Virus record (IMG/VR): IMGVR_UViG_3300008267_000668
Span: 1 to 35,499 of that record
DNA: 35,499 nt
Direction: 5' to 3' (one strand)
Source: a virus
The notes under the pieces are model-generated. The model did no database searches, was not told the origin of the DNA, and saw only the letters and a list, made by a program, of their open reading frames with translations. The translations under genes and the position numbers were made by a program. Shown here piece after piece: positions 1 through 35,499 of the stretch. Position 1 is the first letter of the stretch; every line of letters starts with the position of its first letter.

Positions 1-519
1 CAGACAATTGAGGTAGGTGGCCGCAAGCTACAGTTGACCACCTACACAACATGGGCAGAGCCGGAGAATCAGGTTACCTATCCCGCTGCTGCCGTTGGTG
101 CAGAGGCCGGCATCTATGACAGGAGCTTCACCCCCACGGTGGTGGAAACCTTGGACAAGGATGCACGGCTGGTGGTCACCTCAGAGTTCTCACAGAACAT
201 GCTTGTGGATGTGTGGGCCACTGATCCCAAGGAGCGATCCTATCTAACAGCCATGGTGGAAGAAGCACTGAACCCCGTTGAGTGGATGTACGGGTTTCGA
301 CTGATCCTGCCCTTCTACCATGGCGCAACTGCTGTTTATGAAATGCTGTCCAGCCAGTATCTGGACAGTAGTGATGATGCGCTGGCGAAGTACCGGCGTT
401 CCCAGTTTACGGTTCGGGGAACGATCACCGCTTACCGCGTCCTGAGTTTCCCTGCTGCGCGCCCCTCTGCCCGGTTGGACGATATAGGGGTGTCCGTGGT
501 ACTTCCTTCGACCAACTAG
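1..519 (+). CDS. Partial neck / tail-completion type protein (5' end outside window)
   Basis: The reading frame is open from base 1 with no ATG, so the gene almost certainly begins upstream; a TTG at 34 is only the first possible start inside the window. About 172 residues are visible, ending in TAG ten bases before the sheath gene. The visible part mixes beta-type sequence with the stretch FRLILPFYHGATAVYEML and has no signal peptide or membrane segment. A soluble protein directly upstream of a sheath gene is commonly a tail terminator, tail-completion or neck protein in contractile-tailed phages. That role is inferred from position only; I do not recognise a family motif. Confidence 0.6.
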   Translation, partial: QTIEVGGRKLQLTTYTTWAEPENQVTYPAAAVGAEAGIYDRSFTPTVVETLDKDARLVVTSEFSQNMLVDVWATDPKERSYLTAMVEEALNPVEWMYGFRLILPFYHGATAVYEMLSSQYLDSSDDALAKYRRSQFTVRGTITAYRVLSFPAARPSARLDDIGVSVVLPSTN

Positions 520-528
520 GAGTCTTCC

Positions 529-2484
529 ATGAGTTTCGTTCGTCGCTACACCAGCATGCCTTCTGCCGATGTGATCTCTCAGATCGAAGGCATCGTCATC
601 ATTGACCAGCCCATCCCGACCAACGTGCAGGGAGTCTCGACGGGCGTGGTTGGCATGGTTGGCGAGTTTGCTGACATGAAGTACGCCGTGTCGGTGGTGA
701 ATGGTGATGTGTCCACCAAGATCCAGCCGGTTGAGGTGGTTCCTGGTAGCGACCTGCTTGCCAAGGTGGGCGGATTCGACGAGACCCTTGGCGACTTTGG
801 TGGGGATGACGGCAACGGCTACGCTGCTCTGATCAACAAGCCTTGGGCGCGGTTGGTTGTGGCCACTGTGAATCTTGCCAGCCCCAAGGCCACCCGCGCA
901 TGGCGTGAGCTTCCGACCAATGTGGATGGAACCGCAACCCCGATCACCCCCGTGACGGCCGTAACCGTTCCTGCTGGCACGGTGTTCAAAGACACCAACG
1001 GGAAGTTGGTCAAGGTTGCGACATCGTTTACGTTTGAGTCGGATATCCCGTTTCTGACCGGAAACAATGCATCAATTCCGTTAGATACGGATGCTGTCGG
1101 TACAATTACTGTCACTGGTGCTGACTTTGCTGCTGCTGGTGTTAAGGTCGGAGATGCTGTTGTTTTGGGCAGCATCGGCGCAGGAACATATGCGGGAACA
1201 TATCGAATTGTAACCGTTGGATCGACAACTCTTTCAGTGCAGCAGCTTGATGGCTCCAACTTAAGCTGGCCGGCCTTGTCGGATATTTCATATCGCATTC
1301 ACCGTGCCGCTTCATTTGATACTGGTGGAAACACTGTTCTAACCAATACCTCTGGTTATACTCTTCCGGCACGTCCGCTGGAGGCTGTCGTTTCTGCTGC
1401 GGATTCAATGGATCCTGTGGTCGCTGCTCCTGCTGGATCGCTTTCAGCTTGGGAGCCTTTGTCCGGCTTGGTTCTTCGGGCACATCCAACGGCTGGACTG
1501 CCTTATGATGTCACCGTTCAGGCAGCCAATGCAGCAACCTCTACCGCGATTGAAACGCTGTACAAAAATGCACTGACCGCGATGTTGGCAGATGAGGATC
1601 CGATTGCGGATGTCTCCATCGTCTTTTCGGCGCGCACCTCGGATGACATCCGTACCGCGCTGCGCTCGCACGTTCGGACTGCATCCGCAACGGGTCGCGG
1701 CCGTGTGGCAGTGATCTCGCCCAAGCTGACCACGGTGTCGCTCACCACTGTGACCGGAAACACGGCAGAAGGTGTTGGTTACGCCCGTGACGAGCGCGTG
1801 ATCTACTGCTGGCCGGGGTTCCAGACGGTGATTGATGCCGCGCAGAACCTGCCCATCAAGCGCGCTGACGGAAGCACCTCCACGACCGGCAATGGCGTGT
1901 TGGATGTCCGTTCTGATGCCTACATGGCCAGCATTCTGTCCAATCTTGCCAGCGAACGGAACCCTGGGCAGTCGGCGGCCCCTGTTCCGACTTGCTTGCA
2001 GAGCGTGGTGGGTGTTCAGCTTGGCAGTGTGCCCAAGCTGAACATGGGCGACTACATCACCTTCCGTCAGTACGGTATTGCGGCCCCGCGCAAGGATCGT
2101 TCTTCGGGCTGGCAGTTCCAGAGCGGGATCACCACATCGCTGACGGCCAACCAGAAGAACATCAACCGGCGGCGCATGGCCGATGAGGTGCAGGACAGCT
2201 TGGCAGCGCTGTACGAGAAGTTCAGCAAGCTGCCGCTGACGATTGCGCTCAAAGACCAGATCGATTCGGAGACGGTTGCCTATTTCAACGGCCTTCTGTC
2301 CCCCAACAATCCGGCAGCGCAGCGGATTGAGGGCTTCCTTGTGGACAGCAAGAGCGGCAACACTGCTTCGCTGAACGCGCAGGGGATCTATGTGGTCATC
2401 ACCAAGGTTCGGATGCTTGGGATGGCAGATGACATCGTGATCCAGAGCGAGGTTGGCCCGACCGTTTCGGTTACTGTGGCCTAA
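529..2484 (+). CDS. Tail sheath protein
   Basis: A 651-residue protein, the contractile outer tail layer that rearranges on infection to drive the tube into the host. The C-terminal part (about residues 540-651) has the typical sheath signature: INRRRMADEVQDSLAALYEK, then a region ending in VITKVRMLGMADDIVIQSEV, like the conserved sheath C-terminal domain that links neighbouring subunits. The N-terminus (YTSMPSADVISQIEGIVII) also fits. Residues about 140-320 look like an inserted, probably surface-exposed beta domain rich in T, V, A and G. The DNA there is clearly less GC-rich (45-50% in hand-counted 60-base lines) than the conserved C-terminal part (57-58%). Start ATG 529 follows AGGAG at a good distance. 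The tube gene, usually the next gene, lies far downstream at 18238. Confidence 0.88.
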   Translation: MSFVRRYTSMPSADVISQIEGIVIIDQPIPTNVQGVSTGVVGMVGEFADMKYAVSVVNGDVSTKIQPVEVVPGSDLLAKVGGFDETLGDFGGDDGNGYAALINKPWARLVVATVNLASPKATRAWRELPTNVDGTATPITPVTAVTVPAGTVFKDTNGKLVKVATSFTFESDIPFLTGNNASIPLDTDAVGTITVTGADFAAAGVKVGDAVVLGSIGAGTYAGTYRIVTVGSTTLSVQQLDGSNLSWPALSDISYRIHRAASFDTGGNTVLTNTSGYTLPARPLEAVVSAADSMDPVVAAPAGSLSAWEPLSGLVLRAHPTAGLPYDVTVQAANAATSTAIETLYKNALTAMLADEDPIADVSIVFSARTSDDIRTALRSHVRTASATGRGRVAVISPKLTTVSLTTVTGNTAEGVGYARDERVIYCWPGFQTVIDAAQNLPIKRADGSTSTTGNGVLDVRSDAYMASILSNLASERNPGQSAAPVPTCLQSVVGVQLGSVPKLNMGDYITFRQYGIAAPRKDRSSGWQFQSGITTSLTANQKNINRRRMADEVQDSLAALYEKFSKLPLTIALKDQIDSETVAYFNGLLSPNNPAAQRIEGFLVDSKSGNTASLNAQGIYVVITKVRMLGMADDIVIQSEVGPTVSVTVA

Positions 2485-2522
2485 TTCCTGCTGTCCCATT
2501 CCACTGATTTTGAGGCTGGCCG

Positions 2523-5500
2523 ATGCCTAAAGCACTGATAACGAACAACACCTCCTCGCCGGTAACACTCCCGCTTCCATACATGGGGGTGCTGCCGGCA
2601 GGCGGGGCAACGGTTGTAAACGACTCGGCTGCCTATGTGGTGGATCGCATCCTCCAAACGCCCGGAGCGCGAACCGTTCTGTCTGTTCGCACGGTGCCTG
2701 AGGACCAGAAGACAGATGGTGCCGTTCGTCCAATAGCAGCCCAGAAGATTACGGATGCTATGGAGGTCACCACCGTCAATCTGAGTCTCAACAATCAGCG
2801 GATCATCAACGTTGCGGATCCTATTGACCCGCAGGATGTGGCTACCAAGCAGTATGTGGATACCCATGGCGGCGGTGGGGGCGGCGGCAGTGGCACCGTC
2901 ACTTCTATCACGGCAGGTACGGGTCTGACGGGTGGTACCATCACGGTTGCGGGTACCATTGCTGTAGACTTTGGAACTACTGCCGGAAAGGTGACACAGG
3001 GTAACGATGCGCGGCTGAATCCTGTCCCAGGTTCGGCTGGTGCTATCGTTTATGATAACGGTACCGTTTACGCTCGCCTTGCTGTTGGTTCTATCGGGCA
3101 GGTTCTCAAGGTTGGTTCAGGTGGCGTGCCTGAGTGGAGTGCAGATTCAACCATCCCTACTGGACCGGCTGGTGGATCGCTCTCTGGCACTTATCCCAAC
3201 CCGACCATTGCTACGGGTGCAATCACCAACAGCATGGTTGCGGCTGGCGCTGGAATCCTGACCAGCAAGCTCTCCGGCTTGTTGACAGACATCCCCAACA
3301 ACGGGTTGTCTGCCTTCGCGGCAGCCAGTACGCAGGTGGTGCGGACCTATTACGTCACGGTCAACGGTAACGACACCACGGGAACCGGCTCTATCTCGGC
3401 CCCGTTTGCCTCCATCCAGAAGGCGCATGATGTTGCTGTAACGGCCTATCCTAGCAACGAGATGGTGCTGATCGATGTTGGCCCAGGATCGTTCACGGGC
3501 AGCGTCAACATCACTCGCTTCAATACGCTGGTGCAGGGACAGGGCCATCGAGCAGAGATGCTTGCCACTCAGGTGGTAGGCGATGTCACGGTTAATCCCT
3601 CGACGGCCACACAGAAGTACAGCCACCTTGTTGGCCTTGCCGGTATGTTCATCACGCCGGTATCGGGAAACACCGCTCCGGGCATCAAGGCAACGGGTTC
3701 GGGCCTCTATTCGTTGATCGTCAACGACTGCTATGTGACGACAAACAATGCAGCCGCTACCGCCAACTCGGTAGCGTGTGACGCAACCAACCTTCAGCGT
3801 CCTCGCCTGCTGATCAACGATTCGATCCTGACTATAGCGACGGCAGGCCCGAATATCGTTCAGCTTGATGGTGGCGATGTTCGGATAAACAACACCCAGA
3901 TCCTGCAAGGTTCGTCGGTTATCGTGGGTAGCGCTGGCACGGGCATCGTGGTGGCTAACGCTGCCACGTTGTGGCTGAACGGGTCGCTTGTAGAGACGCA
4001 AACCAATGGCCCCGGCATCAATGCAACGGGATCCTCGGCAGGTGTGAAGCTGATCCTGACCGGATCCAGCGTGACAACCAACTACACGGGCGTTCTGGAC
4101 ACGTCTCATGGCGTGTTGGTCAACAACGCGGCAGGGGTGGCGGCGTTCATCTATCAGACCACCTTCGGGGTGGCTGATACCTCGGCAGCGGTTTACGCTA
4201 TCACTGGATCTGCGCCTGCGGTGGTTGTGTATGGGGAGCTGACCTTCCAGCCGGGAACCAATAGCGCGATTGCCTCAGCAGTTACGCTCACCCCGATGGT
4301 TGAGAAGCACGCAACACTGAACCTTCCCAGCCTGACGGCATCGTTGCCGTTGCAGCTGGATGCCAACAAGAACGTGGTGGCGCAAGCTCTTGATATGAGC
4401 TTGCTGACGGGAACCTTGCCTGTCTCAAAGGGAGGCACAGGGATCTCTACTATCGGCGGCAACGGCACAGTGGCCTACAGCAACGGTACTACGCTGGCCT
4501 ACACCGACGCAGGGTTGGCAGGGTATCCGCTCCTGTCTGTTGGCGCAGGAAAGCCTCAGTTTGCTGCTTTGGATCTTGGGACAGGCGCAGTCACAGGCAT
4601 TTTGCCTAAGACAGCTCAGGCTGCTCAGGATGTGGCTGGTGACGTTACTGGCACCACCACTGCTACAACGGTAGAGAAGATTCAAGGTCGCACCGTTGAT
4701 GCAACGGCTCCCACCTCGGGTCAGGCGCTGGTGTGGTCTGGTTCTGCATGGGCACCTGCTACAATCTCCCCAGGTGGTGGAGGAGGAGGCGGCGGCGGTG
4801 GGCTAACCTACTACATGAACTATAGTGTTGCGGGTGATGCGCCGCTTCCTTCGGTGAATGCCAAGGAAATGTCGCTCATTTATAACACCGGGGGACAGGT
4901 CAATACCGGCGCCGTTACCGCACCTCAAGGCACCTATGCCACGCTGGCAGAGTTTGTCACTGATTTGAGCCAGCCCGGTGCTACTACGATTTCGCCTGGA
5001 AACTGGGACATCGCGGTCTACTTGAATCTTGGAACTGGTGCGAACAACACCTTTTTCCGTGCGCGTGTGTTCAAGTGGGATGGGTCTACTCTGACAGAGC
5101 TGTCTACATCCCCCTCGGATGATGTGGCTATTTCATCTACAGCGCAGCCCGAAATCTACACGGCAACTCTGTACATTGAGCAAACGACTCTGACGGCAAC
5201 GGAGCGCCTAGTTGTTCGGCTAGAGATCACCTGCGCAACTTCAGCCCCCCGTTCGGTGCTGGGCTACTTCGGCGGCAACACTCCGTCGCATGTTCACAGC
5301 ACCATTGGCGCTCCTGGTGGCACGGGACTGGTCAAGGTTGTAGACGGGATTGTTCAGGCTCCGGCATCCCTGCTTGTGAATGCTGACGTTTCTAGCCTAA
5401 CGGGTGGTACACAGGGAGGAATTCCCTACTTCAATAGCGCCACTTCACTTGCCTCGACTTCGACTCTCAACAACTACGCCATCGTCTTTGGTGGCGGGTT

Positions 5501-6884
5501 GACAGCTCCTCCTGCCACTGGCGTGGGCCTCGGAACTAGCACTCAGGTTCTGCATGGTAACGCTTCTGGCTATCCGACTTGGGGCGCAGTCAGCCTGACA
5601 TCAGATGTGACAGGCATCCTGCCGATTGCTAACGGCGGCAGTGGAATCACCTCGGCAGGCGCAGCCGGTACGGTTGTTTACAGCACCGGAAGTGCGCTTG
5701 ATTTTTCGGCAGTAGGTACATTAGGGCAGATTCTGACCAGCGGAGGATCTGGCGCTCCTGTTTGGATCTCTACTGTTCCAATTGCTAATGGCGGAACCAA
5801 TAGCATTGCGCTTCCGACTGCTGGGGGTGTGTCGTACGGAACCGGAACCGCATATGCCTTTACTGCATCGGGCATCACAGGTCAGGTACTCACAAGCAAC
5901 GGAACAAGCGCTCCTACTTGGGGCACCTCCATTGGAGCATCGGGAAGCAATGTCACGATAGCTGGCCGGGATGTTGGAACTGCTGTTGCAGCCACCATCA
6001 CAGGCGCAAGCTACGCTTTCACAGCCACCACTCCGGTGATCCGCGTTACCAGCACCCCTGTTGGAACAACGACACTTACCTCTACGCCTACGATTGCAGT
6101 CTCGTCGATAACCGATGGCACGCGCCTGACACTTATCAACGAAACGTCCAATCCTTTTGTGTTGCAGGATGATGGCACGCTGTCTGGTAGCAAGGTTCAA
6201 CTGGGAGGTGTAACCCAGCGCACTTTGACTCAGTGGCAGTCAATCGACCTGATCTACTCCAACGGATTCTGGATTGAACGTGCGGTTGGTGGGTCGGGTA
6301 CAATTCAAACAGTAACTGCCTCAGCGCCCTTGGCTGCATCGGCTGGTGCATCCCCTAACATTTCGCTTACTGGCGTAGTTGGGGTTGCCAATGGGGGTAC
6401 GGGGGCAAGCTCTCTGACTGCAAATGCCGTTCTGCTTGGAAACGGCACATCTGCGGTTCAGGTTGTTGCACCTGGAACTTCTGGCAACATACTTACAAGC
6501 AACGGAACCACTTGGGTCAGCTCGGCGCGAGCTGCTATTCCTTACGATGTGGCTGGCATGGTGGCAGGAAAGCCCCCGGCAAGTGCAAAGGTGTTCTACT
6601 TTAAGGCCACCCGTGCATTCACGCTGTCTGCCACTGCGGCTGATCATGTATTCACAGCAGCCACGGGCGCTACAGGAACATCCACCTTTACGGTCTACAA
6701 GAATGCATTGCAGATTCTGACGGCCACGTTTGCGTCCGGTGGAGCAAGCCCGCAAGTGGCAACCATCAGCGCCATCACTAACAATACGATTGCGGTGGGT
6801 GATGTGATTTCTGTGGTGGCACCTGCCTCCGAAGATGGGACTTTGGCAGATGTGTATTGGACCCTGAGCGGTTCATTGGCATAG
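2523..6884 (+). CDS. Large modular tail fibre / adhesin with beta-helix
   Basis: A 1453-residue virion fibre. Modules in order: an N-terminal anchor (1-45) shared with the genes at 6959 and 9205; the fibre motif DPQDVATKQYVD near 102-113, then a poly-Gly linker; GTG/TGL fibre repeats and a PTGPAGGSLSGTYPNP linker (about 212-227); a likely right-handed beta-helix opening with YYVTVNGNDTTGTGSISAPF (about 276-295) and running to about 590; GGTG-type repeats; a second poly-Gly linker near 752-760; a beta-sandwich-like domain (about 763-935); more GGTG repeats; a module near 1181-1256 that recurs at the C-terminus of the 29236 gene; and a C-terminal tip domain (about 1340-1453) of a kind common at phage fibre ends. 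Start ATG 2523 follows GAGG at 2512. It probably binds the host surface; the receptor is unknown. Confidence 0.82.
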   Translation: MPKALITNNTSSPVTLPLPYMGVLPAGGATVVNDSAAYVVDRILQTPGARTVLSVRTVPEDQKTDGAVRPIAAQKITDAMEVTTVNLSLNNQRIINVADPIDPQDVATKQYVDTHGGGGGGGSGTVTSITAGTGLTGGTITVAGTIAVDFGTTAGKVTQGNDARLNPVPGSAGAIVYDNGTVYARLAVGSIGQVLKVGSGGVPEWSADSTIPTGPAGGSLSGTYPNPTIATGAITNSMVAAGAGILTSKLSGLLTDIPNNGLSAFAAASTQVVRTYYVTVNGNDTTGTGSISAPFASIQKAHDVAVTAYPSNEMVLIDVGPGSFTGSVNITRFNTLVQGQGHRAEMLATQVVGDVTVNPSTATQKYSHLVGLAGMFITPVSGNTAPGIKATGSGLYSLIVNDCYVTTNNAAATANSVACDATNLQRPRLLINDSILTIATAGPNIVQLDGGDVRINNTQILQGSSVIVGSAGTGIVVANAATLWLNGSLVETQTNGPGINATGSSAGVKLILTGSSVTTNYTGVLDTSHGVLVNNAAGVAAFIYQTTFGVADTSAAVYAITGSAPAVVVYGELTFQPGTNSAIASAVTLTPMVEKHATLNLPSLTASLPLQLDANKNVVAQALDMSLLTGTLPVSKGGTGISTIGGNGTVAYSNGTTLAYTDAGLAGYPLLSVGAGKPQFAALDLGTGAVTGILPKTAQAAQDVAGDVTGTTTATTVEKIQGRTVDATAPTSGQALVWSGSAWAPATISPGGGGGGGGGGLTYYMNYSVAGDAPLPSVNAKEMSLIYNTGGQVNTGAVTAPQGTYATLAEFVTDLSQPGATTISPGNWDIAVYLNLGTGANNTFFRARVFKWDGSTLTELSTSPSDDVAISSTAQPEIYTATLYIEQTTLTATERLVVRLEITCATSAPRSVLGYFGGNTPSHVHSTIGAPGGTGLVKVVDGIVQAPASLLVNADVSSLTGGTQGGIPYFNSATSLASTSTLNNYAIVFGGGLTAPPATGVGLGTSTQVLHGNASGYPTWGAVSLTSDVTGILPIANGGSGITSAGAAGTVVYSTGSALDFSAVGTLGQILTSGGSGAPVWISTVPIANGGTNSIALPTAGGVSYGTGTAYAFTASGITGQVLTSNGTSAPTWGTSIGASGSNVTIAGRDVGTAVAATITGASYAFTATTPVIRVTSTPVGTTTLTSTPTIAVSSITDGTRLTLINETSNPFVLQDDGTLSGSKVQLGGVTQRTLTQWQSIDLIYSNGFWIERAVGGSGTIQTVTASAPLAASAGASPNISLTGVVGVANGGTGASSLTANAVLLGNGTSAVQVVAPGTSGNILTSNGTTWVSSARAAIPYDVAGMVAGKPPASAKVFYFKATRAFTLSATAADHVFTAATGATGTSTFTVYKNALQILTATFASGGASPQVATISAITNNTIAVGDVISVVAPASEDGTLADVYWTLSGSLA

Positions 6885-6903
6885 GGCGGGTAATCATGTA
6901 GCG

Positions 6904-6942
6904 GCTAGGCACGGTGCGTCCGCACACCGTGGCGTGTCTAGC
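6904..6942 (+). promoter_or_regulatory. Imperfect stem-loop upstream of the second fibre gene
   Basis: GCTAG (6904-6908) pairs with CTAGC (6938-6942), and the inner arms CACGGTG (6910-6916) and CACCGTG (6925-6931) pair perfectly around an eight-base loop. There is no T run, so it is not a classical terminator. It sits just before the AAGAGG ribosome-binding site (6946-6951) of the next gene and may protect or process mRNA, or tune translation. Confidence 0.45.
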
Positions 6943-6958
6943 ACTAAGAGGCGCGCAG

Positions 6959-7870
6959 GTGAAAACCCTTATCCGAAACAACACTCAAAGCCCTGTTCAC
7001 CTTCCCTTGCCCTACACCGGCATTCTGACAGCCGGTGAGGGCGTGGTTGTGGATGAGCCTACCTCCGAGGTTTCGCAGGCGCTGTTTGACGGCAAGAAGG
7101 CATCCTTGGCCAACCTGTTCGTTTTGAGCAGCGCACCTTTAGGCGCTCCTGTTGGTGCCAGCACGCGAACATCCGCAGCTCGCAAGATCGGGTTGGCGTT
7201 GGCCAGATCCACTGTGGACATCGAAGTCAACAACGTTCGATTGCGAAAGGTGGGGACGCCTACAGAGGACACAGACGCCACCAACAAGGTCTATGTCGAT
7301 GGGGTGCGGCAGGGGCTTCAATCGCAGATTGCTGCCATCCCTACATGGGTCTTCGGTGAGCGGTATTTCGAGCTGGGGAACGCATCCACAGGTGTCTGGT
7401 ACGTCACGGTGACTGCTAGAGCGGCAACGCCCAGCGCGCTCAATGGCCTGAGCGCATCCAAGCACAGCAGCTCTGTGGCGGGAGAGCTTGGCACTTTTTC
7501 GGTGTCACTTCAGTGTCCCCCTGATGTGGTCATCCAATCAGTGACTCTGTTTACCTACACTCGCAAGGAGACGCAGCCTCGCATTGTCCTGATGATGGAC
7601 AACCCGCAAGGGGCGAGGCAGGCCCATCGGTTTGTGCGCCCCAGCGTGATGCAGTTCCCACCGACCAACGCGCAGCAGATCCTGCCCACGGTGTCAGTGG
7701 CAGATGTCAACGGGGCGGTGCCTGCGACCTACGGCATCGTTGGGCAGCTGGATCCGACTGTGGCCTATCCGAAGATCCGCATCGTGGCGACCGGCTTTTT
7801 TGCAGCAGGTGCCAACACGGTGAGCGATCACTACTACAACAAGCCCCAGTCGCTGGTGGTTCAGTTCTAG
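6959..7870 (+). CDS. Fibre / adhesin with shared N-terminal anchor
   Basis: A 303-residue protein read from GTG 6959. I chose this start over the upstream GTG at 6914 because it follows AAGAGG at 7 bases, and because the protein then begins VKTLIRNNTQSPVHLPLPY, aligning from the first residue with the 2523 fibre N-terminus; the 6914 start also lies inside the stem-loop. Residues 1-45 form the shared anchor. EDTDATNKVYVDG near residue 105-117 matches the fibre motif DPQDVATKQYVD in the 2523 protein. The remaining ~180 residues are beta-rich and unique here, likely a separate head domain. It probably docks to the same virion site as the other two anchor-bearing proteins. Confidence 0.72.
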   Translation: MKTLIRNNTQSPVHLPLPYTGILTAGEGVVVDEPTSEVSQALFDGKKASLANLFVLSSAPLGAPVGASTRTSAARKIGLALARSTVDIEVNNVRLRKVGTPTEDTDATNKVYVDGVRQGLQSQIAAIPTWVFGERYFELGNASTGVWYVTVTARAATPSALNGLSASKHSSSVAGELGTFSVSLQCPPDVVIQSVTLFTYTRKETQPRIVLMMDNPQGARQAHRFVRPSVMQFPPTNAQQILPTVSVADVNGAVPATYGIVGQLDPTVAYPKIRIVATGFFAAGANTVSDHYYNKPQSLVVQF

Positions 7871-7880
7871 GGAGTGCGGA

Positions 7881-8678
7881 ATGGACCGTCCGGTGATTCT
7901 GGGGTTTGTGCCAACAGCAGCAGCAAGTTCCGGCAGCATGTGGGAGGTAGTTGCCAGCGTGGATGATCCGCTGGAGTGTCATGACGGTTGGATGGTGGCC
8001 AAGGGTGACGTTGTGTTCCTTGACCAGCGCGCCTCGGTGTCGGCACCCGGAACAGTGGGGCGGTACATCGTCGAGGACGTTCTAAGCGCATCCAGCCGGA
8101 TCATTCGGGTCTATCTCTCATGGGGATCGGTGAGCGTGCCTGTGGCTCCCATGGAGTGCCTTGGGAAGCGCGGTTATCTGGCGCAGCCGGTGGGGATCTC
8201 GGGAGCGGTGCAGCATCCCACCCAGCAGACCATTCTGGTGTCACAGCCGGTGATCGACTTGGCCAAACAGGTCGATGCCCTGAACGGGGAAGGTGGAGGA
8301 CCGGATGGCGGCACCGGGGTGGCGGGTTCGCAGACGAGGACGTTCTCAACGACGGAGGCTCTGTCTTTTGGCCAGTGCTTTGCGGTGCGTCCTGATGGAA
8401 AGGCTGTCCTGGCATCTCCCCAAGATCCAACGCGCATGCCCGTGGTTGGTCTTGTTCTAGAACGCTCCGGCAGTGTGATGAAGGGACAACTGGGAGGAGA
8501 GTTCCAAGGAAGTGCAGGGCTGGTACCTGGGCTGCCTGTTTGGGTGGGAGACTCCGGCTTGCCCGTATCCAATATCGGGGGCATAACCCTTCCAGCGGCG
8601 ATGCAGCTGCTCGGAGTGGCCTTGTCGAGTACCGACATCTCACTGGCGATTACGGGTCAGGTGACACGCAGGTCTTAG
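7881..8678 (+). CDS. Virion-associated beta protein of unknown function
   Basis: A 265-residue soluble protein with ATG 7881 behind GGGAG. It has two halves: residues 1-125 are beta-rich (SWGSVSVPVAPMECLGKRGY), and residues 155-262 resemble a small virion beta-barrel (valuable landmarks are FGQCFAVRPDGKAVLAS and GLVPGLPVWVGDSGLPV). A similar pattern of alternating G and V turns appears in the proteins at 29236 (about residues 135-265) and 14067 (C-terminus). A Gly-rich linker near 135-147 joins the halves. I infer a fibre-associated or decoration-type part because it sits among fibre genes; no specific family is recognised. Confidence 0.6.
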   Translation: MDRPVILGFVPTAAASSGSMWEVVASVDDPLECHDGWMVAKGDVVFLDQRASVSAPGTVGRYIVEDVLSASSRIIRVYLSWGSVSVPVAPMECLGKRGYLAQPVGISGAVQHPTQQTILVSQPVIDLAKQVDALNGEGGGPDGGTGVAGSQTRTFSTTEALSFGQCFAVRPDGKAVLASPQDPTRMPVVGLVLERSGSVMKGQLGGEFQGSAGLVPGLPVWVGDSGLPVSNIGGITLPAAMQLLGVALSSTDISLAITGQVTRRS

Positions 8679-8750
8679 AGGATTTGGGAAAGGTTGGCCG
8701 TTGGTTCGCGTGAAAGCGACGGCAGTGGTACTCTTGAACCTGCTCGCTGG

Positions 8751-8787
8751 GAAGTCCGCCCCCAGCAGCAGTAGGAGGGCGGATTTC
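8751..8787 (+). promoter_or_regulatory. Hairpin covering the ribosome-binding site of the 8788 gene
   Basis: GAAGTCCGCCC (8751-8761) pairs with GGGCGGATTTC (8777-8787), eleven pairs with a single G-U, around a 15-base loop. The ribosome-binding site AGGAGG (8773-8778) lies half in the loop and half in the stem, and the ATG directly follows the stem. Such a fold should limit ribosome access until it is opened by translation, a protein or a partner RNA. Confidence 0.6.
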
Positions 8788-9192
8788 ATGGCAAGCACAG
8801 CAAAGCCCCGCCGACCCAAGAAGGCTCTCCCGGTTGATCCGGTGATTGAGCCGTCTGTTGTGGTCGAGGCGCATGTGGAGCAGGAAGTCACAGCACGCCC
8901 TACTCGCGTTGACCTTTCGGATCTGTGGGTTATGCGCCTCGCGCAGCAGGAAAAGCGGGCAGCTTTGGCAGAGGCTGAGGTTGCGCGCATCTCCAAGCTG
9001 TACGTTTTGCAGGCTATTGACCCAAAGGGTCGAGTGCTGGCACTTGAAAAGAAGCAGGCCACCGCGCAGCACCAAGCGGAACAGGCCGAGAATCGCGCCT
9101 TGCTGACCCGGAAGACCATTGAGGGAAAGCTGGGCCGCAAGCTGGAAGGGCTGTCGATTGACCCTGAGACGGGCGAGATCGTCCAGCCGTAG
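8788..9192 (+). CDS. Small coiled-coil protein between fibre genes
   Basis: A 134-residue soluble protein. ATG 8788 is preferred to the in-frame TTG at 8701 because AGGAGG lies ten bases upstream. The first ~45 residues are basic then acidic and low in complexity (ASTAKPRRPKKALPVDP). Residues ~50-115 are rich in A, E, K, Q and L and are predicted by eye to form a long helix or coiled coil (QQEKRAALAEAEVARISKLY). The C-terminus GLSIDPETGEIVQP looks ordered. It lies between two fibre genes and could be a fibre chaperone or scaffold, but no family is recognised. Its translation is probably tuned by the hairpin over its ribosome-binding site. Confidence 0.65.
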   Translation: MASTAKPRRPKKALPVDPVIEPSVVVEAHVEQEVTARPTRVDLSDLWVMRLAQQEKRAALAEAEVARISKLYVLQAIDPKGRVLALEKKQATAQHQAEQAENRALLTRKTIEGKLGRKLEGLSIDPETGEIVQP

Positions 9193-9204
9193 GAGATTGA
9201 GACC

Positions 9205-9789
9205 ATGGCACGCACGCTGATCTGGAACACCTCTGCAACAGCACAGACCCTGCCGGCCGCTTATGGCGGAGGCACGGTTCAGCCTGGCTATGGCTGGGTT
9301 GTGTCGGATGAGTCGTCCCTTGTGGTGGACGCTCTGGGCGGCTTTGCCGACATGCATGGCAAGTGGGCTGTGTCCGCCATCTCGACGGATGAGGCTCTCG
9401 GCTCTGTGGATATGGGCGCGGCTGGCGTTGCTCTCATCGAGAACGTGGTTTCGGCTATTGGCGGCGGTGGTGGTGGTGGTGGTGTCTCGTCATGGAACGA
9501 TCTGACGGACAAGCCAACCTTTGCTCTGGTTGCCACCAGCGGGAGCTATGCTGACCTGTCGAACAAGCCTGCGCTTGCAACTGTTGCGACCAGCGGCCTG
9601 TATAGCGATCTGAGCGGCACGCCTGAGATTCCTGCTGCGGGCAACGCAACTCCTGCTGCGGTCAGCGCAGTAGGTGGCGCGGGGGTTCAGACTGTTTGGG
9701 CGCGTGGCGATCATCAGCATGCACACGGCAACCTTGCCGGCGGCACCATGCATTCCACCGCAACTTCGATTGCGGCTGGCTTCATGTAA
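9205..9789 (+). CDS. Fibre protein N-terminal part: shared anchor plus first repeats
   Basis: A 194-residue product from ATG 9205 (GGAG upstream). Residues 1-45 (ARTLIWNTSATAQTLPAAYG...) are the third copy of the anchor found at 2523 and 6959. An eight-Gly linker follows near residue 86-93. Two 18-residue repeats of the ATSGSYADLSNKPALATV type come next (9532-9639), then a GDHQHAHGNLAGGTMH segment typical of phage fibres. The frame ends in TAA right after AAGFM, where related fibres usually continue. The same repeats resume in the -1 frame six bases after the TAA, so this is either a short fibre or the front half of a broken or recoded gene. Confidence 0.7.
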   Translation: MARTLIWNTSATAQTLPAAYGGGTVQPGYGWVVSDESSLVVDALGGFADMHGKWAVSAISTDEALGSVDMGAAGVALIENVVSAIGGGGGGGGVSSWNDLTDKPTFALVATSGSYADLSNKPALATVATSGLYSDLSGTPEIPAAGNATPAAVSAVGGAGVQTVWARGDHQHAHGNLAGGTMHSTATSIAAGFM

Positions 9790-10172
9790 CGGTGGCTACA
9801 TCGGGTGCATACAGCGACCTGAGCGGCGCTCCGGCTCTGGCAACCGTCGCAACCTCTGGGTCGTACAGCGACCTGAGCGGCGCTCCGGTTCTGGCAGATG
9901 TGGCCACCAGCGGCAGCTATGCTGATCTGACTGGAACTCCGACGCTGGCAACTGTTGCAGAATCGGGTTCCTATGAGGATCTGATTGAAACCCCCTCGCT
10001 GGCTCCTGTGGCTCTCACTGGCGCCTATGCGGACCTGTCTGGCAAGCCTGCGCTGGCAGCTGTGGCTACCACTGGCGCATATGCGGACCTGAGCGGTAAG
10101 CCTTCGCTGGCAACTGTTGCAACGTCCGGTTCGTATGCAGACCTGAGCAACAAGCCGGCGGCAGCCTATGAC
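9532..10172 (+). repeat. Tandem 54-bp coding repeats (18-residue fibre repeats) in two frames
   Basis: Two units lie at 9532-9585 and 9586-9639 in the frame of the 9205 gene. Seven more run from 9795 to 10172 (starts 9795, 9849, 9903, 9957, 10011, 10065, 10119) in the -1 frame. The consensus is ATSGSYADLSGKPxLATV, with Y-A/S-D-L-S as the invariant core. About 155 bases of non-repeat sequence carrying the frame change separate the groups. The units are similar enough at DNA level to allow unequal recombination and changes in fibre length. Confidence 0.85.
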
Positions 10173-10409
10173 ATTGCATCGTTTGCTTCTGGTTCGCTGG
10201 CGTTGAACGCTACCACCATGAAGTTGTACGCACCCAAGGCGCTGACACTCACGGCGCTGAATCAGGGTGGTGGTGCAACGGTCAAGATTCAAGTTGCAGG
10301 TGCAGACATCACCTATCCAAAGAGCGTCACCTCGGGCCAGGTTATTTCGGCTGTTGTGACCTCGGCGGGAACCGATAACTACTTCACGATTTCCGCCGTG
10401 GAGGCGTAA
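9792..10409 (+). CDS. Fibre protein C-terminal part: seven repeats plus tip domain
   Basis: Read here from GTG 9792, three bases after the TAA of the 9205 gene, giving 205 residues. Seven 18-residue repeats fill residues 2-127, followed by a tip domain beginning near AYDIASFASGSLALNATTM, which resembles the C-terminal tip of the 2523 fibre. There is no ribosome-binding site before GTG 9792, and the upstream in-frame TTG at 9696 is poor. It is therefore made by reinitiation after the TAA or by a -1 frameshift from the 9205 gene, or it is silent because of an indel or a sequencing error. The next gene starts on the last base of its TAA, indicating translational coupling. Confidence 0.6.
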   Translation: MATSGAYSDLSGAPALATVATSGSYSDLSGAPVLADVATSGSYADLTGTPTLATVAESGSYEDLIETPSLAPVALTGAYADLSGKPALAAVATTGAYADLSGKPSLATVATSGSYADLSNKPAAAYDIASFASGSLALNATTMKLYAPKALTLTALNQGGGATVKIQVAGADITYPKSVTSGQVISAVVTSAGTDNYFTISAVEA

Positions 10410-10678
10410 TGCCGCTTGTCTTTGTACAACGCTACTCTCCCTCTGCTATCCCGGCCGGTTCAGGAACGCAGGCGGTTACGGGAACGCTGACGCTTGGCGC
10501 CCCAACCGTGGTGGAGTTTGACCCTTCCGTCTTCACGGCGGCCGGGACGTACACCATTTTCACTTATGGAACGCTGGTGGGATCGGTGACCTCTTTGGTG
10601 GCAGATCTGACGGGAACGTCGTTCTCGTCCGCTGTGTTTGCCGATACTGGATCGTCCATCACCGCGACGTTGAGCTAA
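10409..10678 (+). CDS. Small beta-rich protein coupled to the fibre gene
   Basis: An 89-residue protein whose ATG overlaps the preceding stop (TAATG), so it is probably translated by coupling. It is rich in T, S, G and V with no charged clusters, signal peptide or membrane segment. The pattern FTAAGTYTIFTYGTLVGSVT resembles the short terminal strand motifs of autotransporter passenger domains, which fits the large repeat protein encoded directly downstream. It may be a separate end-cap or accessory module for that adhesin. This is inference; no family is firmly recognised. Confidence 0.6.
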   Translation: MPLVFVQRYSPSAIPAGSGTQAVTGTLTLGAPTVVEFDPSVFTAAGTYTIFTYGTLVGSVTSLVADLTGTSFSSAVFADTGSSITATLS

Positions 10679-10691
10679 GGGAGATTCCGCG

Positions 10692-13685
10692 ATGGCCTCT
10701 GGCAACTGGCTTCTTACAACCGGCGGAAGCTGGAACAATAACGCAAACTGGTCTGGCGCGTCGTTTCCCAACGCAACAACGGATACGGCTACCTTTGCAA
10801 CTGATATTGCGGCTGATTCCACGGTAACGATGGGACAGGCGCTTTCTGTTGGCAGTATGACGTTTTCAGACAACGGTGCGTCTGGATCGGCTTGGGTTGT
10901 TGCTCCCGGAGGTGCATTTGCGCTGACGCTTGGTGCCAGTACGATTACTACCACCACAAATGCCACTATTCAGGCTGCATTAGCTGGTTCTTCTGCCATA
11001 ACAAAAGCAGGAGCGGCGATTCTTGCTCTTACGGGGGGCAGTTCAAACAGTGGCGCGTGGGCTATCAATGCTGGCACTTTAGATATAACCTCTGCGGCAG
11101 TGACTGGTGGCGGAATCATCACTGTGGCAGGCGGTGCAACGCTTACCACAGCAACAGCCATCGCCAAGCCTGTGACTGTCAATGGTGTTGTTTCGGTCAA
11201 CTCAGGTGGTAGCCTTACGGGGCAGCAAATCTACGCGAGTGCTGCTGGCGCCGTTGCCAAAGTAACCATTGCGAGCGGCGGGTCCATTACTCACCCAGCA
11301 AGCAAGTTTGACATATCCACAAGCACTTCTGGACGTACTGCCGTTTACCAGTACGGCAATGTTTCAACTACAGGAACAACGACTACCTATGGCATATCTC
11401 TTGGCTTTGGTGCAGCTTCCACAGCGTATGCCTATTGGTACGGAAAAAGCGGTACTCTAACTACAACTGCTGGTCCGTATTTGTTGGTGGGCCTTAGCTA
11501 TACTGCGGGAACAACGCTTCCCGGTGGCTCTCCGTCTGTTATGGACATTGATGGCGCAACGCTCGCTTTGAGCGGTCGTTTTTTCATCGGTAACAGCATA
11601 ACTTCGTCTGCCGCTGTTCACATTTTACAGGGCACCCATACACAGGCTTCCGGCTTTTCCTTGAATATTGGTGGGTCAGAGCTAGGCACCAATATTACCA
11701 GCGGGTCAGCAGAGCAGCGGTTCAGCGTAAGCGGGGCCAGCACTACGTTTACGTCAGCCGCTCCCGTAACTATGACGGCAAACTCAGCCAGTGCGTTGAG
11801 TCAGATCAATGTTTTGAATGGCGCCACGCTTACCGTCGCTGGTGGGTCTACTTCTGGAGCAACCCCTAAGCAGATCAACCTCAATAATGGCTCCATCTTC
11901 AAAAGCACAGCCTCATTTACTACGGCTGGTGGTTCATTCAACCTTTCGCTGTACGGAACCAGCAATAAAATAGGCGCCGGATCTGGTACCGCTGTACTTC
12001 CGGCAATCATCCAAAACACCACCGGGAACGGCGTTACATCTATTCCAATCACTCCCGGCAATGAAGGGGCGGACTATATAGGTGCGCCTGTTGTAGTTTT
12101 GACAGGAGGTGGTGGTGTAGGTGCGTCTGCTCGCGCTGTGTGGGACGAGACTACGAAGAAGATCACTTCTTTTGAGATTACGAATCCCGGTACAGGCTAC
12201 ACTTCACCTCCTACAGTAGTTTTGTCGGGCGCTACGCTGGCCAATAACTGTTGTACTGTTGAAGTTGTTCCGGGCACTCCGGTTATTGGCGCTAACAGCA
12301 CTGACGGGTCGATTGAAAAGCCTTCGGGAGACACCGGCACCCTTACTCTGACGGGAACCAACACCAACACTGGCATCTACACCGTTTCTGCCGGCACGCT
12401 GCGCATCGGTAACGCTGGAACCACAGGCACACTGGGTAACGGCAACGCATCAAACGCCGTCATTGCTTCCGGCGCGACTCTGGCCTTCGGGCGCAGCGAT
12501 GCTGTTACCTACAGCCAAGTCTTCTCTGGCGCAGGCACCATCGCCGTAAACGGAGGTGGCAGGGCAACGCTGTCTAGCGTCAACACGTTCACCAGCGCGG
12601 CTGCTGCTATCGCCATCAGCACGGCCAACAGCATTCTGCGCGTCACGAACAACGACTCCATCGGGCAGGGAACCACGTTCGGCATCACGGTGGCTTCCGG
12701 CACCGCTTTTGAAATTGACGGCACCTCGGGTAACATCACGGGGCTTCCCGCCAAGGCGTTGAGCCTGACTGGCACGGGCATCACGGCAGGCGGCGCACTT
12801 CGGAACATCGCGGGCAACAACACCTACTCGGGTGCTGTCACACTGGCCGCTGCCAGCCGCATCAACTCGGATGCTGGCACCCTGACGCTGAACTCAGCGT
12901 CGGCTATTACGGGCGCCACGTTCGGATTGACACTGGGTGGCGCTGGTACTCTGGAAATCAACCAAGCCATCAGCACTACCACTGGCGGCGTCATCAAGGA
13001 CGGCGCAGGCTTTACCGACCTCAAGGCTGCGGCCTCGACCTACACGGGCAAGACCACCGTGTCGGCAGGCACACTGGGCTACTCCACCGCTGCGGCTGCT
13101 GGATCAAACAGCAGCTTGGGTGCCCCCGCAGCAGGCGCAAACGCTATTGTGGACGTAGCGGGAGCCGCCACAGCAGGAGCTTCTGCCGGCGTTCGCTTCA
13201 CGGGCGCAGGATCTCAGACGTTCACTCGGACACTCAATGTCACAGGCGCGAACGCAGCCGGCCTGACCGTCCGAGTTGAATCCTCGGGAACCGGCTCAAT
13301 TACGCACTCAACAGCGTTCACCAACACTACGACCAACCAGCCCCGCACCTACCAGTTTGGTGGAACAGGCACGGCTTCCAATACGGTGAGCTTCCTGATC
13401 GCCAACAACGGCACTGGTGCTGTGTCTCTGACAAAGGCTGATGCTGGAACCTGGCGCTTGTCCAATACTTCTAGCTCGTACACTGGAGGCACATCAGTCA
13501 GTGGCGGTACGCTGGCACTCTCTATCCCATCTTGGGTTACGGGGGCCAAGGTAACAGGTACGGGGACTGTTACGGTCAACGCTGGAGCCAAAATTCAGAC
13601 GCTCTCAGCAGGAACGCAGCAGGGACGGCACACCTATCCCAATCTTACCTTTGCGGCGAACGGCCGCATCCGCATCGGAGGCTAA
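10692..13685 (+). CDS. Autotransporter-type beta-strand repeat adhesin
   Basis: A 997-residue protein from ATG 10692 (GGGAGA upstream). The N-terminus (GNWLLTTGGSWNNNANWSG) and repeats such as TLTLTGTNTNTGIYTVSAGT (about residue 550) and SSYTGGTSVSGGTLALS (about 928-944) match the autotransporter-associated beta-strand repeat, which builds long beta-helical stalks. A GTGYTSPPTVVLSGA hairpin motif lies near residue 505-520. There is no signal peptide and no outer-membrane barrel, consistent with a virion fibre and not a secreted autotransporter. Hand-counted lines before about 12300 are 43-52% GC, while a line near 12781 is 63%, so the gene looks like a fusion of two sources. It probably acts as an adhesive fibre. 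Confidence 0.75.
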   Translation: MASGNWLLTTGGSWNNNANWSGASFPNATTDTATFATDIAADSTVTMGQALSVGSMTFSDNGASGSAWVVAPGGAFALTLGASTITTTTNATIQAALAGSSAITKAGAAILALTGGSSNSGAWAINAGTLDITSAAVTGGGIITVAGGATLTTATAIAKPVTVNGVVSVNSGGSLTGQQIYASAAGAVAKVTIASGGSITHPASKFDISTSTSGRTAVYQYGNVSTTGTTTTYGISLGFGAASTAYAYWYGKSGTLTTTAGPYLLVGLSYTAGTTLPGGSPSVMDIDGATLALSGRFFIGNSITSSAAVHILQGTHTQASGFSLNIGGSELGTNITSGSAEQRFSVSGASTTFTSAAPVTMTANSASALSQINVLNGATLTVAGGSTSGATPKQINLNNGSIFKSTASFTTAGGSFNLSLYGTSNKIGAGSGTAVLPAIIQNTTGNGVTSIPITPGNEGADYIGAPVVVLTGGGGVGASARAVWDETTKKITSFEITNPGTGYTSPPTVVLSGATLANNCCTVEVVPGTPVIGANSTDGSIEKPSGDTGTLTLTGTNTNTGIYTVSAGTLRIGNAGTTGTLGNGNASNAVIASGATLAFGRSDAVTYSQVFSGAGTIAVNGGGRATLSSVNTFTSAAAAIAISTANSILRVTNNDSIGQGTTFGITVASGTAFEIDGTSGNITGLPAKALSLTGTGITAGGALRNIAGNNTYSGAVTLAAASRINSDAGTLTLNSASAITGATFGLTLGGAGTLEINQAISTTTGGVIKDGAGFTDLKAAASTYTGKTTVSAGTLGYSTAAAAGSNSSLGAPAAGANAIVDVAGAATAGASAGVRFTGAGSQTFTRTLNVTGANAAGLTVRVESSGTGSITHSTAFTNTTTNQPRTYQFGGTGTASNTVSFLIANNGTGAVSLTKADAGTWRLSNTSSSYTGGTSVSGGTLALSIPSWVTGAKVTGTGTVTVNAGAKIQTLSAGTQQGRHTYPNLTFAANGRIRIGG

Positions 13686-13689
13686 TCAC

Positions 13690-13992
13690 ATGGCTTTGCA
13701 GGTTTCGTTGACCCTTCCCCCGGTTCGTATTCCTGAGTCTCCCGAAGAGCCGAACGGCGAGATCGTCTATCCCGAGGCTTATGCCCGCATCCTCCAGATC
13801 CGTTCCGACGCTCAGGCTAGCTACCTGCTGGTTGCTTGGTACGAGGATTCGGCAGCACGGGAGCGAGGGGACGATCCGGTCAAGCTGTACGAATACGGCA
13901 CCCAGACTTCCAATCTGCCGGGAGACATCTATCCGGCTGCGTACAGTTATCTGAAAACCCTGCCCGACTTTGAGGGCGCAATCGACTGCTAA
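13690..13992 (+). CDS. Small protein of unknown function next to fibre genes
   Basis: A 100-residue soluble protein. ATG 13690 follows GGAGG (13677-13681); an earlier in-frame start at 13651 would overlap the adhesin gene and lacks a ribosome-binding site. The sequence has a proline-rich opening (LTLPPVRIPESPEEP), then a compact alpha/beta-looking region with EAYARILQIRSDAQASYLLV and a tyrosine-rich C-terminus. No membrane segment or catalytic motif is visible. Its place between two fibre genes suggests a fibre chaperone or small virion part. I do not recognise a family. Confidence 0.6.
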   Translation: MALQVSLTLPPVRIPESPEEPNGEIVYPEAYARILQIRSDAQASYLLVAWYEDSAARERGDDPVKLYEYGTQTSNLPGDIYPAAYSYLKTLPDFEGAIDC

Positions 13993-14009
13993 TCCGCAAG
14001 CAACAGTTT

Positions 14010-14052
14010 GACCAGCAATAGGGCTGGTCGCAAAGGGGGCCGGAAACCCCCT
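14010..14052 (+). promoter_or_regulatory. Two tandem hairpins in the leader of the coiled-coil fibre gene
   Basis: GACCAGC (14010-14016) pairs with GCTGGTC (14023-14029) around a six-base loop. AGGGGG (14034-14039) pairs with CCCCCT (14047-14052) around seven bases. No T run follows either. They end three bases before the GGGAG ribosome-binding site of the next gene, so they may stabilise the mRNA, keep the site open, or act as a processing signal for a highly expressed gene. Confidence 0.5.
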
Positions 14053-14066
14053 GTGGGAGTAGGCAA

Positions 14067-15962
14067 GTGGCAAATGTGAAGAAGTTCCTCTTTCTGGACA
14101 GCGATGGCCAGCTGCGTGAGCAGACTGCGACCGACACCGTTCAGGTGGCAAACGGCGTCAACTCGCTCGACGCAGTGAACAAGGGCCAGCTGGATGGCGT
14201 TGCCTCCGCTGCAACCGATCTGATCAATACTGAGGCGGCTCGCGCTGCTCAGGCTGAAGCCGCACTGGGTGACAGCATCACCGCAGAGGCAGCAGCACGG
14301 GTTGCTGGTGACGCGGCCCTGTCGGCCTCGCTGACCAGCGAGACCAACGCCCGCACGGCAGCAGACACGGCACTGGGTGGCCGTATCGACACTGAGATCG
14401 CAGACCGTCAGGCTGCTGTCTCGTCCGAAGAGGCCGCACGCATCGCTGGAGATGCGGCTCTCCGCACGGACCTGGATGCAGAGATCGCAGCCCGTATTGC
14501 TGCTGTTTCGGCAGAGGCTACTGCTCGTGAGAACGCTGATGACGCGCTGGATGCGCGGATTGACGCGCTCGAAACCTCCAGCAGCACTGCGCTGACCAAC
14601 GCGATCAACAGCCTGACTGCTGACCTTGAGGCAGAAGAGGCTGCACGCATCGCAGCAGATGCCGCCCTTCAGGCTGAACTGGATGCGGAAGAGGCTCGTG
14701 CGGCAGCGGCAGAGGCGGCAGAGCAGGCTGCCCGTATCGCTGCTGACAACGCACTCCAGAGCGAGCTGGATGCAGAGGAAGCCCGCGCCGCAGCCGCTGA
14801 GGCCGCAATCGCTGCTGACCTCGACACCGAGGAAGCCGCTCGCGCCGCTGGCGATCTGTCCAACGCCAACGCCATCGCGGCAGAGCAGTCCCGCGCACAG
14901 GCCGCTGAGGCAGAGCTGACCAGCGATCTGGCTGACGAGATCTCCCGCGCTGAGGCAGCAGAGGCTGCTATCGCGGCCGACCTCGCCACTGAGGTTGCAC
15001 GGGCCACGGCAGCAGAGGCAGCCAACCTTCAGGAGGCCAAGGACTACGCGGATGCCCGCGTGCAGGGTCTGTCCTTCAAGACTTCGGTTGATTACGCATT
15101 CAACCGCGTCCAGGGCGCACAGACCCTGCCGGCAGATGCAGCGGCCTTCGCGGCGGCTGAGGGTCTGGTTGCCGGCAAGCGCGTCCTGCTCTACAGCGAT
15201 GCGGCGCACGCTGACAACGGTATCTACGTTGTTGAGGCTGGTGGCACCTTCGCCCGCGCTGCTGACATGGCAGCCGGTTCGGATGCGGCTGGTTCCTACG
15301 TCTACGTTGAGGCGACCTCGGCTGCTGGCGCAGCTCCTGGCACCTCCTTCGTGTGCGCAAACGCAGGCACCGCAACCGTTGGCACCGCCGCGCTGGAGTT
15401 CGTGATCTTCAGCCGCGCAGAGAACCTGTCCTTCGGCGCAGGCGTGCAGAAGATCGGCACGGCTGTTTCGGCCAAGGTCGTTGCGGCCAAGCCGGTGTTC
15501 GTGGATGGCGACAGCCTGAGCTTCCGCACCACGGGTCCTGACCTGTCCATCGACGGCAGCGGCAACCTGAAGGTTGACGGCGACCTCGTTGGCGGCCAGT
15601 TCGTTGCGGCTGACGGCAAGCACACCCACGAGGCCATCGCCACTGTGGTTGAGTCTTCGGCAACCGTTGGCGTCTTCGTTGACACCTCGGGCGTGGCTGC
15701 AACCTACGATGCAGCGGCAGCCTTCGGTTGCGTCGATGCCAAGAGCGGCAGCGATGCTCGCGTGGTTATGGCTGGTCTGTCGGCCGTGGCCTCTGGCGCT
15801 CTGAACGCTTTCTCGGAGAACGAGAAGGTGTTCCTGGGCAGCGCCGCTGGTGTGTTCGCGAAGTACGCGGACATCCCCTCGGGCAAGTGGGCTGTTCCGG
15901 TTGGCTTCAAGAAGGGTTCCAAGCTCTTCGTCCACATGATGCCGGCCGCACAGAAGGCGTAA
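14067..15962 (+). CDS. Alanine-rich coiled-coil fibre with C-terminal beta domains
   Basis: A 631-residue protein from GTG 14067 (GGGAG at 14055). The opening VKKFLFLDSDGQLREQ and SLDAVNKGQLDGVAS resemble fibre anchor motifs. Residues ~45-330 are a long run of irregular repeats built on AARIAADAALQAELDAEEA, alanine- and glutamate-rich, most likely a trimeric coiled-coil stalk. Residues ~340-450 match a common phage-fibre domain (GLVAGKRVLLYSDAAHADNG then IYVVEAGG). The last ~75 residues carry a small beta-barrel-like domain (GALNAFSENEKVFLGSAAG). The DNA is the most GC-rich in the window (a counted line is 68%) with strong C/G third bases, suggesting high expression. It could be a tail fibre, collar whisker or head fibre. 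A terminator follows. Confidence 0.75.
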   Translation: MANVKKFLFLDSDGQLREQTATDTVQVANGVNSLDAVNKGQLDGVASAATDLINTEAARAAQAEAALGDSITAEAAARVAGDAALSASLTSETNARTAADTALGGRIDTEIADRQAAVSSEEAARIAGDAALRTDLDAEIAARIAAVSAEATARENADDALDARIDALETSSSTALTNAINSLTADLEAEEAARIAADAALQAELDAEEARAAAAEAAEQAARIAADNALQSELDAEEARAAAAEAAIAADLDTEEAARAAGDLSNANAIAAEQSRAQAAEAELTSDLADEISRAEAAEAAIAADLATEVARATAAEAANLQEAKDYADARVQGLSFKTSVDYAFNRVQGAQTLPADAAAFAAAEGLVAGKRVLLYSDAAHADNGIYVVEAGGTFARAADMAAGSDAAGSYVYVEATSAAGAAPGTSFVCANAGTATVGTAALEFVIFSRAENLSFGAGVQKIGTAVSAKVVAAKPVFVDGDSLSFRTTGPDLSIDGSGNLKVDGDLVGGQFVAADGKHTHEAIATVVESSATVGVFVDTSGVAATYDAAAAFGCVDAKSGSDARVVMAGLSAVASGALNAFSENEKVFLGSAAGVFAKYADIPSGKWAVPVGFKKGSKLFVHMMPAAQKA

Positions 15963-15980
15963 GCCTTCTGACAGGTGCCT

Positions 15981-16058
15981 GCTTGCTGGATGGCAGCGGA
16001 ACCAACTAGCAAGCGGGTGGGGAGGGTCACATGGGACGCCATGTGGCCCTCCTTCTTT
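15981..16058 (+). terminator. Rho-independent terminator after the coiled-coil fibre gene
   Basis: The terminator proper is 16021-16058: GGAGGGTCACATGG (16021-16034) pairs with CCATGTGGCCCTCC (16039-16052), fourteen pairs with one G-U, loop GACG, followed by TTCTTT. A smaller stem, GCTTGCT (15981-15987) with AGCAAGC (16008-16014), precedes it. Only about 20 bases separate it from the ribosome-binding site of the endolysin gene. Confidence 0.85.
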
Positions 16059-16090
16059 ATGGGGGAAGCCTTTTCGGGGAGGAGGACAAG

Positions 16091-16816
16091 ATGGCTCGTT
16101 TGGAGATCAAGCTGGTTCAGTTGGACAACGTGTTGGGAATCTACGGCACCACAAAGGATGTGATGCCCGCCCGCATGTCCCGATTGCATCCAGAGGCGGC
16201 AGCAGCCTTCCATGCGGCAGAGGCAGCTCTAGGCCAGCGCATTCGTGTCTCAGACATGTTCCGCACGGCAGAGCAGTCCTTTCAGGCCATGCAACAGAAG
16301 TCAGGCGTGATGCCTCCCGGCTACAGCTTGCACAACTATGGCATCGCCATTGATGTGGCTGTGGATGCCATGCTCCCAGCCTTCAGAAGCAAGAAGGCAG
16401 ACATGGACGAGTTCATGAAGGGGTTTGGCTGGTATTGCCACAGGAGGGATGGCAAGCGCGGGATGGAAGACTGGCACTACAACTTCCTTGGCCCCAGCGG
16501 CATCCTGCTCATCCAAGCATCTGACAAGCCAAAGGTGCGAACCTCCACCAGCGCGGCAGCAGATGCTCGCATCCAAGCCCTTTACGGCCCAGGCTTGAGC
16601 CTTACCCCCGTCGAGGTGCAGGAATGCCTTGCCCATCTGAAGCTGTATGGAGGGGATCTGGACGGCAAGATCGGCCCCCGCACTAAGGAAGCCATCATGG
16701 CGTTCCAACGTGCATGGAAGCTGTCTGCCTCCGGTGATGTGGATGAGCGAACAGAACGGACCCTTGCCTATGTGAGTGCTGATATACAGGTTGCATCTCA
16801 GCTCCCGGTAGGGTAG
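16091..16816 (+). CDS. Endolysin: M15 peptidase with peptidoglycan-binding domain
   Basis: A 241-residue protein that cuts peptide cross-links in the host cell wall. ATG 16091 is chosen because AGGAGG lies six bases upstream; the in-frame ATG 16031 sits inside the terminator stem. The peptidase domain (about 1-145) has the M15/VanY zinc motif SxHxxGxAxD as S79, H81, G84, A86, D88, and the second motif E126-D-W-H129 (family form ExWH). A peptidoglycan-binding domain of the type with DGKIGPRTKEAIMAFQ follows (about 168-228). There is no signal peptide, so release would need a holin; membrane-protein candidates lie far downstream at 31768-33357. D-Ala-D-Ala carboxypeptidase versus L-Ala-D-Glu peptidase specificity cannot be told by eye. 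Confidence 0.9.
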   Translation: MARLEIKLVQLDNVLGIYGTTKDVMPARMSRLHPEAAAAFHAAEAALGQRIRVSDMFRTAEQSFQAMQQKSGVMPPGYSLHNYGIAIDVAVDAMLPAFRSKKADMDEFMKGFGWYCHRRDGKRGMEDWHYNFLGPSGILLIQASDKPKVRTSTSAAADARIQALYGPGLSLTPVEVQECLAHLKLYGGDLDGKIGPRTKEAIMAFQRAWKLSASGDVDERTERTLAYVSADIQVASQLPVG

Positions 16817-16866
16817 GTTTCATCGGGATTTATGGCCGTGGGGCTGCGTAGTGTGGTTAAAAGCTA

Positions 16867-16894
16867 TTGCACTTGAAACGACAAGTGCTATACT
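16867..16894 (+). promoter_or_regulatory. Candidate promoter with palindromic spacer for the HNH gene
   Basis: TATACT (16889-16894) is a good -10 box, 16 bases after a weak -35 TTGCAC (16867-16872). The spacer contains a perfect inverted repeat, GCACTTG (16869-16875) and CAAGTGC (16882-16888), that could bind a dimeric regulator. Transcription would start near 16901, almost at ATG 16904, which has no ribosome-binding site; a leaderless mRNA is therefore likely. Confidence 0.5.
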
Positions 16895-16903
16895 CCGCGA
16901 ACC

Positions 16904-17425
16904 ATGCAAACACCCCTCAAGTTCTATAAGCGAGTCAAAGCGCCTTCAAACTACCCCGGCAAGACCTACAACAACGGAAACTGCCTGCTTCACCATCTAG
17001 TTTGGTGGCAAAATACCGGAGAGTTGGTACCCAAGGGGTTTGTCTTACATCACAGGAACGAGGATAAATTTGACAACCGGTTTGAAAACTTGGAGCTGCT
17101 CTCCAACGTAGAACACTGCCGACAGCATGGTGCTGAAAGAATAAAAAATGAGCGGCTGACCTGTCCTTGCTGTGGTCGCGAGTTCGATGTGGGGGCTAGT
17201 AAATCTCGGACACGGCGGAAAAATAACCAGACTGGCGAATTGTGCTGCTCAGTTGTTTGTGGCATAAAGCACAGGACAGATCGACTTCGGGAAACTCGGC
17301 CTCCTCGGCCTGTTCGCCATGGGTCCAGCGTTGCGTACTCATACCACGGATGCCGATGTGAACCGTGTCGCGCATGGAAGCGAGAAGATCACTTGAAGCG
17401 AAAGGCTAGGCGTAACGGGGCGTAG
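16904..17425 (+). CDS. HNH homing-type endonuclease with zinc-finger region
   Basis: A 173-residue nuclease. The HNH core lies at about residues 24-75: H30/H31 in LLHHLVWWQN, then GFVLHHRNEDKFDNRFENLE (H49-H50 and conserved N57, N62), then SNVEHCRQH. This is the form seen in free-standing phage homing endonucleases. Cysteine pairs follow (CPCC near 87-90, CCSVVC near 115-120, and C-R-C near 150), probably zinc-binding, with a basic C-terminal tail that may grip DNA. No ribosome-binding site precedes ATG 16904, but a promoter does. Its TAG stop lies inside the following tRNA gene, an overlap of nine bases. It is probably a selfish element inserted between the endolysin and the tail genes. Confidence 0.85.
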   Translation: MQTPLKFYKRVKAPSNYPGKTYNNGNCLLHHLVWWQNTGELVPKGFVLHHRNEDKFDNRFENLELLSNVEHCRQHGAERIKNERLTCPCCGREFDVGASKSRTRRKNNQTGELCCSVVCGIKHRTDRLRETRPPRPVRHGSSVAYSYHGCRCEPCRAWKREDHLKRKARRNGA

Positions 17426-17491
17426 GTGTTGTCGGTGGCATCCAGCGCTTGCATCGCTGAGGGCGGGTTTCGAATACCCGACGCTCCACCA
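17417..17491 (+). tRNA. tRNA-Ala (anticodon TGC)
   Basis: Seventy-five bases with CCA encoded. Acceptor arms GGGGCGT (17417-17423) and ACGCTCC (17481-17487) include the G3-U70 pair that marks alanine tRNAs. The anticodon arm CAGCG-CTTGCAT-CGCTG gives TGC, and the T arm CGGGT-TTCGAAT-ACCCG is perfect. The D arm is odd: positions 8-9 read AG and not TA, and the region is one base shorter than in typical Ala tRNAs. The first nine bases double as the last codons and stop of the HNH gene. Confidence 0.85.
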
Positions 17492-17494
17492 CTT

Positions 17495-17530
17495 AGAGGC
17501 TACAGGCTGACCCCTGTGGCCTCTTTCCTT
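17495..17530 (+). terminator. Rho-independent terminator after tRNA-Ala
   Basis: AGAGGCTACAGG (17495-17506) pairs with CCTGTGGCCTCT (17513-17524), twelve pairs with one G-U, loop CTGACC, followed by TTCCTT. It lies three bases after the tRNA CCA end and two bases before the next start codon, so it would end the HNH-tRNA transcript. Confidence 0.8.
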
Positions 17531-17532
17531 GC

Positions 17533-17754
17533 ATGCCGGCCATGCGATGTGCAGCGTGCAAAAAGACAGAAACCATCCTGTGGGCGCATAACGGGGGCAA
17601 GGACATCCATCGCTGGGGTGAAGGCGAGCAAAAGGATTGCTCCTGCCTACCCACCCCTGTATGCGCTGAATGCGATCTTCCTGTGATCCACAAGTACGGG
17701 TTTCTTGTTTTGGATGCCGCATACTTCGGACACTCCACCAGCACCATTCAGTAG
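17533..17754 (+). CDS. Small cysteine-rich, probably zinc-binding protein
   Basis: A 73-residue protein, or 70 if it starts at ATG 17542. Six cysteines fall in three close pairs (CAAC at 6-9, CSC at 36-38, CAEC at 44-47), as in zinc ribbons or treble-clef fingers. It has no recognisable family and no clear ribbosome-binding site; a terminator stem ends just before the first ATG. Its stop lies immediately before the strong AGGAGG of the next gene. The cysteine spacing argues for a real gene, and the lack of initiation signals argues against; confidence is moderate. Confidence 0.45.
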   Translation: MPAMRCAACKKTETILWAHNGGKDIHRWGEGEQKDCSCLPTPVCAECDLPVIHKYGFLVLDAAYFGHSTSTIQ

Positions 17755-17766
17755 AAGGAGGCTCAA

Positions 17767-17958
17767 GTGCCATTGAAGTCGAAGGCCCAGATGAAATATC
17801 TCTATGCAGCGGAGGCCCGAAAAGAGGTTCCCAAGGGAACCGCCGAGAAGTTCGTGAAGGAGACCCCGAAGAGCAAGCTGGCCAAGCTGCCGGAATACAA
17901 GCGGGAGGATGACAAGACCATGCGCAAGTTGGGCAAGGCCAAAAAGGGCGCGAAGTAG
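17767..17958 (+). CDS. Small basic phage protein (DUF3008-like)
   Basis: A 63-residue, strongly basic protein starting at GTG 17767, which has a near-perfect AAGGAGG upstream. The opening PLKSKAQMKYLYAAEARKE and the later TPKSKLAKLPEYKRE resemble the small DUF3008-type proteins (typically beginning with a KSKAQ motif) often seen next to phage virion genes. About a third of the residues are lysine or arginine, so nucleic acid binding is possible. It has no membrane segment. Function is unknown; the gene is followed by a structured non-coding stretch. Confidence 0.65.
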   Translation: MPLKSKAQMKYLYAAEARKEVPKGTAEKFVKETPKSKLAKLPEYKREDDKTMRKLGKAKKGAK

Positions 17959-18177
17959 TCTGTCCGTGCTAGGGTGCATGGGGCAGGCACTCCAGAGCAA
18001 TCTGACCCATCCCACCTAGCACCGGCTGGCGCACACCCATCCCACCAGCGCCCCCCTCCTGCCCGTGCCAGACCTCCCGAGTGCTTGGCCCCCTTGCATG
18101 AAAGCCAGCCCTTGGGTACTTTGGCCGCAAGCCCTTAGAGGGCGCACGCTTCACGGCAGCATGAGGCTGACGGATAG
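17959..18177 (+). other. Structured non-coding stretch before the tail-tube gene
   Basis: About 220 bases with no credible gene. It contains an extended imperfect hairpin at 17966-18022 (GTGCTAGG with CCTAGCAC, inner ATGGG with CCCAT, and CAG with CTG). It also holds a direct repeat CCCATCCCACC (about 18006 and 18036) and a small stem GCCCT/AGGGC near 18130. No -10/-35 promoter is evident. It may be a structured leader or small RNA ending at the terminator at 18178-18220. Confidence 0.4.
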
Positions 18178-18220
18178 GGCGCGCAGGAAGCCGAGAGGCA
18201 CCTGTGCGCCTTTTGCTTTT
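18178..18220 (+). terminator. Terminator or attenuator just before the tail-tube gene
   Basis: GGCGCGCAGG (18178-18187) pairs with CCTGTGCGCC (18201-18210), ten pairs with one G-U, loop of 13 bases, followed by TTTTGCTTTT. The AAAGGAG ribosome-binding site of the tube gene starts two bases after the T run, leaving no room for a promoter. Tube expression must then come from readthrough, antitermination or RNA processing. Confidence 0.8.
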
Positions 18221-18237
18221 GGAAAGGAGTACACGCT

Positions 18238-18666
18238 ATGGCGCAACGTCTGAAAGGCCAAGAGACAACGATCTTCGTGATGAAGGACGGGGTGAACGTG
18301 ACCACCCTGACCGACATCCGCAACTTCACCATGACCCCCAACTTTGACAAGTTGGAAGAGGGTTATCTGGGCGAGACGACCCAGCGATACGACGAGATCT
18401 TCAAGGGATGCAACTTCGACTTTGAGTGCCATCTGGAAGAGGCCGGGTTCACCGACTTCATTGTGGCGGTCAAGGAGCGGGCAACCCGACGCACCCCTGG
18501 GACGGTTATCAACATCTCTTGTTCTCTCTCCTTTGCCAATGGGCAGCGCCGCCGCATCATCCTGCGCGACTGCTTCTTCGCAGACATTCCGTTCAACGTG
18601 GGAAGCCGTTCGGACTACGCTTCCATCAAGCTGTCGGGAAGCGCCTCCGACTTTGACACCATCTAG
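18238..18666 (+). CDS. Tail tube protein
   Basis: A 142-residue protein with AAAGGAG before ATG 18238. It stacks into the inner rigid tube through which DNA passes. Length and pattern fit short myophage tube proteins: N-terminal TTIFVMKDGVNVTTLTDIRN, then MTPNFDKLEEGYLGETTQRY, which is typical of this class, and a beta-rich C-terminus ending in SGSASDFDTI. It lies immediately upstream of the chaperone and tape measure genes, the usual place for the tube. The unusual point is that the sheath is not the upstream neighbour. Confidence 0.82.
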   Translation: MAQRLKGQETTIFVMKDGVNVTTLTDIRNFTMTPNFDKLEEGYLGETTQRYDEIFKGCNFDFECHLEEAGFTDFIVAVKERATRRTPGTVINISCSLSFANGQRRRIILRDCFFADIPFNVGSRSDYASIKLSGSASDFDTI

Positions 18667-18703
18667 GCGCTGAAACCAACCCTCACTCCGCAGAGGTACA
18701 ACC

Positions 18704-19075
18704 GTGAACGCATTTGAGCAGAAGCTGGGACTTCACACTGATTCGGATCGAGTCATCCATCGTTTTGCCGTTCCTGATTCCATTCCTGGGGAAATCCGCT
18801 CCCTTGGGCTGGTCGAGATCACCGCTGAGGAGGAGCTGAAGGCAGATGCACGTTGCCGAGGCGCTTCAGACAAGCGGGCGCAGGAGATGGCCAAGCAGGC
18901 TATCGTCGAGGTGAACGGGGAGCCTGTTCGCGTTGGCGATGGTTCGGTGGACCGGGCATGGAACAACATGCATCCGAAGGTGCGGACTCTGGTTTCTACT
19001 GCATGGGTACGGTTGCACTTGGCAAACGATGACGAGGTGGAGAGTTTTTTCGCCTCGCGCACCAGCAGCGTCTAG
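18704..19075 (+). CDS. Tail assembly chaperone, short form (gpG-like)
   Basis: A 123-residue soluble, mostly helical protein from GTG 18704 with AGAGG at 18692. It lies between the tube and tape measure genes, the fixed position of the tail assembly chaperone in long-tailed phages, where it coats the tape measure protein and recruits tube subunits. Its coding sequence contains a T-TTT-TTC slip site at codons 114-116, eight codons before its TAG. Most ribosomes should end here and a minority should shift to make the long form. Confidence 0.8.
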   Translation: MNAFEQKLGLHTDSDRVIHRFAVPDSIPGEIRSLGLVEITAEEELKADARCRGASDKRAQEMAKQAIVEVNGEPVRVGDGSVDRAWNNMHPKVRTLVSTAWVRLHLANDDEVESFFASRTSSV

Positions 19076-19320
19076 GCATTGAACGGGGACGGCTGCGCTA
19101 CTCACAGGCTATTCAACTGAGTGAGTTCGCAGCCGTCTTTGATCGCTATGGGAACAACGCTGCTCGGATCTGGAAGCTGTTGGCCTATGTGGCACGTTAC
19201 GGCCACCAGCCGGTCAATGTGTCCATGCGGCTTCCGATCCGAGACTTGCGCATGCTGGCAGAGCAACTTGGCAAGATTGTGGAAGAAGAGAACACACCCG
19301 CACAAGGGCGTGGTGATTAG
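18704..19320 (+). CDS. Tail assembly chaperone, long form made by -1 frameshift (gpGT-like)
   Basis: Ribosomes slipping back one base at 19045-19051 read TTT-TTT and then continue from CGC at 19051 in the -1 frame to TAG at 19318-19320. This gives 116 + 89 = 205 residues. The added part (GRLRYSQAIQLSEFAAVFDR ... YVARYGHQPVNVSMRLPIRD) has no start codon of its own at its beginning, is clearly protein-like, and fills the whole gap up to the tape measure gene. This matches the two-frame chaperone arrangement of phage lambda G/GT and P2 E/E'. A shorter open frame at 19121-19324 in another register is a decoy. Confidence 0.85.
19045..19051 (+). promoter_or_regulatory. Programmed -1 frameshift slip site T-TTT-TTC
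   Basis: The heptamer is in the exact register for tandem slippage (AGT TTT TTC in the zero frame). Five bases downstream, GCGCA (19057-19061) could pair with TGCGC (19094-19098) as a weak stimulating stem; I see no stronger structure. The zero-frame stop is 21 bases after the heptamer. Confidence 0.85.
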
Positions 19321-19337
19321 GTAGCGAGGCAAGGAAC

Positions 19338-21122
19338 ATGGCAGATCAAGTCACAATCTCCACGTTCCTTGAGCTAAAGGACAACCTTTCGCCAGGGCTG
19401 GCCAAGGTTGAGGCGGCGCTCCAGCGCATGACTCAACAGGCTGCACTGATGAACGGTGCGCTTACCCGCGCAGCCGGCGCCTTGCGCCCCATGGATGCTG
19501 GCTTCAAGACGGTTGATACCCACCTTAAGAATGCATTAGCTCACGCAAACAAACTTTCGCTTGCTGTTAAAGGCATTAAGCCTCCTAAGCTTCCAGCTAT
19601 ACCACCTAGCAGGGGTGGTGGTGGCGGTGGTGGCGGTGGTGGGGGCGCAGGCGGAGGCGGCGTATTTAGGGGTGGGCGTGGGGTGCTGGATCCCACTTCA
19701 ATAGCTAGTGGTTTGGTAGCGTATGGGTTGCATAAAGCGGTCCACATGGCAGGCACGTTTGCTATAGATACCGTAAAGAAAGCCATTGAGGTAAACGTAG
19801 AATACGAAAAGTCTATATCCGCGATTTCGGCAGCCATGTATACAATGGGTGCATCTCCGGCTATGGATATAGCAGAAGCACATTCGAGTAGAGTTGTCAC
19901 AAAACTTCGAGAAATGGCCGCTGTGCTTCCTGGTGAAGCGGCAGAGTACGTTGAAGTTTTTCAGCGCACTATTCCCAATGCTTTTGCGTCAGGCATGCGG
20001 GACTCCATGAAGTACGCTGATTTTGTCTCTAAGTACACTGCTGTGGCTATTCAGCGCGGAGTAAGCGCAAAGATTGCCGCAACTAACTTGCAAATTTTGT
20101 TGCAGGGTACAGCCCGTGCCGGAACCAAAATGGCGCAGGTTCTTTCCGTTTACACAGGAAAAACTATCAACGAAATCAATAAGATGACACGAGCTGCGCG
20201 GTTTGAGTTGCTACAACAAGCAACCGAACAGGCTGCGGCCGGAATGGAGGCTTCTAAGACTAAGGCGGATGCTATTTTTGGTGAATTAAAGTCGCACATG
20301 GAAGAACTGTACCGTCTTGGTGGACAACCTATTTTTGATGCAGCAAAAAACGGCGCAAAAGAATTGAACACTTGGCTTGTTACAAACAAGTCTGCAATTG
20401 TGGAGTTAGGAAAAACGCTTACCACTGAAGTGGCCGATGTTCTTCGTGGCATTGTTACCATCGGCATGAAGATGGTTGATGTCGCAAAAATGATAAGGGG
20501 AGGCGAAGAGGGCGATCCTCGCGCTCGACTTGCTGCGCTACAGTCCCCATTTAGCGCATCCAACATCGGCACTCGTCTAGCATCCACATTGTTCCCGTTT
20601 TATGGGATTCCTGCTCAAGTTGGCCGTATAGGTGAAATGAAAAGACTTCAGGAGCAAATTAAAAAAGAAGATGATATTGCTGCTGCCAATAGAGAACGTG
20701 CAAAAATATACAAACCTCTAGAGGAAACGTATCGGTTTGGTGGCATTGGCGCAGGCATGCCAGCCGCAATGATCGCAGATCAAGCGCAGGAAATGATTAG
20801 ATCTGGCATGTTCAGCATGCTTAGAACAAAAACAGAACAGTCTTTGTCTGAGTATCTAAAATACAAAGGAGTGTCAGAAGAAGATATTCAACGTGTTCAC
20901 GATGAGCTTATTGGGCGTGGTGTGTTCAAGCTGACTGCCGCTCCTGAAGATCGGACAAAACCTCCTGTCAACGACTTTCGTTACAGCCGTTTCGACATCC
21001 GGCAGGAGTTTGCGGAAGGGTTTGATCCTGATCGGATAGCGGCAGCGTTTGCCACTGACCTGAACAAAATGGCGGATAAGAAGTTGAATGCCGCTTCTGC
21101 CTTGCCTGTTGGGGGGCGCTAA
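19338..21122 (+). CDS. Tape measure protein
   Basis: A 594-residue protein that fixes tail length and occupies the tube. ATG 19338 follows AAGGAA. The N-terminus (LKDNLSPGLAKVEAALQRMT) is helical and typical. A Gly-rich linker lies at about residues 93-113, followed by a hydrophobic helical region near 120-145 (SGLVAYGLHKAVHMAGTFAI), and long helices fill the rest. The C-terminus NDFRYSRFDIRQEFAEGFDP is a conserved myophage tape-measure end. At roughly 1.5 angstrom per residue the tail would be near 90 nm, quite short. Interior DNA is GC-poor (37-47% in counted lines) against 58% at the conserved end, with many rare-type codons, suggesting replacement of the core. Confidence 0.85.
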   Translation: MADQVTISTFLELKDNLSPGLAKVEAALQRMTQQAALMNGALTRAAGALRPMDAGFKTVDTHLKNALAHANKLSLAVKGIKPPKLPAIPPSRGGGGGGGGGGGAGGGGVFRGGRGVLDPTSIASGLVAYGLHKAVHMAGTFAIDTVKKAIEVNVEYEKSISAISAAMYTMGASPAMDIAEAHSSRVVTKLREMAAVLPGEAAEYVEVFQRTIPNAFASGMRDSMKYADFVSKYTAVAIQRGVSAKIAATNLQILLQGTARAGTKMAQVLSVYTGKTINEINKMTRAARFELLQQATEQAAAGMEASKTKADAIFGELKSHMEELYRLGGQPIFDAAKNGAKELNTWLVTNKSAIVELGKTLTTEVADVLRGIVTIGMKMVDVAKMIRGGEEGDPRARLAALQSPFSASNIGTRLASTLFPFYGIPAQVGRIGEMKRLQEQIKKEDDIAAANRERAKIYKPLEETYRFGGIGAGMPAAMIADQAQEMIRSGMFSMLRTKTEQSLSEYLKYKGVSEEDIQRVHDELIGRGVFKLTAAPEDRTKPPVNDFRYSRFDIRQEFAEGFDPDRIAAAFATDLNKMADKKLNAASALPVGGR

Positions 21123-22345
21123 TGGCAACCACTTCCTCTCCCGCTGTAGACTTTACGCTCTCTGAAGAAGGGGGAACGACCCTGACGTTGCGGGATCGGG
21201 CGCTTCCTTACCGGCCTCTGACCATCACGGGAAAGCAGCGGGCAGAGTTCACCTGGTACCCCGGTAATCCAGAGGCCACGGTTCAGATGCTGGGGCCGGA
21301 TGAGGGGAACATCCAGCTGAGGGGGTACTGGAAGGATCGGTTTATTCAAGGTACAGAGTCTGTTACTTATGTAAGCTCTAGTGCGGTTCGCACATTAGGG
21401 CTCACAGGCCAGATCCCTACACCAGATGGTACTATTGATACCGTGGTAGATCTGGTGGCCCGTGTAGATGCCATGCGGCGCAGTGGTCGCCGGATCAAGT
21501 TATCATGGGGAAACCTTGTCCGTGTGGGGCATATCACAGGGTTTACACAGACATGGCACAACGTCCATGACGTTGAATGGGAGATAGACTTCTCTGTTGT
21601 TTCGCAGGGAGAGGGTACGGTTCCGACCAGCATTCCCAACGTTTCTACAGCGACGGACAACTATCAGAAGCTGCGCGCTGAGGCTCAGGCTTGGGTTGCA
21701 CAGGGAAGACAAGGCCCGATCCCTCCCACTGACCGGGCCACCATACAGGTCAACTTCTTGAATGCCGAACTGAATCCGTTGCAATCGTTTTATCGCGCTT
21801 ACGATCAAGTTGAGCAGCAACTGTTCAGCGCCACCCAAGCATCGTATGGGTTGGCATCCAACCTCGCTCAGTATGCAGCCGCTCCGGGTGATGTGGCCCG
21901 AAGGACAGCAGCGATTGCCACGGGTCTTGTGACACAGTTCTCTCAGTTCACTTCAAACGTGGTGGATCGAGCGCTTTCGGATGTGATCAGTTGGGGACTT
22001 TATCCTTCACAGGATGACACTCCGCTCGGGTTGCAGATGAATGGGGAATTGTGGAAGCGGGCCTTTAGAAACGCTACTCAGGCGATTGTCTACAGCAACG
22101 CCATCACGAGGAACGAGGCGCAGAAGCAGTTGAACGACCAGCTGACGGCATCCTTCATTGCCTCGGATGGTATGGACCTGCGGGATGTCTCGACGCGGTA
22201 CTACGGTGTGCAGGATCACTGGAAGACGCTGATGGAGTTCAACGGCTTGCAGTCAAGCCTGCTGAAGGCGGGTCAGTTGGTGAAGGTGCCACGGCAGCCT
22301 CTGACATCTGGAGCGGGACAGCCCAGCTCCTCGGTGGGGAACTGA
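21122..22345 (+). CDS. LysM-containing baseplate / tail-end protein
   Basis: A 407-residue protein whose ATG shares a base with the tape measure stop (TAATG), so translation is coupled. The N-terminal ~170 residues are beta-rich (ITGKQRAEFTWYPGNPEATV). The middle is helical. Residues ~353-396 form a LysM-like module (DVSTRYYGVQDHWKTLMEFN, then LKAGQLVKVP). A protein with a C-terminal LysM directly after the tape measure is the usual link between the tube end and the baseplate hub in simple contractile tails, analogous to T4 gp53. The LysM may bind other baseplate parts more than peptidoglycan. Confidence 0.75.
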   Translation: MATTSSPAVDFTLSEEGGTTLTLRDRALPYRPLTITGKQRAEFTWYPGNPEATVQMLGPDEGNIQLRGYWKDRFIQGTESVTYVSSSAVRTLGLTGQIPTPDGTIDTVVDLVARVDAMRRSGRRIKLSWGNLVRVGHITGFTQTWHNVHDVEWEIDFSVVSQGEGTVPTSIPNVSTATDNYQKLRAEAQAWVAQGRQGPIPPTDRATIQVNFLNAELNPLQSFYRAYDQVEQQLFSATQASYGLASNLAQYAAAPGDVARRTAAIATGLVTQFSQFTSNVVDRALSDVISWGLYPSQDDTPLGLQMNGELWKRAFRNATQAIVYSNAITRNEAQKQLNDQLTASFIASDGMDLRDVSTRYYGVQDHWKTLMEFNGLQSSLLKAGQLVKVPRQPLTSGAGQPSSSVGN

Positions 22346-24192
22346 TGCCATCCGCGCCCCTTGGAGCGACCTACTACCCTGCCTGCGTGGTTGCGTTGAA
22401 GATCCGCTTTGACGAGTCTCTGTCTGTTAGTCGTGAGACCTTTTCGGATGTGACGGTCAACGAGAAGGTGAATGAGCGTGTGGGGCCAGCAGCTCCTCGG
22501 GGGGTGCTTGAACCGTTGATTTTGTCTGGCTCGCAGAAGAATGGCGTTTCTCTGACTCGGGTTCCGAAGTCGGCAAACGTGGAGTTGCCTGCGATCCGAA
22601 AGGCGGGAACCTTCAAGCTGACCTTCGACTTTCGAGATCTGCCGATTGATCCAAGGGCTGTGCGTTCGGTGGGCGTTGAGATCTACATGGGGACGGTGAC
22701 GGCAGATGCCTTTGCAGAGGGAGTGAATCAGTTCAAGCCGCAAGGGCAGAGAGCCAGCCAGTTGCCGCTCTCCTCGCGATCCAGCCTGTTGAACCAAAGC
22801 GTGGACAACCTGGTGCTGAAGGGTCTGGCAGACAACTGGCATGTTTCGCACACCAGCAGCGGCAGCACGGTCACGATGGAAGGGCGAGATCTGACAGGGC
22901 TGTTCCTGAACACCCCGATCACCCATGAGCTTGTGGCTAAATGCAACCTCAACCAACCCATCGACAAGGTGATCCAGTGGATCGTTGACAGGCTGCCTTG
23001 GGGTGGGGATTTGCAGGTTGTGCCGGCGGCTCCTGATCAGTGGCCAGATGCGGTGATTCCCAAGTTGGCTGATCTGGATGAGTTGCGCCTGACATCCCCA
23101 CGGGTTCGGCATAGTGCGGATGGGAAGAAGCCCAAGGTCTCGGCGGGAGCTAATCAGGACAAGCTGAATTTCTGGGATCTGATCACCCGATATTGCTCGT
23201 TGGTGGGAGCGATCCCCAGCATGACGTTGGCACCTCCTCGGACCTACAAGCCGGAATCGGATGGTGCGTTCATGTCCACCATCTACATTCAGCCGGCCGT
23301 GGTTGCGTTGAACGTGCAGAAGCTTTTTGAGGGTGGGAAGCTAAAGGCGGGAGACCTGCGCATCCCATTCAACAACAACAACCCTCGAAACGTGGATGAC
23401 AAGGAGTTTGTCATCCGACGAATGGTGTTTGGCCGGAACATTGAGGACATGCAGGTTGAGCGAAAGTTCACCGGCAAGATTCCCCAAGTGATCGAGGTGG
23501 TTGCATATAACCCGTCGAGCAAAGGACGTGGGCCAGCCCGTGTTCAGACTGTTCGCTCTAACAACATGAAGTCGTACTTCCCTGAGCTTCATACAGGCTT
23601 GGCGGGAGCGGCACGTTCTGCGTTGTTGGCGGGCAAGCCGATTGCCAAGGACGCAAAGGCATCTGGGCGGTCTGGTGTGTCACCTCGCGGAGACATCGGA
23701 AAGCAGGATGTGCTTAGGATTCCGATCTATGGTGTGTCAGACACGAAGAAGCTCCAGATCATTGCAAACAACCTGTACGAGGAGATCTGCAAGGGGGAGA
23801 TGGGTGGGAGCGTCAAGACCCGGAGCCTTGCCTCTTTTGGTGCAGGGAACGAGGATCCAGACCTGATACACCTTCGACCTGGGGATGGCATCAACTTGGC
23901 GGTGGATGCGCGGCCTTTGGAAAACAGAGCGCCGGCAGTTCATCCCTTGATGGAACAACATCGGATGTCCTCCTTTGAGATGATGCAGGATCTGGTGAAC
24001 CGGACGGGGATGGATCCGGTTCTTGCGCGTGTGGTGGTGGCGACCTTGCGCAACGAGGTGTTGGAGCTTCAGAACACCTATCGTGTGAACACGGTGAAGT
24101 ACGATTGGAGCGTAGACAAGGGGATCTCGCTATCCTTCGACTTCCACAACTACGTCGAGGTTCGGGACAACGTGAACGAGAAGGGGTGGTAG
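22345..24192 (+). CDS. Baseplate hub protein (gp27 / gpD-like)
   Basis: A 615-residue protein starting at ATG 22345, which overlaps the previous TGA. It forms the central ring on which the spike sits. Support comes from position between the LysM protein and the spike, size, and pattern: beta-rich N-terminal half (AGTFKLTFDFRDLPIDPRAV; VTMEGRDLTGLFLNTPI), a WDLITRYCSLVGAIPSM segment near 275-291, and a C-terminal part with YGVSDTKKLQIIANNLYEEI and the late strand-rich RVNTVKYDWSVDKGISLSF. These are typical of hub proteins that provide the pseudo-sixfold adaptor. No catalytic motif is seen. Confidence 0.75.
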   Translation: MPSAPLGATYYPACVVALKIRFDESLSVSRETFSDVTVNEKVNERVGPAAPRGVLEPLILSGSQKNGVSLTRVPKSANVELPAIRKAGTFKLTFDFRDLPIDPRAVRSVGVEIYMGTVTADAFAEGVNQFKPQGQRASQLPLSSRSSLLNQSVDNLVLKGLADNWHVSHTSSGSTVTMEGRDLTGLFLNTPITHELVAKCNLNQPIDKVIQWIVDRLPWGGDLQVVPAAPDQWPDAVIPKLADLDELRLTSPRVRHSADGKKPKVSAGANQDKLNFWDLITRYCSLVGAIPSMTLAPPRTYKPESDGAFMSTIYIQPAVVALNVQKLFEGGKLKAGDLRIPFNNNNPRNVDDKEFVIRRMVFGRNIEDMQVERKFTGKIPQVIEVVAYNPSSKGRGPARVQTVRSNNMKSYFPELHTGLAGAARSALLAGKPIAKDAKASGRSGVSPRGDIGKQDVLRIPIYGVSDTKKLQIIANNLYEEICKGEMGGSVKTRSLASFGAGNEDPDLIHLRPGDGINLAVDARPLENRAPAVHPLMEQHRMSSFEMMQDLVNRTGMDPVLARVVVATLRNEVLELQNTYRVNTVKYDWSVDKGISLSFDFHNYVEVRDNVNEKGW

Positions 24193-24198
24193 CGGATC

Positions 24199-24846
24199 AT
24201 GCTGCGCTCAAGGGTCGGGTCGGGCATAGACATGGCGCTGCTTGCGGAAGGCGTGAGCCGTCCCGGCATCGATCCGCGCATCTGGGTGTCCTATGGGGTG
24301 CTGACCTCGGAGCCGTATATCGAGACGATAGAGGGCCGGCAGGACGTTCTTGTGAACGTGATGCTGCTGCCCAGCGGCATGGAGGAAACGGCACGGGTGG
24401 GGGCCATCTACGCCGGCAACGGGTTTGGTTTCTACACCCCGCTGCATGTGGATGACGAGGTGCTGGTGGTGTCCCCATCTGGCGATCCAGACGAGGGGTT
24501 GGTTGTCACCCAGCGCCTGTGGTCTCCAGCAGATCCTCCACCTGCCAGCCTGTCGGCAAACCCGAATGATGTGACCTTGGTTGTGGAACCGGGGAAGAAC
24601 CTGCGAATGAGCGTGCAGGGGGCCGGGAACGTGGTCATCGCGGCAGCGGATGGAAAAGTGAAACTGGGCAGCGAGGACGCAACCAAGGGCGTGGCGCGGC
24701 TGGATGATGCGGTGCAGGTCACGATCTCGATTGCTGACTTTGCGGCAGCAGGTCTTGCTAACAGCGGCGGACCTGTGGTGGCAACCAACCCGATCACTGT
24801 GACAGGCAAGGTGACAGCGGCATCGCAGAAGGTGGTGGCATCATGA
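24199..24846 (+). CDS. Baseplate spike protein (gpV / gp5 N-terminal OB-fold type)
   Basis: A 215-residue protein that forms the membrane-piercing tip. ATG 24199 has only a weak upstream AAGGGG; an in-frame ATG at 24232 is an alternative. The OB-fold signature is clear: VGAIYAGNGFGFYTPLHVDD, then EVLVVSPSGDPDEGLVVTQR. Next is a beta-helical segment (VVIAADGKVKLGSEDATKG-like) and a C-terminal tail that ends in TGKVTAASQKV. No lysozyme domain and no HxH metal-binding tip motif are visible, so puncture would be mechanical or need a separate tip. The stop overlaps the next start (ATGA). Confidence 0.82.
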   Translation: MLRSRVGSGIDMALLAEGVSRPGIDPRIWVSYGVLTSEPYIETIEGRQDVLVNVMLLPSGMEETARVGAIYAGNGFGFYTPLHVDDEVLVVSPSGDPDEGLVVTQRLWSPADPPPASLSANPNDVTLVVEPGKNLRMSVQGAGNVVIAAADGKVKLGSEDATKGVARLDDAVQVTISIADFAAAGLANSGGPVVATNPITVTGKVTAASQKVVAS

Positions 24847-25304
24847 GCGGCTATGGATTAGCGCCCTATGGCCTTGGGCTGTATGGGTACGCCACACCTC
24901 CCCCATCGCTGGTGGATAACTTTGCATGGGCCACGGGGACTCGGGTTGTTCGGGTGACCCTCTCAGCAGAGCCGATGCATCAGAACGCTCTCGGAGAGGG
25001 GGATGCGCTCAACCCTGCCACATGGACGATCAGCACCACGGGAGGGCAAACGTGGCCCGTCCTGTCGGTTGCGCTGGTGGATGCCTTCACCTACGACATC
25101 CTTGTGCTGGGGGCGCTTCCCAACTTCCTGACTGCGTTGAAGCTAGTCACCACCACACTGGTGACGGTGACAGGGTTTCCGTTCCCCATTCTGGAGCTTC
25201 CATTCCAAGGGTGCGGGTTGGCAGCCACATCGACCTATGACAAGCAGAACACGGCAAGTGGCTATGCCATCCGAGACATCCGAAATACGGTAGGTGGCGC
25301 ATGA
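24843..25304 (+). CDS. Baseplate-associated beta protein of unknown function
   Basis: A 153-residue protein overlapping its neighbours on both sides by four bases (ATGA), so it is tightly coupled to the spike and gp25-like genes. The N-terminus is Gly/Tyr-rich (SGYGLAPYGLGLYGYATPPP); the rest resembles one immunoglobulin-like beta domain (residues ~22-125: WATGTRVVRVTLSAEPMHQN). A short C-terminal tail carries YDKQNTASGYAIRDIRNT. Position suggests a small baseplate part, perhaps a spike or hub accessory. No family is firmly recognised. Confidence 0.65.
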   Translation: MSGYGLAPYGLGLYGYATPPPSLVDNFAWATGTRVVRVTLSAEPMHQNALGEGDALNPATWTISTTGGQTWPVLSVALVDAFTYDILVLGALPNFLTALKLVTTTLVTVTGFPFPILELPFQGCGLAATSTYDKQNTASGYAIRDIRNTVGGA

Positions 25305-25669
25305 CCGGGGAATTGGGCAGCACCTTGGTGATCGACTCAGGGGGTGACTACACCTCGATGTCGGGGCCGGAGTTCATCAAGAAGTTGATCCTGCGCCGGC
25401 TGACAACCAAGCCGGGAGAGTTCTTTCACCTGCCCAATTACGGGCTGGGGCTGAAAGAGAAGGAACCTCTTCCGGTCAACAACCTGCGCGCCTTGGCAAA
25501 GGCTATTGAGCAACAGGTTGCACAGGAGCCGGAGGTGGGAGCGGTAAAAGCCACTTTGTCGTATGCTGCGAACGCATCGATCCTGTATGTGAAGGTGCAG
25601 GTACAGCTCCGACAGACGGGGCAGCAGTTGGTTGTGCCGATGGCGGTTCCCACCCAATCGGCCCTGTGA
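25301..25669 (+). CDS. Baseplate wedge protein, gp25 / W-like
   Basis: A 122-residue protein with the gp25-like fold, which caps the sheath start and organises the wedge. Typical length and motif: KPGEFFHLPNYGLGLKEKEP (family pattern PGE-x4-P-x-[FY]G-x-G-L), then a helix RALAKAIEQQVAQEPEV and C-terminal strands ILYVKVQVQL and QLVVPMAV. ATG 25301 overlaps the preceding stop. The following gene is the J-like wedge protein, the usual partner order. No lysozyme activity is expected in this family. Confidence 0.85.
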   Translation: MTGELGSTLVIDSGGDYTSMSGPEFIKKLILRRLTTKPGEFFHLPNYGLGLKEKEPLPVNNLRALAKAIEQQVAQEPEVGAVKATLSYAANASILYVKVQVQLRQTGQQLVVPMAVPTQSAL

Positions 25670-25677
25670 GGTAACAA

Positions 25678-26874
25678 GTGGACTTTCCCTCTTTTCCAAC
25701 GCTGTTCCAGATCGCCCGAAATGAGGCGTTGGTTCGCAATGCCAGCCTGACCCAAGATGCGATTGATCGAGAAGGCTCCGATGCCAACATCCTGATCGCC
25801 TCTGCCGCTGCTGCTGCCGATGAAGTGATCGGGCAGCTGACCAATGTGGCGGCAGGGTTGTTCCTCGACAGTGCCAGCGGAGATGCGCTGGATCGGCTGT
25901 TGTGGGATCGGTATGGATTGACGAGGAAGGAAGCGGCATCCGCACAGGGAACCGTTGTCTTTTCCCTTCCCGTGGCAGCGGTTGCTCCCTTCACCATCCC
26001 GGCCAACACCCAACTAGCGACCCCGACAGGGTTGCGCTACGCCACGATTCAAGCTGGCTCTTTTTTGGCTGGAGCGCTCACCCTTGTGGTTCCAGTTCGG
26101 AGCCTGTTGGCGGGGGCGGATCAGCAGGCAGCTGTTGGCACCATCACAAGCATTGCCGGCCAGATCACGGGAGCGCCTATCGATCTGACAGTCACCAACA
26201 CGGTGGCGACGGCAGGGGCTGCTGATCGAGAGAGCGACACCACCTTTCGAGAGCGTGGGCGGGCCTTCTACACCACCGTTCGACGAGGCACTCTTGCAGC
26301 TATTGAGCAGGGAGCGCTGGCTGTTCCGGGTGTGGTGACGGCAACTGCCTTTGAGACCTTGGATCAAGAAGGGCGTGCTGCCAAGGTGGTGAACCTTGCC
26401 ATCGCGGATCAGTACACAGACACCCTTGCAGACTTGGCAGTGGAACCCGCCATCTATGCCACCCAGAGCAGCCAGCTGGCTCAAACGGTGTTCAACGCTC
26501 TGGAGGAGTACCGGCCGGCTGGTGTGTTCGTGAACGTGCAGGTGGCGCAGGTGAACCTGCAAACGGTCCTGCTTGCCTTGTCCTTCAGCAGTGGTGCGGA
26601 TGTCGATGAAGTTACCAACAACGCTCGGGCTGCTGTTGTGAACTACATGAACAACCTGTCCCCTGGTGATGATGTGGTTCCCAACGACATGTTGCAGGTG
26701 CTGAAGCGGGTGCCGGGTTTGGTGATCTCAGACACGGAGGAGACGGCCGCTGTGATCCTGAGTCCTCGATCAACGGTGGTGATGAATCCTCTACAGGTGG
26801 CGCGGACCACGTTTGCGCTGGTGCGGGCATACAGCAGCAATCCGGGAACGCCCCTCGGCTCCTACACCACCTAA
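25678..26874 (+). CDS. Baseplate wedge protein J / gp6-like
   Basis: A 398-residue wedge subunit from GTG 25678 with GAGGT upstream. The baseplate-J signature is clear: DALDRLLWDRYGLTRKEAAS (about 64-83), then IPANTQLATPTGLRY (about 106-120), and the later ADRESDTTFRERGRAFYTTV plus AIEQGALAVPGVVTATAFE (about 182-227). It dimerises around the hub with the next gene's product to form the iris of the baseplate. The C-terminal region, with LSPGDDVVPNDMLQVLKRVP, is also typical. Length is normal for the family. Confidence 0.88.
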   Translation: MDFPSFPTLFQIARNEALVRNASLTQDAIDREGSDANILIASAAAAADEVIGQLTNVAAGLFLDSASGDALDRLLWDRYGLTRKEAASAQGTVVFSLPVAAVAPFTIPANTQLATPTGLRYATIQAGSFLAGALTLVVPVRSLLAGADQQAAVGTITSIAGQITGAPIDLTVTNTVATAGAADRESDTTFRERGRAFYTTVRRGTLAAIEQGALAVPGVVTATAFETLDQEGRAAKVVNLAIADQYTDTLADLAVEPAIYATQSSQLAQTVFNALEEYRPAGVFVNVQVAQVNLQTVLLALSFSSGADVDEVTNNARAAVVNYMNNLSPGDDVVPNDMLQVLKRVPGLVISDTEETAAVILSPRSTVVMNPLQVARTTFALVRAYSSNPGTPLGSYTT

Positions 26875-26884
26875 GGACACGCGC

Positions 26885-27922
26885 ATGCCTGACTTCCTTC
26901 CAAACGGATCGCCGCTCCCAGACCTGCCTGCGATGACGCAGGATGAGGTGCTGGCGCTGTTTGATCGGCTGTTGCCTTCGGCCTATCTGGAGCCTCTGAA
27001 GGTTCCAGGGCCGGGGTACGAGTACCTGCAAGCGGTAGCGGCCATGGTGGCGCGGGTTTCACAGGCGATTTCCCATGTGGGATCGGGTGGGTACATCCTG
27101 TCGGCAACGGGTGGGAGCTATGCCACTGCCACGGTGGCGCTCTCTCGCACAGCCACAACCTACGGCGCCCTGACGGTACAGACAGGCACCTTGGTCGGTA
27201 CTCCTGATGGGTACCTGTACGCCACACAGGCGGATGTCCCCTTTGGCGCATCGGATGTTGGCCCCCATGAGGTACAGGTCAAGGCAGTCACTCGGGGATG
27301 GCTATGGAACAACGATGGGCCAGTAACCGCCGCCTCTGGCGCGGTGATTTCTGGCCCTATTCGCCGCATGGTCAAGCCCTTGGTCTCTGGCCCCAACTAC
27401 TTTGATCCCACCCTTGTGGTGACTCAGGTAACCGCTGCCACAGGTGGATCCGCGCCCATGCTGGATGGGTTGGGGCTGGATCGAGGCATCCCAAGGCAGG
27501 TCGGGGAGAGCGATGCTGATTACCGGCGCAGGCTGGTGCTGTTGCCAGACACGGTAACCCCTGCGGCCATGCAGCGCATCCTTAAGCAGCTCATCGGAGC
27601 GTTGGTTGAAGCGGCTGGAAAGACCTATCAGTTTCGAGAAGATTGGGATCTTCGGCTGATGACAGCCTATGACTTCCCCATCAATCAGACCTTCACACAG
27701 GCAGCTCCTAATGTGGTGGTGCCAGCCTTCAGCGGTAACGTGTTTGTGTATAACTACGATCCAGCAGATCCCTTGTCGAATAGGTATCCTCCACGCAGGG
27801 GTGCGTTTTTGGTTGCTTTGCCAGAAATAGCAGGACTGGAAGCGGTATATGCAGGCTTGGCAGATCTTCTGGCGCAGGCCGCACCTGCTGGCATCTCCAT
27901 TGGCTACATCCTGACGGAATAA
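26885..27922 (+). CDS. Second baseplate wedge protein (gpI / gp7 position, J-like core)
   Basis: A 345-residue protein. ATG 26885 is chosen over an upstream in-frame start at 26813 because AAGGA precedes it and the longer form would run into the J gene. The N-terminal ~70 residues are helical (LLPSAYLEPLKVPGPGYEYL) like gpI-type proteins. The middle has a J-like beta region (ATTYGALTVQTGTLVGTPDG), and QVGESDADYRRRLVLLP (about 199-215) matches the J motif ESDxxxRxR. It therefore looks like a wedge partner built on the same fold as its neighbour. Function is inferred from order and motif. Confidence 0.7.
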   Translation: MPDFLPNGSPLPDLPAMTQDEVLALFDRLLPSAYLEPLKVPGPGYEYLQAVAAMVARVSQAISHVGSGGYILSATGGSYATATVALSRTATTYGALTVQTGTLVGTPDGYLYATQADVPFGASDVGPHEVQVKAVTRGWLWNNDGPVTAASGAVISGPIRRMVKPLVSGPNYFDPTLVVTQVTAATGGSAPMLDGLGLDRGIPRQVGESDADYRRRLVLLPDTVTPAAMQRILKQLIGALVEAAGKTYQFREDWDLRLMTAYDFPINQTFTQAAPNVVVPAFSGNVFVYNYDPADPLSNRYPPRRGAFLVALPEIAGLEAVYAGLADLLAQAAPAGISIGYILTE

Positions 27923-27934
27923 CAAGAGGCAGAC

Positions 27935-29221
27935 ATGGCAAACAAGGATTTTGACACAACGATCGTTCGCGAACTGGAGCGGCCCTCTGCTGCCGATCTG
28001 AATCAGCTACAGGCACAGCTGTACTACACCATTCGCCGGCTGGATCGCTTTAGGTTTGGCGACACTCTTTCGTCAACCTATAGCGGTTTTTTGGGAAATA
28101 GCTTTTTTGTTCAAAACCTGACAGGCACAGGGCTGACCCTGAATATCAGTCGAGGTATTGGGTATCAATTCGCAGCGGGCACGACTGCTGTGGGTATTGA
28201 TGGGATAGCTGGGCTGAACGATCTGACCAGCTACAAGCCCATAACCATGGAAAACGACAAGCCCTTGAACCTTACGGGCCAGTTGCCTTCTACTGGTAAA
28301 TGTCGTCGAGACTTGTTGGAGATCAAGTGGAAGCGGGTACTGACCGATCTGACATACCTTGGGATTTTTAACCCATTCAGTCAAACGTTTGATTCGGTCA
28401 ATCTAGCCAAGACTATGACCACCAACTGTGACGCTGATGTGGTTCAGTTTGTCGCATCTGGTGGTTTGGTTCCAGTGGATGCTGTATTGGTCTATCGGAA
28501 GGGTGTAGAGGTTGCCTACACTGACGAGTCATCCTTTGAGACTGCTCCCCTTCCTGCCGTGGATTCTGGATTCCTTCCCTTGGCAGCCATAAACGTTGCA
28601 GCAGGGGATGTGAACCTGCCCAGTTCAAGAATCTCTGATCTGCGCAAACTGCTTGGAAATGATAGGCAGTTCTTTATCAGCGGAAGTGCGCGAATCGGCA
28701 CTAACTATCCAGACTACACACAGCATTTGACTTCAGTTAGCATCAATTCTCCAGTTGGCATGCGTTGTACTCTTTCACGGTTGAATCAGTATCAACTTGG
28801 AAGCACTTCAGCAGCCAGCACACAAAACCTGTATAGGCTTTCCATCCTTGGGCCTCAGGTTCAAAACTTGGTTGCGGTATTTACGCCGTTTATGCCTCTA
28901 ACGGGTGGGTTGCTTCCGCTTACTTCTTATCCATACCCCATCAATGTTTCTATGACGGAACAAAATTCAGCGGATGTTGTAACTTTGGCTGATGCTACAA
29001 TGCTCAGGTCTAGCGATTACTCTACGCCTACTTTGCCGGCAGCAGTGGGACAGGGTTATTGCAGCTTAGATTTTTGCATGAATGCCGCCATGTATACCTC
29101 GGTCCCATCGCCTGATTTGGTTTACAACAACTCGGGTATTCGCATTTTGAGCTTGGAACCTGGTGTGTATGACACCATCCGAACTGTCAACTTCATGGTG
29201 ATGGGCGAGTACGCACCCTAA
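27935..29221 (+). CDS. Baseplate-distal / fibre-connector protein
   Basis: A 428-residue soluble protein with AGAGG before ATG 27935. The N-terminal part is helical (TTIVRELERPSAADLNQLQA), followed by beta-rich sequence. The stretch GKCRRDLLEIKWKRVLTDLT (about 127-146) is like a conserved segment in phage proteins that link the baseplate to tail fibres. Position between the wedge genes and another fibre gene supports this. The second half is beta-rich and moderately GC-poor (counted lines 50%), which may reflect a variable domain. No enzymatic motif is seen. Confidence 0.62.
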   Translation: MANKDFDTTIVRELERPSAADLNQLQAQLYYTIRRLDRFRFGDTLSSTYSGFLGNSFFVQNLTGTGLTLNISRGIGYQFAAGTTAVGIDGIAGLNDLTSYKPITMENDKPLNLTGQLPSTGKCRRDLLEIKWKRVLTDLTYLGIFNPFSQTFDSVNLAKTMTTNCDADVVQFVASGGLVPVDAVLVYRKGVEVAYTDESSFETAPLPAVDSGFLPLAAINVAAGDVNLPSSRISDLRKLLGNDRQFFISGSARIGTNYPDYTQHLTSVSINSPVGMRCTLSRLNQYQLGSTSAASTQNLYRLSILGPQVQNLVAVFTPFMPLTGGLLPLTSYPYPINVSMTEQNSADVVTLADATMLRSSDYSTPTLPAAVGQGYCSLDFCMNAAMYTSVPSPDLVYNNSGIRILSLEPGVYDTIRTVNFMVMGEYAP

Positions 29222-29235
29222 GAGGAACAAGGCAC

Positions 29236-31311
29236 ATGGCAACCGCAACCATTCGGATCAACGGTGTGGCAGGAAGCAAGACGGATCTTGCGCTTGGCGA
29301 TACCGTTACCCTGACCAACGCAACACCAGCAACCACCTATGCATGGTACCTGCTTTCTCAGCCAGCAGGCACGCCTGTAGCAGTCCTGAGCAATCCCACC
29401 TCGGCCACGGCATCCTTCACCGTGCCCAAGGAGGGAAGCTATCTGGTCAAGCTGGTGGTGAACGCTGGCATCGCAGGAGAGGACACCGACCAGGTTGTGG
29501 CGGCTGTGCGAGAGCTGGAGACAGGGGACCGCATCCCGGCAGCAGGAGAGACCACCGAGGTTTCCCCAACGGAAGGCTGGGCCAATGACTCGCTGAACCA
29601 GATCCTGCACCGTGTGACCCGTTTGGGAAGCAACGGGATGATCACGGGTGTGGCTGCTGCAGTTTTGCAGGCTGGGGAAGTGGTCTACATCAGCAACCTT
29701 TCGACAATCGGGTCTGGGTCTGAGATCAGAACGGTTCCCCGCTTCTCAAAAGCGTTGGCCACCACTCCATCGCACATGAACGGTGCGTTGGGTGTGATGG
29801 TTCAGAAAGTGGGAGGGGGCGGTACTGTTGTAACAAACGAGCGTCTCGAAGTTCAGATGTTCGGCCTGATGCAGGCCTATCCCAACCTTGGCAGTGGAAC
29901 CGGAACTGTTGGCGATAAGGTGTATGTCTCAGATACGGGCACTCTCAGCCTGACGCCAGGCACTATTTCTCGGCCTGTTGGCAACGTTGTAGATCTGATT
30001 GCAGGAACCAACTACTCAGTGTTTCTGTCCGCGCTGGATGGTGGTGGTGCTGCGAGCAGTACACCTACCGGCCCAGCAGGTGGGGTGCTGACAGGAACCT
30101 ATCCCAACCCGTCTGGATTGCAGGCAGATGTGGATGGGTTTGTTCGCATCGGGGTGGGGACAGGGAACGTTGAAGGCGACACCATAACGATAAAGGCTGC
30201 AAACGGCACTGGTGTCACAAAGGGCAGCAATCTGTATTTGATAGCAGGGTCTTCTGATTCTGGTTTTGGTGGTGATGTTCAAATAGCAAGCGGTATTAGT
30301 ACAACTGGCACCAGTGGTAGTATTACGGTTCAACCTTCTCCAAATACACTAGCGGGTTCTTCTGTTACCATCTGGGGCGGGAATAGTACCACCAGAAAAG
30401 CAGGTACCGCCACTCTGCTTGGTGGTCTTGCTAATTCCACTTTATATGCGGGTGGCGATGCACTCGTTCAAGGCGGTAATAACAGTGCGCTAGGAGAAGG
30501 CGGACAAGCAATTGTGCGCGGAGGCACAGCAGCCGGCTCCCCTGTAGAGCCTGCATATCTTACGTTGGGTGGGGCATATCACTCTGTTGGAACAGTTCAT
30601 GGTGGGGATGCGCTTCTTGCGGGTGGTATTGGGTTAACCAACCCAGGTGGCGCTATCGCGATTCGCGGCGGGAACAGCACAGGCAACGATGGTGGAGATG
30701 TTACCATTGCTGCCGGTCAAACCTCGGGTGCTGGGGCTGGAAATGGCGGCAGCATTCTGATTCAGGCTGGTGACACCAATGCCACAGGAACCAGTGGAGG
30801 TACGATTACGATCCGTGGTGGTGGTGGTAGCAATGGTGATGGCTCCATCACGATTGAGACCGGCAAAGAGCTGAACATCAGCAGTGAGAGCCGAGGCATC
30901 CTGATCGGAAAGGGGCTGGGCTGTCCGATCATGTTTGGCAAGGCAGGGTTTGAGTCTCGGTTCTACGGGAAGCACATCCTGACATCTGTGGATCAGGCGA
31001 TCACGGCAGTAGGGAACACGATTGTCCCCAACACGCCCACGATTCGGTTACGGCCTACTGCATCACTGACACTGACCAGCACTCCAACCATCTCCATCGC
31101 CAACTCTCTGCGGGGGCATCGTCTTGTCCTGACGAACATGTCGCCCACATTTACTGTGACGTTGCAGGATGAGTCTCACTTTGCGGGTAGCGGGTTGCGC
31201 TTGGGGGCCAACACTCGACCGCTCAAGCAGTACAGCGTGATTGATCTTGTATGGGAAGCAAATGAGGTCGGAGGCGGCGGCTTTTGGCTTGAGTTGGCAT
31301 ATCGCTTCTAA
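29236..31311 (+). CDS. Modular tail fibre: Ig-like domain, beta-helix, shared C-terminal module
   Basis: A 691-residue fibre from ATG 29236 (AAGG upstream). Modules: an Ig-like domain (about 1-95; TYAWYLLSQPAGTPVAVLS and ASFTVPKEGSYLVKLVV), a helix (NDSLNQILHRVTRLG), a beta-barrel-like region (135-265), a PTGPAGGVLTGTYPNP linker (about 277-292) also found in the 2523 fibre, a Gly-rich beta-helix (about 300-540), and a C-terminal module (about 612-691) that closely parallels residues 1181-1256 of the 2523 fibre (LTSTPTI ... LQD ... IDL ... FW). The beta-helix DNA is GC-poor (42% in a counted line) against 57-67% at the two ends, suggesting exchange of the receptor-facing core. Confidence 0.75.
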   Translation: MATATIRINGVAGSKTDLALGDTVTLTNATPATTYAWYLLSQPAGTPVAVLSNPTSATASFTVPKEGSYLVKLVVNAGIAGEDTDQVVAAVRELETGDRIPAAGETTEVSPTEGWANDSLNQILHRVTRLGSNGMITGVAAAVLQAGEVVYISNLSTIGSGSEIRTVPRFSKALATTPSHMNGALGVMVQKVGGGGTVVTNERLEVQMFGLMQAYPNLGSGTGTVGDKVYVSDTGTLSLTPGTISRPVGNVVDLIAGTNYSVFLSALDGGGAASSTPTGPAGGVLTGTYPNPSGLQADVDGFVRIGVGTGNVEGDTITIKAANGTGVTKGSNLYLIAGSSDSGFGGDVQIASGISTTGTSGSITVQPSPNTLAGSSVTIWGGNSTTRKAGTATLLGGLANSTLYAGGDALVQGGNNSALGEGGQAIVRGGTAAGSPVEPAYLTLGGAYHSVGTVHGGDALLAGGIGLTNPGGAIAIRGGNSTGNDGGDVTIAAGQTSGAGAGNGGSILIQAGDTNATGTSGGTITIRGGGGSNGDGSITIETGKELNISSESRGILIGKGLGCPIMFGKAGFESRFYGKHILTSVDQAITAVGNTIVPNTPTIRLRPTASLTLTSTPTISIANSLRGHRLVLTNMSPTFTVTLQDESHFAGSGLRLGANTRPLKQYSVIDLVWEANEVGGGGFWLELAYRF

Positions 31312-31320
31312 GAGGTTGTC

Positions 31321-31713
31321 ATGGCTGTCGTGTATTTGACAGGGGTGTTGGATGACGGCACCCCGCTCTCTCCTGATGTTCCGGCCAACCCTCGGGTTGA
31401 GTTGGCGCTGACCAAGGGGAGCAGCAATCAGGTGGTGTTGAGGGTGGTCAACCCCAGTGGGGTTCCCGTGCCGCCTGTTGGAACCTTGACACTCTCGGTG
31501 GCGCAGAAGCCTGGTGACCTTCCCCTGATGGCACAGCTGACCGGAACATGGACACCCATGTTGGGGCCGGGGACGGCTGTGTTTGGGTGGGCAAAGACTC
31601 AGATGTCTGATGTGGCATGGGGCCGGTACCTGTACGACATCCGGCTTTCCAATGGGGAAGATGTGAACTTTGTGGTGCCTGCGAGTCCCTTTCGGCTGAT
31701 GCCGGCCGTTTAG
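31321..31713 (+). CDS. Small beta protein downstream of the fibre gene
   Basis: A 130-residue soluble protein with AGAGG before ATG 31321. It reads as a single Ig-like beta domain (VELALTKGSSNQVVLRVVNP; GRYLYDIRLSNGEDVNFVVP) with several aromatic and proline turns. There is no signal peptide, membrane segment or catalytic motif. Its place immediately after a fibre gene suggests a fibre tip, chaperone or small baseplate part. No family is firmly recognised. Confidence 0.62.
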   Translation: MAVVYLTGVLDDGTPLSPDVPANPRVELALTKGSSNQVVLRVVNPSGVPVPPVGTLTLSVAQKPGDLPLMAQLTGTWTPMLGPGTAVFGWAKTQMSDVAWGRYLYDIRLSNGEDVNFVVPASPFRLMPAV

Positions 31714-31767
31714 GGGATCTGTGGTAAAACAGGGTGCAAGACGCAAGGTTCAACGGAGTAGGTACAG

Positions 31768-32115
31768 ATGCCGGCAGTGACATCGGACACGCAGTTCTTG
31801 GTCGTGATGGGTGTGTTGATCTGGGTTGTTTCGGGCGCTGGGACGCTGCTCCGGGCAAGAGCGTGGGCGACGGAACTGGTCTTGGAAGTCATCACATCGG
31901 GAGCCGGCCGGAACGCTGTGTTGCAGATGTCACGAGATCATCTGGATGCCAAGCTCGATAGCATCGCCTCAAAGGTGGGGGAGCTTGGGGGGCGGATCGA
32001 CACGATGAGCAACAAGCTAGAGCGCCGGCTAGACAAGCTGGATGGGGACATGCAGGCGATGCATGTTCGGGTGACGCTGCTGGAGCAGCGAGAGAACGCA
32101 AAGGAGCATACCTAG
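31768..32115 (+). CDS. Small membrane protein with coiled-coil tail (holin-region candidate)
   Basis: A 115-residue protein from ATG 31768 with GGAGTAGG upstream. One membrane segment lies at about 8-28 (TQFLVVMGVLIWVVSGAG), and residues ~55-110 form a long amphipathic helix or coiled coil (DAKLDSIASKVGELGGRIDT). Such one-membrane-segment coiled-coil proteins occur in phage lysis regions and in tail-associated membrane complexes. Several membrane proteins follow in order, so a lysis role is possible, but the topology does not identify a holin class. The next gene starts on the base after its TAG. Confidence 0.6.
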   Translation: MPAVTSDTQFLVVMGVLIWVVSGAGTLLRARAWATELVLEVITSGAGRNAVLQMSRDHLDAKLDSIASKVGELGGRIDTMSNKLERRLDKLDGDMQAMHVRVTLLEQRENAKEHT

Positions 32116-32394
32116 ATGGCGACCTATTCCAAGGTTCTGACAGTTTCAGCCACCGCCTATACCTCGGCACCGGACATCGTGTTCCCGTGGGATCCCAAGC
32201 GGGTGACCGTGTGCAACATGAACGCGGCTGATGTGGCCTACGTCTCGTTCGGTGGTGTGGAGGACTCGGGGGCGCTGCTGAACGATGTGAAGAGTCCGTC
32301 GAGCAAGCAGGAATGGATGTGGCAGTTCAGCCGGAAGCTGTGGCTGCGAACGGGTGGCAATGCCGTGCAGGTGCAGGTGATTGCGGAGCAGTAA
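32116..32394 (+). CDS. Small beta-rich protein of unknown function
   Basis: A 92-residue soluble protein beginning on the base after the previous stop, with AAAGGAG inside the end of the upstream gene. It has alternating strands (SKVLTVSATAYTSAPDIVF; RVTVCNMNAADVAYVSFGG) and a tryptophan-containing C-terminal region (QEWMWQFSRKLWLRTGG). It resembles small phage virion or decoration proteins in pattern only. The tight packing with membrane-protein genes on both sides suggests co-expression. Function unknown. Confidence 0.6.
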   Translation: MATYSKVLTVSATAYTSAPDIVFPWDPKRVTVCNMNAADVAYVSFGGVEDSGALLNDVKSPSSKQEWMWQFSRKLWLRTGGNAVQVQVIAEQ

Positions 32395-32397
32395 GGG

Positions 32398-32682
32398 ATG
32401 ATGGAGATCGGACCTATCACGGTGAGGGATCACATGAACTGGGATGTCATTTTGCAGGTTCTGGGTGCGGTGGTTCCGTTGATGTCGGCGGTGGCATCCT
32501 TCCTGAACCATGTGGTTCGGGTGAAGAAGGAAGCGGGGGCTGAGGTTCCTGCCCTGCTGGCCGGTTCGGGTGCGGTGCTGAACGTGGGAGCATTGAACTT
32601 GGATAAGGCGCTCCAGTTGGCGCGGCTGCTCAAGGAAGCCAAGGCAGAAGAGCCGAAGGCTGATGAGCCTTCAGCCCAATGA
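32398..32682 (+). CDS. Small membrane protein (holin candidate)
   Basis: A 94-residue protein starting at ATG 32398, with ATG 32401 and ATG 32434 as in-frame alternatives; a dual start would be interesting because some holins use one. A hydrophobic segment lies at about 15-37 (WDVILQVLGAVVPLMSAVAS), followed by a basic turn and a charged C-terminal helix (NLDKALQLARLLKEAKAEEP). One clear membrane segment and small size fit a class III-type holin or antiholin. Its place just before a spanin-like pair supports a lysis role, though the endolysin is 15 kb away. No family is firmly recognised. Confidence 0.55.
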   Translation: MMEIGPITVRDHMNWDVILQVLGAVVPLMSAVASFLNHVVRVKKEAGAEVPALLAGSGAVLNVGALNLDKALQLARLLKEAKAEEPKADEPSAQ

Positions 32683-32990
32683 ATCAATGGAAGGCATGGG
32701 CACAGGTGGCACTCCTCGGAGGGCTGCTTGTGCTTTTGTTTGTGCTGGGGTGGCTGGCCAAGCGTGAGGTTGTGCGGCAGGTGCGGCAGGAACTCCAGCA
32801 GCAGCTCGCGGAGGATGTGCGGCAGTTGAGGGAGACGGCATCTAAGCATCGCCGGCAACTGGAAGAGCAGATCCAAGGCATCCAAGCGCAGGCAGCAATC
32901 GAGGTGTGTCGTGATCCCGTTGAAGTGGCGAACGAACTTCTGGTTGTGCTGCGCTCTGAGCTTGGCACCGGAACTGGCACGGGCGAGTGA
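32679..32990 (+). CDS. Inner-membrane spanin-like protein (Rz-type)
   Basis: A 103-residue protein overlapping the previous stop (ATGA). It has an N-terminal membrane anchor (about 8-26: AQVALLGGLLVLLFVLGWLA) with a short cytoplasmic end, then a long periplasmic coiled coil rich in Q, R and E (REVVRQVRQELQQQLAEDVR). This is the architecture of the inner-membrane subunit of two-part spanins, which fuse inner and outer membranes in the last step of Gram-negative lysis. The next gene starts inside it in another frame, as Rz1 does within Rz. The C-terminus GTGTGTGE is low in complexity. Confidence 0.65.
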   Translation: MNQWKAWAQVALLGGLLVLLFVLGWLAKREVVRQVRQELQQQLAEDVRQLRETASKHRRQLEEQIQGIQAQAAIEVCRDPVEVANELLVVLRSELGTGTGTGE

Positions 32991-33357
32991 GTGTCAGACC
33001 GCCCCGGGCAACAACGTCCTGTGCCCTAAGCCATCCTTCGACCTGCTGATTGATGGGCTGGTGAAGTCGAGGGCTGATCTGAAGGTTTGCCGGCTGGAGG
33101 GGGAATCTCTTCAGGATGAGCTGAACCTGGCCAATGGGAAGGTTGCGGAGCTTTCTGCCAAGCTACCCTGCCCTGTGTGTGTGAAGCCTGCCCCTCCTTC
33201 GCCGGATCGGTTCATTGGAGGCTACGCATTGGGAGTGCTGGGGGCTGTCTCGGTGGCAGCTGCCTTGGGTTTTCCCTTGCCTGATCCGGTTCGGTTGGGG
33301 CTGGGATTGGGCGGCGTGGCTGGGATCGGCGTGGGGATGGTGTTGGTCATCCCATGA
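32911..33357 (+). CDS. Exported protein overlapping the spanin gene (Rz1-position, unusual)
   Basis: A 148-residue protein from GTG 32911 with GAGG at 32902, starting 80 bases before the end of the spanin-like gene in another frame. Residues 1-25 look like a signal sequence (basic IPLKWR, then FWLCCALSLAPELARA) with likely cleavage after ARA; no good lipobox is present. Residues 28-90 hold six cysteines and a short helix, then a proline-rich bit (KPAPPSPDR). Two hydrophobic segments close the protein (101-121 and 128-147). Position and overlap suggest an outer-membrane spanin, but Rz1 proteins are short lipoproteins without such a membrane hairpin, so the call is tentative. Confidence 0.5.
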   Translation: MIPLKWRTNFWLCCALSLAPELARASECQTAPGNNVLCPKPSFDLLIDGLVKSRADLKVCRLEGESLQDELNLANGKVAELSAKLPCPVCVKPAPPSPDRFIGGYALGVLGAVSVAAALGFPLPDPVRLGLGLGGVAGIGVGMVLVIP

Positions 33358-34271
33358 GCGAGATCAAACGCTGTTTTGAGTGCCATCAAGAAAAGCCACT
33401 GACCAAGGAGTTCTGGAAGCCTGAACCGAAAGCGGCATCTGGCTTCAAGCGGTTTTGCCGTACCTGTTACAACCAGAAGGAAGCGCAAAGAGAGAAGAAG
33501 AACCGGATGTCCGCCGATGGCCGCATCCTTGTGGTTCTCTCCGATGTCCATGTGCCAGAGAACGACAAGCGGGTCTGGGCCTGCATCATGTCCCTGCTAA
33601 GAGACATCAAGCCGGGGGAAGTGATCCTGCTTGGAGACTTCCTTGAGATGGGTTCTGTCTCGATGCACGGGGGGGCGGAAGAGGCGCGGCTGGCCGAGGA
33701 CTTCGCAGCAGGAAAGGAAGCCCTCAAAGCCCTCCGTGAGGCCGTTGGGGATGGTTGCCGCATCACCTACCTAGAAGGGAACCACGAGAGCCGCCTGAGC
33801 CGCTATCTGGCAGCGAAAGCCCCTTCCCTGATCGAGAGCCTTTCCTGTGAGGTGGGGATGGGGCTGAAGGATCTAGATGTTGAATGGGTTCCTGAGGGAA
33901 AGCAACCTGTCTCTCGGGGGGATCTTGACCTGACCCATGGGCATCAAGACCTTCGAGAGCGTCCCAGCAAGTTCCATTCGGGAAAGATGGCAGAGGTCTA
34001 CGGCAGGCCGGGGAGAACCATTCTGTATGGCCATACCCACAAGCCCCAGACCTTCACCCGCCCTGCCGTGGGAGGGGTTGCCACAGCCATCGGCATGGGA
34101 TGCGCTCGAACCTTGACCCCTGGATGGCTGCATGGGGCGCAGGCAGGATGGGTGCATCAGATTGCTGTGATCTACCTCTCCGACGCCGGCAGGCCGTACA
34201 TCTACCCTGTGACCTTCGTGCATGGGCAGACCATATGGAACGGCAAGCTGTATGGGGTAGCGGAGAAGTAG
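33354..34271 (+). CDS. Metallophosphoesterase with N-terminal zinc ribbon
   Basis: A 305-residue protein, ATG 33354 overlapping the previous stop (ATGA). Residues 7-38 carry a zinc ribbon (C7xxC10 and C35xxC38) with a basic tail. The rest is a calcineurin-type phosphoesterase with all metal motifs: D64-V-H66, G94-D95, G142-N143-H144-E145, H195-G-H197 and G226-H227-T-H229. Such enzymes cleave phosphomono- or diesters, including nucleotides or nucleic acid ends; the substrate cannot be told. The zinc ribbon suggests a nucleic acid or protein partner. It ends the + strand operon and is convergent with the tRNA genes. Confidence 0.85.
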   Translation: MSEIKRCFECHQEKPLTKEFWKPEPKAASGFKRFCRTCYNQKEAQREKKNRMSADGRILVVLSDVHVPENDKRVWACIMSLLRDIKPGEVILLGDFLEMGSVSMHGGAEEARLAEDFAAGKEALKALREAVGDGCRITYLEGNHESRLSRYLAAKAPSLIESLSCEVGMGLKDLDVEWVPEGKQPVSRGDLDLTHGHQDLRERPSKFHSGKMAEVYGRPGRTILYGHTHKPQTFTRPAVGGVATAIGMGCARTLTPGWLHGAQAGWVHQIAVIYLSDAGRPYIYPVTFVHGQTIWNGKLYGVAEK

Positions 34272-34275
34272 AAGA

Positions 34276-34323
34276 CCCGCCCGTACCGGAACAGTCTACA
34301 GACTGAGCCGGCAGAGGGGCGGG
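34276..34323. terminator. Large bulged stem-loop between convergent genes
   Basis: CCCGCCC (34276-34282) pairs with GGGCGGG (34317-34323), CCGG (34286-34289) with CCGG (34308-34311), and CAGTC (34292-34296) with GACTG (34301-34305) around TACA. On the - strand it is followed by TCTTCTACTTC, a weak T-rich tail, so it may end the tRNA transcript; on the + strand there is no T run. It lies exactly between the convergent phosphoesterase and tRNA-Trp genes. Confidence 0.55.
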
Positions 34324-34330
34324 CCATGTG

Positions 34331-34406
34331 TGGCAGGCCGGGTAGGACTTGAACCTACGACAGGTGGTTTTGGAGACCACTGATCTACCAACTGAACTAC
34401 CGACCT
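34331..34406 (-). tRNA. tRNA-Trp (anticodon CCA)
   Basis: Seventy-six bases on the - strand with CCA encoded. Acceptor arms AGGTCGG and CCGGCCT pair fully (one G-U) with discriminator G. The D arm is GTTC/GATC, the anticodon arm GTGGT-CTCCAAA-ACCAC, and the T arm GTAGG-TTCAAGT-CCTAC. The anticodon is the normal CCA for UGG, not a UGA suppressor. Confidence 0.95.
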
Positions 34407-34465
34407 GAAAGCGCCAGTATCGGGACGGGTACTGGCAGACACCGTTTCACTAGATCTCCCTAAAG

Positions 34466-34510
34466 CCTCGGCAGTTTGAGCGTGTGACATGTCACAGATG
34501 CTTGCCGAGG
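34466..34510. repeat. Nested inverted repeats with a perfect 14-bp palindrome
   Basis: CCTCGGCA (34466-34473) is the inverse of TGCCGAGG (34503-34510). Between them lies TGTGACATGTCACA (34483-34496), a perfect palindrome. It lies in the 167-base gap between the tRNA-Thr and tRNA-Trp genes, which holds no gene. It could be an operator for a dimeric regulator, or an RNA processing hairpin in the tRNA transcript. Confidence 0.7.
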
Positions 34511-34573
34511 GTCCATGCCCTGATCCTTGCCCAAGGAAAGGCTGTAGTCAAGGGTGGGTTGGAGCCTAGAACA

Positions 34574-34649
34574 TGGAGCCGGCGGTGGGAATCGAACCCG
34601 CGACCTGCTGCTTACAAGGCAGCTGCTCTGCCAACTGAGCTACACCGGC
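34574..34649 (-). tRNA. tRNA-Thr (anticodon TGT)
   Basis: Seventy-six bases on the - strand with CCA encoded. Acceptor arms GCCGGTG and CGCCGGC pair (one G-U), discriminator T. The D arm is GCTC/GAGC, the anticodon arm GCTGC-CTTGTAA-GCAGC. The T arm GCGGG-TTCGATT-CCCAC has one C-A mismatch. It begins seven bases after the stop codon of the - strand gene before it, so it must be cut out of a joint transcript unless a promoter lies inside that gene. Confidence 0.93.
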
Positions 34650-34656
34650 TTAGGCT

Positions 34657-34974
34657 CTAGCCTTTCTTCTTGTCCTTGGCGCGCTCGATCTTGTTGATCT
34701 GGCCCTCTGCCCACTTCTTGCCAGCGGTGCCGCCCCACAGCCCCCATGCGATGGAGGCAGCGGAGGTCTTGTCCTCCTTGGGATCGACGCTGTGACGGGC
34801 AAAGAAAGACTTCATCCTCTTGAGGGTGTCTAGGGGGATGCCCTTGCCGGCAGCAAGGTCACGGGCGCGGGCCACACCCACCTCGGTTCCTCCACGGCCA
34901 TGTTCTGCTCGGCGCTCAAGTGCGTTCTTTGCGATCTGCCGAACTGTCGGCGGGGGCTTAGGGTTCTCGGCCAT
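34657..34974 (-). CDS. Small conserved phage protein (GVARARD / SFFARH / WGLWGG motifs)
   Basis: A 105-residue, basic, soluble protein. ATG at 34974 (- strand) overlaps the 3' end of the methyltransferase frame by 17 bases; GGAG lies a few bases upstream. The pattern TEVGVARARDLAAGKGIPLD, then MKSFFARHSVDPKED, then AWGLWGGTAGKKWAEGQI is one I know from small or domain-level phage proteins near head-maturation or DNA genes, where its function is not established. The lysine-rich C-terminus (ERAKDKKKG) may bind nucleic acid. It is cotranscribed with the methyltransferase and the tRNA genes. Confidence 0.75.
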   Translation of the reverse strand: MAENPKPPPTVRQIAKNALERRAEHGRGGTEVGVARARDLAAGKGIPLDTLKRMKSFFARHSVDPKEDKTSAASIAWGLWGGTAGKKWAEGQINKIERAKDKKKG

Positions 34975-35499
34975 TAGGTGTCTCCTTTGAGGTTGTCATG
35001 GTAGCAGCAAGCCGCTTGGCTATCCATTCAGCTACGTTCACAGTCACAGCGTTTCCTAACTGGCGGTAACGGGCTGAGTCTGATTGAGGGAACAGATCTC
35101 CCTTCTCATTCACCCCATGCGTGTTCCACTCATCAGGGAACGCTTGCAGTCGAGATGTCTCAACTAGAGTCAGTCGGCGCACCATGAGTCGAGAGCCTGC
35201 AAAAGCTAAGGCGCAGAATCCATCGGCGCGGGAGTAGTCATTGCTGGGGGTCTGCAAGCAGGCTGCTTGTTGTGGCACATACGCTGGCACCAGGTTGTAA
35301 CACTCATCCCCAGCCGGCCCCCCCCCTTGTACCACTTAGAGGTAACGGCTCCGGTAAGGAGGCGTTCGTTTCCAGCGCCTGCCGCAGTGGCTGCGCTATT
35401 GGTTTTCCCCGCTTGTCGGCCCTTCGCAGAATGCCCGCGCACGCCTTCGGTGAGAGCCAGAACTTCGCTGGCACGTCGTCCTGTAAAATCTGCAACAAC
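34958..35499 (-). pseudogene. Cytosine-C5 DNA methyltransferase, C-terminal part, frame broken twice
   Basis: The last ~180 codons of a C5 methyltransferase, running off the right edge. Pieces in three frames join into one protein-like sequence: KFWLSPKACAGILRRADKRG (35304-35498 frame), TGAVTSKWYKG (another frame), then GGPAGDECYNLVPAY and the hallmark motifs IX (RRLTLVETSRLQAFPDEW) and X (SARYRQLGNAVTVNVAEW) in the third. One missing base near 35356-35362 and one missing G in the nine-G run (35318-35326) would restore the frame. The gene may be dead, phase-variable or mis-sequenced. The catalytic PC and ENV motifs would lie outside the window. Confidence 0.8.
35318..35326 (-). repeat. Nine-base G homopolymer inside the methyltransferase
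   Basis: Nine C on the + strand, read as nine G in the gene. It lies exactly where the coding frame shifts, between the TSKWYKG and GGPAGDE segments. Ten G would keep the frame across this point. Such runs are slippage-prone in replication and sequencing alike. Confidence 0.9.

Follow-up and report, generated by a model that had tools for sequence, protein, structure and literature searches.

A predicted G/GT-type tail assembly chaperone gene with a conserved T_TTY slip site in an uncultivated contractile-tailed phage

The chaperone locus and its neighbourhood

The window analysed here is the whole stretch of 35,499 nucleotides of IMG/VR virus record IMGVR_UViG_3300008267_000668. It carries a short gene, with an open -1 frame at its 3' end, between a tube-like and a tape measure-like gene. 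The features referred to in the text are as follows.

529..2484, + strand: tail sheath-like protein (phrog_23, E 7e-7)
18238..18666, + strand: gene preceding G, 142 aa, probably encoding the tail tube (major tail) protein (marginal match to phrog_365, E 0.08; position)
18704..19075, + strand: short form, G-like tail assembly chaperone (G), 123 aa, GTG start, ends in TAG
19034..19039, + strand: GAGGTG, Shine-Dalgarno-like, directly upstream of the slip site; a possible but weak stimulator
19045..19051, + strand: slip site T_TTT_TTC, 0-frame AGT TTT TTC; the family-wide core T_TTY is 19045-19048 here
19051..19320, + strand: -1 frame extension, T-like domain (T), 89 aa plus stop; helical bundle
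18704..19320, + strand: GT, the product predicted to arise by frameshifting, about 205 aa: residues 1-116 of G joined to the -1 extension of 89 residues
19338..21122, + strand: 594-aa protein resembling a tape measure (PHROG tape-measure match weak, E 0.0016; position)

Both reading frames and the slip site can be read directly from the DNA. The codons AGT (114), TTT (115) and TTC (116) are followed by seven codons and TAG, which makes TTC the eighth codon before the stop, where an earlier note on this DNA had placed an in-register T-TTT-TTC. The -1 frame is open from 19033 to 19320 and encodes 89 residues from 19051 to its TAG stop at 19318-19320. The same note had described this extension as lacking a start codon of its own and as filling the gap to the tape measure gene, and both descriptions hold: the earliest ATG, GTG or TTG in the -1 frame of the window is a TTG at 19180, deep inside the extension, and the extension ends 17 bases short of the tape-measure ATG at 19338.

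The order of tube-like gene, chaperone gene and tape measure-like gene, followed by baseplate genes, is kept in relatives; the tube-like and tape-like assignments are based on weak profile matches together with gene order. The baseplate V and J genes of the window (PF04717 and PF04865), together with the sheath-like gene, indicate a contractile tail. The sheath-like gene (529-2484) lies about 16 kb from the block of tube, chaperone and tape genes (18238 onward), with fibre-like, lysis and HNH genes between them; in phages the sheath gene is usually adjacent to the tube gene.

Two large ORFs in the window probably encode fibre-like proteins. One, of 997 residues (10692-13685), lies within the phage tail module and contains four passenger-associated transport repeats (PF12951, E 1e-16); the other, beside it at 14067-15962 (631 aa), has a weak match to the YadA stalk. 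A 648-residue open frame antisense to the latter (13989-15935, - strand) is most likely a composition effect. Upstream of these, two overlapping ORFs in different frames (9205-9789 and 9696-10409) both match PHROGs 17509 and 31472, and could be either two paralogues or one repeat-rich gene in which a change of frame has split the ORF.

The G and T domains and their relatives

The AlphaFold model of G (pLDDT 89.7) has its best PDB fold match in 2ob9, the HK97 tail assembly chaperone (Foldseek probability 1.00, E 0.01, TM 0.51/0.58), which is the closest solved fold to G at 15% identity. Fold matches in BFVD, mostly at E 1e-3 to 1e-1, include tail assembly chaperones and Mu FS-gp41 (E 0.027, probability 0.96). 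These matches are of moderate strength, and the structure prediction supports a tail-chaperone fold for G. T is modelled as a helical bundle with a pLDDT of about 96 over residues 41-80, and its core is built around the conserved motif A[FY][LV][GA]RYGHQ, in line with the earlier reading of the extension as a conserved helical protein. A fold search with T in BFVD returned no strong match (best E 0.012).

All relatives were drawn from IMG/VR virus records, and the window, itself such a record, is counted among the 28 distinct loci in which a G-like ORF is followed, in the -1 frame at its end, by a T-like domain. Four close relatives (L002/L003, L004, L005 and L014) share about 80% identity in G, begin G with ATG in place of the GTG of the window, and keep T TTT TTC followed by GCC TCG CGC. 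Profile scans, one of them with a G profile built from a subset of the G alignment, added about 25 more divergent loci, with identity down to about 21-30%. With the G profile, a G ORF was found upstream of every T match, and of the 30 loci with a complete junction, 29 have T in the -1 frame relative to G, the exception being L032. The loci of the family are related and so do not represent independent events; their divergence is large.

Within the close clade, dN for the T frame is 0.2-0.5 and dS 0.7-3 (close to saturation in some pairs), with third positions of the -1 frame taking most of the changes. This pattern shows purifying selection on the T domain as translated in the -1 frame.

Taken alone, the heptamer and the open -1 frame of the window are suggestive only. 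Canonical heptamers occur in register 14 times in its 10,424 codons, synonymous recoding that keeps the residues ..SFF.. produces an in-register heptamer within the overlap in 11% of cases, and the p for an open run of 89 codons is about 0.03. It is the conservation across relatives that takes the arrangement far beyond chance.

The family appears to be absent from the reference collections as we searched them, although the kind of gene is already well known. Searches of the 50,697 phage records of INPHARED by tblastn, using G and T of the window, G of L010, L011 and L018, and T of L026, gave no match. Neither G nor T of the window matched Pfam or PHROGs at E<=0.1, and no meaningful match was found there over the 28 members. 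Among long-tailed phages, frameshifted chaperones are broadly conserved and frequently annotated wrongly; here, the lack of a Pfam, PHROGs or INPHARED match would leave G and T unnamed and T missed. Comparison of the T and G profiles with genome contigs yielded no confirmed hit and no host.

Conservation of the slip site and alternative routes to T

The sequence T_TTY occurs at the same codon in all 28 loci, in DNA of 50-70% GC. The codon aligned with codon 115 of the window invariably encodes Phe, in 89% of cases as TTT, and the preceding codon, which encodes D, S, G, A, N or L, ends in T in 27 of 27 loci (28 of 28 when L074 is included); in L014, for example, GAT (Asp) stands in place of AGT (Ser) and the T is retained. 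Under a null of 500 trials of synonymous recoding with each locus's own codon usage, a T before this Phe, seen in 28 of 28 loci, is expected in a mean of 7.3 (maximum 14), and T_TTT, seen in 25, in a mean of 2.1 (maximum 6). A third-position T predominates only in the Phe codon and the codon before it; the other G codons average near 0.1. The constraint is thus evident at the nucleotide level.

The canonical heptamer that the earlier note had emphasised stands for the window and its clade of five. The form T_TTT_TTN is found in nine of the 28 loci (this clade, L011, L028, L034 and L041); the other 19 have T_TTY only, as T_TTT_CTN in 16, T_TTC_CTC in two and T_TTC_AAG in one. The heptamer is therefore lost in many relatives that keep the extension, an outcome that the note would have taken as evidence against the frameshift. 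However, T_TTY, which -1 slippage needs, is kept in all 28, and so it is the heptamer as a general signal that fails and not the frameshift; on the aligned sequences, T_TTY and not the canonical heptamer is the family-wide signal. On a tree of the family, canonical and non-canonical sites are clustered but do not form two clades, and the tree has four to five changes between them; long branches limit this reading.

In the codon before Phe, positions one and two vary freely, from which we infer that re-pairing is needed from tRNA-Phe alone; this suggests that a single tRNA-Phe slips at the non-heptamer sites. A review gives Z_ZZN as the shortest sequence required for almost all -1 frameshifting (PMC5009743), and T_TTY has the same form; in comparison with that general tetranucleotide, it is here the portion of the slip site that barely varies within a divergent family of phage genes. 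Annotated tail-chaperone frameshifts often use non-heptamer motifs (PMC10885494). One codon earlier, some non-heptamer loci carry G_GGT_TTY (L021, L022, L027, L031 and L033), and L018, L020, L023 and L029 carry G_GAT_TTT, which as G_GAU_UUU is a shift site in pea enation mosaic virus (PMC5009743).

Two loci depart from this pattern. A 29th locus, L084 (3325-3345), lies outside the 28 with T_TTY: at this position it has ATA AAA AAA TTC, and thus A_AAA_AAA, and its T remains in the -1 frame, as would be expected of a conserved -1 slip site. In L032 (4400-5174) the frame of the T domain is +1/-2 when G is taken as the reference, the sequence at the site is ATG TTT CTC with no T before TTT, and an ATG is present at 4851, 38 bases past the beginning of the G stop codon. 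T could be started independently from this ATG; ribosomes may instead shift +1 on that Phe codon, and UUU_Ynn is reported to be prone to +1 shifting in bacteria (PMC5009743). In the window, the +1 frame closes two codons past the G stop, and a +1 reading was rejected there.

The ATG of L032, together with CTG codons that many loci have in the T frame on or close to the G stop, raises the question of whether T is a gene in its own right, initiated by a non-AUG or coupled start located where G ends or beyond; a frameshift would then be unnecessary. However, a search for an independent start found no position conserved across the family: no locus has ATG, GTG or TTG in the 45 bases that precede the G stop, and inside T these codons are only scattered, while L019, L030, L031 and L034 have no start codon, even counting CTG, in the stretch that begins 45 bases before that stop and ends 60 bases after it. 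A separate gene would also leave unexplained both the T before Phe in 28 of 28 loci and the A_AAA_AAA of L084, and we consider it very unlikely.

Explanations that turn on the T run itself fare worse still. Polymerase slippage on the six consecutive T's of the window could yield the -1 product at transcription and not at the ribosome, but most relatives have only four T's (GAT TTT CTC) or fewer (TTTC), and runs of four or fewer are too short for polymerase slippage. The register of the site relative to the codons is moreover invariant, and transcriptional slippage is in our estimation extremely improbable. Homopolymer runs are also prone to error, and an assembly or sequencing error, or gene decay, could split one ORF into two. 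Against this, the same frame break is seen in independent contigs, about 29 in number and derived from many metagenomes, the C-terminus of G is conserved, and the T run is six long in some contigs and four in others; the recurrence of the break refutes error or decay, and we give it a negligible probability.

Stimulatory elements are less apparent than the slip site. Downstream RNA structure in the window does not exceed chance (z 0.0), two of 27 loci (L030 and L033) fall below -4 with the others near chance, and no conserved hairpin or pseudoknot was found downstream of the site in these 27 loci. Upstream, the strongest anti-Shine-Dalgarno dip in the gene across the family lies 18 to 7 bases before the site; it is matched by 12 of 500 synonymous recodings and is largely accounted for by the Glu-rich protein. 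A Shine-Dalgarno-like stimulator is thus a weak candidate.

Predicted products and comparison with known systems

Taken together, the gene order, the HK97 chaperone-like fold of G, the conserved -1 helical domain without a conserved start and a slip site kept at the nucleotide level in 28 loci make it very probable that this gene is the G/GT-type tail assembly chaperone gene of an uncultivated contractile-tailed phage, expressed through a programmed -1 frameshift. This supports the frameshifted tail chaperone of the earlier note as the predicted product. That slippage occurs, its efficiency, the ratio of G to GT and the role in tail assembly are what we infer from these features. The majority of ribosomes would terminate at 19075 to give the short chaperone G, while a minority would slip back one base at T_TTT_TTC and add 89 more residues to give GT, with the helical T domain at its C-terminus. 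In this step the tRNA-Phe on TTT, and in the window also one on TTC, would re-pair with TTT.

Lambda gpG and gpGT are likewise a short chaperone and a -1 extended form encoded between the major tail and tape-measure genes; G binds the tape measure and GT brings in tube subunits (PMC5009743). By analogy, many copies of G per GT may coat the tape-measure protein, with T recruiting tail-tube subunits. The lambda gene differs in its slip sequence and has no sequence similarity to the window gene. Its slip sequence is G_GGA_AAG. Mu, a contractile-tailed phage, also has a frameshifted chaperone, FS-gp41, without a sequence match to the window gene; its shift is -2. P2 E and E+E' resemble the present system in the contractile tail, in the position of the gene between the major tail and tape-measure genes and in the T_TTT_TTN slip class; the P2 site is TTTTTTG and has no downstream hairpin (PMC3091744), just as none is conserved here. 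The P2 system differs in that sequence similarity is undetectable (no Pfam or PHROG match) and in that most relatives of the window have T_TTT_CTN and not the heptamer.

We tentatively propose, as a reading that is plausible though somewhat short of probable, that this unlisted chaperone family shifts on a bare U_UUY, with one peptidyl tRNA-Phe slipping while a Leu codon (CUN) occupies the A site. The heptamers would then be a local form, and swaps to A_AAA_AAA (L084) or to a +1 shift at UUU_C (L032) would keep the T domain. The natural series of sites in the family (T_TTT_TTN, T_TTT_CTN, T_TTC_CTC, T_TTC_AAG and A_AAA_AAA) makes one- versus two-tRNA slippage testable in one protein context.
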